From Pseudoxanthomonas beigongshangi (GTDB lineage: Bacteria; Pseudomonadota; Gammaproteobacteria; Xanthomonadales; Xanthomonadaceae): a stretch of DNA of 64,000 nt. Positions 1 to 64,000 of this stretch are shown here, piece by piece. The stretch lies in the NCBI RefSeq assembly GCF_016820515.1, contig NZ_JADHDV010000011.1, positions 1 to 64,000 on the forward strand, written 5' to 3'. Position 1 is the stretch's first letter, and every line of letters begins with the position of its first letter. The position numbers and the translations under genes are program-made. A model generated the notes under the pieces. That model made no database searches. It saw nothing but the letters and a program-made list of their open reading frames with translations, and was not told where the DNA came from.

Positions 1-211
1 CCGCGAGCAGGGCGCTGGCGGCCAGGCCCATCGCCACGGGCCAGCGCGGTTTGCGCCGCGCGGCCGGACGGGCCACCACCGCGTCGTGCGCGGCCGCCAG
101 GATGCGGGCATCGAGGGTGGGCGAGGGTTCGCCGTGCGGCCCCAGCCGCGCCAGCTGATCGGCCAGCTGGCGTTCTTCGGCATTCAACGGTTCGGGGGGA
201 CGGCGGTTCAT
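1..211 (-). CDS. Putative membrane partner (anti-sigma-like) of the ECF sigma factor, partial
   Basis: The ATG at 211-209 overlaps the TGA of the sigma-factor gene (ATGA), so the two are probably translationally coupled. About 70 residues are visible before the window edge: a charged, Pro/Arg-rich N-terminal part and then the start of a hydrophobic stretch (near residues 58-70) that looks like a membrane segment. Genes placed like this behind ECF sigma factors commonly encode anti-sigma factors, so that role is inferred from context. I see no HxxxCxxC zinc-binding motif in the visible part, which argues against a classic zf-HC2 ZAS protein. The C-terminal part lies outside the window. Confidence 0.5.
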   Translation of the reverse strand, partial: MNRRPPEPLNAEERQLADQLARLGPHGEPSPTLDARILAAAHDAVVARPAARRKPRWPVAMGLAASALLA

Positions 212-762
212 TCGTTCAGTCTCGCGCGCAACTTGTCCATCGCGTAGCGCAGCCGCGATTTGACGGTTTCCCGACCCACGCCGGTGATGTCGCCGATTTC
301 CTCCAGGCTCAGTTCCTGTTCCAGTCGCAACTGCACCACCTGGCGCTGGTCCTCGGGAAGTTCGGACAACGCCATCTGCAGCCGCCGCCGCTGCTCGAAC
401 TCGGAGAGCTGCCGCTCGGGCGTGTCCGGATCCGGCACCCGCGCGGTGCGCTCGTCCGCGTCCTCGGGGGCCGGCGGGCGATGGCGGGCGGCCCGCCAAT
501 GGTCGTTCAGGCGATTGTGGGCGATCCGGAACAGCCAGGTGGTGAAGGCCGCCTCCGGTTTCCAACCCTGGCGCGCACTGATGACCCGCTGCCAGACATC
601 CTGGAAAAACTCGTCCGCCAACGCGCCGTCGCGCAGATTGCGCAGCAGGAACCGGTACAGCGGTCCCCGGTGGCGGGCGTAGAGCCGCTCGAAAGCCGAT
701 GCATCGCCGGCGGCATAGGCCAGCATCAATGCTTCATCGGCGGGTTCGGCGGCGTCGTTCAC
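208..762 (-). CDS. ECF-family RNA polymerase sigma factor (sigma-70 family, RpoE-like)
   Basis: The protein has the two conserved ECF regions. Region 2 starts at DEALMLAYAAGD and contains FERLYARHRGPLYRFLLR and DVWQRV; region 4 has LPEDQRQVVQLRL, EELSLEEIGDI-type residues and VKSRLRYAMDKLR at the C-terminus. With the GTG at 762 it is 184 aa, normal for the family. The frame stays open to 984 (258 aa), but the extra 74 residues are low-complexity and lack family similarity, so I prefer the shorter start; an ATG at 888 is the other option. The gene overlaps the downstream putative anti-sigma gene by ATGA. It probably directs an extracytoplasmic or stress response, but its target promoters cannot be told from here. 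Confidence 0.85.
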   Translation of the reverse strand: MNDAAEPADEALMLAYAAGDASAFERLYARHRGPLYRFLLRNLRDGALADEFFQDVWQRVISARQGWKPEAAFTTWLFRIAHNRLNDHWRAARHRPPAPEDADERTARVPDPDTPERQLSEFEQRRRLQMALSELPEDQRQVVQLRLEQELSLEEIGDITGVGRETVKSRLRYAMDKLRARLNE

Positions 763-1008
763 TGCGATCAGCGTAAGGGCTTCGCGCTTTTCCGGGAAGC
801 GGCCGAGCGTCAGGTTGCTGAACGAAAACGCATCCGGCGCAGGGCGGGGCGCATCGAAAAGCGGGGCGGGGACCGGAACAAAATGCATGTCCGTGAAAAC
901 GGATGGACGGCCATTGCGGGGTTCGCACCGGAGTTTGTGGCGCGGGTTGCCGTTCACGGACCGCATTGGCGTTATGCTCGGCACGGGGAACTTTAATTTT
1001 TGAAGCCA

Positions 1009-3918
1009 ATGCTGTCCGGAACCGGGGTGCCCAGCCAGAACGAGCGTGTCGGCACCTTGCCCGGCGAAGGAGAGGCGTTGGCACCCGAACGGATCCTGGG
1101 CGTGCTGCTGGAAGGCCTACCGCCAGGCGCCGAACTGGCGATCAGCTGGCGCGACTGGGCGCTGGGCGCGGGCGGCGTCGCCACGGCCGAAGCCCCCGCC
1201 GGCCTGCGCCGGCGCGCCGAACACGCACTGGGCGAGGGTTCGCCGGTCGACCCGGAGGATGGCTGGCTGCTGACCTGGGAAAACGCGGACGGCAACGCAC
1301 GGATGGCACTGGCGGTGGCATTGCCGCAACCGGTGCCCGAGGCGAGGCGTGACTCCTGGTGCCGGCTGGCCAAGGCGATGATCGGCGCGACCCTGGACAC
1401 GGCGCGCGCGCATGCCCGGATCGTTTCGCTGGAAAAATCCAAGCGCCTGCAGCAGGCGCTGTACGAAATCGCCGATCTGGCCGGCACCGGGCTGGAGATG
1501 AGCGAGATGCTCCGCCGCATCCACGCGGTGGTGAATTCGCTGATGTACGCGGAGAACTGCTACATCGTTTCCTACGACGACCAGCGCCGGACCATCCGCT
1601 TCCTGTATTTCGCCGACCAGAAGGACGCCTACGTCGCCGAGCCGGAGCGCGAGTTCACCGAAGAGGAAATGGCCAACAGCATGACCTTCGCGCTGCTGCG
1701 CCACGGCCAGCCGTTGCGCGGACCTTCGGCGGTGATCCGGCAGAAACTGGGGGTCATCCGCGATCCCAGCCATGGCCCGGACAGCCTGGACTGGCTGGGC
1801 GTGCCGATGCGCCGCGACGATCGCGTGTGCGGCGCCATCGTGGTGCAGAGCTACGACACTCCGGCCAGCTATGCCGACGAGGATCGCGCGCTGCTGGGCT
1901 ACGTGGCCCAGCACATCCTCACCGCGCTGGATCGCAAGCACGCGCACGCGGACCTGGAACACCGGGTGGAAGCGCGCACCCACGAACTGCAGCGCGCCAA
2001 CCGCGAGCTGCAAGCCGAAATCATCGAGCGCAAGCGCGCGGAGAAACTGCAGAGCGCGCTGTTCCGGATCGCCGACCTCGCCATCACTTCCGAAAGCCTG
2101 GAGCGCTTCTACGCCGACGTGCACGCGGTGGTGGACGAGCTGATCGACGCACGCAATTTCTACATCGCGCTGCTCAGCGAGGACAGGCAGACCCTGACCT
2201 TCCCGTACTCGATCGACGAGCGCGATCCGCTGCGGCGCTCGCGCCGGATCGGCAACGGCCTGACCGAGTACGTCATCGAGACCGGGAAGCCGCTATTGGC
2301 CGATCGCGTGGTCATCGGCCAGCTCAGCGGGGAGGGCAAGGTCGTCCAGCACGGGCCGCCGGCGCACAGCTGGTTGGGCGTGCCGCTGTTCCAGGGCGAC
2401 GACGTGCAGGGCGTGGTGGTGGTGCAGAGTTACTCGCCGGAGGTGAAGTTCACCCAGCACGACCAGAGCCTGCTGAACTTCGTCGCCCACAACATCGGCA
2501 ACGGCCTGGGCCGGCAGCGGGCACAGGAGAACCTGCGCGCCGCGCACGCCGAGCTGGAACGGCGGGTGGAGGAACGTACCCGCGAGCTGGCCGACGCCAA
2601 CACCCAGCTGCGCGCCCAGATCAACGAACGCCTGCGCGCCGAACAGCGCCTGACCTACCAGGCCACCCACGACGCGCTGACCGGACTGCCCAATCGCCCG
2701 CATCTGCTGGACCGGCTGTCCGCGGCCATCGAGCGTGCCCGGCATGGCGACGGCCAGGCGTTCGCGGTGCTGTTCCTGGATCTGGATCGTTTCAAGCTGG
2801 TCAACGACAGCATCGGCCACGCGGCCGGCGACGAACTGCTGATCGAGGTGGCACGCCGCATCACCATGACCGTGCGCGGCAGCGACGTGGTCTCGCGCCT
2901 GGGCGGCGACGAGTTCGCCATCCTGATGGAGTACGCCGACGGCGAGGAAAACATCCGCGAGCTGGCGCAGCGGCTGCTGGCCGTGCTGAGCCGGCCGATG
3001 TGGGTGGCCGGGCGCGAGCTGTATCCCTCGGCAAGCCTGGGCATCGCGGTCTGGCATCCGCGCTACCGCAATGGCGAGGAACTGCTGCGCGACGCCGACG
3101 CGGCGATGTACCGGGCCAAGGAGCAGGGACGTGATCGCTGCGCGATGTTCGACGAGGCCATGCGCGAGGCGGCGATGCACAGCCTGGACCTGCAGGCGGA
3201 CCTGCGGCGCGCGATCAACAACCGCGATTTCGTGCCGTACTACCAGCCGATCCTGCGGCTGGACGACGGCGAGGTGGTCGGCTACGAGGCGCTGCTGCGC
3301 TGGCAGCACGAGCGGCGCGGATTGCTGGCGCCGGCCGAGTTCATCAGCCTGGGCGAGGACAGCGGACTGATCGAACAGGTCGACTGGCTGATCTACGAAC
3401 AGGTGGTGAACCAGATCGCGCGCGGCGGCGAGGGCTACGTGTCGGTCAATGTGTCGCCACGGCATTTCCGCTCGCCGGATTTCGCCGACCGCCTGCTGGC
3501 GTTGTTCGAGGCCCAGGGCGCGGATCCGGCGCGGTTGCGGGTGGAAATCACGGAGGTGGCGCTGCTCGACGACGCGCCGCGCACCCTGCGCATCCTCAGC
3601 ACGTTGCGCGAGCACGGCATCCTGGCGCAGCTCGACGACTTCGGCACCGGTTTCTCGGCGCTGTCGTACCTGCACCGTTTTCCGATCTCGGTACTGAAGA
3701 TCGATCGCAGCTTCGTGGCGGGCATCGGCGACGAAACCCGGCCCGAGAGTCCCGGCCTGGTCCGCGCCATCCTCGCGCTGGCCAGCACCCTGGGCATCGA
3801 CACCATCGCCGAGGGCATCGAGACCGAGGAGCAGCGCGGCGCCTTGCTGGAACTGGGCTGCAACTTCGGCCAGGGCTACCTGCTGGGACGGCCCGCCGCG
3901 CACATGGGCGCGCGCTGA
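1009..3918 (+). CDS. GAF-GAF-GGDEF-EAL cyclic-di-GMP signalling protein
   Basis: Cytosolic protein of 969 aa from the ATG at 1009 (an in-frame TTG at 1000 would add three residues). Two GAF-like sensor domains (about residues 155-310 and 350-505) are each followed by a heptad-rich helix (EHRVEARTHELQRANREL; ERRVEERTRELADANTQL). Then come a diguanylate cyclase domain with intact GGDEF (RLGGDEFA, about 632-640) and an RxxD inhibitory site (RGSD) five residues upstream, and an EAL phosphodiesterase domain with YEALLRW, VNVSPRHF, ITE and DDFGTG all present. Both catalytic sites look intact, so it could make or degrade c-di-GMP depending on the GAF input. No membrane segment is seen. It is transcribed divergently from the sigma factor across about 250 bp. 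Confidence 0.93.
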   Translation: MLSGTGVPSQNERVGTLPGEGEALAPERILGVLLEGLPPGAELAISWRDWALGAGGVATAEAPAGLRRRAEHALGEGSPVDPEDGWLLTWENADGNARMALAVALPQPVPEARRDSWCRLAKAMIGATLDTARAHARIVSLEKSKRLQQALYEIADLAGTGLEMSEMLRRIHAVVNSLMYAENCYIVSYDDQRRTIRFLYFADQKDAYVAEPEREFTEEEMANSMTFALLRHGQPLRGPSAVIRQKLGVIRDPSHGPDSLDWLGVPMRRDDRVCGAIVVQSYDTPASYADEDRALLGYVAQHILTALDRKHAHADLEHRVEARTHELQRANRELQAEIIERKRAEKLQSALFRIADLAITSESLERFYADVHAVVDELIDARNFYIALLSEDRQTLTFPYSIDERDPLRRSRRIGNGLTEYVIETGKPLLADRVVIGQLSGEGKVVQHGPPAHSWLGVPLFQGDDVQGVVVVQSYSPEVKFTQHDQSLLNFVAHNIGNGLGRQRAQENLRAAHAELERRVEERTRELADANTQLRAQINERLRAEQRLTYQATHDALTGLPNRPHLLDRLSAAIERARHGDGQAFAVLFLDLDRFKLVNDSIGHAAGDELLIEVARRITMTVRGSDVVSRLGGDEFAILMEYADGEENIRELAQRLLAVLSRPMWVAGRELYPSASLGIAVWHPRYRNGEELLRDADAAMYRAKEQGRDRCAMFDEAMREAAMHSLDLQADLRRAINNRDFVPYYQPILRLDDGEVVGYEALLRWQHERRGLLAPAEFISLGEDSGLIEQVDWLIYEQVVNQIARGGEGYVSVNVSPRHFRSPDFADRLLALFEAQGADPARLRVEITEVALLDDAPRTLRILSTLREHGILAQLDDFGTGFSALSYLHRFPISVLKIDRSFVAGIGDETRPESPGLVRAILALASTLGIDTIAEGIETEEQRGALLELGCNFGQGYLLGRPAAHMGAR

Positions 3919-3967
3919 ACGGCGGACAGCGCCGTCCACCGCCAGGATTGAATCAAGCCATTCGCTT

Positions 3968-4000
3968 CGCCGTCCCGGGAGAGTTCGCGCCGGGACGGCG
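3968..4000. repeat. REP-like inverted repeat between convergent genes
   Basis: Perfect 11-bp inverted repeat (CGCCGTCCCGG / CCGGGACGGCG, arms 3968-3978 and 3990-4000). It sits in the 107-bp gap between two convergent genes. Read on the minus strand the core AGGAGCGCCGTCCC matches the palindrome at 12851, so this is a dispersed repeat. It may also act as a terminator for either gene, although there is no T-tract. Confidence 0.6.
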
Positions 4001-4025
4001 CTCCTGACCAGCGGGATGTTTTTCC

Positions 4026-5831
4026 CTATTCGCCGGCGGCGATGGCGGGGGTGTCCGTCGCCTGCGCCGTGGCGAGTTGCCGGGCCTGTTCCACCATGCC
4101 GGTGAATTCGCGGCGAAGGCCGAACCGATCCGAACCTTCGGCACCGCGCGCGGCGGCCAGCACCTGGGCCCAGCTCCAGTTGTCGATGTGCTGCCCGCCG
4201 CGCAGCAGATCGGCGTACGCCGCCACCGCGGTGGCGAAGCGGAAGCCTTCGCTGGGTTTCTGGCTGAGGGCATCGGCCCGGATTGGCGTCGCGATCAGGC
4301 GGCTGGTCTCCTGGCCCGGCGGTTTGTAGCGCAGTTGCAGGTGGGCGATCTCGCCACCGGCCACGCCACGCGATGCGGCTGCGGAACCGGCCTGGCCATA
4401 GCGCAGCGGCGGCAGGCGATCGGCGCCGGAACCGGCGGGTGTGATCTCGTACAGCGCGGTGACTTCGTGGCCCGCGCCGATATCGCCGGCGTCGACCTTG
4501 TCGTTGGCGAAGTCCTCGCGCTTGAGCAGGCGGTTTTCGTAACCGATCAGGCGGTACTCGGAGACGTAGGCCGGATTGAACTCGATCTGGATCTTCACGT
4601 CGCGGGCGATGGTCAGCAGGGTGGACTGCATTTCCTCCACCAGCACCTTGCGCGCCTCCTGCAGGGTATCGATGTAGGCGTGGTTGCCGTCGCCCACGTC
4701 GGCCAGCCGCTCGGCCATCGCGTCGTTGTAATTGCCCTGGCCGAAGCCCAGCGTGGTCAGCGCGATGCCCGACTTGCGCTGGTCGCCGACCAGCGTCTCC
4801 AGTGCGCCTTGGTCCACGGTACCGACGTTGAAATCGCCATCGGTGGCCAGGATCACCCGGTTGACGCCGTCCTTCACGAACGCCTGCTTGGCCATCGCGT
4901 AGGCCAGCCGGATGCCGTCGCCGCCGTTGGTCGAACCGCCGGCCTGCAGGCGATCCAGCGCGCCGAGGATCTCGTCGTGGCGGTCGCCCGGGGTAGGCGG
5001 CAGCACCAGTCCCGCGGAGCCGGCATAGACCACCACCGACACGCGATCCTGCGCGCGCAGCTGCGGCACCAGTTGCGCGAACGCCTGCTTCAGCAGCGGC
5101 AGCTTGTCCGGCGAATCCATCGAGCCGGAGGTGTCGATCAGGAACACCAGGTTGGCGGGCGGCAGGGTCGCCTTGGGCACGTCGTAGCCCTTGATGCCGA
5201 CCATCAGGATCTGGCGCTTGCCGTTCCATGGCGCGGCGGCGAGTTCGGTGGTCACCCGGAACGGGATGTCGCGGTTGGCCGGCGCCGGATGGTGATAGTC
5301 GAAGTAGTTGATGAACTCCTCCGCGCGCACCGCGTCGGCGGGAGGGCGGACGCCGTCGCGCAGCATCCGCCGCACGTTGCTGTAGCTGCCGGTGTCCACG
5401 TCGATGGAGAAGGTCGACACCGGCTGCTCGCTGGCGCGGTGGACCGGGTTGTCGTCGCGCGCGGCGTAGCGTTCGGTGTTGGCCGGCTCTGACGAGGAGA
5501 CGAGCCCAGGGCTTCGCAACGCTGCGTACCCGGCACTCATTTTCATCGCGGCGGGCGGGGGAGGCGCGGCGGCCGCGCTGGGGATGGGGCGACCGTACTC
5601 GGTTCGCGGCCGGGCACCGGCCTGTTGACGGACCCGGACCGTGTCCAGGGTGGCGCTGGTGGCCGCCGCGTCGGCGGCGGCAGACGCCTCGGCCTCGGCC
5701 AGGTTCGCGGTGATGTCGGCGTTACCGGGGCTGGAGGAGGCGGACGACGGGGACTCCGCCACCGGCTGCGACTGGCAGGCGGCGAGCAGGGCGACGGCGA
5801 GCAGGGTGAGGCTGGGGCGAGCGTGGCGCAT
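4026..5831 (-). CDS. YfbK-like von Willebrand factor A domain lipoprotein
   Basis: Predicted lipoprotein of 601 aa: signal peptide with lipobox LAAC (Cys19), a Ser/Ala-rich linker to about residue 100, an N-terminal conserved block (PVSTFSIDVDTGSYSNVRR, about 137-155), a VWA domain with the MIDAS motif DTSGS (233-237), a threonine at 301 and TDGD at 330-333, and a C-terminal DUF3520-like region (after about 420). This order matches the E. coli YfbK family. The protein should be anchored in an envelope membrane and bind a divalent metal through the MIDAS site; its partners are unknown. The ATG at 5831 has a GGGAGAAT ribosome site. The gene stands alone, convergent with the GGDEF-EAL gene. Confidence 0.88.
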   Translation of the reverse strand: MRHARPSLTLLAVALLAACQSQPVAESPSSASSSPGNADITANLAEAEASAAADAAATSATLDTVRVRQQAGARPRTEYGRPIPSAAAAPPPPAAMKMSAGYAALRSPGLVSSSEPANTERYAARDDNPVHRASEQPVSTFSIDVDTGSYSNVRRMLRDGVRPPADAVRAEEFINYFDYHHPAPANRDIPFRVTTELAAAPWNGKRQILMVGIKGYDVPKATLPPANLVFLIDTSGSMDSPDKLPLLKQAFAQLVPQLRAQDRVSVVVYAGSAGLVLPPTPGDRHDEILGALDRLQAGGSTNGGDGIRLAYAMAKQAFVKDGVNRVILATDGDFNVGTVDQGALETLVGDQRKSGIALTTLGFGQGNYNDAMAERLADVGDGNHAYIDTLQEARKVLVEEMQSTLLTIARDVKIQIEFNPAYVSEYRLIGYENRLLKREDFANDKVDAGDIGAGHEVTALYEITPAGSGADRLPPLRYGQAGSAAASRGVAGGEIAHLQLRYKPPGQETSRLIATPIRADALSQKPSEGFRFATAVAAYADLLRGGQHIDNWSWAQVLAAARGAEGSDRFGLRREFTGMVEQARQLATAQATDTPAIAAGE

Positions 5832-5965
5832 GGCGATTCTCCCGATGGGTCGGGAAGGTCAAACGCACGCGGAAGAAAAACGGGGTTGAGGCCGATTGGC
5901 GGAACGGGAAGACAGGGGTGGGCAGACCCAAGGCCGGCCCGGCCAACGCCGACGGACCAGGCGCG

Positions 5966-7294
5966 CTACTCGACGCGCAGTTTCAGATCACCATCGGCCA
6001 GGCGGGCCTGCACGGTATCGCCCGGCTGTACCTGCGCGACCGAGCGCACCAGCGCACCGTCGTCCCGGGTGACGATGGCGTAACCGCGTGCCACCGTCGC
6101 CAGCGGACTCACCGCTTCCAGCGAACGGGCCAGTCCGCGCAACCGCAGGGCGTCGCGCTGCAACTGGCGGGCCACCGCGGCCTGCGGGCGGACGCGCAGC
6201 GCTTCCAGCCGCGCGCGCAGTTGCGCCAGTTGGCGCTGCGGTTGCGCGGCGCGCAGGACGGCCGCGGCATGGCGCAATCGTGCGCGCTTCTGTTCGGAAC
6301 GTTCGCGCCACAGTGCCAGCAGGCGCCGCATCGCCTCGTCCTGGCGGCGGCGGATCAGCGCCAGGCGTGCCTGCGGGCGCAGCGCGTTCAGGCGCAGCGC
6401 GGCGCGGTCGGCGCGCTGCATGGCCTGGCGCAGGTGGTGGCGTTGCAAATCGTGCAGGCGTCGCTGCAAGGTGCGCAGGCGGGTCGCGAGATCGCGGACG
6501 TCCGGCACCAACAGTTCGGCCGCGACCGACGGCGTAGGTGCGCGCAGATCGGCTGCGAAGTCGGCCAGGGTGAAGTCGGTCTCGTGGCCGACCGCGGACA
6601 CCACCGGTACGGGGGATGCGGCGATCGCGCGCGCCAACTGTTCGTCGTTGAAGGCCCACAGGTCCTCCAGCGAACCCCCGCCGCGGGTCACGAGGACCGT
6701 GTCGTAGCGGCCACTGTCGGCCGCGCGCTGGAGCATCGATACGATCTGCGCGGGCGCGGCCTCGCCCTGGACCTGCACCGGCAGGATGTCCACTTCCAGC
6801 AACGGAAAGCGCCGGCCCAGCACGCTCAGCACGTCGCGCACCGCCGCGCCGCTGGGCGAGGTGATGACCGCCAGCCGGCGCGGGTGCGCGGGCAGGGCGC
6901 GTTTTCGGCCTTCATCGAACAGCCCCTCGGCCGCGAGCCTGGCCTTCAGTGCTTCGAACGCCCGCCGCAGTGCGCCTTCGCCGGCTTCTTCCAGATGGTC
7001 GATGACCAATTGGTAATCGCCGCGTGCTTCGTACAGGGTCAACCGACCGCGCGCGAGCACCCGCAGCCCTTCGCGAGGAACGAACCGCAGCCACTGGCTC
7101 TTGGGCTTGAACATCGCGCAGCGGACCTGTGCGCGGGCATCCTTGAGGGTGAAGTACAGGTGTCCGGAGGCGGGACGGGTGACATTGCCGAGTTCGCCTT
7201 CCACCCAGATCAGCGGGAACGCGCCTTCGAGGAGGTCGCGGGCCAGGGTGTTGAGCTGGCTGGGGGTGAGGACGTCGCGGGCGGGGTCTTGCAT
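5966..7294 (-). CDS. xseA: Exodeoxyribonuclease VII large subunit
   Basis: 442-aa protein from the ATG at 7294: N-terminal OB-fold ([29 protein letters not shown]), central catalytic domain with the family signature [13 protein letters not shown], and an Arg/Ala-rich coiled-coil C-terminal third. Exo VII degrades single-stranded DNA to short oligonucleotides in the cytoplasm, together with the small subunit XseB, which is not in this window. The open frame extends upstream to 7462, but those residues are encoded by the REP element and have no family similarity, so the ATG at 7294 is chosen. The gene is separated from the next upstream minus-strand gene by a palindromic repeat element. Confidence 0.95.
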
Positions 7295-7336
7295 GGGGCA
7301 TACCGTAGCGCAGCAGCGCGGTTTCATAAACCCGGC

Positions 7337-7487
7337 GTGGAGCGGAGCCTGCTCCGCTGCGGTGGCTCGGTTTTTTGTCTTTTCACCTTGTGCGCCACCA
7401 GTTTGCGCGCTGGCGCCCGATAGCCATTCCGGATGAAAGCGAAAGGCAAAAGCAAACGCCACGGCAGCGGAGCAAGCTCCGCTCTAC
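7337..7487. repeat. REP doublet (two inverted GTAG-type palindromes)
   Basis: Two head-to-head palindromic units (7337-7360 and 7464-7487) with the core AGCGGAGCNNGCTCCGCT flank about 103 bp. The same doublet recurs at 47375-47522 and 52004-52111. The right unit begins GTAG on the minus strand, like the SMAG repeats described in Stenotrophomonas maltophilia. The right unit contains the stop codon of the response-regulator gene (TAG at 7486-7484). Confidence 0.85.
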
Positions 7488-8026
7488 TCGTCGACCTGTC
7501 GGCGTTCGGGGCCGGGGCGTTTCAGCAGCTTGCGCTGCAATGATCGCCGGTGCATGCCCAACAGACGCGCGGCGGCGGAAATATTGCCATCCGTCTCCGC
7601 CAGCGCCTGCTGGATATGCTCCCACTCCAGCCGGTGCAGCGGGGTCATGGTTTCCTCGGGCTCCAGAGGCTCGCTCTTCTGCTCGATGCCGAGCGCGCGC
7701 AGGATCGACGACAGCGAGGCCGGCTTGGGCAGATAGTCGTCGGCGCCGCGCTTGATCGACTCCACCGCCGTGGCCACGCTCGCGTAGCCGGTCACCAGCA
7801 GGATCCGCATGTCCGGACGCAATGCGCGCAGCGGTTCGATCAGGGTCAGGCCGGACGATTCGCCCAGCTTCAGATCGACCAGGGCGAAGTCGGGTGCCTG
7901 CTCACGCGCCAGGCGCAGCGCCTCGCGGGGATCCAGGGCGATGCGGGTCTCGATGCCGCGCCGCGCGAGGCTGCGCTGGAGGGTGCGGGCGTACAGTTCG
8001 TCGTCGTCGATCAACAGGCCGTTCAT
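7484..8026 (-). CDS. RegA/PrrA/RoxR-type response regulator
   Basis: 180-aa protein: receiver domain (acidic cluster LLIDDDE, phospho-acceptor Asp51 in ALVDLKLG, switch Thr in LLVTGYAS, Lys101 in YLPKPA) followed by a short linker and a Fis-type helix-turn-helix (GNISAAARLLGMHRRSLQRKL). This compact receiver plus Fis-HTH design without an AAA+ domain is the signature of RegA, PrrA, ActR and RoxR, global regulators of respiration and redox metabolism. The ATG at 8026 overlaps the TGA of the kinase gene (ATGA), so the pair is coupled. Its stop codon is supplied by a REP palindrome. DNA targets are unknown. Confidence 0.9.
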   Translation of the reverse strand: MNGLLIDDDELYARTLQRSLARRGIETRIALDPREALRLAREQAPDFALVDLKLGESSGLTLIEPLRALRPDMRILLVTGYASVATAVESIKRGADDYLPKPASLSSILRALGIEQKSEPLEPEETMTPLHRLEWEHIQQALAETDGNISAAARLLGMHRRSLQRKLLKRPGPERRQVDE

Positions 8027-9246
8027 GGGAAATCCTTGGTGCCGCGCAACGGCAGGCGGAACCTGACCCGCACGCCGCGTGGCGAGGCGGTCTGCAGGGT
8101 CAGCGAACCGCCCAGGCGTTCGACCGTCGCGTGCGAAAGCGCCAGTCCCACGCCCATGCCATCGGGCTTGGTGCTGCGGAACAGGGTATCGGATTGGAAG
8201 CGCAGAGTGTCCTGGAAGCCGTCGCCCTCGTCGCGCACTTCGCCGATCAGTTCGCCGCCATCGCAGCGCAAGCGCAGTTCCACCCGGGTGGAACCGGCCT
8301 GCTGGCTGGCGTCGGCGGCGTTGTTGAGCAGTGCCTGCAACAGGTGGCCGATCGAGGGATCCACCCGCAGCCGCGGCGGCAGTTCGCCCTCGCGTTGCAG
8401 TTCGATGGTCGGGCGTACCAGTTGCCAGCGGTGGATGACGCGCTCCAGGTCCGCGCCAGTGTTGCGGCCCATCTCGGCGGAGGCGGCCAGCTCGCGCACG
8501 CGGTCGCGGCAGATGTCCACCAGTTCGCGCAGGGTGGTGGCGTCTTCGCGGATGGCCTCGTCGTCGCACTGCTCGGCGATCTCCTCGCTCAGCAGGGTCA
8601 TCGTCGCCAGCGGGGTGTTGAGTTCGTGCGCGACCGCCGCGGCGTGGGTGGCCAGGGCGACGATGCCTTCGTTGCGGGCGAAGCGTTCGCGCAGCACCGC
8701 CAGCTCGCGTTCGCGCTGGCGCAGCGCGGCCACCAGGCGGGTGGAGAAGTACAGCACCACGCCGACCGACAGCAGGAAGTTCACCGCCATGCCCCACAGG
8801 TGCAGGTTGAACGCATTGCCGTGGAAAGCCGGCAGGGGCCGGCCGAACACCGCCATCAGCGCATAGCCCACCAGCGAGGCGGCGGCGGTGGCCAGCACCC
8901 AGCGCAGCGGCAGGGCCAGCGCGGCCACCGCGATCAGCAACAGGAACATCGGGCTGAACGGGTTGGTGATGCCGCCGCTCCAGCCCACCAGCCAGGCCAG
9001 CACCGCCACGTCGACCAGCATGTGCAGGAACGCCACCCCGGCCGAATCCGGCGCCAGCCGGTGGCTGCGCCAGGTGGCGTAGACGTTGAACGCGGCCAGC
9101 AGGCCGATGCCGCCCCACAGCGGCGCGACCGGCAGCGGTATGTGCATCAGCTCGGTGGCGACCAGGACGGCCACGGCCTGGCCGATGATGGCGACCCAGC
9201 GCAGGTTGCACAGGGTCCGCAGGAAGCTGGGAGAGGAGATCGGCAT
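8023..9246 (-). CDS. RegB/PrrB/RoxS-type redox-responsive sensor histidine kinase
   Basis: 407-aa inner-membrane kinase: about six N-terminal hydrophobic segments (residues 15-170), then a dimerisation/H-box with His207 (AHELNTPLATM) and an ATPase domain (LLNNAADAS, DEGDGF, MGVGLALS). It carries the RegB quinone-binding signature GGxxNPF (GGITNPF, 91-97) in the membrane part and a cysteine, Cys246 (ICRDR), 39 residues after the phospho-His, matching the spacing of the redox-active Cys of Rhodobacter RegB. These features support sensing of quinone or redox state. It is transcribed ahead of its response regulator and divergently from ispG. Confidence 0.9.
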   Translation of the reverse strand: MPISSPSFLRTLCNLRWVAIIGQAVAVLVATELMHIPLPVAPLWGGIGLLAAFNVYATWRSHRLAPDSAGVAFLHMLVDVAVLAWLVGWSGGITNPFSPMFLLLIAVAALALPLRWVLATAAASLVGYALMAVFGRPLPAFHGNAFNLHLWGMAVNFLLSVGVVLYFSTRLVAALRQRERELAVLRERFARNEGIVALATHAAAVAHELNTPLATMTLLSEEIAEQCDDEAIREDATTLRELVDICRDRVRELAASAEMGRNTGADLERVIHRWQLVRPTIELQREGELPPRLRVDPSIGHLLQALLNNAADASQQAGSTRVELRLRCDGGELIGEVRDEGDGFQDTLRFQSDTLFRSTKPDGMGVGLALSHATVERLGGSLTLQTASPRGVRVRFRLPLRGTKDFP

Positions 9247-9370
9247 GCCGACATGCTAGACGATGCCGCAAGCGCGGCCATCCGGTGGACGGCGGTCCGG
9301 AGCGCGTCGGGTGAACGGCAGCGTGCCGACGGGCGCTGCCCGACCCGGTTCCCGGTCTAAAATGGGCGTC

Positions 9371-10636
9371 ATGCACGACGCCGTCAGCCGCCCCACGCCC
9401 CCCGCCAACGCCGCCGCCTGGCCCCGCCGCATCACCCATGCCGTCGATATCGGCGGAGTGAAGGTCGGTGGCGGGCAACCGGTGGTGGTGCAGTCGATGA
9501 CCAACACCGACACCGCCGATATCGCCGGCAGCGTCCGCCAGGTGGCCGAGCTCTGGCGCGCCGGTTCGGAAATGGTCCGGCTGACCGTCAACAATCCCGA
9601 ATCCGCCGCCGCCATCCCGCGCATCCGCGAGAAGCTGGAGATGATGGGGATTACGGTGCCGCTGATCGGCGATTTCCACTACAACGGCCACCAGTTGCTG
9701 GCCGGCGAACCTGCCTGCGCCGAGGCGCTGGCCAAGTACCGCATCAATCCGGGCAACGTCGGCTTCGGCAAGAAGAAGGACACCCAGTTCGCCCAGTTGA
9801 TCGAATTCGCCATCCGCTACGGCAAGCCGGTGCGGATCGGCGCCAACTGGGGATCCCTGGACCAGGCGCTGGCCGCGCAGCTGATGGACGAGAACCACCA
9901 GCGCGAGCAGCCTTGGGACGCCGGCCGGGTGCTGCGCGAAGCGCTGATCCGCTCGGCGGTGGATTCGGCCGAGCGCGCGGTGGATCTGGGCCTGCCGCGC
10001 GATCGCATCGTGCTGTCGGCCAAGGTCAGCGGCGTGCAGGAACTGATTGCGGTGTATCGCGACATGTCGCAGCGCTCGGAGTTCGCCCTGCACCTGGGCC
10101 TGACCGAAGCCGGCATCGGCAGCAAGGGCATCGTCGCCTCGGCGGCGGCGCTGTCGGTGCTGCTGCAGGAGGGCATCGGCGACACCATCCGCATTTCGCT
10201 CACCCCGGAGCCGGGCCAGTCGCGCACGCAGGAAGTGATCGTGGCGCAGGAACTGCTGCAGACCACCGGCCAGCGCGCCTTCACCCCGATGGTCACCGCC
10301 TGCCCGGGCTGTGGCCGCACCACGTCGGAGTTCTTCCAGGAACTGGCCAAGGTGGTGCAGAACCATGTGCGCGGCAAGATGCCGGAATGGAAGATCAGCC
10401 ACCCCGGCGCGGAGAACATGACCCTGGCGGTGATGGGCTGCGTGGTGAACGGTCCCGGCGAATCGCGCCACGCCAACATCGGCATTTCCCTCCCGGGCAC
10501 GGGCGAGGCCCCGGCCGCGCCGGTGTTCATCGACGGCGAGAAGGCGGTGACCCTGCGCGGCGAGAACATCGCCCAGGAATTTATCGCCCTGATCGACGGC
10601 TACGTCGAACGCAAGTACGCGCGTGGCGCCGTCTGA
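9371..10636 (+). CDS. ispG: 4-hydroxy-3-methylbut-2-en-1-yl diphosphate synthase (flavodoxin-dependent)
   Basis: 421-aa IspG/GcpE, the penultimate enzyme of the MEP isoprenoid pathway, converting MEcPP to HMBPP with a [4Fe-4S] cluster. Seen directly: [17 protein letters not shown] near the N-terminus, [13 protein letters not shown], and the C-terminal cluster ligands in [13 protein letters not shown] and [11 protein letters not shown]. The length is that of the proteobacterial form without the large insert. The ATG at 9371 (MHDAVSRP) is preferred; an in-frame ATG lies three codons upstream. The 3' end overlaps the PAP2 gene by 14 bp. The enzyme is known to be oxygen-sensitive, which is notable beside a redox-sensing kinase. 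Confidence 0.97.
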
Positions 10637-11324
10637 GGTCCTGGCCCAGGGGCTGAACGCCCTGCTCGGATTGTTGCGCGAGCGCGGCCTGCGGATGCTG
10701 CTGCTGTTCGCCGGTGTGCTGGCGCCGCTGTGGCTGTTCGTGGAACTGGCCGACGAAGTCCACGAACTGGAGAACTTCTTCTTCGACGATCCGCTGCTGT
10801 GGCGGATGCACGCGCTGGCCTCGCCGGCGCTGGATCGCTTCTTCGTCGGGATTTCGGCGGCCGGCTATCAGTACGGGGTGATACCGGTCGACATCGCTAT
10901 CGTGCTGGGCTTGCTGGCCTGGCGGCGCTGGCGCGAGGCGTTGTTCGCGGCGTCCTCGTTCATCGGTTCGGCGCTGCTGAACCTGGCGACCAAGCAGTTC
11001 TTCCAGCGCGACCGGCCGTCGCTGTGGGATTCGATCGCGCCCGAGCACACTTTCAGTTTCCCGAGTGGGCATGCGATGGGGTCGATGACCCTGGCGATGG
11101 TGGTGTTCCTGCTGGCCTGGCGCACCCGCTGGCGCTGGCCGGCGGCGCTGGCCGCGCTCGCCTTCGTCCTGCTGGTCGGCCTGTCCCGGGTCTACCTGGG
11201 CGTGCATTACCCCTCGGACATCCTGGGTGGCTGGGCCGCGGGCATGGCCTGGGTGGCCGGCCTGTATATCGTGCTGTACCGCAACGGCGGGCCGTGGAAG
11301 CGCGTCGCTCAGGCGAACTCGTAG
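10623..11324 (+). CDS. PAP2-family membrane phosphatase
   Basis: 233-aa integral membrane protein with the three phosphatase motifs in order: KQFFQRDRP (124-132), PSGH (147-150) and [12 protein letters not shown] (188-199). About five or six hydrophobic segments are seen. Members hydrolyse lipid phosphates such as undecaprenyl diphosphate or phosphatidate at the membrane surface; lying right after ispG, a role in isoprenoid or lipid-carrier recycling is plausible but not shown. The GTG at 10623 lies inside the end of ispG, so translation is probably coupled. The 3' end overlaps the convergent VOC gene by 16 bp. Confidence 0.88.
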
Positions 11325-11659
11325 AACTGGAAGCACACCCCCGGCGGCACGATCAGGTGGAACTCGCGCCGGCCCCACGACTTCATTTCCAGTGGCCCGA
11401 TCTGCGCGGGCAGATCGCGGTACTCCGCGTACAGCGCGTCCAGTCCGGCCACCCCGATGCTGAAGCTGGCGTTGCGCGCCCACAGCGGTTCGTTGTTGCG
11501 GACCAGGTGGAAGCCGATGCCGTCGCGTTCGATGCCGGCCATGTCGCCTTCCTGCCAGAGCGCGTGGAAGCCCATTCGGCCGACGTAGAAATCCAGCGCT
11601 TCAGCCAATGACGGCCCGGCCGGCACCAAGGGGGTGACGCTCGCGAATCGGCTGGTCAT
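11309..11659 (-). CDS. VOC-family (glyoxalase/bleomycin-resistance fold) protein
   Basis: Small 116-aa protein with a single glyoxalase/VOC module: VTPLVPAGPSLAEALDFYV at the start, a middle GIGFHLVRNN strand, and the closing strand [11 protein letters not shown]. Possible metal ligands include His and Glu residues on the beta strands (FHLV, FYEF), but I cannot assign a substrate. VOC members range from lactoylglutathione lyases to antibiotic-binding proteins, so only the fold is called. The gene is convergent with, and overlaps the end of, the PAP2 gene; it has its own upstream gap on the right. Confidence 0.75.
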   Translation of the reverse strand: MTSRFASVTPLVPAGPSLAEALDFYVGRMGFHALWQEGDMAGIERDGIGFHLVRNNEPLWARNASFSIGVAGLDALYAEYRDLPAQIGPLEMKSWGRREFHLIVPPGVCFQFYEFA

Positions 11660-11820
11660 CGGCGCTCCCTCCCTGCTGACCGCCTCCAGACTAGGAGAAC
11701 CGCTGGTGGCGTCGCAAGCCGGCGGGCGCAGAACGTAACGGATTGTTGCGATCCGCCCGGCTTGTGGTTGTCCGCGCGCGGCGGGAGGATGGCGGCCTGT
11801 GCAAATACCGCGTGGCGCGG

Positions 11821-12819
11821 ATGGATCCCCATATGCAGGAGCTGGTCGAGCGGTTCGGCGTCGGACTGGTGTTCGTCAACGTGCTGGCGCTGTCGCTGGG
11901 CTTGCCGGTGCCGGCGATGCCGACCCTGATCGTGGTGGGGGCGGGCATCGCCCTGCACGCGGATCCGGCGTGGCCGGCGCTGCTTGGCGTGCTCGCGGTC
12001 TCCGTCTCGGCCAGCCTGCTGGGCGACGCCGCGTGGTTCTTTGCCGGCCGCCGCTACGGCAACCGCACCCTGCAATCGCTGTGCCGGCTGTCGCTGTCGC
12101 GCGACAGTTGCATGAAGCAGACCGAGCGCGTCTACGGCCGCTTCGGCATCCGCGTGCTGGCGGTGGCCAAGTTCGTGCCCGGCCTGTCGATGGTCGCGGT
12201 GCCGCTGGCCGGCGCGATGCAGGCGGGCCTGCCGCGGTTCCTGCGCTATGACGGGCTAGGCGCGGCGCTGTGGGCGACGGTGGGCCTGGCGCTGGGCGTG
12301 ATCTTCTCCCGCCAGGTGGAAGGCGTGCTGCTGGCGCTGTCGCAACTGGGCGTCGGCGCGCTGGCGCTGGTGGCGGCGGGGCTGGTCCTGTACGTCGGCT
12401 ATCGCTGGTGGCGCCGGCGCGCGCTGTTCCGGATGCTGGAAGCCGCGCGCATCGAACCGGCCGCGCTGGACGCGCTGGTGCGCGCGGGGCAGGCACCGGC
12501 AATCCTGGACATCCGCGCGCCGGGTTTCCGCGATGTGGACCCCTTCATCATTCCCGGCGCGGCCTTCGCCGACGAGCGCAGGCTGGATGACATCATGGCG
12601 ACCGTGCCGCGTGATCGCAGGGTTGTCATCTACTGCGCCTGCCCGGACGAGGTGTCCGCGGCCTGGCTAGCCGGCCAGCTGCGCCGGCGCGGCTATCTCG
12701 ACGCGGTTCCGCTGCGCGGTGGCATCGACGCCTGGCGCGCGGCGGGATTGCCGGTCGCGCCGATCGGCGGCGAGGGGACGTTCGGGATTGGGGATTCGAG
12801 ATTGGGGATGACGGGGTGA
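11821..12819 (+). CDS. DedA/VTT-family membrane protein fused to a rhodanese domain
   Basis: 332-aa fusion. Residues 1-195 form a DedA-type membrane domain with several hydrophobic segments and the family motifs GRRYG and KFVPGLSMVAVPLAG; such proteins are flippases or transporters of undecaprenyl phosphate and other lipids. Residues about 205-315 form a cytoplasmic rhodanese domain (ILDIRAPGFRDVDPFIIPGA; catalytic-loop cysteines in YCACPDE, 271-277; LRGGIDAWRAAGLPV). The fusion is known in proteobacteria but its joint role is unclear. The last 12 or so residues and the stop codon are encoded by a short direct-repeat tract, so the C-terminal tail is probably recent. The start is the ATG at 11821. 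Confidence 0.87.
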   Translation: MDPHMQELVERFGVGLVFVNVLALSLGLPVPAMPTLIVVGAGIALHADPAWPALLGVLAVSVSASLLGDAAWFFAGRRYGNRTLQSLCRLSLSRDSCMKQTERVYGRFGIRVLAVAKFVPGLSMVAVPLAGAMQAGLPRFLRYDGLGAALWATVGLALGVIFSRQVEGVLLALSQLGVGALALVAAGLVLYVGYRWWRRRALFRMLEAARIEPAALDALVRAGQAPAILDIRAPGFRDVDPFIIPGAAFADERRLDDIMATVPRDRRVVIYCACPDEVSAAWLAGQLRRRGYLDAVPLRGGIDAWRAAGLPVAPIGGEGTFGIGDSRLGMTG

Positions 12820-12847
12820 CGGGATTGGAGATTCGGGATGACGGGAC
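12784..12847. repeat. Direct repeats of a GGGATTGGGGATTCG-type unit
   Basis: Degenerate tandem tract: GGGATTGGGGATTCGAGATT, then GGGGATGACGGGGTGACGGG, then GGATTGGAGATTCGGGATGA. It covers the last codons and stop of the DedA-rhodanese gene and runs into the intergenic gap. Confidence 0.7.
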
Positions 12848-12850
12848 AGG

Positions 12851-12874
12851 GTAGGAGCGCCGTCCCAGGCGCGA
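12851..12874 (+). repeat. GTAG-headed REP palindrome
   Basis: GTAGGAGCGCCGTCCCAGGC followed by GCGA. It shares the GTAGGAGCG head and the CGCGA end with the repeats at 61022 and 61166, and the core with the inverted repeat at 3968-4000. It lies in the gap between two convergent genes. Confidence 0.65.
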
Positions 12875-12919
12875 GCTCTTGACCTCGGCGTCCCACGAAA
12901 AAACCAGTACCCCGAAAAC

Positions 12920-13807
12920 TCAATACTGGATGCAGACCCGGTTGCGGCCTTCGCTCTTGGCCCTGTACAGCGCGGCGTCGGCCGCGGCCATCATCCGGCT
13001 GCAGGTATCGCGGCTGGGCGTGAGCGCGGCGATGCCGATGCTCACGGTGATCGACTGCTCGTCGCCGCCGGGCTTGAACACCGCCTCGGCCACCGCCTGG
13101 CGCAGGCGCTCGGCGAAACCGAACGCGGCGTCGCCGTCGCATTCGGGCAGCAGCACCGCGAACTCTTCGCCGCCGATGCGCGCGGCGGCATCGTCGTTGC
13201 GCACGTGCCTGCGCAGGATGCCGGCGATCTGGCGTAGCACGTTGTCACCGGAGATGTGCCCGTAGCGGTCGTTGATGGGCTTGAACAGATCGACATCGAT
13301 GATGCACATCGCCAGCGGACGCTGGTGGCGCATCGCGCGGGCGATTTCGCGCTCGACCGCCTCGATGAAGTGGCGGCGGTTGTAGAGATCGGTCAGCGCG
13401 TCGTGGGTGGCGAGCTGGTAGATCTCCTCGTGGTAGTGCGCCTCGACGCTGGCGTGGCTGATGAACTTCAGGATGCACTCGCCCAGGGTCAGGTGATCGC
13501 CATCGGTCAGCGTCGCCTCCTGGATCGGCTGGTCATTGAGGCGGGTGGGATTGGTCGCATCCAGATCGCACACGCGGTACTCGTCGCCTTCGCGCCAGAT
13601 CCGGCAATGCAGGCGCGACACGCTGCGGTGCGGGATGTGCAGGTCGGCCTCGCGCGAACGCCCGACCACCACCGGCTGCGCGTCGATGTCGGCGCGCCGG
13701 CCCAGCCCCTCGCCCTGGATCACCACCACGCAGGCCGAGCGCGAGCCGGACGGACGCGGTCCGTCGCTCAGGATCGTGCGCTGGGTGGTCTCGTGATCGG
13801 GCGCCAT
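12920..13807 (-). CDS. FHA-GGDEF diguanylate cyclase
   Basis: 295-aa soluble protein. An N-terminal forkhead-associated domain (about residues 25-115; VVVGRS at 47-51, SRLH at 64-67, TRLND near 88-92) should bind phosphothreonine peptides. It is followed by a C-terminal diguanylate cyclase domain with DALTDLYNRRHF, an inhibitory site RNDD (203-206) and an active GGEEF (212-216). No membrane segment is present. It lies head to head with a Ser/Thr protein kinase gene whose start is about 100 bp away, which suggests, but does not prove, that kinase phosphorylation is read by this FHA domain and converted to c-di-GMP. Confidence 0.93.
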   Translation of the reverse strand: MAPDHETTQRTILSDGPRPSGSRSACVVVIQGEGLGRRADIDAQPVVVGRSREADLHIPHRSVSRLHCRIWREGDEYRVCDLDATNPTRLNDQPIQEATLTDGDHLTLGECILKFISHASVEAHYHEEIYQLATHDALTDLYNRRHFIEAVEREIARAMRHQRPLAMCIIDVDLFKPINDRYGHISGDNVLRQIAGILRRHVRNDDAAARIGGEEFAVLLPECDGDAAFGFAERLRQAVAEAVFKPGGDEQSITVSIGIAALTPSRDTCSRMMAAADAALYRAKSEGRNRVCIQY

Positions 13808-13904
13808 GCTGCGGCCGCGGGGAGGGAAGGCGTTGAGTGTAGCGGGTCCGCGTGGCGACTGCCGGCGCTTCCGCTACCATGGCGGCACTCCAGGGGGATG
13901 CGCC

Positions 13905-16607
13905 ATGAATCCAGCACCGCCATCGGCGGACCCGGAAGCCACCGAGCTTCTGGCGACGCGCCTGTCCGGGCACATGCCCGCGGACGGGCAGACCTTCGCG
14001 CCGGGCGCGCGGCTGGGACGCTATCGGCTTGAGGGCCTGCTCGGACGTGGCGGCATGGGCGAGGTGTACCGGGCGGAACAACTGGAACCGGTGCGCCGGA
14101 CCGTGGCGCTGAAGCTGTTGCGCGGCCATCGCGTGGAAGCTCGCCACCTGGCCTATTTCGAGATCGAACGGCAACTGCTGGCGCAGATGCGGCATCCGGC
14201 CATCGCCCAGATCTACGACGCCGGCGCCACCGACGACGGCGTGCCGTTCTTCGCCATGGAGTTCAGCGAGGGGCGGCCGGTCACCGTGTTCTGCGCGGAG
14301 GAGGGACTGGATCTGCGCGAACGGCTGGCATTGTTCATCCGCATCTGCGAAGGCGTCCAGCACGCCCACCACAAGGGCGTGATCCACCGGGATCTGAAAC
14401 CCGGCAATATCCTGGTCGACCGCATCGACGGCCGCGCCGCGCCCAAGATCATCGACTTCGGCATCGCCACCGCCACCTCGCGCGCGCTGGCCGGCATGCA
14501 GGAGCGCGCCGGCACCCCGGACTACATGAGCCCGGAACAGGCCGAGGGCGACCTTGCCACCCTCGATACGCGCAGCGACGTCTACTCGCTGGGCGTGCTG
14601 CTGCACGAACTGCTGACCGGCAGCCGACCCGGCGTGCGCGACGGCGGCACCGCCGATGGCGGCGTCCTGCGCCTGCCGTCCGAGCAGCTCGCCGCGCAGT
14701 CGACCGCGGCCACGCCGGCGGGCGATACCCACCGCCTGCGGCGCGCATTGCGCGAGGAACTGGACTGGGTGGTCGCCAAGGCGATGGCCCATGATCGCAA
14801 TGCACGCTATGCATCGGTCGCCGAACTGGCCGCGGAACTGCAGCGGTTCCTGGAGGGCGCGCCGCTGGCGGCGGTGCCGCCGACCCGCCGCTACCGCTGG
14901 TCGCGCTTCTTCGCCCGCCACCGCACCGCGCTGGTGGCCGCGGCGGTGGTCGGGCTGGCGCTGCTGGGTGGTCTTGCGGTGTCGGTGTATGGCCTGATGC
15001 AGGCGCGTGCGCAACGGACGATTGCCGAACAGCGCAGCGCGGAACTGGAGAAGGTGGCCGCGTTCCAGCAATCGATGCTGGAAGGCATCGACATCGAGGC
15101 CATGGGGGGCGGCCTGGCCGGCGGCATGCGCGACCAGATCGCCGCAGCCGATCCGTCCGTCCGCGCCTCGCTGGAACAACTGCTGGCCGGAATCAACACC
15201 GCCGATCTGGCACGCGGCATGATCGATCGTGATCTGCTGGCCAGCGCCGAGGCCGCCATTGACCGCGACTTCGCCCGGCAACCGGCACTGGCCGCCAACC
15301 TGCGTGAATCGGTCGCACGCGTCTATGCCGCCCTGGGCATGAGTCCGCAGGCCGCGCGGGAATTCGGCAAGGTCGCCGACTACCGCGCCGGCCAGTCCGG
15401 CGAAGCCGACCGGACGACGCTGGCCGCTCGCCTGGAGCAGGCCGAAGCGCTGCTCGGCGCGGCCGAGGTGGACGCCGCCGCGGCCATCATCGAACGCGCG
15501 CAACCGCTGGCGCGGCCGTTGCCGTTGAACGATCCCACCCGCGCCGGACTGGAGATCGCCCAGGCTAGCCTGCTGTCCGCGCGCGGCGAGCGTGAACGCG
15601 CCAAGACCCTGCTGCAATCCCTGCACGAGCGGCTGGCGAAGCAGGCGGGCGATCGCGATCCCGCGGCGATGGACGCCCTCAACGCGCTGGCCGACATGCA
15701 ACGCGCGGTCGGCGAGATGGCCGAGGCGCGGGCGAACATGGAAAAGCTGCTGCCGTTGCGGGTGGCGGTGCAGGGCGCCGAACACAAGGACACCCTGGCG
15801 GCCACCGGCAACCTGGCGGTGATGCGGATGATCACCGGCGAGAAGGAAGGCGCGGTCAAGTTGCAGCGCGAACTGCTGGCGATACAGACCCGCCGGCTCG
15901 GCAACGATCATCCGCTGACGCTGCATGCGCGCGGCACGCTGGCCAGCATGCTGGCGGACTCCAACGCCGCCGAGGAAGCGTTGCCGATGATGAAGGCGGT
16001 GCTGGCCGGGCGCGAGCGCGTGCTCGGGCCGCTGCACCCGCAGACCATCCGCGCGCGGTTGAACCTGGCCACGACCTACGCGCGGCTGGACGACTACGCC
16101 GCCGCGCTGCCGCTGGAGCGGCAGGTGCTGGAGCAGCGGACCCGCTTGTTGGGCGCCAATCATCCGGACACCCTGTCGATCCTGATCAACCATGCCGGCA
16201 CCCTGCTGCGCGACGGCCATCCGCAGCAGAGCCTGGCGCTGCTGCGCGACGGACTGCCACTGGCGCGCGATGTGCTGGGAATGAAGCACCCGCAGGCCCA
16301 GCGCGCCTTGCTGATCCGTGGCGACGCGGCGCGCACGCTGGGCGATGCGCCGCTGGCGCTGGCGTCCTATCGCGAAGTGGTCGAGGTCCGCGGTCGCCTG
16401 CTCGGGGAACAACACCCGGAAACGCTGCATGCGATCTGGACGCTGGCCACCGCCGAAGCGGGCTTCGGCCACCGCGAACAGGCGCAGGCGCTGCGCCGGC
16501 AATACCTGGAGCCGCTGCTGGCGGCCAGCCCCGATACCCTGAGCGAGCCGCTGGCCACGCTGGCCGATGCCATCCGCGAAGGGCGCCCGCCGACAGGATT
16601 CAAGTAA
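13905..16607 (+). CDS. Membrane-anchored Ser/Thr protein kinase with C-terminal TPR repeats
   Basis: 900-aa protein. The kinase domain (about residues 40-316) has an intact glycine loop (LLGRGGMGEVYRAE), catalytic Lys70 (VALKLL), HRDLKPGN (161-168), DFG (184-186) and GTPDYMSPEQ. One transmembrane helix follows (about 342-366). The long C-terminal part (370-890) is helical with TPR-like repeats (recurring HPQTIRARLNLA, HPDTLSILINHAGTL, HPETLHAIWTLAT), probably periplasmic and protein-binding. A CAGGGGG ribosome site precedes the ATG at 13905. It is divergent from the FHA-GGDEF gene. Kinases of this design are common in Xanthomonadaceae; substrates are unknown. Confidence 0.93.
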   Translation: MNPAPPSADPEATELLATRLSGHMPADGQTFAPGARLGRYRLEGLLGRGGMGEVYRAEQLEPVRRTVALKLLRGHRVEARHLAYFEIERQLLAQMRHPAIAQIYDAGATDDGVPFFAMEFSEGRPVTVFCAEEGLDLRERLALFIRICEGVQHAHHKGVIHRDLKPGNILVDRIDGRAAPKIIDFGIATATSRALAGMQERAGTPDYMSPEQAEGDLATLDTRSDVYSLGVLLHELLTGSRPGVRDGGTADGGVLRLPSEQLAAQSTAATPAGDTHRLRRALREELDWVVAKAMAHDRNARYASVAELAAELQRFLEGAPLAAVPPTRRYRWSRFFARHRTALVAAAVVGLALLGGLAVSVYGLMQARAQRTIAEQRSAELEKVAAFQQSMLEGIDIEAMGGGLAGGMRDQIAAADPSVRASLEQLLAGINTADLARGMIDRDLLASAEAAIDRDFARQPALAANLRESVARVYAALGMSPQAAREFGKVADYRAGQSGEADRTTLAARLEQAEALLGAAEVDAAAAIIERAQPLARPLPLNDPTRAGLEIAQASLLSARGERERAKTLLQSLHERLAKQAGDRDPAAMDALNALADMQRAVGEMAEARANMEKLLPLRVAVQGAEHKDTLAATGNLAVMRMITGEKEGAVKLQRELLAIQTRRLGNDHPLTLHARGTLASMLADSNAAEEALPMMKAVLAGRERVLGPLHPQTIRARLNLATTYARLDDYAAALPLERQVLEQRTRLLGANHPDTLSILINHAGTLLRDGHPQQSLALLRDGLPLARDVLGMKHPQAQRALLIRGDAARTLGDAPLALASYREVVEVRGRLLGEQHPETLHAIWTLATAEAGFGHREQAQALRRQYLEPLLAASPDTLSEPLATLADAIREGRPPTGFK

Positions 16608-16646
16608 GGCGGGAGAGCATGCGCGTCGCGTCGTCGCGGAGGCGCC

Positions 16647-17555
16647 TCACTCGCCCGGCTTGGCCGCCGAACTGGCCGCCTCGGAGGCGGCCTTGCGCGA
16701 CAGCACCGCCTCGCGATGGGCGATGTAGGCGTTGGCGCCGAAAATGATCGCCGCGCCCAGCAGGGTCCAGCGATCCAGGCTTTCGTCGAACAGCCACCAG
16801 CCGAACACCGCCACGACCGGCAACTGCATGAAGCTGATCGGCGTGAGCGCGGAAACCTCGCCCAGCTTCAGCGCACGGGTCCACAGCATGTGCCCGCCGG
16901 TGCCCATCACGCCGGCGGCGATCACCCACAGCCAGGTGATGCCCTGCGGCCATTCCCACACGCTCAGCGCGGGTACCAGCGACATCGGAACCCACAGCAG
17001 GGTGGTGTAGAGGACGATGCGATCGGCCGGCTCGGTCTGCGACAACTGCTTGATCTGGATCGCCACCAGCGCGCTCATCACCGCTGCCAGCACCGCAATC
17101 ATGGCGTCCATGCTGAACTCGGCGGTGCCGGGACGCACGATGATCAGCACGCCCAGGAAACCCAGCACCACCGCGGTCCAGCGGCGGGCGCGGACCTTTT
17201 CGTTGAGCATGGCCGCCGCGGCCAGGGTGACGAACAGCGGGGTGGAGTAGGACAGCGACACCGCCTGCGCCAACGGCAGGTGGCCGATGGCCCAGAAGCC
17301 GGCCAGCATCGAGCAGATGCCGATCACGCAGCGGAACAGGTAGCGCGGGAAATGCTGGGTCTTCAGCAGCCCCGGCCCGTGCTTGACCAGCAGCGGCAGC
17401 GCCGCCAGCAGGCCGAAGAAATTGCGGAAGAACGCAATCTCGAAGGTGTGCAGGCTGGCCGAGGCCAGCCGGATCGCGACCACCATCATCGCGAAGAACA
17501 TCGTGCTGGCCAGCATCAGCGCTGCGGCGCGGAAGTGGACGGGAATGGCGGGCAT
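16647..17555 (-). CDS. EamA/DMT-family transporter
   Basis: 302-aa inner-membrane protein with about ten hydrophobic helices arranged as two EamA repeats (first repeat MMVVAIRLASASLHTFEIAFFR to LGFLGVLIIV; second from DAMIAVLAAVMSALVAIQIK to GAAIIFGANAYIA). The family exports or imports metabolites such as amino acids and nucleosides; the substrate cannot be read here. The frame stays open to 17906, but the residues before the ATG at 17555 are Arg/Pro-rich and unlike the family. It is convergent with the kinase gene (39-bp gap). Confidence 0.88.
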   Translation of the reverse strand: MPAIPVHFRAAALMLASTMFFAMMVVAIRLASASLHTFEIAFFRNFFGLLAALPLLVKHGPGLLKTQHFPRYLFRCVIGICSMLAGFWAIGHLPLAQAVSLSYSTPLFVTLAAAAMLNEKVRARRWTAVVLGFLGVLIIVRPGTAEFSMDAMIAVLAAVMSALVAIQIKQLSQTEPADRIVLYTTLLWVPMSLVPALSVWEWPQGITWLWVIAAGVMGTGGHMLWTRALKLGEVSALTPISFMQLPVVAVFGWWLFDESLDRWTLLGAAIIFGANAYIAHREAVLSRKAASEAASSAAKPGE

Positions 17556-17672
17556 CAGGCTTCCACGAAGGCGGGGCACGCCGGGCCGAATGCCGGCATG
17601 CGCGGGAGAAAACGACGAAGGAAACACAGCCATCGCGCGGCGACGCGGTTTGGACGCCACGCGCGGATCCCG

Positions 17673-17713
17673 TCCCGCCCTCCGCTCCGCGCGCTCCGGG
17701 GGAGCGGGCGGGA
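17673..17713 (-). terminator. GC-rich hairpin downstream of murB
   Basis: Inverted repeat TCCCGCCCTCCGCTCC (17673-17688) with GGAGCGGGCGGGA (17701-17713), one bulge. It lies in the 190-bp gap between murB and the EamA gene (both leftward). It has no T-tract, so factor-independent termination would be weak. Confidence 0.4.
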
Positions 17714-17745
17714 ACGACGCGGGGCGGGAGCGGTGACGCGCATGG

Positions 17746-18786
17746 CTACCAGCGCGCTCCGATGATGCGGGGCTCGGGTTCGATGGCGACGCCGAACCGC
17801 GTGGCGACCGAGTCGGCGATGCGGCGGGCGAGGGCGAGCAACTGGGCGCCGGTGGCGCCGCCATGGTTGACCAGGACCAGCGCGTGCGAGGCGGCCACGC
17901 CGGCATCGCCGTCGCGGTGGCCCTTCCAGCCGCAGGCGTCGATCATCCAGGCGGCGGAAATCTTGCGGGTGTCCGGCGCGTCGCCGCGGAACACCGGCAG
18001 GCCAGGATGCGCGGCCTGCAGGGTTTCGGCCAATGCCGCCGGCACGATCGGATTCTTGAAGAAGCTGCCGGCGTTGCCGATCACCACCGGGTCCGGCAGC
18101 TTGCGGCTGCGGATCGCGATCACCGCTTCGGCGACGTCGCGCGCATCCGGCCGGGCGATGCCCATCGTCGCCAGTTCCTCGCCGAGGCCGGCGTAGTCCA
18201 GCCGCAGCGCGGGCGCGCGCAGCAGGTCCAGCTCCACCGCGGTGACAATGTAGCGGTCCGGCTGGTGCTTGAACACGCTGTCGCGATAACCGAACGCGCA
18301 GGCGCTGCGGTCCAGCCGGCGCAGGACGCCTTCGTGGCGATCCCAGGCTTCCACCGCGTGGATGAATTCGCCGACTTCCACGCCATAGGCGCCGATGTTC
18401 TGGATCGGCGCGGCGCCGGCGGTGCCGGGAATCAGCGCGAGGTTTTCCAGCCCGCACAGCCCCTGTTGCAGCGACCACATCACCAGCGCGTGCCAGGGCA
18501 CGCCCGCTTCGGTGCGCACGCGCGCGTGGGTGGCGTCCTGGGACAGCACGCGGGTCGCGGCGGCGGTCAGCGCCAGCACCGGTCCCTCGGCGTCGCCGGC
18601 GAACAACAGGTTGCTGCCGCCGCCCAGCACCAGCAGGGATGTCTCGGAGATTTCCGGCCGCGCCAGCAGTTCCGGCAGCGCGGCGGTGTCGTCCAGTTCG
18701 ATCAGCCAGGGCGCGCGCGCTTCCACCCCGAAGGTGTTGCGATTGCGCAGCGAGGCGTCGCGGATCAGGCGCCAGGGAAGACTCAT
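17746..18786 (-). CDS. murB: UDP-N-acetylenolpyruvoylglucosamine reductase
   Basis: 346-aa cytoplasmic flavoenzyme that reduces UDP-GlcNAc-enolpyruvate to UDP-MurNAc with NADPH in peptidoglycan synthesis. Recognised by the FAD-binding motif [29 protein letters not shown], the catalytic serine region [13 protein letters not shown] and the C-terminal CGWKG/NHGGATG block; this is the E. coli-like type I form. The ATG at 18786 overlaps the TGA of pyrD (ATGA), so the two genes form a coupled pair. The frame continues upstream within pyrD, but that part is a shadow. Confidence 0.96.
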
Positions 18787-19838
18787 TCCGGCGCCACCGC
18801 GCCACGGCTGGGTGCCTCGCGGCGGCGGCGGATGGCATCGACGCACTCGCCGATGAGTTCCGGCCCGCGATAGACCATGCCGGAATAGACCTGCACCAGC
18901 GAAGCGCCTGCGGCCATCTTGGCCACCGCATCGGCGCCCGAGAGGATGCCGCCCACGCCAATCAGCGGAATCCGGTCTGGCAGGCGGGTGCGCAGCCGGC
19001 GCAGCACCAGCGTCGACTGTCCCATCAGCGGCGCGCCGGACAGGCCGCCTGTCTCGTGGGCCAGCGGATCGTCCTGCACGCTGATGCGCGAGACGGTGGT
19101 GTTGGTGGCGATGACGCCGTCCACGCCCAGATCGCCGAGCACGCGCGCCACCGCGTCGATGTCGTCGTCGGACAGGTCCGGCGCGACCTTCACCAGCATC
19201 GGCACCCGCCGGCCGTGTTGTGCGGCCAGATCCTCCTGCGCCTCGCGCAGGCTGCCGATCAACTGGCGCAGTGCCTGTTCCTCCTGCAGCTCGCGCAGGC
19301 CGGCGGTGTTGGGCGATGAGATGTTGACGGTGATGTAGTCGGCCAGCGGATAGACCCGTTCCAGGCAATACAGGTAGTCCGAGGCGGCGCGTTCGTTGGA
19401 GGTGTCCTTGTTCTTGCCGATATTGATGCCGAGCACGCCGCTGCGGCGGCGGATCCGCTCGATATTGCGCACCAGCGCGTCGACGCCTTCGTTGTTGAAA
19501 CCCAGCCGGTTGATCACCGCCTGGTGCGCGGGCAGCCGGAACATGCGCGGTTTCGGGTTGCCCGTCTGCGGGCGCGGCGTGACCGTGCCCACCTCGACGA
19601 AGCCAAAGCCCAGCCCGAACAGCGCCTCGACGTGGGCGCCGTTCTTGTCCAGGCCGGCGGCCAGGCCGACCGGGTTGGGGAAGGTCAGCCCCAGCAGCTT
19701 GGTCGGCAACGGCTGCGGCGGCCGCGCCAGCAGCGGGATCGTGCCGGTCCGGTAAGCCGTCTCGATGGCCTTCAGTCCGAGGCCGTGGGCACGTTCGGCG
19801 TCAAAGCCGAACAGGAAGGGGCGAGCGAGTTTGTACAT
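18783..19838 (-). CDS. pyrD: Dihydroorotate dehydrogenase (quinone), class 2
   Basis: 351-aa membrane-associated flavoprotein that oxidises dihydroorotate to orotate with ubiquinone, the fourth step of pyrimidine synthesis. It has the class-2 N-terminal helix ([20 protein letters not shown]), FMN/orotate residues in [17 protein letters not shown] and VKVAPDLSD, and the phosphate-binding GGILSGADA. Another pyrimidine enzyme, dihydroorotase, is encoded far away at the right end of the window. It overlaps murB by ATGA. Confidence 0.97.
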
Positions 19839-19841
19839 GGA

Positions 19842-20612
19842 TCAGTGCAGGGTGCCCACGAACACACGGGTCAGGTAGTCGAAGTGGATCATGCCCTGTT
19901 CGGCGTGCGTATCGAATACCCGGCGCAATTCCGCCCGCATCGGCTCGTGCCGGGGATCCCCGGGCGGGGGTGTGGAGGAGGAGGAGCGCAGGCGGCCGTA
20001 CAGGGCGTCGAAATCCAGCGGCTGGGCGTGCGGGAAGCGCGCCATCGCGCGGAAACCCGGCCCGAACCAGGCCTGCATGGCGTCGTCGTCGGGGTGGCGT
20101 TCGGCAACCCGCGCATAGTCCTCGCCGTGGGCGTGCAGCAGGGCCTCGTAGTCGCGCAGGAACGGCGAGGCGTCGGGGAGGCGGCTGTTCCAGAACACGC
20201 AGGCCAGGCCGTCCGGGCGCAGGATGCGCGCCCATTCGCGGCGGGTCGCATCCGGTTCGAACCAATGGAAGGCCTGGGCGCTGGATACCAGATCGATGCT
20301 GGCCGGCTCCAGTCCGGTGGCCTCGGCGCTGCCGTCGGTCGTGCCCAGGCCGGGCTCGCCGGCCAGATCCGCCACCAGCGCCTCGCGCATGGCGGCATTG
20401 GGTTCCACCGCGATCACCGGGTGGCGGCGCCGTAGCCAGGCGCGGGTGGCGATACCGGTGCCCGCGCCGATGTCTGCAACCCGCGCGCCGGGTGGCACGC
20501 CCTGTTCGCGGTGCAGCCAGTCGAACAGGGCGTCCGGGTAGCCGGGCCGGTAGCGGACATAGTCCGCGACCCGGTTGCTGAAGCGTAGTGCGCTGTCGCC
20601 GGCGCCGGTCAC
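19842..20612 (-). CDS. Class I SAM-dependent methyltransferase
   Basis: 256-aa cytosolic protein with the Rossmann methyltransferase motifs: motif I VADIGAGTGIATRAWL, motif II acidic VIAVEPNAAM, and the FHWFEP segment typical of the Methyltransf_11 group that resembles trans-aconitate and tellurite-type methyltransferases. The substrate is not evident. The GTG start at 20612 is assigned because no ATG lies upstream in frame. It ends 3 bp before the pyrD start, so it is probably in the same transcription unit (methyltransferase-pyrD-murB). Confidence 0.82.
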   Translation of the reverse strand: MTGAGDSALRFSNRVADYVRYRPGYPDALFDWLHREQGVPPGARVADIGAGTGIATRAWLRRRHPVIAVEPNAAMREALVADLAGEPGLGTTDGSAEATGLEPASIDLVSSAQAFHWFEPDATRREWARILRPDGLACVFWNSRLPDASPFLRDYEALLHAHGEDYARVAERHPDDDAMQAWFGPGFRAMARFPHAQPLDFDALYGRLRSSSSTPPPGDPRHEPMRAELRRVFDTHAEQGMIHFDYLTRVFVGTLH

Positions 20613-20622
20613 CGGGCCCGGC

Positions 20623-20907
20623 TCACTGGCTCAGCGTGCCCAGCCACACCAGGCCGCCAAAGAACAGCACGAACACCAGGATGCCGATGATCCACAGGAC
20701 GACCGACAGCCAGCCCAGGATCAGCCCGGCCACCGCGAACCCGTCGCCGTCCAGGCGCTGCGGCTCGCGACGGATTTCGGCCCGCGCCATGTGGCCGGTG
20801 ATGATCGCGCCGATGCTGCCCAGGAAGGGCAGCAGGCTCCAGCCGAGGATGCCGGCGATCAGGCTGATGATGGCCAGGGTGCTGGTCTGGCGGGCGGGTG
20901 CGTTCAT
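20623..20907 (-). CDS. Small two-helix membrane protein, DUF4190-type
   Basis: 94 aa with the DUF4190 pattern: first helix STLAIISLIAGILGWSLLPF, a GSIGAIITGHMARAEIRR hairpin, and a second helix around AGLILGWLSVVLWIIGIL. Proteins of this family often carry the GHxAxxxI motif seen here (GHMARAEI). No function is known. It sits 10 bp upstream of the methyltransferase start on the same strand and may be co-transcribed. Confidence 0.8.
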   Translation of the reverse strand: MNAPARQTSTLAIISLIAGILGWSLLPFLGSIGAIITGHMARAEIRREPQRLDGDGFAVAGLILGWLSVVLWIIGILVFVLFFGGLVWLGTLSQ

Positions 20908-20932
20908 CGGCGTCCTTTTCCTTTCTCGGGGC

Positions 20933-22465
20933 TCAGAGGTCGAACTTTATACCCTGCGCCAGCGGCAGCGAGTCGGAATAGTTGATGGTGTTGGTCTGGC
21001 GGCGCATGTAGACCTTCCACGCATCCGAACCGGATTCGCGGCCGCCGCCGGTTTCCTTCTCGCCGCCGAACGCGCCGCCGATCTCGGCGCCGCTGGTGCC
21101 GATGTTGACGTTGGCGATGCCGCAGTCCGAGCCGGCCGCCGACAGGAACTGCTCGGCCGCCTTCAGGTTCTGGGTGAAGATCGACGAGGACAGGCCCTGC
21201 GGCACGCCGTTCTGCATGTCGATGGCCTCGTCCAGGGTCTTGTACTTCATCACGTACAGGATCGGCGCGAAGGTCTCGTGCTGGACCACTTCGTCGGAGT
21301 TCTTCAGGCCGGTGACGATGGTCGGCAGGACGAAGTTGCCGGGGCGATCGATCGCGGTGCCGCCGGTCTCGACCTTGCCGCCGCTGGCCTTGGCCTTCTC
21401 GACCGAAGCGAGGAACTGCTGCACCGCGCCCTGGCTGTTGAGCGGTCCCATCAGGTTGGCCGGGTCGGTGGGATCGCCGATCTTGCCCTCGACTTGCTTG
21501 TAGGCCTTGATGAGGGTGGACAGCACGTTGTCGTAGATGGATTCGTGCACGATCAGGCGGCGGGTGGTGGTGCAGCGCTGGCCGGCGGTGCCGACCGCGC
21601 CGAACACGATGCCCGGGATCGCCAGCTTCAGGTCGGCGGTTTCGTCCAGGATGATCGCGTTGTTGCCGCCCAGTTCCAGCAGGCTGCGGCCCATGCGGCG
21701 GGCCACGCGCTCGCCGACGGTGCGGCCGACCTGGGTCGAACCGGTGAAGCTGATCAGCGGGATGCGCTTGTCGTCGACGAACTGCTGGGCCAGCTCGATG
21801 CCGGCGTCGTTGATCAGGAAGAAGATGTCCGGGAAGCCGCCGGCCTTCAGCGCGTCATTGCAGATCTTCATCGACGCGATCGCGGTCAGCGGGGTCTTGT
21901 TGGACGGCTTCCAGATGCAGACGTCGCCGCAGATCGCGGCCAGGAACGAGTTCCACGACCACACCGCGACCGGGAAGTTGAACGCGCTGATGATGCCGAC
22001 CAGGCCCAGCGGCTGGTACTGCTCGTACATCCGGTGGCCGGGACGCTCGGAGTGCATGGTGTAGCCGTACAGCATGCGGCTCTGGCCGACCGCGAAGTCG
22101 GCGATGTCGATCATTTCCTGCACTTCGCCATCGCCCTCGGGCTTGCTCTTGCCCATTTCCAGCGCGACCAGCGAGCCCAGCGCCTCCTTGTGCTTGCGCA
22201 GCGCCTCGCCGCACAGGCGCACGGCTTCGCCGCGGCGCGGGGCCGGGGTGGTGCGCCAGACCTTGAAGGCTTCCTGCGCCCGCGCGACCACGGTTTCGTA
22301 GTCGGCCTGGCTGCTGGCATGGACCTCGGCAATCACCTCGTTGGTGGTCGGATTGATCGACTGCAACAGGCCGGCGTCGGTGGTCGTCGACCACTCGCCG
22401 CGGCCCAGGTAGGTGCCGGAGTTGGTCTTGCCAAGGCCGAGTGCCTTGAGGATGTCTGCGGGCAT
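20933..22465 (-). CDS. amaB: AmaB-type L-aminoadipate-semialdehyde (ALDH7-like) dehydrogenase
   Basis: 510-aa NAD(P)-dependent aldehyde dehydrogenase. The catalytic Cys298 ([12 protein letters not shown]) and general base Glu264 (LLELGGNN) are present, with FTGSTQVGR and the cofactor segment [11 protein letters not shown]. The sequence resembles the ALDH7/antiquitin group, which oxidises alpha-aminoadipic semialdehyde in lysine catabolism; that substrate is inferred. The ATG at 22465 is chosen; longer open frame upstream is not ALDH-like. No other lysine-degradation gene is nearby, so the role in this organism is less certain than the enzyme class. Confidence 0.85.
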
Positions 22466-22877
22466 GGAGCGCTCCAGAAAAGATTCGAAAAAGGCGCGGC
22501 GCGACCTGCGCCGGCGGGCCGCCGATTTTAGCAGAGCGATCCCGTCGGCCCGCCTGGATCCGGGCCTTCCGTGGATGTGCTGAGCGGCTTGTTCGATTCG
22601 CCGAGTCCGCGGGCTTCCGGCAACCCGGATTTCGGCGATTCGCCGAGCGTGACGGCGCATCGATGGTGTCGCGATGCGGACCGGTGGCGCATGGCGGAGC
22701 GGCTACCTCGCCCCGGACCCGGGCATGACCCGCCAGGATCGATGTCCTCGCGGCGGTGGCATCGAGTGGGGTGGCGGAAGGGGTTTCCTGCCCGTGGGCG
22801 CCGTGACCGCGCGAACTGCCGGCATCGCTGCGCTCGCCCCGGCAGGGCCGGAAGGGCGCCGCTAAGTGCTTGAAAGA
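22466..22877. other. Intergenic gap with no supported gene
   Basis: 412 bp between the aldehyde dehydrogenase start and tRNA-Arg. Open frames here (for example 22571-22873) are short, overlap each other on both strands and show no recognisable domain or ribosome site. The left part should contain the amaB promoter; I see no convincing one. Confidence 0.5.
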
Positions 22878-22954
22878 TGGCGGCCCCGGCGCGATTCGAA
22901 CGCACGACCTTCCCCTTAGGAGGGGGACGCTCTATCCAGCTGAGCTACGGGGCC
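22878..22954 (-). tRNA. tRNA-Arg (anticodon CCU)
   Basis: 77-nt cloverleaf on the minus strand with the 3' CCA encoded. The acceptor stem pairs GGCCCCG with CGGGGCC, the D-arm has AGCTCAGCTGGATAGAGC, the T-arm has GTTCGAATC, and the anticodon loop CTCCTAA gives CCU, which reads the rare AGG codon. Confidence 0.95.
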
Positions 22955-23454
22955 ATGGCCGGCATTCTCGCATGAAGGGGCGGATGGGGCGACCGGCATG
23001 GCGTGGCCGCGCCGTTCCGGCGGGCATTTCAGAAATGACGCCCAGCTTCGTCTCAATGCCGAGCGACTCCCCGACGGGAAGAGATGGGACGCACGCCGGG
23101 CACGGCCATCCGTGTCGTGGATGTCCGGATGTCATTTCTTCCTCATCCGGTTTCGCGACGTTTCCTCGCGCGAATGCGAAGTGCGGGAGCGGCTTTTCCG
23201 CCTCGCAGCGAACGAAAATTCGCTGCGAGGCGAAGTCGTGCCTGGACAAAAATTGACCATATCGAATTGTGCCGAATTCCGTGCGCAATCCCGTCATCGC
23301 CGACTAGATGTCGAATGCATGACAAAAAGAATATTGAAGACGGGGCAGCGCTGACAGCGCAGGAAACGCACCCGCCATGCGACGGAGCCCGGGATTCGTG
23401 AGCGGCTCCGGACGCGTTCCGTTTCTACATTCGATATTCCAGGAGAGAGTCGCC
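22955..23454. other. 500-bp intergenic region upstream of a TonB receptor
   Basis: No supported gene. It is visibly less GC-rich than its neighbours near 23250-23340. It contains a 14-bp perfect hairpin (23199-23232) and should hold the promoter of the TonB receptor gene. A TTGACC at 23253 could be a -35 element but no good -10 follows at the usual distance. Confidence 0.5.
23199..23232. repeat. Perfect 14-bp stem, 6-nt loop hairpin
   Basis: CGCCTCGCAGCGAA (23199-23212), loop CGAAAA, TTCGCTGCGAGGCG (23219-23232). No T-run follows on either strand, so it is unlikely to be a simple terminator. It lies about 220 bp upstream of the TonB receptor start. Confidence 0.8.
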
Positions 23455-25581
23455 GTGGTATCCCTTTGCCATCCGCCATCAGGAACGCTTCGCCATGGAC
23501 CGGCGCTTACCCGCATCGCCGTCGCATTGGCGATCGCCATCGCGCCGCCATCGGCGCTGGCCCAGGCGGCCGACAACCCGCCCACGCCTGTTGACGCGCA
23601 AGCGGGTGTTGCCCGGGCCGCCGACGAGCAGGCCGTGGATCTCGGCTCCGTGACGGTCACCGCGCGCAAGCGCGACGAACGCAACCTGGACGTGCCGATC
23701 GCGGTGACCGCGATCACCGGCGAACAGATCGATGCGATGGGCATCGACAACGTCGGCGACGCGATTTCGTTCTCACCCGGCGCGGCGGCGTACGATGCCG
23801 GCGGCGCGTTCACCTACATCCAGATCCGCGGCGCGTCCGCGCGCCAGGGCAGCAACGAGAACGGCTACTACCTCGACGAAGTGCCGTTCAACGGCGTGAC
23901 CGTGCCCTGGTATCCGGAAACCCGCTCGTTCGACATCGAGCGCATCGAGATCCTCAAGGGGCCGCAGGGCACCCTGTTCGGCGAGGGATCCATGGGCGGC
24001 ACGGTGCGGGTCATCACCCGCAAGCCCGAGTTCAACAGCTTCCGCGCGGGCGTGGAAACCTCGTACAGCAACACCGAAGGCGGCACCGACGGCTGGGGTG
24101 TCAAGGCAATGGTGAACGTGCCGCTGGTGGACGACACCCTGGCGATGCGCTTCGGCGTCACCGACGAGTCCCTTTCGGGCTGGCTGAGAAACCGCCAGAC
24201 CGGCGAGGAGAACATCAACGAACAGCGCATTAGGACCGGCCGCGCCAAGCTGCGCTTCGCGCCGAACGAGCGCTTCAACCTCGATCTTTCGTACTGGAAG
24301 TTCAAGGCGCATTCGCCGGGCGGATTCGAGGCGGCCTACGACGACATGAGCGTGGATTCCTACTACGACGTGCGCAACGAATGGGATTCCGGCAGCCTGA
24401 CCGCCAGCTATGCCTTCGACGATTCGCAACTGCTGTACGTGTTCTCGGACGGCAGCCTGTGGCGCGGGCTGAGTGGAATGATCAACCCGACAACGGCCTA
24501 TGCGGGCACGGTCGACATCGGCGTGCGCACCCATGAATTGCGCTGGTCATCGACCGGCGAACGTGCGGTGGACTGGACGATGGGCTACTACCTGCGCAAG
24601 GCGATACGCCGGGATTCGTCCGCGATGACCGGCCTGTCGCCGACCCGGTCCTCGCAGACCAATGACTCGTTCTCGCTGTTCGGCGAAGCGACCTGGCACA
24701 TCAACGAAAAATGGGCCGCGACCGCCGGCGTCCGCTACTTCGAGGACAAGGTCGACTCGATGGATGTCAGCGCGACCACGCGCAATACGCTGCAGAAGAC
24801 CTTCACCAACACCAGTCCGCGGCTCAGCCTGTCCTATGCCATCGACGGGAATTCCACGCTCTACGCCAGCGCGGCCAGTGGCTATCGCTCCGGCCAGCTG
24901 CAGCCGATTACCTCGATCGAACTGGCCGAGCAGGCCGGGATCGACCTGCCGGTCGGCACCAAGCCCGACGCGATCTGGAGCTACGAGCTGGGCTACAAGG
25001 CGGTGTTCGACGAGGGACGCCTGTTGCTGGAGACCGCGGTGTTCTACAGCGACTGGAAGGATGTGCCGGTCTACATGTCACTGGCCGACGGCCTGTACAG
25101 CGGCATCCTCAATTCCGCCGGCTCCACCCAGAAAGGCGTGGAACTGGGGATCACCTGGATGCCGAACCGGTCGTGGGCGTTCAATTTCGGCGGCAGCGTG
25201 ATCGACGCGGTCTACAAGGAAGATCTGGAAGGCACCCAGTTCCACAAGGGCACGCCGGTGTTCAACGTGCCCAGGACCACGCTCAACGGCGGGGTGGCCT
25301 ACAACTGGCCGGTCGGCGATTCGCTCAAGGGCATCGCCCGCAGCGACCTGATGTACCACTCGCGGCGCGAAACCTCGGCCACCGCCGGCACCGAAGGGGG
25401 CGATGCGATCACCCGGCTGGCCGCACGGGTCGGGTTGGAATCGCCCAGTGGCTGGTCCGCCTACCTGTTCGGCGAGAACCTCACCGACGAGGACGGTGCC
25501 ACCGACGCCCGCAGCATGACCGGCGCGGCGACCCGCCTGCGGCCGCGGACCTTCGGCGTCGAATTCCGCTACAACTATTGA
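23455..25581 (+). CDS. TonB-dependent outer-membrane receptor, substrate unknown
   Basis: 708 aa from the GTG at 23455, chosen because AGGAGAG lies eight bases upstream; the frame is open back to 23377. A signal peptide (TRIAVALAIAIAPPSALAQA) is followed by a TonB-box-like segment (LGSVTVTARKR), a plug domain (AVTAITGEQIDAMGI, IQIRGASARQ, IERIEILKGPQGTLFGEGSMGGTVRVITRKP pieces) and a beta-barrel ending in FGVEFRYNY with a terminal aromatic residue. Such receptors import siderophores, carbohydrates or other large nutrients. No transporter, regulator or enzyme gene is adjacent, so the substrate is open. Confidence 0.9.
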   Translation: MVSLCHPPSGTLRHGPALTRIAVALAIAIAPPSALAQAADNPPTPVDAQAGVARAADEQAVDLGSVTVTARKRDERNLDVPIAVTAITGEQIDAMGIDNVGDAISFSPGAAAYDAGGAFTYIQIRGASARQGSNENGYYLDEVPFNGVTVPWYPETRSFDIERIEILKGPQGTLFGEGSMGGTVRVITRKPEFNSFRAGVETSYSNTEGGTDGWGVKAMVNVPLVDDTLAMRFGVTDESLSGWLRNRQTGEENINEQRIRTGRAKLRFAPNERFNLDLSYWKFKAHSPGGFEAAYDDMSVDSYYDVRNEWDSGSLTASYAFDDSQLLYVFSDGSLWRGLSGMINPTTAYAGTVDIGVRTHELRWSSTGERAVDWTMGYYLRKAIRRDSSAMTGLSPTRSSQTNDSFSLFGEATWHINEKWAATAGVRYFEDKVDSMDVSATTRNTLQKTFTNTSPRLSLSYAIDGNSTLYASAASGYRSGQLQPITSIELAEQAGIDLPVGTKPDAIWSYELGYKAVFDEGRLLLETAVFYSDWKDVPVYMSLADGLYSGILNSAGSTQKGVELGITWMPNRSWAFNFGGSVIDAVYKEDLEGTQFHKGTPVFNVPRTTLNGGVAYNWPVGDSLKGIARSDLMYHSRRETSATAGTEGGDAITRLAARVGLESPSGWSAYLFGENLTDEDGATDARSMTGAATRLRPRTFGVEFRYNY

Positions 25582-25592
25582 GGGAAACTGCC

Positions 25593-25613
25593 CCTCCCGG
25601 CCAGGCCGGGAGG
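25593..25613 (+). terminator. GC-rich hairpin after the TonB receptor gene
   Basis: CCTCCCGGCC and GGCCGGGAGG form a near-perfect stem 11 bp after the stop codon. The T-tract is missing, so it may be a weak or Rho-assisted terminator. Confidence 0.5.
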
Positions 25614-25691
25614 AGGATGGGCAGGGCTGTCGACGTCATTGATGCAACGCAGCACTTGACAGCCCGCCCGCTCTTCGTGTCCCCTACGGAC

Positions 25692-25844
25692 ATGCGCCCG
25701 AACGCCCCGTCCACCGTCGATTCCGCACGCCCGGCCCCGTCGCCGGTGGGGCGTTTCGCGTGCACGGGGGCCGCCTCGGCCGCCACCACTACCACCACCA
25801 TTACCACCCCGATTAGCAGGGTGCGGCTGGTTGTGTTCGCGTAA
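25692..25844 (+). CDS. thrL: Threonine operon leader peptide (thrL-like)
   Basis: Short frame of up to 50 codons (ATG at 25692; GTG at 25746 is an alternative start giving 32 codons) whose middle reads ATTTTTITTPIS: seven Thr and one Ile codon within eight positions. A run of Thr and Ile codons just upstream of thrA is the hallmark of attenuation-controlled thr leaders, where ribosome stalling for charged tRNA-Thr or tRNA-Ile switches the RNA fold. A consensus TTGACA lies at 25656-25661, but I find no good -10. The start codon and ribosome site are uncertain; the Thr run and the RNA structure downstream are clear. Confidence 0.7.
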   Translation: MRPNAPSTVDSARPAPSPVGRFACTGAASAATTTTTITTPISRVRLVVFA

Positions 25845-25889
25845 TTCGCAAACCACGGCCCCGCACCCGAATCAGGATGCGGGGGAGCC
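25819..25889 (+). promoter_or_regulatory. Attenuator-like alternative RNA hairpins upstream of thrA
   Basis: GGGTGCGG at 25819-25826, inside the leader coding region, is complementary to CCGCACCC at 25861-25868. The same CCGCACCC region also forms the left arm of a second hairpin, CCCCGCA (25859-25865) with TGCGGGG (25878-25884). The two pairings exclude each other, as expected for an antiterminator/terminator switch. No U-run follows the second hairpin, so it may act through Rho or by hiding signals rather than as a classic terminator. Confidence 0.6.
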
Positions 25890-25933
25890 CAAAGCCTGAT
25901 CCGTGTACCGGGCCTCCTATCGAGGTTCCGTCC

Positions 25934-28441
25934 ATGTCGTCCAGCGTCGCCGCTCCACCCCAGCTTCCGTCCAAAACGCCGCAGTCCGCCACGGTCGTGC
26001 ACAAGTTCGGCGGCACTTCCGTGGCCGACGCGGAACGCTATCGCCATGTCGCCCAGTTGCTGCTGGCGCGCGAGGAGGTCCAGCAGATCACCGTGGTCTC
26101 GGCGATGAAGGGCGTCACCGACGCGCTCATCGCACTGGCCGAACTGGCGTCCGGCAACCTGGCCGAATGGCGCGATCGCTGGCACGAACTGCGCGCGCGC
26201 CACCGCGGCGCGGCGGTCGCGCTGCTGGCCGAGGACGCTGGTCCCACCCTGGAATGGATGGACGCGCGCTTCGACGAACTGGCCGAAATCCTCGGCGCGC
26301 TGGCGGTGATCGGCGAGTTGCCGCGCGAGGTGCTGGATCGGGTGCAGGGCCTGGGCGAAGTGTTTTCCGCGCATCTGCTGGGCGAGTACCTGCGGGGGCG
26401 CGGCGAGGATTGCGCGGTGCTGGATGCGCGCGACGTGCTGGTGGTGGACCGCGGCGATCTGGGCGTGGACGTGGATTGGCTGCAGAGCGCGCAGCGGTTG
26501 TCGGACTGGCGCGCCGGGCATCCGCAGCGGCGACTGGTGGTCACCGGTTTCGTTGCCCGCGACCGCTCCGGCCGCATCACCACCCTGGGCCGCAACGGCA
26601 GCGACTACAGCGGTGCGATTTTCGCGGCCCTGTTCAACGCCGACGAACTGCACATCTGGACCGACGTGGACGGCGTGCTGTCGGCGGATCCGCGAGTGGT
26701 GCCGGAAGCAGTGCAGCTCAGCGCGCTCAGCTACGACGAAGCCTGCGAACTGGCCTACTTCGGCGCCAAGGTCGTGCACCCGCAGACCATGTCGCCGGCC
26801 ATCGAGCGCGGCCTGCCCATCGTCATCCGCAATACCTTCCATCCCGAGCATCCCGGTACGAGAATCACCGCCGCCAGCGATGCGCACGGCCCGGTGAAGG
26901 GCCTGACCCTGAGCCCGGATCTGGCGGTGCTGAACCTGGAAGGCACCGGCCTGATCGGCGTGCCTGGCACCGCCGAGCGCGTGTTCGCCGCACTGCGCGA
27001 CGCGCGGGTGTCGGTGGTGATGATTTCGCAGGGGTCCTCGGAGCATTCGATCTGCTGCGTGGTCAAGAGCGCCGAGGCGCAACGGGCGCAGAACGCGCTG
27101 CTCAATGCGTTCGCCCATGAACTGACCATCGGCCAGGTCCAGCGCGTGCAGCGCACCGACGGGGTCAGCGTGCTGGCTGCGGTCGGCGACGGCATGGCCG
27201 GCCAGCCCGGCGTGGCCGCGCGCCTGTTCGAGGCGCTGGGACGGGCGCGGGTCAACATCCTGGCGATTGCCCAGGGTTCGTCGGAGCGCAACATCTCCGT
27301 GGCCATCGACAGCGCCGACGCGACCAAGGCCTTGCGCGCCGCGCACGCGGGATTCTGGCTGTCGCCGCAGACCTTCTCGGTCGGCGTGATCGGTCCGGGC
27401 AACGTCGGTGCCACCCTGATCGAACAATTGCGCGCGGCCCAGCCGCAATTGCTGGGCAAGGCCAACCTGGATCTGCGCCTGCGCGCGATTGCCTCCAGCC
27501 GCAAGATGCTGCTGGACGAGCGCGGCATCGGTGCCGACTGGCGCGAGCGCTTCGAGGCCGGCACGCAGGAGGCCGATCTGGATCGCTTCACCGCCCATCT
27601 GCTGTCGGCGCACCTGCCGCACGCGGTGATCGTGGATTGCAGCGCCAGCCCGGACGTGGCCGAACGCTACGCCGACTGGCTGGCCGCCGGCATCCACGTG
27701 GTCACCCCGAACAAGCAGGCCGGCGCCGGTCCGCTGGCCCGCTACGAGGCCATCCGCGAAGCCACCGCCGCCAGCGGCGCGCGCTTCCGCTACGAGGCCA
27801 CGGTCGGCGCCGGCCTGCCGGTGATCTCGACCCTGCGCGATCTGCTCGATACCGGCGATGCGGTGGTGTCGGTCGAAGGCATCTTCTCCGGCACCCTGGC
27901 GTGGCTGTTCAACAAGTACGACGGCAGCGTGCCGTTCTCGCAACTGGTCACCGAAGCGCGCGGGCTGGGCTATACCGAGCCGGATCCACGCGACGACCTG
28001 TCCGGCACCGACGTCGGCCGCAAGCTGGTGATCCTGGCGCGCGAGGCCGGGCGCTCGCTGGCGCTGGAGGACGTGGCGATCGAAAGCCTGGTGCCGGAAG
28101 CGCTGCGCAACGCCAGCGTGGAGGATTTCATGGCGCGGCTGCCGGAGGTGGACGCCGTGTTCGCCGAGCGCCTGGCGCAGGCGAAGGCCGCCGGCCAGGT
28201 GCTGCGCTATGTCGCCCGGCTGGACGGCGAGGGCCGGGCGCGGGTCGGGCTGGTCGCGCTACCGGCGGCGCACGCGTTCGCCAACCTGCGACTGACCGAC
28301 AACATCGTGCAGTTCACCACCCGGCGTTACTGCGACAATCCACTCATCGTGCAGGGGCCGGGAGCCGGTCCGGAAGTGACCGCGGCCGGCGTGTTCGCCG
28401 ATCTGCTGCGGGTGGCCGCCGGACAGGGAGCCAGGCTGTGA
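25934..28441 (+). CDS. thrA: Bifunctional aspartate kinase / homoserine dehydrogenase
   Basis: 835 aa. N-terminal aspartokinase (KFGGTSVAD at 24-32; [28 protein letters not shown]), a pair of ACT regulatory domains (about 315-465; [28 protein letters not shown]), and a C-terminal homoserine dehydrogenase (about 480-835; [48 protein letters not shown]). It carries out the first and third steps from aspartate toward threonine and methionine and is probably feedback-controlled through the ACT domains. The ATG at 25934 follows a GAGGT ribosome site. It is first in the thrABC operon, behind the leader/attenuator. Confidence 0.97.
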
Positions 28442-28452
28442 AGGAGGAACAG

Positions 28453-29388
28453 GTGGGAGCAACGGCAATGACCGACACGGCGAGCGCGTTCTCGCCGGCT
28501 TCGGTGGGCAACGTGGGGGTGGGATTCGACATCCTGGGCCACGTGATCGAAGGCGCGGGCGATACCGTGCACGTACGGCGCATCGCCGCGCCGGAAGTGC
28601 GCATCGCCGACATCCGCGGCGCCACCGTGGATCTGCCGCGCGACGCGCCCGGCAATACCGCCGGCGCGGCGCTGATTTCGCTGCTGGAGGCGGAACATCC
28701 CGGCTTCGGTTTCGAAATCGAGATCGAGAAGGGCATCCCGCTGGGATCCGGCATGGGCGGTTCGGCCGCATCGTGCGTGGCCGCGCTGGTGGCCGCCAAC
28801 GCGCTGCTGCCACGGCCGCTGTCGCGCGAGGCGCTGTATCCGCATGCGCTGGTCGGCGAAGCGGTGGCCAGCGGCGGACGCCATGGCGACAACCTCGGGC
28901 CGATGCTGCTGGGTGGCCTGGTGCTGTCGACCGCGGATCGGCTGGTGCCGATTCCGGTGCCCGAGGCGTGGCATTGCGTGCTGGTGCATCCGGACGCGGT
29001 GCTGGAAACCCGGCGCGCGCGTGCGGCGCTGGCCGGCGCCTACGAACTGAAGGAGTTCGTCGCCCAGAGCGCGCATCTGGCGCTGTTGCTGGCCGGCTGC
29101 CAGCGCGGCGATGCGACGCTGGTGCGCGAAGGGCTCAACGACGTGCTGATCGAACCGCGCCGCGCGCCGCTGATCGGCGGTTTCGACGCGGCCAAGGCGG
29201 CGGCGCTGGCGGCCGGTGCGATGGGCGCCAGCATTTCCGGCGCCGGACCCAGCGTATTCGCCTGGTTCGAGTCCCGCACCCAGGCCGAAGCAGCGGCGCC
29301 AGGCATCCAGGCGGCGTTCGCGGCCGCGGGTTTCGACAGCCAGGCCTGGGTGTCGCCGATCGCGGCGCCGGCGGCGCGGTTGCTGTAG
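28453..29388 (+). CDS. thrB: Homoserine kinase
   Basis: 311-aa GHMP-family kinase that phosphorylates homoserine. Seen: [16 protein letters not shown], the ATP loop [18 protein letters not shown], and the C-terminal [18 protein letters not shown] perfect AGGAGG (28442-28447) sits five bases before the GTG at 28453, so that start is chosen; ATG at 28468 is the alternative, and a GTG at 28438 overlaps the thrA stop. The gap to thrA is 11 bp, so it is clearly in the operon. Confidence 0.96.
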
Positions 29389-29400
29389 CGCGCGGATCTT

Positions 29401-29442
29401 TCGCGGGCGGCGCGGCCGGTGTTAAGCCGCCGCCGCCCGCGA
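29401..29442 (+). repeat. 12-bp perfect inverted repeat between thrB and thrC
   Basis: TCGCGGGCGGCG (29401-29412) and CGCCGCCCGCGA (29431-29442) with an 18-base loop, in the 117-bp thrB-thrC gap. It could attenuate or stabilise the thrC part of the transcript; there is no T-tract. Confidence 0.7.
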
Positions 29443-29505
29443 TCACCGCCAACACGCGGTCGGCCACTTGGGCCACCGGCAATCTAATTCCCCTACGGAA
29501 AAACG

Positions 29506-30801
29506 ATGAATTTCATCTCCACCCGCGATGCTTCCGAACCTGCGAGCCTGAGCGCGGCGATTGCCGCGGGCCTGGCGCCCGATGGCGGCCTGTATGTGCC
29601 CATGCGACTGCCTGCGTCGCGCACGCTGCGCGCCGGTGCGAACCTGGCCGATACCGCGACCGGGTTGCTGGCGCCATTTTTTGAAGGCGATGCGCTGGAA
29701 CCGGAGCTGCCGGCGATCTGCCGCGAAGCTTTCGATTTCCCTGCGCCGTTGAAGCCGCTGGCCACCCCGGGCGATCACGTGCTGGAGCTGTTTCATGGCC
29801 CGACCGCCGCGTTCAAGGATTTCGGCGCGCGCTTCCTGGCCGCCTGCCTGGTCCGGCTGCGGCAAGACGACGCGCAGCCGCTGACCATCCTGGTGGCGAC
29901 CTCGGGCGACACCGGCGCCGCGGTCGCCGCCGCGTTCCATCGCCAGCCCGGCCTGCGCGTGGTGGTGCTGTATCCGGACGGACGGGTCTCGCCACGGCAG
30001 GCGCATCAGCTGGGATGTTTCGGCGACAACGTCAGCGCGCTGCGGGTGGCCGGCGCGTTCGACGATTGCCAGGCGTTGGTGAAGCGCGCCCTCAACGACG
30101 GTGCGTTGCAGGCACGGGTGCCGCTGAGTTCGGCCAACAGCATCAGCCTGGGCCGGCTGCTGCCGCAGATGAGCTACTACGCCGACGCGGCGCTGCGCCA
30201 CCAGGCGTCAACCGGCGAATCGCTCAACCTGGTGATTCCGACCGGCAACCTCGGCAACGCGCTGGCCGCGATCCTGGCGCGCGCGCTGGGCGTGCCGCTG
30301 GGCCGGATCGTGCTGGCGACCAACGCCAACCGGGTACTGCCGGATTACTTCGGCGGCGGCGACTACGCGCCGCAGGCGAGCGTGGCGACGATCGCCAACG
30401 CGATGGACGTTGGCGCGCCGAGCAATTTCGAGCGGTTGCGCTGGCTTTATCGTGGCGATGACGCCGCATTGCGCGCCGCATTCACCGCGCGCAGCGTGGG
30501 CGATGCCGCGATTCGCGAAACCATCGCGCGCCGGCATGCCGATTTCGGCGAAGTGTTCTGCCCGCATACCGCCACCGCGGTGAACGTGCTGGAGCAATTG
30601 CGCGCGGCGGGCGAGGGCGGACATTGGGCGATCGCCGCGACCGCGCATCCGGCCAAGTTCGAAAGCATCGTCGAGCCGTTGATCGGCCGACCGGTCGAAG
30701 TCCCGTCGGCGTTGGCGAATCTGCTGGCGCGGCCGGCCCACGCCGATCCGATGCCGGCGGATTACGACGCCTTGCGTGATCGGTTGGCGGCCCTATCCTG
30801 A
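29506..30801 (+). CDS. thrC: Threonine synthase
   Basis: 431-aa PLP enzyme that converts O-phosphohomoserine to threonine. The PLP lysine is Lys104 in PTAAFKDFGARF; other motifs are ATSGDTGAAVAAAFH, PSNFERLRWLY and the N-terminal MNFISTRD and GGLYVP that mark the gamma-proteobacterial form. It is last in the thr operon, separated from thrB by a 117-bp gap with a hairpin; its TGA is 5 bp before the next gene's ATG, so an L,D-transpeptidase gene may be transcribed from the same promoter. Confidence 0.97.
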   Translation: MNFISTRDASEPASLSAAIAAGLAPDGGLYVPMRLPASRTLRAGANLADTATGLLAPFFEGDALEPELPAICREAFDFPAPLKPLATPGDHVLELFHGPTAAFKDFGARFLAACLVRLRQDDAQPLTILVATSGDTGAAVAAAFHRQPGLRVVVLYPDGRVSPRQAHQLGCFGDNVSALRVAGAFDDCQALVKRALNDGALQARVPLSSANSISLGRLLPQMSYYADAALRHQASTGESLNLVIPTGNLGNALAAILARALGVPLGRIVLATNANRVLPDYFGGGDYAPQASVATIANAMDVGAPSNFERLRWLYRGDDAALRAAFTARSVGDAAIRETIARRHADFGEVFCPHTATAVNVLEQLRAAGEGGHWAIAATAHPAKFESIVEPLIGRPVEVPSALANLLARPAHADPMPADYDALRDRLAALS

Positions 30802-30806
30802 GCGGC

Positions 30807-31826
30807 ATGAAGAAAAACCTCGTCATCTCCCTGGCCCTGGGCATCGCCCTCGGCCTGGCCACCACCGCCAGCGCCCAGACCGCGCAGGATGCCAGCCGGC
30901 TGAAGCCGGGCGAATACATCTGGGCGCCGCAGGTCGCGCCGGAAGGCCCGGTGGTGCTGGTGGTCAGCCTGGACGAGCAGCGCGCCTACGTGTATCGCAA
31001 CGGCATCGCGATTGGCGTGTCCACGATCAGCTCCGGCAAGCCAGGCAAGGACACGCCGACCGGCGTGTTCACCATCCTGCAGAAGAACAAGGATCACCGC
31101 TCCAACCTCTACAACAATGCGCCGATGCCCTACATGCAGCGGCTGACCTGGGACGGCATCGCCTTGCATGGGGGGCATCTGCCCGGTTATCCGGCCTCGC
31201 ATGGCTGCGTGCGCCTGCCGCAGGCGTTCGCCGAACAACTGTTCGGCATCACCCAGCGCGGCGACACCGTGGTGGTAGCCAACGCCAAGGCCGCTCCGGC
31301 CAGCGTGGTGCACCCGGCGGTGCTGGCGCCGGTCACCCGCAGCGGCCAGGCGGTGGCGGCGCCGTTGGGCGAGTTCGAGGTCTATTGGGACGAGGCGGCG
31401 GCGCCGCAGGGACCGGTCAGCATCCTGGTCAGCCTGTACGACCGGCGGGTATCGGTGCTGCGCGACGGCGTCCTGATCGGGTCGGCGCCGCTGCAGCGGG
31501 TTGGCGATCTGGAACTGAACGGCACCGTGCTGTTCGTGATGACCACGGAGATGGAAGACATTCCCAGCCTGCTGGATCCGCAGCGGCACCAGCACCGCTG
31601 GGTCGCCCACCGGGTGCTGGGCGAGGATGGCGCGGCGATGCCCACGTTGCAGGCGCTGGGCCAATCCTTCTGGGTACCGGAGGCGTTCTCGCGCCGCCTG
31701 TATGGCATCCTGCAGCCCGGCACCACCGTGCTGGTCTCGGATCTGCCCGGGGTGCGCGCAACGCCGGCCGAACAGCCGGCCGAGCCCGTCTTGGAATCGG
31801 ATCCCGGCGGCCCCATCCAGCCTTGA
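30807..31826 (+). CDS. L,D-transpeptidase (YkuD) with a second, degenerate YkuD-like copy
   Basis: 339-aa exported protein with signal peptide MKKNLVISLALGIALGLATTASAQ-like (cleavage near residue 23). Residues 47-158 are a YkuD catalytic domain with His121 (ALHGGH) and the nucleophile Cys134 in SHGCVRLP. Residues 202-313 repeat its layout (GPVSILVSLYDRRVSVLRDG against GPVVLVVSLDEQRAYVYRNG; AFSRRLYGILQPGTTVLVSD against AFAEQLFGITQRGDTVVVAN) but lack the SHGC site. It should crosslink peptidoglycan or attach lipoproteins in the periplasm through the first domain only. It starts 5 bp after thrC. Confidence 0.9.
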   Translation: MKKNLVISLALGIALGLATTASAQTAQDASRLKPGEYIWAPQVAPEGPVVLVVSLDEQRAYVYRNGIAIGVSTISSGKPGKDTPTGVFTILQKNKDHRSNLYNNAPMPYMQRLTWDGIALHGGHLPGYPASHGCVRLPQAFAEQLFGITQRGDTVVVANAKAAPASVVHPAVLAPVTRSGQAVAAPLGEFEVYWDEAAAPQGPVSILVSLYDRRVSVLRDGVLIGSAPLQRVGDLELNGTVLFVMTTEMEDIPSLLDPQRHQHRWVAHRVLGEDGAAMPTLQALGQSFWVPEAFSRRLYGILQPGTTVLVSDLPGVRATPAEQPAEPVLESDPGGPIQP

Positions 31827-31882
31827 CGCGATGGCCAGCGGAACGGCGCTCGCTACTTTCCTCCGTTGCCCCGTGGTTCCGT

Positions 31883-32596
31883 ATGCCGCCCCGTTTCCGC
31901 CTGCTTTCCCTCGCCAGCCTGCTCGCCAGCGTCGCCTTGCCGGGGCACGCGCAGAACGCACCCGCCACGGGCCTGGTCGACCAGCTCGCGCGCACCGCGC
32001 CGAAACTGGATCGCAAGGTGCTTTCGCTCGCCACCCAGGCGATGTCCTGCGCACTGCGCGGCACCGCGCTGCCGCCAACCCTGAGCGTGATCGACTATTC
32101 GCGCCCGTCCACCCAGCCGCGCCTGTGGGTGTTCGATCTGGCGCGGCAGCGCCTGCTGTTCGAGGAGTGGGTGGCGCATGGCCGCAACACCGGCGAAAAC
32201 CTGGCCAGTCGCTTCTCCAATGAAAACGGCAGCTACATGTCCAGCCTGGGCGCCTTCCGCACCCAGGAAGCCTACGTGGGCGGCAATGGCTATTCGCTGC
32301 GTCTGGAAGGGCTGGAACCGGGCATCAACGACCGCGCGCGCGAACGCGCCATCGTCATCCACGGCGCGCCCTATGTCAGCGAAACCCTGATCCGCCAGCA
32401 GGGCCGGCTCGGCCGCAGCCTGGGCTGCCCGGCGGTGCGCACGGCGGTGGCGCGGCCGCTGATCGACACCATCCGCAACGGTTCGTTCGTATTTGCCTAC
32501 TATCCCGACCAGGACTGGCTGCGTCATTCTCAGTTGCTCGGCGCGGCCTGCGAAGGCGGCACGGCCGGCACCACCGCCGCGCGCGCCCAACCCTGA
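31883..32596 (+). CDS. Murein L,D-transpeptidase catalytic-domain protein (L_D_transpeptidase_2 type)
   Basis: 237 aa with signal peptide (RLLSLASLLASVALPGHAQ). The mature part has LWVFDLARQRLLFEEWVAHG, RTQEAYVGGNGYSLRLEGLE, the catalytic His160 (IVIHGAPYVSE) and Cys182 in RSLGCPAV, as in the family of periplasmic murein transpeptidases distinct from YkuD in its spacing. It follows the other L,D-transpeptidase by 56 bp on the same strand, so two peptidoglycan crosslinking enzymes are probably co-expressed. The ATG at 31883 is the first in frame before the signal peptide. Confidence 0.85.
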   Translation: MPPRFRLLSLASLLASVALPGHAQNAPATGLVDQLARTAPKLDRKVLSLATQAMSCALRGTALPPTLSVIDYSRPSTQPRLWVFDLARQRLLFEEWVAHGRNTGENLASRFSNENGSYMSSLGAFRTQEAYVGGNGYSLRLEGLEPGINDRARERAIVIHGAPYVSETLIRQQGRLGRSLGCPAVRTAVARPLIDTIRNGSFVFAYYPDQDWLRHSQLLGAACEGGTAGTTAARAQP

Positions 32597-32617
32597 TGTC
32601 CTTCCGGAGCCCTTTCG

Positions 32618-33094
32618 ATGAGCGAGAACCCGCGCCTGACCGTCACCCTGCACCAGGATCAGGATTTCCAGTTCCGGGTCCGTTTCGACGGCACCGCCAT
32701 TCCCGAATTGCTGACCGATGAAGCCGAGCCGTTGGGGCAGGGCGCCGGTCCCAGCCCGACGCTGATGCTGACCACCGCGATTGCCAACTGCCTGTCGGCC
32801 AGCCTGTTGTTCGCGATGCGCAAGTTCAAGAACCAGCCGGGACCGCTGGTGACCACCGCGACCACCGAACTGGTGCGCAATGAACAGGGCCGGTTGCGGG
32901 TCGGCCACGTGCAGGTGGACATCCAGTTGGCCGAGGCGGCCGAGGCGTATCAGTCGCTGGAACGGTTGCTGGCCCAGTTCGAGAACTTCTGCACGGTGAC
33001 CGAGAGCGTCCGCCAGGGCGTGGAGGTTTCGGTCAGCGTCCGCGATGCCGATGGCGTGCAGTTGCACGGCATCGAGGTGCCGGCCGGCGCCTGA
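32618..33094 (+). CDS. OsmC-family protein
   Basis: 158 aa, OsmC/Ohr fold. The two redox cysteines are present: Cys59 in TTAIANCLSASLLFAMRKF and the later one in LLAQFENFCTVTESVR. Members reduce organic or fatty-acid hydroperoxides with dihydrolipoamide-type donors. The N-terminal half resembles the shorter OsmC-like group more than Ohr, so the peroxide substrate is uncertain. It begins 21 bp after the L,D-transpeptidase gene. Confidence 0.85.
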   Translation: MSENPRLTVTLHQDQDFQFRVRFDGTAIPELLTDEAEPLGQGAGPSPTLMLTTAIANCLSASLLFAMRKFKNQPGPLVTTATTELVRNEQGRLRVGHVQVDIQLAEAAEAYQSLERLLAQFENFCTVTESVRQGVEVSVSVRDADGVQLHGIEVPAGA

Positions 33095-33173
33095 ACACCG
33101 CCGGCGCATCGGCCGGAACCCGCCGCGAACGCTTATCCGCCGGCCTGCGCTGCCGCCGGCGCGGCCACGTGGC

Positions 33174-34244
33174 ATGATGCGGGGGTATGCCGAACATGCC
33201 CCGTCCCTCGTGATCGCTCCCATCAAAGGCAAGGCCACGTCGCTGGACATCGCCCATTTGGCGGGCGTGTCGCAGCCGACCGTGTCGCGCGCGTTGCGCG
33301 GCAGCCCGATGGTCAACGAGGAAACCCGAAAACGCATCCAGGCGATCGCCGCGGAACTGAACTACAAGGTCGACAAGAACGCCTCCAACCTGCGCCGCCA
33401 GCACTCCGGCACCATCGCGCTGCTGTTCTTCGAGGACCCGACCCCCGACGATTCCCAAATCAATCCGTTCTTCCTGTCGATGCTGGGCTCGATCACCCGC
33501 GCCTGCGCGCTGCAGTCCTACGACCTGCTGATCTCGTTCCAGCAGCTGTCGACCAACTGGCAGGCCGACTACGAGGACAGCAACAAGGCCGATGGCTTGA
33601 TCCTGCTGGGCTATGGCGATTACCTGGAAGCGCAGTCGCGGCTGGAGCAACTGGTCCAGCAGGGCACCCACTTCGTGCGCTGGGGCGCGGTGCTGCCCGG
33701 ACAGCCCGGCGTCTCGATTGGCTGCGACAACTTCCAGGGCGGCCACGACATCACCGTGCACTTGATCGGGCAGGGGCGGCACGACATCGCCTTCCTCGGC
33801 CATGCCTCCAACCATTACCCGGAGTTCTTCGAGCGCTATCGCGGTTACGCGCAGGCGCTGCAGGCCGCCGGCAGTCCCGCGCAGCCGTCATTGCAGGTGG
33901 ACGCGGTGACCAGCGAGCAGTCCGGCTACGAGGCGGTGCAGGAACTGCTCAGGCGCAAGGTCCGTTTCGATGCCATCTTCGCCGCCAGCGACCTGATCGC
34001 GATCGGCGCGATGAAGGCGCTTCACGAACACGGTCGACGGATTCCGCAGGACGTGGCGGTGGCCGGTTTCGACGACATCCCGCTGGCCGCCTTCGTCACC
34101 CCGGGCCTGTCGACCGTGCAGCAGGACACCAAGCGCGCGGGCCAGATCCTGGTCGACAGCCTGCTCCGGCTGATCAATGGCGAGGCGGTGGAAAGCCAGT
34201 CGATTCCCGCGCGGGTGATCCTGCGCGGATCCACCGGCGCCTGA
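33174..34244 (+). CDS. LacI-family regulator of the maltodextrin locus
   Basis: 356 aa from the ATG at 33174 (start uncertain: ATG 33177 and GTG 33210 are in frame, and no clear ribosome site precedes any). N-terminal LacI helix-turn-helix: TSLDIAHLAGVSQPTVSRAL, hinge NASNLRRQ, then a periplasmic-binding-protein-like sensor domain (GTIALLFFEDP, DGLILLGYGD, DAIFAASDLIAIGAM, VAVAGFDDIPLA). It is followed by convergent amylase and MFS genes and lies near alpha-glucosidase and a maltose-type TonB receptor, so it most likely represses these with a maltodextrin ligand. Its probable operator is found at 37597 and 39461. Confidence 0.88.
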   Translation: MMRGYAEHAPSLVIAPIKGKATSLDIAHLAGVSQPTVSRALRGSPMVNEETRKRIQAIAAELNYKVDKNASNLRRQHSGTIALLFFEDPTPDDSQINPFFLSMLGSITRACALQSYDLLISFQQLSTNWQADYEDSNKADGLILLGYGDYLEAQSRLEQLVQQGTHFVRWGAVLPGQPGVSIGCDNFQGGHDITVHLIGQGRHDIAFLGHASNHYPEFFERYRGYAQALQAAGSPAQPSLQVDAVTSEQSGYEAVQELLRRKVRFDAIFAASDLIAIGAMKALHEHGRRIPQDVAVAGFDDIPLAAFVTPGLSTVQQDTKRAGQILVDSLLRLINGEAVESQSIPARVILRGSTGA

Positions 34245-34276
34245 TCACCAGCGGCTTCGCGCGCGCCACGCGGCCG

Positions 34277-35950
34277 TCAATCCGCTTTCGGTGTCTTGCG
34301 CTGCATCAGTTCGCGCAGGCGCTGGCGGGTGTCGGCGCGGGTGATGGCGCCATCGTGGAAGAACACGCGGACGCCGTGGGCGGGCACCTCGGCGCGCAGT
34401 GCTTCCCCTACCTGCTGGCGATCGCCGGTAAACGCGTCGCGCCATTCGCCGGGTTGCAGGTAGTCGCCCACCTTCATCGTCGCCGGCCGGTCCGCCTTGT
34501 TCAGCAGCACCAGCGCGGTCTGGCGCTGGCCGCCGTGATCGTAGACACGGTAGAACACGGCCTCATCGCCCTTGAGCGTCACGTTCAACTGCAGGCCGCG
34601 TTGCAAGGCGATGGAATCGCGGCGCAGTGTGGCGATGCGTTTCAGCGCGGCATGGATGGGATGTGCCGGTGCGGCGTCGATGCGTTCCTGGCCGAAGTAG
34701 TTGCGGTTGCCCGCGTGTTCAGCGCGCCCGCGCATGAAGCCGGTTTCCGAGCCGTAGTAGATCACCGGGATGCCGCGCGCGGTGAACAGCCAGTTGTGCG
34801 CATCGATGAAACCGCTGTCGGCGGCGTTCATGCGCGCCATGTCGTGGTTGTCGTAGAAGGTCATCAGATCGTACGGGTTGGCGTACGGACCGTCTTCCAG
34901 GTACAGCGCCTTGCCCAGTTCGGCGAAATCGCTGCCAGGCTTTTCGAACACTTCCGTCAGCTTCGCCTTCAGCGGGAAGTCGAGCACGCTGTAGCCGCCG
35001 TTGCGACGCCAGGTATGCCCGGCGATGCTGGCGGCGTCGTAGTTGAAGTTCTCGCCGAACATGAAGAACCCGGGCCGTTTGGCGCGGATGCGGTCGGCGA
35101 ACCGCTTCCAGAACTCGTGTGGCATCCAGGCGATGGTGTCGACCCGGAACGCGGCCGCGCCCTGATCGATCCACTGTTCATAGGCGCCCACCAGATAGTC
35201 GAGCACTGCGGGATTGTCCTGGTCGAAGTCGGACAACTGGGCCAGGCCGCCACCGATGTTGTAGAAGGCATGCAGCGGATTGCCGGCCGGATCCAGATCT
35301 TCCGGTCGCAGGTTCTGGTGATCGGCGACCAGCCGACCGTCGCGGTCCCACAGCCTGCCGTACTGCGCCTGCGGCGTGGGCATGGTGTAGGACGGCGAGC
35401 CGTGGTTGGCGACGATGTCCAGCACCACGTCCAGTTGCTGATCTTTCATCGCGCGGGTAAAGCCGGCGAAATCCAGGCCCGGGCTCGGAAGATGTTCATC
35501 CAGCCGATAGAAGTTGATGCCCCAGTAGCCGTGATAGCCGGTCTTGCCGCGATCGGTGAAGGCGCCGTTCCAGATCACCGGATCGCCGCCGGTGAACGCC
35601 TCGTCGGGATTGTCGACGATCGGCGTGACCCACACCGAAGTGAAGCCGAGATCGCGGATGTAGCCGGCGTTGTCCAGCACGCCCTTGAAATCGCCACCCA
35701 GGTAGCCGACGTTGTCGGACTCGCCGGCCGGCGCGCCCGGTGTCGGCAGGTCGAAGCTGCGATGGGCGCCGCCCTGGTCGCGGTGATCGTTGCCGGGATC
35801 GCCGTTGACGAACCGGTCGGTCAGTACGAAGTACACCGCCTCGCGGGCGAAGGGTTCGGTGGTGCCGTGGAAATCGTCCGCGCGGACCGTGCCGGAAAAC
35901 GACAGGGCGGGCAGCAGCGTCGCCAGCAGCGCGCATGCGGGATGTCGCAT
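34277..35950 (-). CDS. Exported GH13 alpha-amylase family glycosidase
   Basis: 557 aa with a signal peptide (LLATLLPALSFSGTVRA). The GH13 catalytic residues are in place: region I DIVANHG, nucleophile Asp271 (FRVDT), acid Glu300 (FGENF), and Asp370 in YDNHD. The N-terminal metal-site-like NGDPGNDHRD and PSPGLDFAGF are like cyclomaltodextrinase/CGTase-type amylases. It likely cuts starch or maltodextrins in the periplasm or outside the cell, feeding the TonB receptor and MFS carrier. Its ATG overlaps the MFS stop (TGATG), so the two genes are coupled. It is convergent with the LacI gene (32 bp). Confidence 0.9.
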   Translation of the reverse strand: MRHPACALLATLLPALSFSGTVRADDFHGTTEPFAREAVYFVLTDRFVNGDPGNDHRDQGGAHRSFDLPTPGAPAGESDNVGYLGGDFKGVLDNAGYIRDLGFTSVWVTPIVDNPDEAFTGGDPVIWNGAFTDRGKTGYHGYWGINFYRLDEHLPSPGLDFAGFTRAMKDQQLDVVLDIVANHGSPSYTMPTPQAQYGRLWDRDGRLVADHQNLRPEDLDPAGNPLHAFYNIGGGLAQLSDFDQDNPAVLDYLVGAYEQWIDQGAAAFRVDTIAWMPHEFWKRFADRIRAKRPGFFMFGENFNYDAASIAGHTWRRNGGYSVLDFPLKAKLTEVFEKPGSDFAELGKALYLEDGPYANPYDLMTFYDNHDMARMNAADSGFIDAHNWLFTARGIPVIYYGSETGFMRGRAEHAGNRNYFGQERIDAAPAHPIHAALKRIATLRRDSIALQRGLQLNVTLKGDEAVFYRVYDHGGQRQTALVLLNKADRPATMKVGDYLQPGEWRDAFTGDRQQVGEALRAEVPAHGVRVFFHDGAITRADTRQRLRELMQRKTPKAD

Positions 35951-37341
35951 CAATGCACCTGGGGAGAAAAGGAGGCGGAGTCCGCGGGAGCAGTGTGTTC
36001 CTGCACGCGCAGCAGCGACAGCGCCGCCAGCAGCAGGCTGGCGCCGCTGATCACCAGCGCGAAGATCGGCTGGTTGCCGAAGAACGCACGCAGCACCGGG
36101 CCCAGCAGGGTGGCCGCGACGATCTGCGGGATCACGATGAACATGTTGAAGATGCCCATGTAGATGCCCATCCGGTCCGCCGGCACGTGGCTGGACAGCA
36201 GCGCGTAGGGCATCGACAGGATGCTGGCCCAGGCCACGCCGACCAGCGCGAAGGACAGGATCAGCCAGCCCGGCTGCGGCACGAACCACATCGACAGGAA
36301 GCCCAGGCCGCCCAGGACCAGCGAGCCGGCATGGACCGCCCTGCGGTTCAGCGGCAGGCGCGCGGCATACAGCGACAGCAGCAGCGCCACCAGCATCGAC
36401 GACAGGCCGTAATAACCCATGTAGGAACCGACCAGGTCGGCCGCGTCCTGGAACGCGGCGTTGGCGCTCTGGAAGGCGGCGGCCTGCGCGGGGACGGCCA
36501 TGTCGAACGCGGCCGGATCCGGTGCCGGTGCCTTGAACACATGCTCGGTCAGGCCGGGCGTGGCCATGCTCCACATCGCGAAGAAGGCCAGCCAGCTGAA
36601 GAACTGGACCGCGCCGAGGCGGCGCATCTGCGCCGGCATGTGGATCACGTGGTGCACGACTTCGGCGACCAGTCCTCCCTGGGCGTTTCGATTGGCCCGG
36701 AACCCTGCTTCGTCCTCAGGCGGATATTCCCGTGTGCTCAGTACCGTGACCAGGATGCTGGCGAGGAACACGAACGCGCCGATCGCGAAGGCGATCTTCA
36801 CCGATGGCGGCACCACGCCCGGACCGGCCTCGTTGGGAACGCCCAGGTGGGCCACCAGCCACGGCAGGTTGCTGGCCAGCCAGGTGCCGATGCCGATGAT
36901 CAGGGTCTGCAGGACGAAGCCGTAGGAGCGCTGGCTGTCCGGCAGCTTGTCGGCCACCAGCGCGCGGAACGGCTCCATGCTGACGTTGATCGAGGCATCC
37001 AGCACCCACAGCAGGCCCGCCGCCACCCACAGGGCAGGCGAGTGCGGCATGAACACCAGCGCGATCGAACTGAGGATCGCGCCGGCGAGGAAGTAGGGCC
37101 GGCGCCGGCCCAGCCGCGGATGCCAGGTGCGGTCGCTGAAGTAGCCGATCACCGGCTGCACCAGCAGGCCGGTCAGCGGCGCGGCGATCCAGAGCAGCGG
37201 CAGCGAATCCTTCTCCGCGCCCAGGGTCTGGAAGATGCGCGACATGAAACCGCCCTGCAGGGCAAATCCGAACTGGATGCCGAGGAAGCCGAACGACATG
37301 TTCCAGATCTGCCAGAAGGACAGGCGCGGCTTCGGGGTCAT
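35950..37341 (-). CDS. MFS maltose/maltodextrin transporter (MalY/SLC45-like)
   Basis: 463 aa from the ATG at 37341, chosen for its AGGA ribosome site; the frame is open to 37443. About twelve hydrophobic helices. The start FWQIWNMSFGFLGIQFGFAL, with GYFSDRTWHPRLGRRRPYFLAG, is typical of the glycoside-pentoside-hexuronide/SLC45-like sugar carriers found next to TonB receptors in Caulobacter and Xanthomonas maltose loci. It should carry maltose or maltodextrin across the inner membrane. Co-transcribed with the amylase and divergent from the alpha-glucosidase. Confidence 0.88.
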   Translation of the reverse strand: MTPKPRLSFWQIWNMSFGFLGIQFGFALQGGFMSRIFQTLGAEKDSLPLLWIAAPLTGLLVQPVIGYFSDRTWHPRLGRRRPYFLAGAILSSIALVFMPHSPALWVAAGLLWVLDASINVSMEPFRALVADKLPDSQRSYGFVLQTLIIGIGTWLASNLPWLVAHLGVPNEAGPGVVPPSVKIAFAIGAFVFLASILVTVLSTREYPPEDEAGFRANRNAQGGLVAEVVHHVIHMPAQMRRLGAVQFFSWLAFFAMWSMATPGLTEHVFKAPAPDPAAFDMAVPAQAAAFQSANAAFQDAADLVGSYMGYYGLSSMLVALLLSLYAARLPLNRRAVHAGSLVLGGLGFLSMWFVPQPGWLILSFALVGVAWASILSMPYALLSSHVPADRMGIYMGIFNMFIVIPQIVAATLLGPVLRAFFGNQPIFALVISGASLLLAALSLLRVQEHTAPADSASFSPQVH

Positions 37342-37716
37342 GCGGGATTCCTGTGCGGCAACGGTGGTCGCATCGCCGGCGGCGTGCGTTTCTGGTGCGG
37401 CGATTCTTGCAGCATCGCCCGCCGGTTCCATGCTGCACTGCAAACAGGAAATGGCGCTGGCGGAGACTTCCGGATGGCGCGACGCGTGCGCTAGGAAGTT
37501 GCAGGAAACAGCTTGTTTTCAGCGGCCTGGTGCGTATGAAAGAGCAGTCTTTCCGCGAGCGGGCTCGCCCGGTAGAGGTCCGCCGCGGTGCATCCATGCA
37601 TACGTATTCATGCCGGTCCCGGCGCGTGCCGGCGCAACGCCAATGCGCGGACGTGGAATAGTGGCGCCCGTTGCGTGACCGGCCGGCACGCCGAAACCAC
37701 GAGTTCCGGGGAAGCG
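37342..37716. promoter_or_regulatory. Divergent promoter region of the maltodextrin locus
   Basis: 375 bp without a gene between the leftward MFS/amylase operon and the rightward alpha-glucosidase. It holds the palindromic operator at 37597-37610 and a second dyad at 37504-37520 (GGAAACA GCT TGTTTTC). No strong -35/-10 pair could be picked. Confidence 0.6.
37597..37610. promoter_or_regulatory. Candidate LacI-family operator, copy 1
   Basis: TGCATACGTATTCA, a 14-bp near-palindrome around ATACGTAT. Its exact reverse complement occurs at 39461-39474. It lies 106 bp before the alpha-glucosidase ATG and 255 bp before the MFS ATG, in the right place for control by the LacI-type protein encoded nearby. 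Confidence 0.75.
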
Positions 37717-39333
37717 ATGGACAACAAGCATTGGTGGCGTGGCGCGGTGATCTACCAGATCTATCCACGCAGCTTCCTGGACACCGATGGCGACGGCGTG
37801 GGCGATCTGCCCGGCATCGTCGATCGGTTGGACTACATCGCCCGGCTGGGCGTGGACGCGATCTGGATTTCGCCGTTCTTCAAGTCGCCGATGGCCGATT
37901 TCGGCTACGACATCGCAGATTATCGCGACGTGGATCCGCTGTTCGGCACGCTGGCCGACTTCGATCGCCTGCTGGACAAGGCGCACTCGCTCGGCATCAA
38001 GGTGATGATCGACCAGGTGCTGAGCCACTGCTCGGCCGAGCACGCCTGGTTCAAGGAAAGCCGCGAGAGTCGCGACAATCCCAAGGCCGACTGGTATGTC
38101 TGGGCCGACCCGAAGGAAGACGGCACCGCCCCCAACAACTGGATGTCGCTGTTCGGCGGCGTGGCCTGGCGCTGGGAACCGCGCCGCGAGCAGTACTACC
38201 TGCACAACTTCCTGGCCGCGCAGCCGGATCTGAATTTCCACAATCCCGACGTGCGCGCCGCGACCCTGGACAACGTGAAGTTCTGGCTGGACAAGGGCGT
38301 GGACGGCCTGCGCCTGGATGCGATCAATTTCTGCTTCCACGACCGCCAACTGCGCGACAACCCACCCAAGCCCAAGGAGAAGCGGGTGGGGCGTGGTTTC
38401 AGCGCCGACAATCCCTACGCTTACCAGTATCACTACTACAACAATACCCAGCCGGAGAACGTCGCGTTCCTGGAGGAACTGCGCGCGCTGATGGATCGCT
38501 ATCCGGACGTGGCCGCGCTGGGCGAGATTTCGTCGGAGGATTCGCTGGCGACAACCGCCGAGTACGTCAGCAAGCACAGGCTCCACATGGGCTACAGCTT
38601 CGAACTGTTGACCGACGACCACAGTGCCGGCTACATCCGCGGAACGGTCGAGCGGCTGGAAGCGGCGATGACCGAGGGCTGGCCCTGCTGGGCGGTGTCC
38701 AACCACGACGTGCAGCGGGCGGTGACGCGCTGGGGGCAGGGCGATGCCTCGCCCGGACTGGCGGCCCAACTGGTGGCGCTGGTGTGTTCGCTGCGCGGTT
38801 CGGTGTGCCTGTACCAGGGCGAGGAACTTGGACTGCCGGAAGCCGATGTGCCCTATGCGGATCTCCAGGACCCCTACGGCAAGACCTTCTGGCCGAATTT
38901 CAAGGGGCGCGATGGCTGCCGCACGCCGATGCCCTGGACCACGCAGGAAAGCGCCGGTTTCAGCGACGGCCGGCCGTGGTTGCCGATTCCCGCCGGGCAT
39001 CGCGCGATCAGTGTCGCCGCGCAGGAAGCCGATCCGTCATCCGTGCTCAACCGGGTGCGCGCCTTCCTGGCGTGGCGCCGCGGGCAACCGGCGTTGACGG
39101 CCGGTTCCATCACCTTCCTGGATGCACCGGAACCGGTGCTCGCTTTCCGTCGCGACGGCGAAAAACAGTCGCTGCTGGCGGTGTTCAATCTGTCCGCGCA
39201 GCCCGTGCACTGGTCCTTGCCGGATGGTCTTGCGGTGCGGCCCATCGATGGACCGGGCGTGACCCCGGGCCAGCTGGCGCAGGGCCGGATCACGCTGCCC
39301 GCGCGCGGCGTGTTCTACGCGCGCATCGACTGA
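37717..39333 (+). CDS. GH13 alpha-glucosidase (XgtA-like)
   Basis: 538-aa enzyme without a signal peptide, so cytoplasmic. (Beta/alpha)8 GH13 domain with Asp201 nucleophile (GLRLDAINF), Glu270 (ALGEISSED) and Asp331 (SNHDVQR), N-terminal WWRGAVIYQIYPRSF, and a beta C-terminal domain. It closely fits the subfamily of Xanthomonas alpha-glucosidases that also transfer glucose. It should release glucose from maltose and maltodextrins brought in by the MFS carrier. GGGGAAG precedes the ATG at 37717. The LacI-type operator is 106 bp upstream. Confidence 0.94.
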   Translation: MDNKHWWRGAVIYQIYPRSFLDTDGDGVGDLPGIVDRLDYIARLGVDAIWISPFFKSPMADFGYDIADYRDVDPLFGTLADFDRLLDKAHSLGIKVMIDQVLSHCSAEHAWFKESRESRDNPKADWYVWADPKEDGTAPNNWMSLFGGVAWRWEPRREQYYLHNFLAAQPDLNFHNPDVRAATLDNVKFWLDKGVDGLRLDAINFCFHDRQLRDNPPKPKEKRVGRGFSADNPYAYQYHYYNNTQPENVAFLEELRALMDRYPDVAALGEISSEDSLATTAEYVSKHRLHMGYSFELLTDDHSAGYIRGTVERLEAAMTEGWPCWAVSNHDVQRAVTRWGQGDASPGLAAQLVALVCSLRGSVCLYQGEELGLPEADVPYADLQDPYGKTFWPNFKGRDGCRTPMPWTTQESAGFSDGRPWLPIPAGHRAISVAAQEADPSSVLNRVRAFLAWRRGQPALTAGSITFLDAPEPVLAFRRDGEKQSLLAVFNLSAQPVHWSLPDGLAVRPIDGPGVTPGQLAQGRITLPARGVFYARID

Positions 39334-39368
39334 CAAGGACAAATCCGATTTCCCCGCGAGATCCACGG

Positions 39369-39392
39369 CGCCGCTCATTCAGGTGAGCGGCG
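39369..39392 (+). terminator. Hairpin after the alpha-glucosidase gene
   Basis: CGCCGCTCA (39369-39377), loop TTCAGG, TGAGCGGCG (39384-39392), 35 bp after the stop codon. The stem is perfect but only a short T pair follows. Confidence 0.55.
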
Positions 39393-39460
39393 TTCGCGCA
39401 CGCATGCGTCGTTCCCGCGCCATCCCATGGAACCCCGGTTACACGCGTCGGAAAACGCGA

Positions 39461-39474
39461 TGAATACGTATGCA
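39461..39474. promoter_or_regulatory. Candidate LacI-family operator, copy 2
   Basis: TGAATACGTATGCA, the exact reverse complement of the site at 37597. It lies 136 bp before the ATG of the maltodextrin-type TonB receptor. Confidence 0.75.
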
Positions 39475-39610
39475 GGCCGATTTGTGCGGGCTTTCCGGCC
39501 ACTACCATTGCCGCACGTTCCGGTGCGATCACCGCGTCGGCGCGCCAGACCCGGACGATCGCCCGCGACGCATCCGGTTCATCGCATACAACGTCCTTGG
39601 AGAGGGGAAC

Positions 39611-42355
39611 ATGTTGCAACACAAGCGCAATCTGCTGAGCGCGGCGCTGGCTTCCGCCATCGCACTGGCCGCGACCGGCGTACAGGCCCAGACCACCACC
39701 GGCCAGGATCCGCAAGCCGAGGCCACCGAGCTCGATACGGTCACCGTCACCGGCATCCGCCGCGGCATCGAGGAAGCGATCTCGGTCAAGCGCGATTCCA
39801 CCTCGATCGTCGAGGCGATCTCCGCCGAGGACATCGGCAAGCTGCCCGACATCAGCATCGCCGAGTCGCTGGCGCGCCTGCCCGGTCTGGCCGCGCAGCG
39901 TGTCGCCGGCCGTGCCCAGGTGATCAGCGTGCGCGGCCTGTCGCCCGACTTCTCCACCACGCTGCTCAACGGTCGCGAGATGGTCAGCACCGGCGACAAC
40001 CGCAGCGTCGAGTTCGACCAGTATCCGTCCGAGTTGATGAGCGGCGTCACCGTCTACAAGACACCCGACGCGGGGCTGGTCGGGCAGGGCCTGTCCGGGA
40101 CGCTGGACATGCAGACCGTGCGCCCGCTGAGTTTCGACGAGCCGGTCGGTGCGATCGGTTTCCGTGGCCAGCGCAACTCGCTGGGCAAGGCGGCGGACGC
40201 GTCGGCCTACGGCGAACGCATCAACGCCAGCTACATCACCCAGTCCAAGGATCGTCGCTTCGGTTTCGCGATTGGCTATTCGCACTCCAAGACCCCGATC
40301 CAGGAAAACCAGGTCGGCCTGTACGAGCCGTGGCAGGCGATTGGAGACAACTGGCGTCCGGGCGTGCCGGCCGGCACGTTCTATTCGGACGGCATCAAGG
40401 CGCTGCGCCGTACCGGCGAGACCAAGCGCGATGGCGTGATGGCGACCCTGCAGTTCCGCCCGTCCAATGCCTGGACCAGCACGCTGGACCTGTTCCACTC
40501 CGAGGCCGAACAGGTCAACACGGCGAACCAGTTCGAAGTGCATATCGGCGATTACAACGGCGGCTACGGGCGGTTGAACGTCACTAACCCGGTCATCAAC
40601 GGCAACAATACCTTCACCGGTGGCACCGCCAACAACGTGTACCCGCTGGTCCGCGGCATGTACAACTACCGCGAGGACGAGATCAACGCGTTCGGCTGGA
40701 ACAACGAATTCAACGTGGGGCAGGTTCGCCTGGTCGCGGATATCAGCTATTCCAAGACCAAGCGCGACGAGATCAATCTCGAGAACAACACCCAGTTGCT
40801 GCCGGCACCGCAACTGGATTCGATCGCGCTGGCCTATCGCCAGAACAACTTCTCCCAGCTCAACCCGGGCCTGGATTATTCCAATCCCGAAACGCTGTTC
40901 CTGACCAACACCATCTATGGCTCCGGCTACGGCAAGACCCCGAAGGTCGAGGATGAACTGAAGGCCATCAAGCTGGCGGCATCGCTGCCGCTGCCCGAAT
41001 CCTGGGGCTGGTTCTCCGATCTCGACGTGGGCGTGAACTACGCCGATCGCCACAAGTTCAAGCGCCAGCCCGAAGGCAACATCAACCTCGGTGCGCAGGG
41101 CGTCACCGCGATCGGTTCGGATCTACAGTACGGCCTGGTGGATCTGAACTTCGCCGGCGTCGGCTACATCCCGTCCTGGAACGTGCCGGCCGCGGTCGCG
41201 CGCTACATGGTGTTCAACCCGGTCGACAACCTGTCCTACCTGATTCCAAAGGCGTGGGACGTGGACGAGGAAATCTCCACCGCGTTCGTCCGCGCCAACA
41301 TCGATACCGAATGGGGTGGGGTGCCGGTGCGCGGCAATATCGGCGTGCAGGTCCAGCACGTCGACCAGGCCTCGCAGGCGCGCTACTGGGACAGCACCCA
41401 GCCGGCCGGCAGCAACATCCAGCCGCTGGATGGCGGCAAGAGCTATACCGACGTGCTGCCCAGCCTGAACCTGGCGTTTTCCTTCCCGAACGAGCAGACC
41501 CTGCGCGTGGGCCTGGCCAAGCAGGTGGCGCGTCCGCGCGTGGACGAGCTGCGTTCCTCGCTGGAGTTCGGCGTCAACACCGCCACCGGCGAACCGGGCG
41601 CGAGCGGCGGCAATCCGAACCTGGATCCGTGGCGCGCCTACGCGTTCGATCTGTCCTACGAGAAGTACTTCGGCACCAAGGCGTATGTTTCGGCTGCGTT
41701 CTTCTACAAGGATCTGCGCACTTACATCTTCACCGAGAAGCGCTACGGCTACGACTTCACCGATTTCCTGGTGGACTACGTGCCCGGCCCGAACGAGCCG
41801 CCGACCCAGACCACCGGTCCGTTCACCGCGCCGTACAACGGCACGGGCGGCACCCTGAAGGGCCTGGAACTGACCGCCTCGCTGCCGCTGGATCTGTTCA
41901 GCGACGCGCTGCAGGGCTTCGGCATCATCGCCAGCGCCGGCTTCAACGACAGCGACATCACCATCCCGCCGCCGCCGAACGCGCAGAGCAGCGTGGGCAG
42001 CCAGAACATCATGCTGCCGGGCCTGTCCAAGCGGGTGTACAACCTGACCGCGTACTACGAGCGCAATGGTTTCGAGGCGCGGGTCAGCCAGCGTCGCCGT
42101 TCCGACTTCATCGGCGAAATCGGCAACTTCGATGGTGACCGCTCGCTGCGCTACGTGGTGGGCGAGGACATCACCGACGCGCAGATCGCCTACAACTTCG
42201 GTGACGGCAGCGCGCTGTCCGGCCTGAGCATCCTGTTCCAGGTCAGCAACCTGACCAACTCGCCGTACCAGACCTACGCCGGCAGCAAGGACCGGCCGCT
42301 GGAATACATCGAGTGGGGCCGCACCTACCTGTTCGGTGTGAACTACCGGTTCTGA
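39611..42355 (+). CDS. TonB-dependent receptor, maltodextrin-type (MalA-like)
   Basis: 914 aa. GAGAGG lies just before the ATG at 39611. Signal peptide (LLSAALASAIALAATGVQAQ), TonB-box-like ELDTVTVTGIRRGIEEAISVK, plug with DIGKLPDISIAESLARLPG and TLLNGREMVSTGDNRSVEF, and a large beta-barrel ending in YLFGVNYRF. The LPDxxxAExLxRxPG pattern marks the large group of TonB receptors used for oligosaccharides in Caulobacter and Xanthomonas. With amylase, alpha-glucosidase, MFS carrier and a shared operator, it most likely imports maltodextrins across the outer membrane. It ends at a strong terminator. Confidence 0.93.
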   Translation: MLQHKRNLLSAALASAIALAATGVQAQTTTGQDPQAEATELDTVTVTGIRRGIEEAISVKRDSTSIVEAISAEDIGKLPDISIAESLARLPGLAAQRVAGRAQVISVRGLSPDFSTTLLNGREMVSTGDNRSVEFDQYPSELMSGVTVYKTPDAGLVGQGLSGTLDMQTVRPLSFDEPVGAIGFRGQRNSLGKAADASAYGERINASYITQSKDRRFGFAIGYSHSKTPIQENQVGLYEPWQAIGDNWRPGVPAGTFYSDGIKALRRTGETKRDGVMATLQFRPSNAWTSTLDLFHSEAEQVNTANQFEVHIGDYNGGYGRLNVTNPVINGNNTFTGGTANNVYPLVRGMYNYREDEINAFGWNNEFNVGQVRLVADISYSKTKRDEINLENNTQLLPAPQLDSIALAYRQNNFSQLNPGLDYSNPETLFLTNTIYGSGYGKTPKVEDELKAIKLAASLPLPESWGWFSDLDVGVNYADRHKFKRQPEGNINLGAQGVTAIGSDLQYGLVDLNFAGVGYIPSWNVPAAVARYMVFNPVDNLSYLIPKAWDVDEEISTAFVRANIDTEWGGVPVRGNIGVQVQHVDQASQARYWDSTQPAGSNIQPLDGGKSYTDVLPSLNLAFSFPNEQTLRVGLAKQVARPRVDELRSSLEFGVNTATGEPGASGGNPNLDPWRAYAFDLSYEKYFGTKAYVSAAFFYKDLRTYIFTEKRYGYDFTDFLVDYVPGPNEPPTQTTGPFTAPYNGTGGTLKGLELTASLPLDLFSDALQGFGIIASAGFNDSDITIPPPPNAQSSVGSQNIMLPGLSKRVYNLTAYYERNGFEARVSQRRRSDFIGEIGNFDGDRSLRYVVGEDITDAQIAYNFGDGSALSGLSILFQVSNLTNSPYQTYAGSKDRPLEYIEWGRTYLFGVNYRF

Positions 42356-42382
42356 TGCCGGCGCGCATCGAGGGAAACGGAG

Positions 42383-42413
42383 ACTGCCGGCGCAAGCCGG
42401 CAGTTTCTTTTTT
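42383..42413 (+). terminator. Factor-independent terminator of the TonB receptor gene
   Basis: ACTGCCGG, loop CGCAAG, CCGGCAGT, then TTCTTTTTT. It begins 28 bp after the stop codon. Confidence 0.9.
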
Positions 42414-42450
42414 GTGCGGTGCCGAAACGATCCGGTTTCATTGGGACAGG

Positions 42451-42554
42451 TGTGGTCAAATTTTCGCCAACCACCTTGACAGCCTTGCGGGGACTGGGCG
42501 CGCGCGGGTTATCCACATCTTTGTGCAGATTTCATCCACACCGGTTGTGGACAA
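42451..42554. other. Cluster of DnaA-box-like nonamers
   Basis: A perfect TTATCCACA at 42509-42517, TCATCCACA at 42532-42540 (8/9), and TGTGGACAA at 42546-42554 (8/9 on the other strand), plus a weaker TGTGGTCAA at 42451-42459 (7/9). No dnaA, dnaN, gidA or AT-rich unwinding region is nearby, so it is not an obvious origin; it may be a DnaA-binding titration or control site. Confidence 0.55.
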
Positions 42555-42627
42555 GCGGAACGGCCGCGTCGTGAGCGGCAGGTTGGCAAGCGGCAGGCGC
42601 GAACACCGACGCGCGAACGAAGGGCGC

Positions 42628-42660
42628 AAAAAGAAAGGGCCAGGCTCGCGCCTGGCCCTT
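42628..42660 (-). terminator. Factor-independent terminator of tRNA-Ala
   Basis: On the minus strand AAGGGCCAGG, loop, CCTGGCCCTT followed by TCTTTTT. It begins 9 bp after the 3' end of tRNA-Ala. Confidence 0.9.
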
Positions 42661-42669
42661 CCGATATTT

Positions 42670-42745
<76 letters not shown>

Positions 42746-42870
42746 ACGAGGGTGAGACAAGTCTAGCGCCTCGCGCTCCGGTTGCCAACCGGGAGGGGAT
42801 TCAGCCCAAGTCGCGGGCGATTGCCGCCTGCAGCCGCATCAGGCTGTGGAACCGCGCCGCGTCGGGTGCC

Positions 42871-43962
42871 TCATCCGGCCGTGGTGGCGGCTTCGTCGCG
42901 CTCAAGCAGCGGTTCCAGCTCGGCCCGGCGCCAGCCGGACAGGGCGCCGGGCCATTCTCCGGATTCCAGCAGGACTTCCAGATAGCGACGCGAGGCCAGC
43001 ACGCCGTCGGGCAGGCCCAGTTCCGCGCTGCGGCGGGCCACCGCGTCCTGCAGCTTGCGCAGCGCGGCCTTGTCGCGATCGGTGGCGGCGCGGGCCAGCG
43101 GTGCTTCGGCCTCGTCCGCCAGCGGAGTGGACAAGCCCTCCCAGAGTGCGTCGGCCAGCTTGCGTGGCGCCTTGGGCTGGGCGTCCAGCCAGCGACCCAG
43201 CGCGGCGCGATCGGCCGGCGGCGTGCGTGCCAGCGCCACCGCCATTTCATTGTCCAGAATCCAACTGCGTGGCTTGTCGCTGCGACGGGCGGCGGCATCG
43301 CGCCAGCGCAGCAACCGCAGCAGGCGATGCTGGGCGGGCGCATCCAGGAACTGCGCGCTGCGCATGGCCAGGTGCGGCCAGCGATCGCCTTCTTCCTGGG
43401 TCGCGTTTTCCAGCAGGCGCCGGCTGTCCTCGACCAGCCATTCGCTGCGTCCGCTTTCATGCAGCCGGGCGGCGAGGTCGTCGTGCAGCGCGAACAGGTA
43501 ATGCACGTCGTCGGCGGCGTACTTGAGTTGCGATTCGCTGAGCGGACGGCGTAGCCAGTCCGATCGCGTTTCACCCTTGGCCAGGGCGACGCCGGTGATC
43601 TGTTCGACCAGCTTCTGGTAGCCGATGCCGGCGGCGACGCCGGCCAGGGCGGCGGCGATCTGGGTGTCGAACAGCGGTTGCGGCACGGCGCCGCAGGTGT
43701 AGCCCAGGGCGACCAGGTCCTCGCTGGCGCTGTGCATGACCTTGAGAATGCGGGTATCGCCGAGGATCGTCGCCAGCGCCTGCGGCATGCCGGGTTGCAG
43801 CGGATCGATCAGCAGGATTTCCTCGCCCACGGCCATCTGGACCAGCGCCAGCTGGGGCCAGAAGGTGCGCTCGCGGACGAACTCCGTGTCCAGGCCGATG
43901 CGGGCCGGGGGCGTGGCGAAGAACGCGGCGAGGGCGTCCGGGGTTTGAATCCAATGGGGCAC
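42871..43962 (-). CDS. rnd: Ribonuclease D
   Basis: 363 aa. The DEDD exonuclease signature is seen as Asp25/Glu27 (GLDTEFVRE), MHSASEDLVAL, and SQLKYAADDVHYL (the DEDDy Tyr and last Asp). A C-terminal HRDC-like region (WILDNEMAVALARTPP) follows. It trims tRNA 3' ends in the cytoplasm; fittingly it lies just upstream of a tRNA gene. The GTG at 43962 is chosen: GGAG precedes it by about six bases and the protein begins VPHWIQTPD. Confidence 0.94.
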   Translation of the reverse strand: MPHWIQTPDALAAFFATPPARIGLDTEFVRERTFWPQLALVQMAVGEEILLIDPLQPGMPQALATILGDTRILKVMHSASEDLVALGYTCGAVPQPLFDTQIAAALAGVAAGIGYQKLVEQITGVALAKGETRSDWLRRPLSESQLKYAADDVHYLFALHDDLAARLHESGRSEWLVEDSRRLLENATQEEGDRWPHLAMRSAQFLDAPAQHRLLRLLRWRDAAARRSDKPRSWILDNEMAVALARTPPADRAALGRWLDAQPKAPRKLADALWEGLSTPLADEAEAPLARAATDRDKAALRKLQDAVARRSAELGLPDGVLASRRYLEVLLESGEWPGALSGWRRAELEPLLERDEAATTAG

Positions 43963-44031
43963 GAAATCTCCGCTGAATGCATTGGTTGCCGAGTCGGGAG
44001 ACAATAGCCTACCGTCGCGGGACGGATTTCG

Positions 44032-45891
44032 GTGAGTGTGGAGGGCGGTTTGCGCGCGTTTGGCCTGCTGGTGCTGACCGGTCTGGTGCTGTGCGGTTGC
44101 TCGCGCGAGCCCGCGGCGTCGCGCAATGCACGCGGCGATGCGGCCGATGTGCGCATGCCCCGGATTACCGTCACCGGTGACGACAGCGTCAACGCCGCCC
44201 TCAACTGGCAGCCTCCGGTGGTCCTGCTGGCGCAGGAGGGCGTCGCCGACGCGCGCAGGCGCGCGGCGCGGGCGCTGGAAGAAGGACGCCTGTATGCCGG
44301 TCCCGACGATGCGATTCCGCTCTACCTGGCCATCCGCCGGCTCGACCCGGAAGACGCCGTGGCCCGCAAGGGTCTGGACCAGGCCCTGGATCGCCTGCTC
44401 GAACGCGGCGAACGGGTGCTGAAAACCGCCGAAGACCGCGACGAGGACGCGCGCGAGGCGGCCCAGATCGCCGCCGTTGCGCGTGCCATCGATCCGGACG
44501 ACGAGGCCGTGCTGGCCTACCTGTCGCGGGTGGATGAAGTCGAACAGTTGACCCGTCTCAACCTGGCCAGCGAGCGCGCGCTCAACGGCGGGCGGTTGGG
44601 CGAGCAGGGCGGCGGCGCGCTGGCGGGCTTTCGCGAAGTGCTGAAGTGGAAACCGGGCCAGGCACGTGCGCTGCAGGGCGTGGCGGCGGTGGAGAGCGCG
44701 CTGATCCGGCGCGCCGAGGATGCGGCGCTGGCCGGCGATTTCGACGGCGCGCGCAACTGGCTGGCGCATGCGGGCAAGGTTCGCGGCGGCGACGAGTCCG
44801 TGACGGTCGCTGACGCGCGCCAGCGGGTCGAAGCGATCCGCACGGTGCGCATCGCCGGGCTGCGCGAATCGGGCGTGCAGGATCTGCAGTCGCCGCTGGG
44901 CCTGAAGGCCGCGCGCGAAAAGCTCGCGGAAGTGCTGCGCATCGCACCGCCTGGCGATCCGGTCGCGGCCGATTTCCGCCAGCGGATCGAACTGGCTACC
45001 CACTACGGGCTCTTCCGTCCCGGCCAGGCCTTCACCGACGCGCTCGGCAACGGCGGCCGCGGGCCGGAAATGGTGATCGTGCCGCACGGTGCGTTCCGCA
45101 TGGGCGCGGACGACAACGAACTGGGCTCCGCCGATGCGGAAAAACCGGCCCACTATGTCCGCTTCGACCGCGGTTTCGCGATGGCGCGCAATGCGGTGAC
45201 CGTCGGCGAATTCCGTCGCTTCGTGCAGGCGACCAGCTATCGCCCGCGCGCGACCCGGCGCGGGCATTCCATCGTCTACGACGAGCGGAGCGGCAACTTC
45301 GTCCGCCGCAGCGGCGTGGACTGGCAATCCGACCATAGCGGGGCGCCGGCGCGCGAGGACATGCCGGTGCTGCATGTCAGCGTCTACGACGCCGAGGCCT
45401 ACGCCGACTGGTTGACCCGCCAGACCGGGCATGGCTATCGCCTGCCCAGCGAGGCGGAGTTCGAATACGCCCTGCGCGCGGGCGTGCAGGGCCGCTACCC
45501 CTGGGGCAACGGGGTGCCACCGGCCAAGGTGGAGAACCTGACCGGCGGCAACGACGCCTCGCCCAGCGGCCGCCATTGGAACAACGCCTTCGTCGGTTAC
45601 GGCGACGGTTACTGGGGACCGGCGCCGGTGGGCAGCTTCCGGCCCAATGCCTGGGGGCTGCACGACATGGGCGGCAACACCAGCGAGTGGGTGGCCGATT
45701 GCTGGCACGCCAGCTACCGGCGGGCGCCGGCCGACGGCGCCGCCTGGTTCAATCCCGGTTGCCGTTCGCGGGTGGTGCGGGGCGGCTCCTGGGCCAGCGC
45801 GCCGGTGCAGGCACGGGCGGCATGGCGTTCCTCCTCGGATTCGGATATGACTAATGCGCGGGTGGGCTTCCGCGTGGTGCGTGGCATCTAG
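44032..45891 (+). CDS. SUMF1/formylglycine-generating-enzyme-fold lipoprotein, catalytic cysteines absent
   Basis: 619 aa from the GTG at 44032 (GTG 44038 also possible). The N-terminal LTGLVLCGCS is a lipobox (Cys23), so an envelope lipoprotein. Residues about 40-335 are helical and charged, without a family I recognise. The C-terminal 280 residues are a SUMF1 domain: MVIVPHGAFRMGADDNE, FRRFVQATSY, YRLPSEAEFEYALRAG, PWGNG, NAWGLHDMGGNTSEWVAD and RVVRGGSW (584-587). In true formylglycine-generating enzymes the segment after RGGSW holds the two active-site cysteines; here it reads ASAPVQARAAW, so it is probably a non-catalytic binding or structural version. It leads a cluster with M48 protease and a START-like protein. 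Confidence 0.88.
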   Translation: MSVEGGLRAFGLLVLTGLVLCGCSREPAASRNARGDAADVRMPRITVTGDDSVNAALNWQPPVVLLAQEGVADARRRAARALEEGRLYAGPDDAIPLYLAIRRLDPEDAVARKGLDQALDRLLERGERVLKTAEDRDEDAREAAQIAAVARAIDPDDEAVLAYLSRVDEVEQLTRLNLASERALNGGRLGEQGGGALAGFREVLKWKPGQARALQGVAAVESALIRRAEDAALAGDFDGARNWLAHAGKVRGGDESVTVADARQRVEAIRTVRIAGLRESGVQDLQSPLGLKAAREKLAEVLRIAPPGDPVAADFRQRIELATHYGLFRPGQAFTDALGNGGRGPEMVIVPHGAFRMGADDNELGSADAEKPAHYVRFDRGFAMARNAVTVGEFRRFVQATSYRPRATRRGHSIVYDERSGNFVRRSGVDWQSDHSGAPAREDMPVLHVSVYDAEAYADWLTRQTGHGYRLPSEAEFEYALRAGVQGRYPWGNGVPPAKVENLTGGNDASPSGRHWNNAFVGYGDGYWGPAPVGSFRPNAWGLHDMGGNTSEWVADCWHASYRRAPADGAAWFNPGCRSRVVRGGSWASAPVQARAAWRSSSDSDMTNARVGFRVVRGI

Positions 45892-45911
45892 CCGGCAACT
45901 GGGAGAAGGCG

Positions 45912-46826
45912 ATGAGGAACGATCCGTTCGGGCAGGGACAGTACGAACAGGGTGGCGCGCCCCGGCGGCGCGGCCTGTTCGGCAACGTGCGCTGGCTGAT
46001 CCTGCTGGGGTTCGCGGGCTATGCCGCGTTCTACTGGTTCTCCAACCGCGTCGTGGACCCCTACACCGGCGAGAAGGTGCTGATCGACAGCTCGATCAGC
46101 GTGGAGGAGGAAAAGGCGCTGGGCCTGCAGGCCTACCAGGAAATCCTCTCGCAGGAACGCCCGGTCGATCCCGATTCGCAGATTGCCCAGCAGGTGCGCG
46201 CCATCGCGCAGCGCCTGATCGAAAAGATCCCCGAAGTCGAAGCGGCCATCGCCCAGGAGCGGGGCACCCAGGCCAGTGGCAACTGGCGCACCTTCGACTG
46301 GGATGTCAACGTCATCCAGTCAGACCAGGCCAATGCGTTCTGCCTGCCCGGCGGCAAGATGGCCGTCTACACCGGGCTGATCCCGGTCGCCAAGAATGCC
46401 GATGCGGTGGCGGTGGTGATGGGCCACGAGATCGCGCATGCCCTGTTGCGTCATGGCGCCCAGCGCATGTCCCAGCAGAAACTGACCCAGATCGGCCAGA
46501 TGGCCGGCGCGATGAGCGGCATGGATCCGCAACAGCAGCAGATGGTGATGGCGGCGATGGGCTACGGCTACCTGTTGCCTTACGCGCGCACGCATGAAAC
46601 CCAGGCCGACGAAGTCGGGCTGATGCTCGCCGCCGCGGCCTGCTTCAATCCGCAGGAAGCGGTGCCGCTGTGGGAGCGCATGAGCGAGGCCAGCGGTGGG
46701 CAGGCGCCGCCCGAGTTCTCCTCCACCCATCCCAACCCCGGCACCCGCATCCAGAACCTGACCGCGCTGATGCCCAAGGCGATGGAATACCGCAACCGGT
46801 ACTGCAAAGAGGCGGCGGCGCAATGA
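45912..46826 (+). CDS. M48-family membrane metalloprotease
   Basis: 304 aa with one N-terminal transmembrane helix (about 26-43) and a Zn-protease domain: HEIAH (172-176) and a third ligand, Glu229, in ETQAD. AFCLPGGKMAVYTGL is the conserved strand before the active-site helix. The layout resembles the LoiP/BepA-like M48 group involved in outer-membrane quality control rather than HtpX. The protein sits 20 bp after the SUMF1 lipoprotein and its stop overlaps the next gene (ATGA), so all three are probably one operon. Confidence 0.9.
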   Translation: MRNDPFGQGQYEQGGAPRRRGLFGNVRWLILLGFAGYAAFYWFSNRVVDPYTGEKVLIDSSISVEEEKALGLQAYQEILSQERPVDPDSQIAQQVRAIAQRLIEKIPEVEAAIAQERGTQASGNWRTFDWDVNVIQSDQANAFCLPGGKMAVYTGLIPVAKNADAVAVVMGHEIAHALLRHGAQRMSQQKLTQIGQMAGAMSGMDPQQQQMVMAAMGYGYLLPYARTHETQADEVGLMLAAAACFNPQEAVPLWERMSEASGGQAPPEFSSTHPNPGTRIQNLTALMPKAMEYRNRYCKEAAAQ

Positions 46827-47347
46827 TCGCGCGCCGGTGGGCGGCGATGCTGCTGGCCGGCGGACTGGCGGTGTCGGCGCAGGCGGCGGTCAAGGACCAG
46901 GCCGCCAACGGCTTCACCGTCGAGAACAGCCAATGGGTGCCGGTGACGCCGGAAGCGGCATGGAAGGGATTGGCCGAGATCGGGCAGTGGTGGCCGAAGG
47001 ATCACACCTGGTGGGGTGACGCCTCACGCCTGAGCCTGGAGCCGCGCGCCGGCGGCTGCTTCTGCGAAATCGACGGCCTGCGCCAGGCCCGGCACATGAC
47101 GGTGGTGTTCGCCGAGCCAGGCAAGCTCCTGCGCCTGACCGGCGGTCTTGGACCGCTGCAGGGAATGGGATTGTCGGGGGCGATGGAATGGCGCCTGGCC
47201 GAGGAGAACGGCGGCACCCGTATCACGCTGTGGTATCGCGCCGGCGGTTACACGCCGGACGACCTGCGCACCCTGGCCCCGGTGGTGGACCGGGTGCAGG
47301 CGCAGCAACTGGCTGGATTGGCGGAGTACCTGCGCAAGGGCGGGTAA
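46823..47347 (+). CDS. Exported SRPBCC/START-like protein
   Basis: 174 aa. The signal peptide is MLLAGGLAVSAQA near residues 9-21. The rest has a START/Bet v1-like pattern: FTVENSQWVPVTPEAAWKGLAEIGQWW, then strands ending in GMGLSGAMEWRLAEENGGTRITLWYRAGG, and a long C-terminal helix. This fold makes a hydrophobic pocket; a lipid-like ligand is possible. Periplasmic START proteins are less common than cytosolic ones. Its ATG overlaps the protease stop. Confidence 0.78.
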   Translation: MIARRWAAMLLAGGLAVSAQAAVKDQAANGFTVENSQWVPVTPEAAWKGLAEIGQWWPKDHTWWGDASRLSLEPRAGGCFCEIDGLRQARHMTVVFAEPGKLLRLTGGLGPLQGMGLSGAMEWRLAEENGGTRITLWYRAGGYTPDDLRTLAPVVDRVQAQQLAGLAEYLRKGG

Positions 47348-47374
47348 ACGCTCGCCGAGGAATCGGAACCGCGC

Positions 47375-47522
47375 GTAGAGCGGAGCTTGCTCCGCTGCTT
47401 TTGTGGGATGTTGCAACGTTGTCTGCCTTCGTTTCCAGCCTTCGACAGCTTGTGCTTCAGCGTCCGATACCGATGACGCATGAGAAACCAAAACCAAGGC
47501 AGCGGAGCGAGCTCCGCTCTAC
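47375..47522. repeat. REP doublet, second copy
   Basis: Inverted palindromes at 47375-47398 (GTAGAGCGGAGCTTGCTCCG then CTGC) and 47499-47522, about 100 bp apart, as at 7337. The right unit ends one base before the stop codon of the small membrane-protein gene. Confidence 0.85.
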
Positions 47523-47523
47523 C

Positions 47524-47694
47524 TCAGAGCTTGCTGAAAACCGTCGCCGCCACCAGCAACCCGAATCCCGCCACCACCAGCCAGAACGCATGCGGCGCCA
47601 GCACCGGGATGTAGCCGAAACGCGCGGCGATGCCGCCGCTGCCGAGCAGCAGTGCGATGAGCCAGACGCCGAAAGTGGGAGGAGTGAGTTTCAT
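47524..47694 (-). CDS. Small two-helix membrane protein, unknown function
   Basis: 56 aa, two hydrophobic segments (GVWLIALLLGSGGIAARFG and AFWLVVAGFGLLVAATVF). AAGGAAA lies upstream of the ATG at 47694, supporting translation. It lies 53 bp downstream of an acetoacetyl-CoA reductase gene on the same strand and may be its operon tail. I do not recognise the family. The C-terminal stop abuts a REP palindrome. Confidence 0.65.
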   Translation of the reverse strand: MKLTPPTFGVWLIALLLGSGGIAARFGYIPVLAPHAFWLVVAGFGLLVAATVFSKL

Positions 47695-47747
47695 CCGGTT
47701 TCCTTGGTTGTGCGATCGTGCAATGGAATGCGCAGCATAGCCGCGGC

Positions 47748-48488
47748 TCAGAAGCTCATGAAGAGGCCGCCGTTGACCGGCAGGTTGGCGCCGGTGATGT
47801 AGCCGGACGCATCGTCGGCCAGGAACGCCACGGCGCGGGCGATGTCCTCCGGCGCACCGATCCGGCCGACCGGGACCGAGGCGATGGTGCGCGACCGCAC
47901 GTCCTCCGGCATCGCGCGGGTCATCGGCGTTTCGATGTAGCCGGGCGACACGCTGTTGACGGTGATGCCCTTGGCCGCGACTTCGCGCGCCAGCGACATG
48001 GTGAAGCCGTGCAGACCGGCCTTGGCGGCGGCGTAGTTGGTCTGGCCGAAGTTGCCGGTCTGGCCACTGACCGAACTGATGTTGATGACCCGGCCGAAGC
48101 CGCGCGCCTGCATGCCGTCGATGGCGTGGCGCGAGAGGTTGAACACGCTGCCCAGGTTGACGTCGATGACCGCTTCCCATTGCGACTCGTCCATCTTGCG
48201 CAGGGTGGAGTCGCGGGTGATGCCGGCGTTGTTGACCAGGATGTCCAGCCCGCCGTGCGCGTCCTGCACATCGCGCACGAACGCGCCGCAGGCGGAAAAG
48301 TCGCTGACGTCCAACGGCATGAAATGGACGTCCAGCCCGGTGGTGGCGTCGGCGAAGGATGCCCGGCGCGCATCGTCGGCGGGCAGGTCGGCGGCGATGA
48401 CGGTATGGCCGGCGCCGGCCAATTGCTTGCAGATGGCGGTGCCCAGACCGCCGATGCCGCCGGTGACGACCGCGACGCGTTTGCTCAT
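47748..48488 (-). CDS. Acetoacetyl-CoA reductase (PhbB-like SDR), copy 1
   Basis: 246-aa short-chain dehydrogenase. The cofactor motif TGGIGGLGTA, NNAG (ILVNNAGITRDST), catalytic SSVSGQ-serine and YAAAK are intact; the C-terminal NGGLFMSF is like PhaB. It probably reduces acetoacetyl-CoA to (R)-3-hydroxybutyryl-CoA with NADPH for polyhydroxybutyrate. It is the downstream partner of phaR (76 bp, with a terminator between) and a paralogue of the gene at 49237. Confidence 0.85.
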   Translation of the reverse strand: MSKRVAVVTGGIGGLGTAICKQLAGAGHTVIAADLPADDARRASFADATTGLDVHFMPLDVSDFSACGAFVRDVQDAHGGLDILVNNAGITRDSTLRKMDESQWEAVIDVNLGSVFNLSRHAIDGMQARGFGRVINISSVSGQTGNFGQTNYAAAKAGLHGFTMSLAREVAAKGITVNSVSPGYIETPMTRAMPEDVRSRTIASVPVGRIGAPEDIARAVAFLADDASGYITGANLPVNGGLFMSF

Positions 48489-48517
48489 GGAGGGGATCCT
48501 CGGAAATCGGATGGCAT

Positions 48518-48546
48518 GAAAAAGCCCGCGCCACGGGGCGCGGGCT
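48518..48546 (-). terminator. Terminator between phaR and the first reductase gene
   Basis: On the minus strand AGCCCGCGCC, short loop, GGCGCGGGCT followed by TTTTC. It lies 19 bp after the phaR stop, so the reductase gene likely has its own promoter. Confidence 0.85.
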
Positions 48547-48564
48547 CGTTCACGGAAACGGGAT

Positions 48565-49071
48565 TCAGCGGGCGCGGGTCTTCGGCGTCTCGCGCGGGGC
48601 TTCCTTCGGCTTGGCGGTGGCCGGACGGCCCAGGCCGCCGCCGCTGAGGTTGCGCTGGAATTCCTGCCACAGCTCCAGGTTGCGCTCGGTCAGCTGGTTC
48701 ATCATGGTCCAGGGCGTCTGTCCCAGCAGGTTGCCCATCTGGCTGCGGAACTGCTGCTGCTGCTCCATGAAGATCTGCATGCTGCGCTCCAGGTAGTTGC
48801 CCATGAAGCCCTGCAGCGAATCGCCGTAGAAGCGGATGATCTGGCTCAGCAGCTGGGTGGACAGCACCGGTTCGCCATCCTGTTCCTGCTCGCTGATGAT
48901 CTGCAGCAGGACGGTGCGGGTCAGGTCCTCGCCGCTCTTGGCGTCGCGGACCTCGAAGTCCTCGCCATCGACGATCAGCTGGCGGACGTCCTCGATGGTG
49001 ATGTAACTGGAAATCTCGGTGTCGTAGAGACGGCGGTTCGGGTACTTCTTGATGATGCGGATCGCAGCCAT
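48565..49071 (-). CDS. phaR: Polyhydroxyalkanoate synthesis repressor PhaR
   Basis: 168 aa with the N-terminal PHB DNA-binding domain (IRIIKKYPNRRLYDTEISSY, IEDVRQLIVDGEDFEV) and the PHB accumulation domain (TRTVLLQIISEQE; SQIIRFYGDSLQGFMGNYLE). PhaR binds both phasin promoters and PHB granules and senses polymer. The C-terminal tail is Pro/Ala/Lys-rich. It lies between two acetoacetyl-CoA reductase genes, but no PHB synthase or phasin gene is in the window. Confidence 0.93.
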   Translation of the reverse strand: MAAIRIIKKYPNRRLYDTEISSYITIEDVRQLIVDGEDFEVRDAKSGEDLTRTVLLQIISEQEQDGEPVLSTQLLSQIIRFYGDSLQGFMGNYLERSMQIFMEQQQQFRSQMGNLLGQTPWTMMNQLTERNLELWQEFQRNLSGGGLGRPATAKPKEAPRETPKTRAR

Positions 49072-49178
49072 GAAGCAATCACTCTAAAACGCAGTGCCGG
49101 GCAGCATGACGCAGCGCAGCAGCCCTTGCAACAGGCCGCAGGTCAGGGGTGCCCTGTTCAGGAACAACGCCGGGCAAA

Positions 49179-49211
49179 AAAAATGCTGCGGGCCGGACCC
49201 GCAGCATTTTT
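49179..49211 (-). terminator. Bidirectional terminator between phaR and the second reductase gene
   Basis: AAAAATGCTGCGGG with CCCGCAGCATTTTT, a stem with A- and T-runs on its two sides; it ends 25 bp beyond the stop of the reductase gene at 49237. Confidence 0.9.
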
Positions 49212-49236
49212 GGATCGTGGCGGGCGCCGGAACCGG

Positions 49237-49977
49237 TCACCAACCCATGTGGTGGCCGCCGTTGATGTCCAGGTTGGAACCGGTGATCCAGCCGGCCTCG
49301 TCGGCGACCAGGAACGCCACCGCATAGGCGATCTCGTCCGGGTTGCCCAGGCGGCCGGTCGGGATGTCCGCGGCGATCTTGGCGCGCACTTCCTCCGGCA
49401 CCGCCATCACCATGTCGGTGGCGACGTAGCCCGGCGACACCGTGTTGACGGTGATGCCGAGCTTGGCGTTCTCGCGGGCCAGCGAAATGGTGAAGCCGTG
49501 CATGCCGGCCTTGGCGGCGGCGTAGTTGGCCTGTCCGTACTGGCCCTTGAGGCCGTTGATGGAACTGATCTGGATGATCCGGCCCCACTTGCGATCGCGC
49601 ATGCCCTCGATCACCGGGCGGGTCATGTTGAACACCGAATTGAGGTTGGTGTTGATGACCTCGTTCCACTGCAGTGAACTCATGCGGTGGAAGGTGGTGT
49701 CGCGGGTGATGCCGGCGTTGTTGATCAGGATTTCCACCGGGCCGAGTTCGGCCTCGACCTTGCGCACGAGGGATTCGGCTTCCTCGGCGGAAGTGACGTC
49801 GCCGGGGAACAGCGCGACATCGTAGCCGTCGGCCTTCATCTGCTGCTGCCAGGCCTTGGCCTTTTCCTCGTTGCGGTAATTGGTGGCTACGCGATGGCCC
49901 ATGCCGGCCAACTTCTTGCAGATGGCGGTTCCGATGCCGCCGGTGCCGCCGGTGACCAGCGCGACGCGAGAACTCAT
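49237..49977 (-). CDS. phbB: Acetoacetyl-CoA reductase (PhbB), copy 2
   Basis: 246-aa SDR with TGGTGGIGTA, INNAGITRDTTF, the catalytic serine ISSINGLKGQYGQ and YAAAK, and SPGYVATDM. It is closer to Ralstonia-type PhaB than copy 1 (for example SSVNGQKGQFGQ-like loop and NGGHHMGW end). The cofactor loop after GGTGG is followed by ATNYRNEEKAK, an NADPH-type pattern. It has its own terminator, so it is a separate transcription unit from phaR. Confidence 0.9.
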   Translation of the reverse strand: MSSRVALVTGGTGGIGTAICKKLAGMGHRVATNYRNEEKAKAWQQQMKADGYDVALFPGDVTSAEEAESLVRKVEAELGPVEILINNAGITRDTTFHRMSSLQWNEVINTNLNSVFNMTRPVIEGMRDRKWGRIIQISSINGLKGQYGQANYAAAKAGMHGFTISLARENAKLGITVNTVSPGYVATDMVMAVPEEVRAKIAADIPTGRLGNPDEIAYAVAFLVADEAGWITGSNLDINGGHHMGW

Positions 49978-50027
49978 GTGGGGCTTCTCCTGTGGGGACC
50001 GCCCGCAAAAGGCGGTTGCTCCGGATT

Positions 50028-50951
50028 CTAGACAGCGTGCGCGTCAGGCGCGTTGTGCGGCGCAGCGAATGGGATGCGCGCCTGGCGGGGAAGGCGTTCC
50101 GGAACGAACTCATCGGCCGCCGTCCGCAGCAGTCCGGTCACCCCGCCACTGGCCGGCAGGCGATCCGCCGGCTGTCCGAGCGCGGCCCAGGCGACGCGCA
50201 GCGCGGGCAGGGGATCGGTGGCGTCGATCGGCAGCGCGGCCATCGATTTGGACAGCTTCTGGCCTTCCCCGTCCACGACCAGCGGCAGGTGCAGGTAGCG
50301 TGGCGTCGGCAAGCCCAGGGCACGCTGCAGATGGATCTGCCGGGGCGTGGAATCCAGCAGATCGGCGCCGCGCACGATGTCGGTGAAGCCCTGGGCGGCA
50401 TCGTCCACCACCACCGCCAGTTGATAGGCCCAGTAACCGTCGGCCCGGCGCAGCACCACGTCGCCGGCTTCGGCATGGACATCCTGTTCGAAGTGGCCTT
50501 GCAGACCGTCCTCGAACCCGATCACGGTGCCGGTTCCGACCCGCAGCCGGACAGCCGGATGCGCGCGCGCTTCGGCCGCTACGCAGCGATGGTGGATGCC
50601 GCCGGCTGCGGCCAGCTCGCTGCGGCTGCAATGGCAGAAGAATGCCTGGCCCCGCTCCAGCAGTTCGTCCAGCGCGGCCTGGTACAGGACGCCGCGTTCG
50701 CTCTGCCGCACCACCGGGCCGTCGGAGACCAGGCCGAATGCGGCCAGCGTGGCCAATTGGAGATCGGCGGCACCGGTGACTTCGCGAGGCGGATCCAGAT
50801 CCTCAACCCGCACCCACCATTCGCCGCCGGCATGGCGTGCCAGCAGCCAACTGCCCAGCGCGGCCAGCAGGGAGCCAAAGTGCAGCGGGCCGGTGGGCGA
50901 GGGCGCGAAGCGGCCCCGGTAGGGGCGCGCGGATTCAGGGCGTGCGGACAT
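50028..50951 (-). CDS. gluQ: Glutamyl-Q tRNA(Asp) synthetase
   Basis: 307 aa, a truncated GluRS lacking the anticodon-binding domain, which loads glutamate on queuosine of tRNA-Asp. Seen: APSPTGPLHFGSLLAALGS (HIGH-like), RVEDLDPPR, zinc ligands around CHCSRSEL and HHRC, and KLSKS near the C-terminal side. The GluRS anticodon domain is absent, as in YadB. Divergent from htpX (112 bp). Confidence 0.94.
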   Translation of the reverse strand: MSARPESARPYRGRFAPSPTGPLHFGSLLAALGSWLLARHAGGEWWVRVEDLDPPREVTGAADLQLATLAAFGLVSDGPVVRQSERGVLYQAALDELLERGQAFFCHCSRSELAAAGGIHHRCVAAEARAHPAVRLRVGTGTVIGFEDGLQGHFEQDVHAEAGDVVLRRADGYWAYQLAVVVDDAAQGFTDIVRGADLLDSTPRQIHLQRALGLPTPRYLHLPLVVDGEGQKLSKSMAALPIDATDPLPALRVAWAALGQPADRLPASGGVTGLLRTAADEFVPERLPRQARIPFAAPHNAPDAHAV

Positions 50952-51063
50952 GCGTGCGGTGCGTTTCCAAAGCTGAATCGTCGGTCAGGAACGTGCTTGA
51001 ATTCAACCGCGCACGGCCGCAGATTCGCTCAACATTTCACACCGAAAGCCTGCGGAGTCTCCC

Positions 51064-51945
51064 GTGTTCAGCCGTATCGCCCTGTTCCTCGCCACCAACC
51101 TGGCCGTGCTCGTCCTGGCGAGCGTCGTCATGTCGATACTCGGGGTCAATCCGAACCAGATGTCCGGGCTGCTGGTGATGGCCGCCATCTTCGGCTTCGG
51201 CGGATCGCTGATCTCGCTGCTGCTGTCCAAGACCATGGCCCTGCGCGCGACCGGTGCGCAGGTGATCGAGCAGCCGCGCAACGAGGCCGAGCAGTGGCTG
51301 CTGGCCACCGTGCAGCGCCAGGCCCAGGGTGCCGGCATCGGCATGCCGCAGGTGGCGATCTACGACGCGCCGGAAATCAATGCCTTCGCCACCGGCGCCA
51401 ACCGCAACAACGCGCTGGTGGCGGTGTCCACCGGCCTGCTGCGGGCGATGAACCGCGACGAAGCCGAAGCCGTGCTCGGCCACGAGGTCAGCCACGTCGC
51501 CAACGGCGACATGGTGACGATGGCGTTGCTGCAAGGCGTGCTGAACACCTTCGTGATCGTGCTGGCGCGCGTGGTCGGCGGCATCGTCGACAGTTTCCTG
51601 TCGGGCAATCGCGAGGGCGAGGGCCGCGGTTTCGGTTACTACATCATCGTGATGGTGCTGGAAGTGGTGTTCGGCCTGTTCGCCACGATGATCGCGATGT
51701 GGTTCTCGCGCCGGCGCGAGTTCCGCGCCGACGCCGGCGGCGCCAACCTGGCCGGCCGCCACAAGATGATCGCCGCGCTGGAGCGCCTGAACGCGCAGCA
51801 TGCGCAGAGCACGCTGCCGGCGCAGGTGGAGGCGTTCGGCATCGCCGGCGGCATCGGCCAGGGCTTGAAGCGCCTGTTCCTGAGCCATCCGCCGCTGGAG
51901 GAGCGCATTGCCGCGCTGCGGGCGGCACAGGGCACGTTTGCCTGA
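51064..51945 (+). CDS. htpX: Protease HtpX
   Basis: 293-aa inner-membrane M48B zinc protease: two N-terminal helices ([40 protein letters not shown]), HEVSH (140-144), two more helices, and a second zinc-site region [11 protein letters not shown]. It degrades misfolded membrane proteins. GTG start at 51064. A CTTGAA at 50996-51001 resembles a sigma-32 -35 element, but the matching -10 is poor. It ends at a strong terminator. Confidence 0.95.
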
Positions 51946-51967
51946 GACGACATCGCAGGAGCACGCG

Positions 51968-51996
51968 AAACCCGCCGCAAGGCGGGTTTCTTTTTT
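51968..51996 (+). terminator. Terminator of htpX
   Basis: AAACCCGCC, loop GCAA, GGCGGGTTT, then CTTTTTT. 23 bp after the stop codon. Confidence 0.92.
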
Positions 51997-52003
51997 CCGT
52001 TCC

Positions 52004-52111
52004 GTAGAGCGGAGCTTGCTCCGCTGCCTTCGCTCTGGCCTTTGCTTTTGCGTCTCGCTTTCACGGGAAGCGGAAACCAAGGCAAGGGCAGCGGAGCAAG
52101 CTCCGCTCCAC
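52004..52111. repeat. REP doublet, third copy
   Basis: Inverted palindromes at 52004-52027 (GTAGAGCGGAGCTTGCTCCG then CTGC) and 52088-52111, with a 60-bp core containing TTTGCTTTTGCG. It starts directly after the htpX terminator and lies between convergent genes. Confidence 0.87.
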
Positions 52112-52162
52112 GACGGAAAGTCGGGCGCGACGGGGAGGCCGGAAGCCCGCCCCATGTGTGAA

Positions 52163-54235
52163 TCAAGAGAAGTCGTAGCTCATCTGCGGTCCCGGCGGCG
52201 CCAGGAACTCGCCCTCCACATAGTCCACCATCGAAGTGAACAGGAAGCTCATCGTGGCCGCGTCGGCGACGTGATCGGCAATGGTCAGGATGCCCTGTGA
52301 CTGCGCGCGCTCGGCGATCTCGCGGATCTTCAACTGGTGTTCCGGGGTCTTCGCCAGGTCGGCGCTGAACACGCGATCGATCTTCAGGAACGCCGGCTGG
52401 AAATGGGCCAGCAACTGGAACGAATCCAGGCCGGCGCCGAAATGCTCCAGGCCGACCTTGCAGCCCAGCTTCGACGCGCCGGACTGGAACGTCTGGGCCT
52501 GGCGCAGGTGGGTGAACACCTTGGCCTCGGAGGCTTCCAGCCACAGGCAGTCGCCGGGCACGTCGTGCGCCGCCAGCTGTTTGGCGATGAGTTGCAGCAG
52601 GCGTTCGTCACCGAACGAGGTGGGGCTGACCTTGACCAGCAGGCGGGTCAGGTAGCCCTTGCGGCGGCGTTCGCCCAGCACCTCGATGGCGCGGTTGACC
52701 ACCCAGCGGTCGATCGCATCGAGCAGGCCGTGTTCCTCGGCGATCCCCATGAACACGGGCGGCATCACCGTTTCGCCGTTGGAATCCAGGCGCAGCAGCG
52801 CTTCGTAGAGTTCGCCGGCCTCGCCCTGCAGGCTGACCACCGGCTGGTAGTACAGCAGGAAATGATCGTTGGCCAGCGCGTCCTGCAGGCGCGCGATCCA
52901 GTTCTGCACGCGCTCTTCCTCGGCACGGTCGACCGCGCCGGGATCGAAGATCTCGATGCGGTTGCCCCCCAGGCTGGTCGCGGTCTGCAGGCTGTCGGTG
53001 GCGCGGGTGAGCACCAGGCCGACGCTGGCGATCTTCTCGCCGATCTGGACGCCGCCGATGCTGGCGGTGACCGCGGTGGAGCGATCGCCGGCGTTGAACA
53101 CGTGCGAGGCGAAGGCCGCGCGCAGGGTCTCGGCCAAGGCCGACGTCTGCGCATGATTGCCCTTGAGCAGCACCGCGAATGTGCGCTCGCCGAAGCGGGC
53201 GGCGGTGGTGCGGCTGTCCAGCTTCTCGGCCAGGCGTTGCGCCATCGCCGCGATCAGGGCGTCGGCCGAGTCGATGCCGATGTCCTGCAGCAGGCGCTGG
53301 TAGTGGTCCGGCTCCAGCAGCAGCAGCGAATAATGCTCGCCGCGCGCGACCTGGCTGACCGCTTCCTCCAGCGCCTGCAGGAAGGTAGGGCGGTTGAACA
53401 GGCCGGTGACCACGTCGCGCTGGCGCAGATCCTCGACCTCGCGCGCCAGCTCCGGATCGAATTCCTCGCGGCGGCGGAACACCACCTGCACGCAGGGTTC
53501 GCCCTCGTAGGTGGCGGTGGCGAACTCGAGCGTGGCGGGGAACTGGTCGCCGTCCAGGCTGCGCGCCTCCAGCTCGAAGCGCGGCGGCGGCGGCTCGCCC
53601 TTGCTCAGGTTCTTGAGCAGTTGCTTGAAATCGTTGACGTACTGCGGCGCCACCAGATCCAGCAGCGACAGGCCCTCGACCTCGTCGAAGGACTCGAAGC
53701 CGAGCATTTCCAGGTACGCCTCGTTGGCGCGGATGTGCATGCCTTCGTGGATGTAGGCGATCGGGTCGCGCGAGGAGGAGATGAGCGCGTCGCAGCGGCG
53801 CTCGATTTCGCGCAATTGCACGTCCAGCCGGCGGACCGCGCGGCGCGTCTCCAGATCCGACCATTCGCTGCGCAGGACGTGCAGCAGGTGTTCGGGACGG
53901 CCGCGCAGCACCATGCCGCGTGCTCCGCCGGACTGATCGCTCAGCCAGTCGGCTTCGCTGATGCCGTCGGCGAGCACGATGACGGGGATGTCCTTGCCGC
54001 TGGCATCGACCGTGGACAGGACCCCGGCCAGCGGAATTCCCCGGGCCGAACGGGCGGCCAGCACCAGATCCATGGGTTGCGCGGCCACCATCTGCGCCAG
54101 TTCGTCGGCGTCCAGCGGGCGCAGCGGCCGCACGGCGATGCCTCCATTCCGCAACGTACTGACAATCGCCTCGGCGTCCTCGCCGCTGTCATCGACGATC
54201 ATCAAACGGAGGGTGGAGTCTTTGCCGATCTGCAT
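52163..54235 (-). CDS. fimX: FimX-like REC-PAS-GGDEF-EAL c-di-GMP receptor with degenerate active sites
   Basis: 690 aa, the length of Pseudomonas and Xanthomonas FimX. Domains: receiver-like (1-130) without a phospho-acceptor Asp (LVLAARS in its place); PAS (about 150-255); GGDEF domain in which GGDEF reads GERTF (349-353); EAL domain with EALLRL (478-483) but KVSP replacing VNVS and EHFGAG replacing DDFGTG (597-602). These changes fit a protein that binds rather than turns over c-di-GMP. In relatives FimX binds PilZ and controls type IV pilus assembly and twitching; no pil gene is in this window. The ATG at 54235 is the first in frame. Confidence 0.88.
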   Translation of the reverse strand: MQIGKDSTLRLMIVDDSGEDAEAIVSTLRNGGIAVRPLRPLDADELAQMVAAQPMDLVLAARSARGIPLAGVLSTVDASGKDIPVIVLADGISEADWLSDQSGGARGMVLRGRPEHLLHVLRSEWSDLETRRAVRRLDVQLREIERRCDALISSSRDPIAYIHEGMHIRANEAYLEMLGFESFDEVEGLSLLDLVAPQYVNDFKQLLKNLSKGEPPPPRFELEARSLDGDQFPATLEFATATYEGEPCVQVVFRRREEFDPELAREVEDLRQRDVVTGLFNRPTFLQALEEAVSQVARGEHYSLLLLEPDHYQRLLQDIGIDSADALIAAMAQRLAEKLDSRTTAARFGERTFAVLLKGNHAQTSALAETLRAAFASHVFNAGDRSTAVTASIGGVQIGEKIASVGLVLTRATDSLQTATSLGGNRIEIFDPGAVDRAEEERVQNWIARLQDALANDHFLLYYQPVVSLQGEAGELYEALLRLDSNGETVMPPVFMGIAEEHGLLDAIDRWVVNRAIEVLGERRRKGYLTRLLVKVSPTSFGDERLLQLIAKQLAAHDVPGDCLWLEASEAKVFTHLRQAQTFQSGASKLGCKVGLEHFGAGLDSFQLLAHFQPAFLKIDRVFSADLAKTPEHQLKIREIAERAQSQGILTIADHVADAATMSFLFTSMVDYVEGEFLAPPGPQMSYDFS

Positions 54236-54337
54236 GCAGCGGTTCCGCCTTGGGAGCGCGTTTAATACACGAAGGGGCCGGAAGCGTCCAATGCGGGCGT
54301 CGCAAAAAGGCGGGACGGGCGCTCCATCGCGGCCGGC

Positions 54338-55357
54338 TCAGAGCGGCCGCTTGCCGGTGTCGCCCGGGATCTCGCGGACCAGCCGCGGCACCAGGTAGCC
54401 GGACAGGCGGGCGCGCAGGCCGGCGTGCAGGGCCAGGGCCTGTTCGTCGGGAACCTCGAAATGGGCCACGCCCGCGACCCGGTCCAACTGGTGCAGGTAA
54501 TAGGGCAGGACGCCGGCGGCGAAACTGCGCTCGCCCAGGGCGGCCAGCGCGTCCACGCTGTCGTTGACCCCGCGCAACAGCACGGCCTGGTTGAGCAGTT
54601 GCGCGCCGGCCCCGCGCAGGCGGCCCAGGGCGGCGTCGACGCCGGCATCGAACTCGTTGGCGTGGTTGGCGTGGATGACGAACGCGACCGGCCAGGGCAG
54701 CCCCGCCAGCCAGCGGATCAGGCCGTTGTCGACCCGTTCCGGCAGCACCACCGGCAGGCGGCTGTGGATGCGCAGGCGGCGAAGATGCGGGATACCGGCG
54801 AGCGCGTCGGTCAGTTCGACCAGCTTGGGCGTGGCCAGCGACAGCGGGTCGCCACCGGAGAGCAGGACCTCCTCGATGCCCTCATCGGCGCGGATGGCGT
54901 CCACGGCCTCGCGCCAGCCGTCGCGGGCGGCGGTTTCCTCGGCATAGGGGAAATGCCGGCGGAAGCAGTAGCGGCAGTGCACCGCGCAGCTGCCGGTGGC
55001 GACCAGCAAGGCACGGCCCCGGTACTTCTGCAGGACCCCGGTGGCGGTCCGGGCGGCCGCATCGCCGACCGCGTCCAGGCCGAAGCCCGGCACCGGCCGC
55101 ATTTCCTCGTCCAGCGGCAGCACCTGGCGCAGCAGCGGGTCGTTCGCGTCGCCCGGCACCATGCGGGCGACGAAGCCGCGCGGCACCCGCAGCGGGAACT
55201 GGGCGGCGGCGCCTTCCGACAGGCGGCCGGCCAGGCCTTCCAGTCCCAGCATCGCCAGCAGCTCATGCGGATCGCGCACGGCGTCGCGCCAGGCTTCCTG
55301 CCAGCGGGCGCGGGGCAGGGGGGCGGGCTGCATGGGGAGGGGGGCTGCGGTTATCAT
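54338..55357 (-). CDS. epmB: EF-P beta-lysylation protein (lysine 2,3-aminomutase-like)
   Basis: 339 aa radical-SAM/PLP enzyme. The CxxxCxxC cluster is [15 protein letters not shown], followed by [12 protein letters not shown] and the PLP-lysine region near the C-terminus. EpmB converts L-lysine to (R)-beta-lysine, which EpmA then attaches to EF-P. The ATG at 55357 is chosen (ATG 55333 also possible); residues upstream of it are encoded by a GC-rich hairpin in the efp leader. It is divergent from efp, its functional target, about 100 bp apart; epmA is not in the window. Confidence 0.93.
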
Positions 55358-55460
55358 GTGCGGGTCTGAAAACAAAACGCCCGCCGGTCCCGGCGGGTTC
55401 CCCATTCTATCCGGCCAGCCGCCTCCCGCGGCGGGTTTGTCTTACCCCAAGGAGTACCCC

Positions 55461-56027
55461 ATGGCCAGTTACGGCATGAACGACGTCAAGAACGGGATGA
55501 AGATCCTGGTCAACAACGAACCGTCCATCATCACCGACACCGAATACGTCAAGCCGGGCAAGGGCCAGGCCTTCACCCGCGTGAAGTACCGCCAGATCCG
55601 CACCGGCCGCGTGCAGGAAATCACCATGAAGAGCACGGATTCGGTCGAGGCCGCCGACGTGGTGGATACCGACATGCAGTACCTGTATTCGGATGGCGAG
55701 TACTGGCACTTCATGCAGCAGGAAACCTTCGAGCAGGTCCAGGCCGACAAGGCCGGCATGGCCGGCGCCGAGAAGTGGCTGAAGGGCGAGGAAGAGTGCG
55801 TGGTGACCCTGTTCAACGGCACCCCGATCCAGGTCACCCCGCCGAACTTCGTCGAGCTGAAGATCGTCGAGACCGATCCGGGCGTCCGTGGCGACACCTC
55901 CGGCGGCGGCGGCAAGCCGGCGACCCTGGAGACCGGCGCGGTCGTGCGCGTGCCGCTGTTCGTCGGCCAGGAAGAAATCATCAAGGTCGACACCCGCACC
56001 GGCGACTACGTCAGCCGCGTGAAGTGA
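55461..56027 (+). CDS. efp: Translation elongation factor P
   Basis: 188 aa, three beta-barrel domains as usual. The lysine that receives beta-lysine is Lys34 in VKPGKGQAF, so it belongs to the EpmAB-modified type. Further motifs: [13 protein letters not shown], and the C-terminal [20 protein letters not shown] rescues ribosomes at polyproline stretches. A strong AAGGAG lies before the ATG at 55461. The 5' region holds a GC-rich hairpin (about 55388-55407). Divergent from epmB. Confidence 0.98.
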
Positions 56028-56033
56028 CGCGAC

Positions 56034-56057
56034 GGCGCGCCCGCACGCGGGCGCGCC
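56034..56057 (+). terminator. GC hairpin after efp
   Basis: GGCGCGCCCG, loop CACG, CGGGCGCGCC, 6 bp after the stop codon. Very stable but without a T-tract. Confidence 0.55.
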
Positions 56058-56068
56058 TGCCGTTGCGC

Positions 56069-56171
56069 CATTCCGGCGAAGGCCGGGCTCCATTTTGCTT
56101 GCGGTTGCTTTTGCGTTTGAAAGCCAGAAGCACAGGCAACATCAAGATGGAACCCGGTTTCCGCCGGGACG
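56069..56171. repeat. Inverted repeat pair, CATTCCGGCGAAGGCCGG type
   Basis: Arms at 56069-56092 and 56148-56171 are imperfect inverted copies (CCGGGCTCCA against TGGAACCCGG). The loop contains GGTTGCTTTTGCGT, similar to the cores of the REP doublets at 7337 and 52004. The rest of the 273-bp efp to amidohydrolase gap shows no gene. Confidence 0.65.
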
Positions 56172-56300
56172 ACGAGAGATTCCCGGTGGCGGCGAGGTGA
56201 GCGCACCGATGCGAGCCGAGCCTCCTCCGACCGGAAGCACCGACGCCGTGAATCGCTGGCCTGATTCCGGCTCCCCGCGGAACCACGGATACGAGGACGC

Positions 56301-57644
56301 ATGACCCACGACACCCGCCCCGAAGCTTGCGATCTCCTCATTGAGGCCGGTTTCGTCATCCCGGTGATGCCACATGGGGTGGTGCTGGAAGACCATGCGG
56401 TGGCCGTGAAGGGCGGCGACATCCTCGCCATCCTGCCAATTGCCGACGCGCGCCAACGCTTCGTGCCGGAGCGGGTGGTGTCGCGACCGGATGCGGCGCT
56501 GCTGCCCGGTCTGGTCAACGCGCATACCCACAATCCGATGACGCTGCTGCGCGGCATCGCCGATGATCTGCCTCTCATGGAGTGGCTGCAGAAGCACATC
56601 TGGCCGGTGGAAGCGGCGGTGATCGGCCCGGAATTCGTCGCCGACGGTACCACCCTGGCGATCGCCGAGATGCTGCGCGGCGGCACCACCTGTGCCAACG
56701 AAAACTACTTCTTCCCCGATGTGCAGGCCGCGGTCTACAAGCGCCACGGCTTCCGCGCGCGGGTCGGCTTGCCAGTGATCGATTTCCCGACCGCCTGGGC
56801 CAAGACCAGCGACGAATATTTCGACCGCGCGGGCGAGGTCCATGATCAATGGCGCGGCGATTCGCTGGTCGACACCGCGTTCGCGCCGCACGCACCGTAT
56901 ACGGTCAGCGACGCCAACTTCGAGCGCGTGCGCATGCTCTCGGACCAGCTCGACGTGCCGGTGCACCTGCACACCCACGAGACCGCGCAGGAAATCGCCG
57001 ATTCGCTGAAGCAGTATGGCCAGCGTCCACTGGCGCGCCTGGATCGCCTGGGCCTGGTCAACGACCGCCTGATCGCGGTGCACATGACCCAGCTGACCGA
57101 GGCCGAGATCCACCTGTGCGCCGCGCGCGGCGTGTCGGTGGTGCATTGCCCGGAATCCAACCTCAAGCTGGCCTCCGGTTTCTGCCCGGCCTGCGCGTTG
57201 CAACGCGCGGGCGTCAACCTGGCCATCGGCACCGACGGCTGCGCCAGCAACAACGACCTGGACATGTTCAGCGAGACCCGCACCGCGGCGCAGCTGGCCA
57301 AGGCGGTGGCGAACGACGCCACCGCGCTGGACGCCGCGACCGCGCTGCATGCGGCCACTCTCGGCGGCGCGCGCGCGCTGGGCTACGGCGATCGCATCGG
57401 TTCGATCGAACCGGGCAAGCAGGCCGACCTGATCTGCGTGGATCTGGGCGCGCTGGAAACCCAGCCGCTGCACCACGTCGTTTCCCAGCTCATCTACGCC
57501 ACCGGCCGCCACCAGGTCAGCGACGTCTGGATCGCCGGCCAGCCGCGGCTGGTCCAGCGCGAACTGGTCGACATGGACACGGCCGGCCTGATCGCCAACG
57601 CGCGCCAATGGCGCGAGCGCATCCGCACGCTGCATGGCGGATGA
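56301..57644 (+). CDS. mtaD: Amidohydrolase, 5'-methylthioadenosine/S-adenosylhomocysteine deaminase type
   Basis: 447-aa TRZ/ATZ-family metal hydrolase. Metal ligands: HTHN near residue 74, HLHTHE (middle), AVHMTQ, and the late IGTDGCASNNDLDMFSE. The loops PHAPYTVSD and VVHCPESN are characteristic of MtaD-type deaminases. In Pseudomonas an MTA deaminase is encoded just before ubiG and mupP; the same order here (amidohydrolase, ubiG, phosphatase) supports that call. It probably deaminates MTA and related adenosine compounds. The 72-bp gap to ubiG suggests co-transcription. Confidence 0.85.
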   Translation: MTHDTRPEACDLLIEAGFVIPVMPHGVVLEDHAVAVKGGDILAILPIADARQRFVPERVVSRPDAALLPGLVNAHTHNPMTLLRGIADDLPLMEWLQKHIWPVEAAVIGPEFVADGTTLAIAEMLRGGTTCANENYFFPDVQAAVYKRHGFRARVGLPVIDFPTAWAKTSDEYFDRAGEVHDQWRGDSLVDTAFAPHAPYTVSDANFERVRMLSDQLDVPVHLHTHETAQEIADSLKQYGQRPLARLDRLGLVNDRLIAVHMTQLTEAEIHLCAARGVSVVHCPESNLKLASGFCPACALQRAGVNLAIGTDGCASNNDLDMFSETRTAAQLAKAVANDATALDAATALHAATLGGARALGYGDRIGSIEPGKQADLICVDLGALETQPLHHVVSQLIYATGRHQVSDVWIAGQPRLVQRELVDMDTAGLIANARQWRERIRTLHGG

Positions 57645-57716
57645 TGTCCGTTCCCCACCGATTCCCCTGCCGTGTGTCCGCACGCCGCGGCCACCGGCTC
57701 CTGCCGAGGTGACCCC

Positions 57717-58445
57717 ATGACCTCCACCGCTTCATCCGCGCCCTCCGGCGACAACTTCGATCAGGCCGAACTGGACAAGTTCGGTGCGCTCGCCAATCGC
57801 TGGTGGGACGAGCAGGGTCCGCAGAAGGCGCTGCACGCGCTCAATCCGGTGCGCCTGGACTACGTGCGCCAGCGCGCGTCGCTGGCCGGCGCGCAGGCGC
57901 TGGACGTGGGCTGCGGCGGCGGCCTGCTCAGCGAAGCGCTGGCGAAGGCCGGCGCGCACGTCACCGCGATTGACCTGGCGCCGGAACTGATCAAGGTGGC
58001 GCGCCTGCACAAGCTCGAGTCCGGCGTGCAGGTCGACTACCAGCTGCGTCCGGTCGAATCGCTGGCCGAGGAGCGTCCCGGCAGCTTCGACGTGGTCACC
58101 TGCATGGAAATGCTGGAGCACGTGCCGGATCCGGCGGCGATCATCGAGGCGTGCGCGCGCCTGCTGAAACCCGGCGGCCGGCTGTTCCTGTCCACCCTCA
58201 ACCGCACCCCGGCCGCGTTCGCCCTGGCCATCGTGGGCGCCGAATACGTCGCCCGCCTGCTGCCGACCGGCACCCATCACTACCAGGACTTCATCAAGCC
58301 GTCCGAACTGGCCGCCTGGCTGCGCCGGTCCGGCCTGCAGCTGGAGGACGTCAGCGGCCTGGCCTACGAGCCGTGGCGGCAGCGCGCGCGGTTGGCGCGC
58401 CGTACCGACGTCAATTACCTGGCCTGCGCGGTGAAGGCGGCATGA
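57717..58445 (+). CDS. ubiG: Ubiquinone biosynthesis O-methyltransferase
   Basis: 242 aa, SAM methyltransferase performing both O-methylations in ubiquinone synthesis. Motifs: [45 protein letters not shown], and the C-terminal [14 protein letters not shown] (YxxFxxPxEL) that is specific for UbiG. GAGGTGA precedes the ATG at 57717. The stop overlaps the next gene (ATGA). Confidence 0.96.
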
Positions 58446-59152
58446 GCCGGATGGATGGCGACGCCCCCAGGATCGGGGCCGGATTCCCGGCGGTGGCCCT
58501 GTTCGATCTCGACGGCACGCTGCTGGACAGCGCGCCGGATTTCGTCGCCACCGCCAACCGCATGCTCGCCGCGCGCGGCCGCGCGCCGGTGACCCTGGCC
58601 GACCTGCGTCCGCACGTGTCCAAGGGATCGCGGGCGATGGTGGGCGCGGCGTTCCCGGATCTGGATGTCGCCGCGCGCGACGCGCTGGTGCCGGAATTCC
58701 TGGTGATCTACCAGGAGGAACTGGGCCGCCACAGCCATCCTTTCGAAGGCGTGGAAGCGATGCTGGCCGCGCTGGAAGCCGCCGGCACGCGCTGGGGCAT
58801 CGTCACCAACAAGCCCGAGTACCTCGCCCGCGACGTGCTGCCGGCCGAAGGCTGGCAGGAACGCTGCGCGGTGCTGATCGGCGGCGACACCCTGGCCGAG
58901 CGCAAGCCGCATCCGCTGCCGTTGCAGGTGGCCGCCGAGCGGCTGGGCGTGGCTTGCGGCGACTGTGTCTACGTTGGCGACGACGAACGCGACATCGTCG
59001 CGGCGCGCGCGGCAGGCATGCCGTCGATCGCGGCGCTGTGGGGCTACCGTCTCGATGGCGACGATCCCGAAAGCTGGCAGGCCGAACGGATGTGCGACCA
59101 GCCCGCCGAACTGCTCGACCCGGACGCCTGGCCGACCTCGGTCGGCGCCTGA
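58442..59152 (+). CDS. HAD phosphatase, phosphoglycolate phosphatase or MurNAc-6-phosphate phosphatase
   Basis: 236-aa HAD-superfamily hydrolase with motif [11 protein letters not shown] (nucleophile Asp, acid Asp), motif II TNKP, motif III KPHPLPL, and motif IV GDDERDI. The 'capped' type I arrangement fits Gph. However its place directly after ubiG and an MtaD-type gene is that of mupP in Pseudomonas, whose product recycles MurNAc-6P, so the substrate is undecided. The ATG overlaps the ubiG TGA; the pair is coupled. Confidence 0.9.
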
Positions 59153-59192
59153 GCCCATCTTCACGACCGACTTCCAGCACGTTCCCGTTCCC

Positions 59193-59897
59193 GTGTCCGA
59201 TTCCTCCGCCCTCGAAAGCTTCCTCGACAAATGGCGCCAGCGCTGGCCGGAATGGCAGGTCGCCGAGATCTTCGTCGCGCCGGAACGACGCGCGCTGGCC
59301 GAAGCGTGGTTCTCGCTGCTCCAGGAATTCGACGACATCCTCAATATCGCAGGCGATCCGTTGCCGGCCGATGCCAAGTTGGCCTGGTGGGGCGAGGAAT
59401 TGCGCAGTTGGGCGGATCGCCGCTCGCGTCATCCGTTGGGGCGGCGGCTGGAGCCCGTGCCTGCGCCGTGGGCGGAACTGGCCGATGCGCTGCCCGCGCT
59501 GATCGCGGCGCGCGATGCCGCCGCCGACGGCGACGACGCCTTCGCCCAACTGCGGGTTTACGGCGCGGCGGTGGCCGCGGTGGAAGCCGCGGTCCTGGGC
59601 GGAACGCCGGATGTCGCGGCGGTGATTGCCCGGACCCTGGCGACCCGCCTGGCCGACACCGCGACCGCGGCGCTGCCGCGGTCGGCCGCGGGCAATGACG
59701 ATCGCACGCGGCTGCGTGACTGGGCGCGCACGCTGGACCGACGCTGGCCGGCGGCATCCGGCGCAAGCCGGGAGCGGCGCATCGCCGACGCCTTCGCCCA
59801 CGCCCGCCTGCGCCGGTTCGCCAGGGCAGGGGAGGCCACCGCGCTGCCGTCCCGCCTGCGCCTGCTGCTGGGCGCCTGGAACGCCGCGCGCGGCTGA
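59193..59897 (+). CDS. Squalene/phytoene-synthase-like protein, divergent
   Basis: 234 aa from the GTG at 59193 (start uncertain). The region AWFSLLQEFDDILNIAGDP and KLAWWGEELRSWADRRSRHP resembles the first half of squalene/phytoene synthases, where an Asp-rich motif binds diphosphate and KLxWWxEE follows. The second Asp-rich motif is not seen, and the rest is Ala/Arg-rich helical. It might be a non-catalytic paralogue. It lies 40 bp after the phosphatase gene. Confidence 0.6.
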   Translation: MSDSSALESFLDKWRQRWPEWQVAEIFVAPERRALAEAWFSLLQEFDDILNIAGDPLPADAKLAWWGEELRSWADRRSRHPLGRRLEPVPAPWAELADALPALIAARDAAADGDDAFAQLRVYGAAVAAVEAAVLGGTPDVAAVIARTLATRLADTATAALPRSAAGNDDRTRLRDWARTLDRRWPAASGASRERRIADAFAHARLRRFARAGEATALPSRLRLLLGAWNAARG

Positions 59898-60025
59898 GCG
59901 GGAAGCCCGCGATGGACGCGAGCCATCGCTGCGATAGGCATGCGGATTCGCCGTAACGGACTGTTTCATCTGGCGATTCGGGGCTGGGGGTACAATGCGG
60001 GCCTGTTTTTCTCCCCCGTACCGAC

Positions 60026-60958
60026 ATGGCCTCCGTCCCTCCCGTGGCGCCACGCGCCGATCTTCCCGACGTCGCCCACCAGAGCGTGCCGTTGGCACGC
60101 GCGCTGGACTGGGTGGGCATGGAAGGCATCGCCCTGCCGGTGCGCATCGGCGATGGCGAGGGTGGGCAATTGCAGGTGCCGGCGAACATCGACGTGTTCG
60201 TCAACCTGACCAATCCGGACGCCCGCGGCATCCACATGTCGCGCCTGTACCTGCACCTGCAGGACGGGCTGTCGCGCGAGGCCATCACCCCGGCCGGGTT
60301 GCGCCACCTGTTGCAGGAAGGCGTGGCTTCGCAGCAGGGGCTGGCGAACCAGGCCCGCATCCGCCTGCGCTATGACGCGCTGTTGCGCCGGCGCGCGCTG
60401 GAAAGCGAGTACTCGGGCTGGAAGCGCTATCCGGTCGAGATCGACGCCACCCTGGTCGACGGTCACCTGCACCTGGCGCTGTCGTTCTCGGTCGAATACT
60501 CCAGCACCTGCCCGGCTTCGGCGGCGCTGTCGCGCCAGGCCAACGCCGAGCGGTTCGCCGAGGACTTCGCCGCCGCGCACCCGCTGTCGGTCGGCGTGGT
60601 CCGCGACTGGCTGTCTTCCGAGCGCGGACTGGCGGCGACGCCGCACGCCCAGCGCAGCCGCGCCAGCGTGCGCGTCGAATTGCGTCCGCAGTTCGAGGAA
60701 CTGCCGCTGGTGGCGCTGATCGACGCGATCGAGGCCGCCCTGGGCACGCCGGTGCAGACCGCGGTCAAGCGGGGCGACGAACAGGCCTTCGCGCGCCTGA
60801 ACGCGGAGAACCTGATGTTCTGCGAGGATGCCGCGCGCCGCGTGGCCGCCGCGCTCTCGCAGGATCCGCACGTGGCGCGCTACGACGCCACCGTCGCCCA
60901 TTTCGAAAGCCTGCACCCGCACGACGCGGTCGCCCGCGTCAGCGGCAGCAACGGCTGA
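60026..60958 (+). CDS. folE2: GTP cyclohydrolase FolE2
   Basis: 310 aa, type IB GTP cyclohydrolase, first step of folate (and queuosine) synthesis. Seen: NIDVFVNLTNPDARGIHMSR, a metal-site Cys in SSTCPASAAL, and the C-terminal NAENLMFCEDAARR. FolE2 uses Mn or other metals and often replaces zinc FolE when zinc is scarce. A TACAAT at 59991 may be its -10 element, but no -35 is clear. The ATG at 60026 is chosen. It is followed by a REP-rich gap. Confidence 0.94.
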   Translation: MASVPPVAPRADLPDVAHQSVPLARALDWVGMEGIALPVRIGDGEGGQLQVPANIDVFVNLTNPDARGIHMSRLYLHLQDGLSREAITPAGLRHLLQEGVASQQGLANQARIRLRYDALLRRRALESEYSGWKRYPVEIDATLVDGHLHLALSFSVEYSSTCPASAALSRQANAERFAEDFAAAHPLSVGVVRDWLSSERGLAATPHAQRSRASVRVELRPQFEELPLVALIDAIEAALGTPVQTAVKRGDEQAFARLNAENLMFCEDAARRVAAALSQDPHVARYDATVAHFESLHPHDAVARVSGSNG

Positions 60959-60986
60959 GCCGTCTCCCGCGCAAACCGGGAAAAGC

Positions 60987-61044
60987 TCGCGACTCACGTC
61001 GCTCCCACAAAAAGCTTCCCCTGTAGGAGCGACGTCAGTCGCGA
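60987..61044. repeat. GTAG-type REP inverted pair A
   Basis: TCGCGACTCACGTCGCTCCC (60987) and, inverted, GTAGGAGCGACGTCAGTCGC (61023) about 15 bp apart. The same unit is at 61132-61188. Confidence 0.85.
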
Positions 61045-61131
61045 CCGTAACCTGCGCGTTGCCCGTACCTGTCATCGGCGACGCCTGCCCGCCTCGCTTG
61101 CCATTACTCCATCGCAATCGGACCGAAAAGC

Positions 61132-61188
61132 TCGCGACTTACGTCGCTCCTGCAAGGGGAATTCTTGTGGGAGCGACGTGAGTCGCGA
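61132..61188. repeat. GTAG-type REP inverted pair B
   Basis: TCGCGACTTACGTCGCTCCT (61132) and, inverted, TGTGGGAGCGACGTGAGTCG (61166). Together with pair A these fill much of the 248-bp gap between convergent genes. Confidence 0.85.
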
Positions 61189-61206
61189 AAGCCGGTGAAC
61201 CCACAA

Positions 61207-62103
61207 TCACTTCGCCGCAGCCGCCTGCGCGCGCTCCAGCACCAGCAGCGGATCGATGCGCACGTCGAACCAGTTCATGCCCCAGTGCAGGTGCGGGCCG
61301 GTGGCGCGTCCGGTGGCGCCGACCGCGCCGATGACCTGGCCCTGCTCGACGCGATCGCCCACCTTCACGTCGATGCGTGACAGGTGCAGGAAATTGGAGC
61401 TGACCCCGTAGCCGTGATCCAGCAACAGGGTGCCGCCGGTCAGGTACAGATCCGGGCCGGCGAAGGTCACCACGCCCGCCGCAGGCGCCTTGACCGGCGT
61501 GCCATTGGGTGCGGCGATGTCCATGCCCGAATGGCCGGAACCGGGTTGTCCGTTGTAGACGCGCGCGTTGCCGAAGCGGCCGCTGATGCGGCCCTGCACC
61601 GGCCAGATGAAGGACTGGGCGAAATCGGTGCGATCGTCGTCGCGCGCGCGCGCGGCGGTGACCTGCGCCTGCTCGCGCCGGATCCGCTCGGCGATCGCCG
61701 GTGGCGGATTGACCGTCTTCGGCGGCACGCCGTTGACCCGCTCCACCGGCCAGTCGCGCGGCGTCACCGTGATGCGCGCGGTTTCCCGACGCCCGGAGGG
61801 CGTCGTCACCTCGACACTCAGCGGGCCCGCTTCATCGCGGCCGACCCCGAACACCACCGTGCCATAGCCGCTGGTGCGCAACGCGCGGTTGGCATAACGC
61901 ACCTGGCTGCCGGGCGGCACCTTGCCGAACACCAGCGCGCCCTGCGAGACCTGCGGGGGAAACACCACGCGCTCGTCCTGCGCACCGGCGGACGCGGGGC
62001 CGTAGGTACCCTCGGACAGCACCTCCTGCGCCAGCGCAGGACGGGCGGGGGAGAACAGCAAGACCAGGCCCAGCGCGCAGGCCGCGCCGGCCAGGCGCGT
62101 CAC
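61207..62103 (-). CDS. Secreted M23-family (LytM) peptidase
   Basis: 298 aa from the GTG at 62103, which overlaps the dihydroorotase stop (GTGA). Signal peptide GAACALGLVLLFSPARPALAQ. The C-terminal LytM domain has the zinc ligands HSGMDIAAP and HLHWG, with GTPVKAPAAGVV and YGVSSNFLHLSRIDV. The middle is a beta-rich linker. Such enzymes cut peptidoglycan crosslinks or activate amidases in the periplasm; both catalytic histidines are present, so it is probably active. Confidence 0.92.
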   Translation of the reverse strand: MTRLAGAACALGLVLLFSPARPALAQEVLSEGTYGPASAGAQDERVVFPPQVSQGALVFGKVPPGSQVRYANRALRTSGYGTVVFGVGRDEAGPLSVEVTTPSGRRETARITVTPRDWPVERVNGVPPKTVNPPPAIAERIRREQAQVTAARARDDDRTDFAQSFIWPVQGRISGRFGNARVYNGQPGSGHSGMDIAAPNGTPVKAPAAGVVTFAGPDLYLTGGTLLLDHGYGVSSNFLHLSRIDVKVGDRVEQGQVIGAVGATGRATGPHLHWGMNWFDVRIDPLLVLERAQAAAAK

Positions 62104-63446
62104 CGATCGAACTCCAGCCGCTGGCCGTTCGGCGTGCCGACCAGATGCTCGCCGTTCCAGACCAGCCGGCCGTTGACCCAGGTCGCGCCGATGCGCGAAC
62201 GGAAGGTGGTGCCCTCGAACGGCGACCAGCCGCACTTGGACAGTACGTCCTCGCGGCGCACGGTGAACTCGGCGTCGTCCACCAGTACCAGATCCGCCCA
62301 ATAGCCTTCGCGCAGGAAGCCGCGCTCGTGCACGTCGAACAGCTGCGCCGGGGCGTGTGACACCTTCTGCACGATCTCGGTCATCGTGGCGCGGCCCTCG
62401 TGGACCAGTTCCAGCGCCGCCACCAGCGCGTACTGGACCAGCGGCAGGCCGGACGGCGCCTGCGCGTAGGGCTTGGACTTCTCCTCCAGCGTGTGCGGGG
62501 CGTGGTCGGTCGCCAGCACGTCGATGACATCGTCGGCCAGCGCCTTGATCAGCGCCTCGCGATCGCTGGCGTCCTTGATCGCCGGGTTGCACTTGATGAA
62601 GTTGCCCAGCCGCGCGTAGTCGGCGCGATCGAAGCGCAGGAAATGGATGCAGGTCTCGGCGGTGATGCGCTTGCGCTTGCCGGACGCGTCGATCAGGGGG
62701 CCGGGCGTGAACAGGGCCAGTTCGTCGGCGGTGGAGATGTGCAGCACGTGCAGGCGGGTGTCGTGGCGGCGGGCCAGTTCCAGCGCCAGCCGGGTCGACT
62801 TGATGCAGGCTTCGCGGCTGCGGATGTCCGGGTGGTGCTCGGCGGTCAGCGCATCGCCGTAGCGGGCCTGGAACGCGGCCATGTTGGCATCGATGGTCGG
62901 CGTGTCCTCGCAGTGCGTGATGATCGGAGTCGGCGCCTCGCGGAAGATGGCGTCCAGGGTCTCCGGGTTGTCCACCAGCATGTTGCCGGTCGAGGCGCCC
63001 ATGAACACCTTGATGCCCGGCGCGGTCTTCGGGTCGAGCGCGCGGATGGCCTCCAGGTTGTCGTTGCTGGCGCCCAGGTAGAAGCCGTAGTTGCCCCAGG
63101 CCCGGCCCGCCGCCCGCTGGTACTTGGCTTCCAGCGCGGCCGAATCGAGGGTCGGCGGCACCGTGTTGGGCATGTCCATGAAACTGGTCAGGCCACCGGC
63201 CACCGCGGCGGCCGATTCGGTGGCGATATCGCCCTTGTGCGGCATGCCAGGCTCGCGGAAGTGGACCTGGTCGTCGATCATGCCCGGCAGCAGCCAGCGG
63301 CCGGCGGCGTCGACGACCTTTTCATCCGCCCCGGCGGACAGGCCGCTGCCGATGCGGGCGATGCGACCGTTCTCGATGCGCAGGTCGCCTTCGAATTCGC
63401 GGCCTTCGCTGGCCATCCGGGCATTGACGATGAGGGTGGAGGGCAT
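62100..63446 (-). CDS. pyrC: Dihydroorotase
   Basis: 448 aa, the longer class I type. Metal motif DDQVHFREPG; DMPNTVPPT; the carbamylated lysine region GIKVFMGASTG; HILHIS-like VLHISTAD; and TDHAPH near the C-terminus. It forms dihydroorotate from carbamoyl aspartate, upstream of PyrD. It overlaps the M23 gene (GTGA) and begins right at the stop of yidD, so yidD-pyrC-M23 form one tight leftward operon. Confidence 0.95.
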   Translation of the reverse strand: MPSTLIVNARMASEGREFEGDLRIENGRIARIGSGLSAGADEKVVDAAGRWLLPGMIDDQVHFREPGMPHKGDIATESAAAVAGGLTSFMDMPNTVPPTLDSAALEAKYQRAAGRAWGNYGFYLGASNDNLEAIRALDPKTAPGIKVFMGASTGNMLVDNPETLDAIFREAPTPIITHCEDTPTIDANMAAFQARYGDALTAEHHPDIRSREACIKSTRLALELARRHDTRLHVLHISTADELALFTPGPLIDASGKRKRITAETCIHFLRFDRADYARLGNFIKCNPAIKDASDREALIKALADDVIDVLATDHAPHTLEEKSKPYAQAPSGLPLVQYALVAALELVHEGRATMTEIVQKVSHAPAQLFDVHERGFLREGYWADLVLVDDAEFTVRREDVLSKCGWSPFEGTTFRSRIGATWVNGRLVWNGEHLVGTPNGQRLEFDR

Positions 63447-63698
63447 TCAGTGCTTTCCTGTGCAGGGGGCGGAGGTTTCACCGGCGGGCGGCACCGGGTC
63501 GTGGCCGCCGGGATGCAGGGGATGGCAGCGGCCGATGCGGCGGGCGGCGAGCCAGCTGCCTTTCATCGGACCGAACCGGGCGATCGCTTCCATCGCGTAT
63601 TCCGAACACGATGGCACGAAACGGCAGCGCGGACCCAGCAGCGGGCTGATGAAGCGCTTGTACACCCGCAGGACAGCAATGAGTACCCGGCCGATCAT
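63447..63698 (-). CDS. yidD: Membrane protein insertion efficiency factor YidD
   Basis: 83 aa with the YidD signature [21 protein letters not shown] and the [15 protein letters not shown] block. YidD is usually encoded between rnpA and yidC; here it stands alone ahead of pyrC. It assists membrane insertion with YidC. Its stop touches the pyrC start. The gene is divergent from the histone-like gene (about 95 bp). Confidence 0.93.
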
Positions 63699-63721
63699 GT
63701 CCGGATGATAACCGTGTTGGG

Positions 63722-63750
63722 TTGCCGCTGCCCGCCGGGTAGGCTATAAA
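63722..63750 (+). promoter_or_regulatory. Sigma-70-type promoter of the histone-like gene
   Basis: TTGCCG (63722-63727), exactly 17 bp, TATAAA (63745-63750). This is the clearest housekeeping promoter in the window. Confidence 0.75.
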
Positions 63751-63794
63751 GTCGCGCTTTCCCGATGCTCGGGAAGAACAAGGAAGCGCTGTTC

Positions 63795-64000
63795 GTGGCT
63801 GCTAAGAAACCTGCAAAGAAGGCCGCCAAGGCCGCCAAGAAAACCGCCAAGCCCGTCGCCAAGAAGCCTGTCGTGAAGAAGGCTGTCGCCAAGAAACCGG
63901 CCGCCAAGCCGGTGGCCAAGAAGGCGGCGCCCAAGCCCGTCGCCAAGAAAGCCGTGGCCAAGAAGCCGGCCGCAAAGCCGGCGGCCAGGAAGGCGGCGCC
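63795..64000 (+). CDS. Histone H1-like Ala/Lys/Pro-rich DNA-binding protein, partial
   Basis: 68 complete codons before the window edge read VAAKKPAKKAAKAAKKTAKP-type sequence built from AAKKPA, AKPVAKK and AVAKKP units; nearly all residues are Ala, Lys, Pro and Val. Such basic low-complexity proteins resemble eukaryotic histone H1 tails and are known in Xanthomonadaceae as nucleoid-binding proteins. The GTG at 63795 follows AAGGAAG by eight bases; an ATG at 63765 in the same frame has no ribosome site. It is strongly promoted (see 63722). Confidence 0.85.
   Translation, partial: MAAKKPAKKAAKAAKKTAKPVAKKPVVKKAVAKKPAAKPVAKKAAPKPVAKKAVAKKPAAKPAARKAA

Follow-up and report, generated by a model that had tools for sequence, protein, structure and literature searches.

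What does a SUMF1-domain lipoprotein do when its gene stands in a row with those of an M48 protease and a START-like protein, and is that row a system in its own right? The question is raised by a 64 000-nucleotide stretch of the Pseudoxanthomonas beigongshangi genome (the window), in which the genes for the SUMF1 protein (44032–45891; 619 residues, GTG start), an M48 metalloprotease (45912–46826; 304 residues) and a secreted SRPBCC/START-like protein (46823–47347; 174 residues) form a tight single row on the forward strand. The rnd gene for RNase D diverges from the SUMF1 gene on the reverse strand (42871–43953, start approximate); its match to TIGR01388 (374 bits, above the cut-off) spans 42904–43953. 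A first-pass annotation described the row as a three-gene operon in an envelope setting. The genes are indeed closely spaced and co-directional and are probably co-transcribed, and a promoter scan found no promoter; the envelope setting is supported by the apparent membrane anchors of the first two products and the signal-like start of the third. Among the matches listed in the open-access literature, no title or abstract opening dealt with this gene set. The SUMF1 protein is a conserved envelope protein for which no function surfaced in that literature, in an order rich in plant-associated and opportunistic species.

The SUMF1 protein consists of an N-terminal anchor, a helical arm and a C-terminal head with the fold of the formylglycine-generating enzyme (FGE). 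Inspection by eye of the N-terminus (...LTGLVLCGC-SREP) points to a putative lipobox, L20-C-G-C23, and a lipobox pattern, taken as a sequence pattern only, is present near the N-terminus in 113 of the 136 SUMF1 locus entries. Judged from sequence, both this protein and the M48 protease are probably membrane-anchored. The SUMF1 protein would be order-specific, periplasmic and membrane-bound: through a lipid in most Lysobacteraceae and, in several further families, seemingly through a hydrophobic stretch at its N-terminus. In the structure model of the full chain the arm is helical from about residue 51 to 325. The TPR_20 profile matches the arm below its cut-off (E = 0.014) and Foldseek returns weak matches, with TPR chains among other helical chains; the description of the arm as TPR-like is tentative. 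The head (residues 330–619) matches PF03781 over residues 344–617 with an E value of 6e-70 and a score of 236 bits against a cut-off of 23.3, and its model has pLDDT values below 50 at residues 559–561, 573–584 and 594–598.

Alignment of the orthologues and comparison with PvdO and FGE show that the C-terminus of the head (45778–45888, forward strand) lacks the copper-site cysteines: the loop that follows RGGSW reads RGGSWASAPVQARAAWR, and the invariant residues C557 and C577 lie just upstream of it. No cysteine directly follows the RGG-W motif in any of the 134 orthologue entries whose sequence extends into the loop, 105 of which were read by script and 29 by eye on the printed tails. The full set comprised 136 entries (114 distinct sequences), from which one with a broken frame (L007) and one at a contig end (L064) were left out. 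A stricter cysteine motif was absent from all 136, a count that misses the 29 tails in which another residue replaces the serine. The absence of the two cysteines, noticed in the first-pass annotation in a single protein, thus extends to every entry that could be read. By its sequence the SUMF1 protein is not an FGE; its earlier description as non-catalytic is presumptive. In a wider sample of the fold, none of 32 matches, which came from 29 loci (L002 and 28 loci of the class search; L003 gave no match), carries the FGE cysteine pattern, a result that is biased because the class loci were found with a profile of the window's SUMF1 family and the pattern is strict.

By sequence the head matches PvdO best (E = 1e-42, compared with 5e-26 for the best FGE), and PvdO also ranks first when the SUMF1 model is searched with Foldseek. 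PvdO of Pseudomonas (PDB entry 5hha) resembles the head in having the FGE fold without the FGE cysteines and in being periplasmic. In the alignment the active loop of the head has the PvdO length and that of human FGE is three residues longer; C557, C577 and a DCWH...AP-DG-W motif are present in the head and in PvdO and not in human FGE. These likenesses favour an explanation in which the head resembles PvdO in being an enzyme that works without the FGE copper site, either an oxidoreductase of the periplasm or a modifier of small molecules, with the M48 and SRPBCC proteins as unrelated passengers. The arm of such an enzyme would position the head at the membrane or at its substrate. Moreover, 55 of the 58 invariant columns of the SUMF1 orthologues are in the head and two in the arm, and this concentration in the head rather than the arm suits an active site or ligand pocket no less well than an adaptor. 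Overall, however, PvdO and FGE are nearly equally close to the head, with 104 of 256 and 99 of 250 residues identical, respectively (so that overall identity to PvdO is no higher than that to human FGE), 38 of 55 and 35 of 54 head invariants in common and VIA-align Z scores of 24.4 and 23.8, which is a tie by the rule of the tool. The PvdO family profile NF051459 gives 194 bits, far short of its equivalog cut-off of 500, and the window genes that were scanned showed no recognisable biosynthetic cluster. PvdO itself differs in being a 286-residue chain without such a helical arm and in serving pyoverdine synthesis. A review describes purified PvdO as inactive and without a detectable cofactor (PMC6206403), and on that account its chemistry is not readable from its residues. 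We consider an enzymatic head less likely than not, though only slightly behind the adaptor reading given below; if correct, it would help to define what PvdO-type heads do.

FGE shares its fold and Pfam family with the head and differs from it in having the copper-site cysteines. A different use of the fold is found in PorK/GldK of the type IX secretion ring, which are lipoproteins, as the SUMF1 protein probably is, with a repurposed FGE fold and no catalytic cysteines; one report describes the FGE fold of PorK as a docking hub without catalytic cysteines (PMC12421860). The resemblance is more distant, with a VIA-align Z score of 18.7 for this structural lipoprotein against about 23 to 24 for FGEs and 102 bits for the PorK/GldK profile TIGR03525 against a cut-off of 350. 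PorK comes from a different phylum and has insertions where the SUMF1 protein has its TPR-like arm. Our tentative preference, itself less likely than not, is for the SUMF1 protein as an anchored docking or adaptor protein, built on a repurposed FGE fold, that in part of the order may serve a BepA-like M48 protease. Its PvdO-type head lacks the residues for making formylglycine, and the head groove and arm might bind partner or client proteins, by analogy with the FGE fold of PorK. An adaptor of this kind would add to the few cases of a former enzyme fold turned docking part and would offer a handle on client choice by M48 proteases.

The M48 protein matches PF01435 (E = 3e-34, 119 bits against a cut-off of 20.3). 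The chain stops after its protease domain, whose match reaches residue 285 of the 304, and none of the TPR families gave a match. Residues H172, E173, H176 and E229, which provide the HExxH motif and the downstream glutamate, are invariant in all 16 aligned relatives, and an N-terminal membrane anchor was recognised by eye. The protein falls below the cut-offs of the profiles for BepA (NF052400; 85 bits against 570) and LoiP (NF052399; 49 bits against 365). The genome also encodes HtpX, a LoiP-like protein and a further protein that resembles BepA and has a TPR-like second half. BepA, an outer-membrane assembly protease, is likewise a periplasmic M48 zinc protease; it is described as combining M48 and TPR parts, with contacts between the TPR part and the protease (PMC7950410). 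BepA carries both parts on one chain, whereas in the Pseudoxanthomonas row the TPR-like part is encoded by the adjoining gene, and the M48 protein looks membrane-anchored, unlike BepA. Where the two genes are paired, a probably anchored M48 protease that keeps its zinc motif intact but, unlike BepA, carries no TPR domain would combine with the SUMF1 protein in a two-chain BepA layout, in which the latter would present envelope clients to the protease. It is in this sense that we infer a docking role and an adaptor–protease partnership. The stricter proposal of a split BepA, an order-specific envelope protease with its catalytic M48 part and its client-docking TPR/FGE-fold part as separate proteins from a single gene row, is unlikely; if true, it would give, next to PorK, another case of the FGE fold turned into a docking hub of the envelope.

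SUMF1 orthologues are near-universal in the order (113 of 121 genomes), and their most constant neighbour, missed by the first-pass annotation, is the divergent rnd gene, which lies within 5 kb in 103 of the 113. M48 orthologues (E = 1e-85) are present in only 34 of the 121, and that most of the order keeps SUMF1 but has no M48 counts against the adaptor reading, as does the tentative TPR nature of the arm. M48 adjoins SUMF1 in 59 of the 80 named loci and in 25 of the 34 M48-bearing genomes, with one more (G262) in which SUMF1 is cut by a contig end. The spacing has a median of 22 bp and ranges from −38 to 1882 bp (98 locus entries, duplicates included), and the adjacency occurs in families f1, f2, f3 and f12. 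The SUMF1–M48 pairing is real but optional, a recurrent secondary association. When ORFs from 31 stretches were clustered, the clusters were mostly spurious GC-rich ORFs, and apart from rnd, SUMF1 and, to some extent, M48 no clearly constant neighbour emerged. In the class survey 22 of 143 genomes match the SUMF1 profile at E = 1e-50; only two matches (G000 and G095) are near full length, each from the family of the window and each adjoining rnd, and the others begin no earlier than profile position 315 and so cover the head only. No listed genome in this survey was marked as belonging to the same order, which leaves out the order's other families.

These neighbourhoods also bear on an explanation by gene-order inertia and a common transcript without joint function, in which M48 and later the SRPBCC gene settled behind an rnd-linked SUMF1 gene. 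The constancy of rnd is in its favour, although an RNase has no obvious envelope link, and so is Xanthomonas, where none of the 13 searched genomes without M48 beside SUMF1 has an M48 orthologue and SUMF1 persists. Four further genomes (G286, G046, G054 and G055) have both genes, which read as separate within their contigs, and SUMF1 stays with rnd. The restriction of START to one lineage points the same way. Against the adaptor reading stand also one genome (G006, 8% contamination) that has M48 beside rnd and no SUMF1, and another (G010) that has no M48 orthologue. Distance correlations over 71 loci (r = 0.78 for M48–SUMF1, 0.95 for SUMF1–rnd and 0.77 for M48–rnd; partial r = 0.25) indicate a weak co-divergence of SUMF1 and M48, little above the expectation from rnd. 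The pair survives, however, where the other tested downstream neighbours have changed: START and the genes beyond it in the window (the pha block, gluQ and htpX) were found in none of the tested f2, f3 and f12 stretches, for which nine window genes were searched. In genome G231, moreover, the two genes remain side by side at a distance of some 375 kb from rnd, and their link is therefore more than a shared place beside rnd. We rate inertia as about as likely as an enzymatic head. Far less probable is the three-part envelope quality-control or lipid-trafficking module of the first-pass annotation, which has on its side the tight co-directional order in Pseudoxanthomonas, a four-base overlap between M48 and START (31 of 39 locus entries) and three products that appear to act outside the cytoplasm, but of whose claimed linkage only the SUMF1–M48 pair stands: START is adjacent in 15 of the 80 named loci, all Pseudoxanthomonas, and its relatives elsewhere (L061, L065, L066 and G226) are not beside an M48 gene of this kind, which, by the first-pass annotation's own criterion that the genes stay together in other genomes, rules out the trio as a conserved system.

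The SRPBCC gene is a Pseudoxanthomonas accessory, a local add-on; of 37 genomes from the genus, 24 have it adjoining M48. It starts at ATG 46823, overlapping the M48 stop codon (ATGA); GTG 46670 was rejected as a merely mechanical ORF start. The N-terminus of the product appears signal-like by eye. Polyketide_cyc2 (PF10604) matches with 29.1 bits (E = 1.4e-6), above its cut-off of 27.4, and no NCBIfam family matches at E = 0.01. Foldseek matches of the structure model (pLDDT 88.6) include 3q63 and the abscisic acid receptor PYR1, which we take to have the SRPBCC/Bet v1 fold. The product shares its fold with SRPBCC/Polyketide_cyc2/AHSA1-like proteins and differs in being secreted and in its invariant GCFCE motif; C79, C81, E82, H61 and H91 are invariant in 14 of 14 sequences. 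A defence role for the trio was dropped, as none of the three proteins matched a PADLOC profile at E = 0.001. On its 3′ side the row is followed by an inverted pair of GTAG REP-like hairpins (47375–47522, no strand assigned), inside which lies a terminator-like stem at 47379–47396.

The SUMF1 gene (44032–45891, plus strand) is the first of three co-directional genes and is followed by the genes for an M48 metalloprotease (45912–46826) and an SRPBCC (START-like) protein (46823–47347), the ATG of which overlaps the M48 stop codon. The spacing suggests that the three form one transcription unit. The RNase D gene (rnd) lies upstream of SUMF1 on the minus strand, the two spanning 42871–45891, with a tRNA-Ala (cgc) gene (42670–42745, minus strand) just past the rnd 3′ end. 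On the 3′ side of the row lies a minus-strand polyhydroxyalkanoate-type block of acetoacetyl-CoA reductase, PhaR, a second reductase and then GluQRS, with htpX beyond it on the plus strand; within the block, phaR is flanked by two acetoacetyl-CoA reductase-type genes (47748–49974).

The rnd/SUMF1 pair is the deepest and nearly universal unit of this neighborhood, which M48 joins recurrently and SRPBCC locally. Among 80 named SUMF1 loci, the best of at least 542 confirmed, a divergent rnd adjoins SUMF1 in 79 (the remaining stretch, L107, ends too early), M48 follows SUMF1 in 59 and SRPBCC occurs in the row in 15, every one from Pseudoxanthomonas. The closest named record among the matches listed, from Pseudoxanthomonas sp. 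z9 (L067), is 99% identical over the SUMF1 protein. The envelope trio of the first-pass annotation stands as a row in the window, and its pairing of M48 with SUMF1 recurs at those 59 loci; among the 80, the three-gene order is limited to the 15 loci with SRPBCC, and the pairing does not extend to a Xanthomonas group. All 21 of the 80 loci without M48 are labeled Xanthomonas, including one (L101) where the contig stops about 220 bases past SUMF1, so that absence is not judgeable; M48 is present at four other Xanthomonas-labeled loci (L088, L103, L109 and L119). In 13 Xanthomonas genomes of the M48-less group, searches of the whole genome returned distant paralogues only (best E values of 1.5e-35 to 6.4e-34), against a close copy in all ten comparison genomes (E of 1e-116 or better). 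Also counted among the 80 is a contig labeled Bacillus subtilis SK7B5 (L117), which carries a Lysobacteraceae-type rnd/SUMF1/M48 block and is probably contaminated or mislabeled. Among 37 genomes of the window's genus, the SRPBCC gene is present in 24, M48 is missing from one (G010) and SUMF1 from another (G006), in which M48 is retained beside rnd; in the stretch read from the latter (L063, 961–1147) rnd directly adjoins M48, and the assembly has 8% contamination.

A census of the order in a single set of 121 genomes found SUMF1 in 113, M48 in 34 and rnd in 116, at strict cut-offs (E of 1e-120, 1e-85 and 1e-25, respectively) that may miss diverged copies. By script count, 103 of the 113 genomes have a divergent rnd no more than 5 kb upstream of SUMF1; the functional reason for this linkage is not evident. 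The ten exceptions comprise six genomes with the genes on separate contigs, three without an rnd match and one with a relocated copy (G231), where SUMF1 and M48 lie together and rnd is about 375 kb away. All 18 stretches read from order genomes outside the family (L034–L051) have rnd divergent beside the best SUMF1 match. In 14 of the 103 genomes, all of family f8, about 1.8 kb separates rnd from SUMF1; in the one of these 14 where this interval was read (L051, 9489–11126), a 5′-nucleotidase-like lipoprotein gene, named by eye, appears to fill it. M48 is adjacent to and co-directional with SUMF1 in 25 of the 34 M48-bearing genomes. Outside this count, it is in fact adjacent in G262, where a contig end cuts SUMF1; the two genes are apart in the stretches read from G286, G046, G054 and G055 and on different contigs in G279, G282, G287 and G319.

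PF03781 covers residues 344–617 of the SUMF1 protein (E = 6e-70). In sequence, the nearest solved structure is that of PvdO (E = 1e-42), with formylglycine-generating enzymes (FGEs; best 5e-26) next. In a structure model built from a 20-sequence alignment (pLDDT 79, pTM 0.53), this C-terminal head matches PvdO with a Z score of 24.4 (r.m.s.d. of 3.0 over 251 residues), tied with the FGEs (Z of about 23 to 24), and PorK with a Z score of 18.7. The orthologue set contains 136 entries (114 distinct sequences), of which all but two, one with a broken frame (L007) and one at a contig end (L064), reach the C-terminal loop; only these two lack DCWH. No cysteine follows the RGG-W motif in any of the 134 remaining entries (a script checked 105, and the printed tails of the other 29 were inspected by eye), which confirms the earlier observation that the FGE cysteines are missing. 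The alignment has 58 invariant columns, 55 in the head and two in the helical arm. PvdO has 38 of the 55 head invariants in common, including Cys557 and Cys577, whereas human FGE has 35 of 54 and neither of these cysteines. Overall, the SUMF1 protein is about as similar to the one as to the other (104/256 and 99/250 identical residues). Judged from the loop and these comparisons, the SUMF1 protein is not an FGE. The term 'non-catalytic' is not thereby settled, because PvdO is likewise not an FGE and yet is needed for an oxidation, even though PvdO once purified is reported to be inactive, with undetectable cofactor (PMC6206403).

Residues 51–325 are helical in the model. A TPR_20 profile match (E = 0.014) and weak Foldseek matches to TPR chains are only suggestive of a TPR arm. 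A lipobox pattern lies close to the N-terminus in 113 of the 136 entries. By eye, the other 23 belong mostly to other families of the order, several with a hydrophobic N-terminal segment in its place; a few are truncated or are family members whose cysteine narrowly escaped the pattern. The M48 protein begins with an arginine-rich segment and a single hydrophobic stretch, and the SRPBCC protein has a signal-like start (both by eye). HExxH and the distal glutamate are kept in all 16 M48 relatives. The M48 protein falls far under the cut-offs for BepA (85 versus 570 bits) and LoiP (49 versus 365 bits). The genome has three other M48 matches: HtpX, a 284-residue LoiP-like lipoprotein (BepA 106 bits, its best NCBIfam match, and LoiP 70, both under cut-off) and a 599-residue open frame that best matches BepA (337 bits, under cut-off), with a weak TPR-repeat match in its second half (E = 2e-5).

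We favor a docking or adaptor role for the SUMF1 protein, by analogy with two precedents. PorK is reported to have an FGE fold without the cysteines and to work as a docking hub (PMC12421860), and the protease part of BepA is reportedly contacted by its TPR part (PMC7950410). The strongest objection is that most of the conservation falls within the head. Close rivals are that the head would be an enzyme of the PvdO kind and that the genes are plainly co-transcribed. SUMF1 and rnd distances are closely correlated (r = 0.95), as expected of two vertically inherited genes, and M48 distances less so (0.78 with SUMF1 and 0.77 with rnd); the SUMF1–M48 partial correlation given rnd (0.25, 71 loci) would favor a co-adapted complex weakly at best.

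The model of the SRPBCC protein (pLDDT 88.6) has structural matches among SRPBCC/Bet v1-type chains (best E = 4e-7, with TM of about 0.5–0.7), and none of 14 members matched NCBIfam at an E of 0.01. All 14 relatives compared keep Cys79, Cys81, Glu82, His61 and His91; the invariant GCFCE motif and conserved histidines are odd for a plain lipid-binding cavity and could serve metal binding or a disulfide. A phylum sample of 150 genomes contains nine with a relative at an E of 1e-15, two of them in the window's family: the window itself and G226, where the gene lies about 550 kb from the SUMF1–M48 pair. A REP-like GTAGAGCGGAGC..GCTCCGCT hairpin occurs in three inverted pairs in the window (7337–7487, 47375–47522, on the 3′ side of the three-gene row, and 52004–52111), with six matches at up to three mismatches versus none in shuffles; these hairpins resemble the GTAG-type REP elements of Stenotrophomonas.
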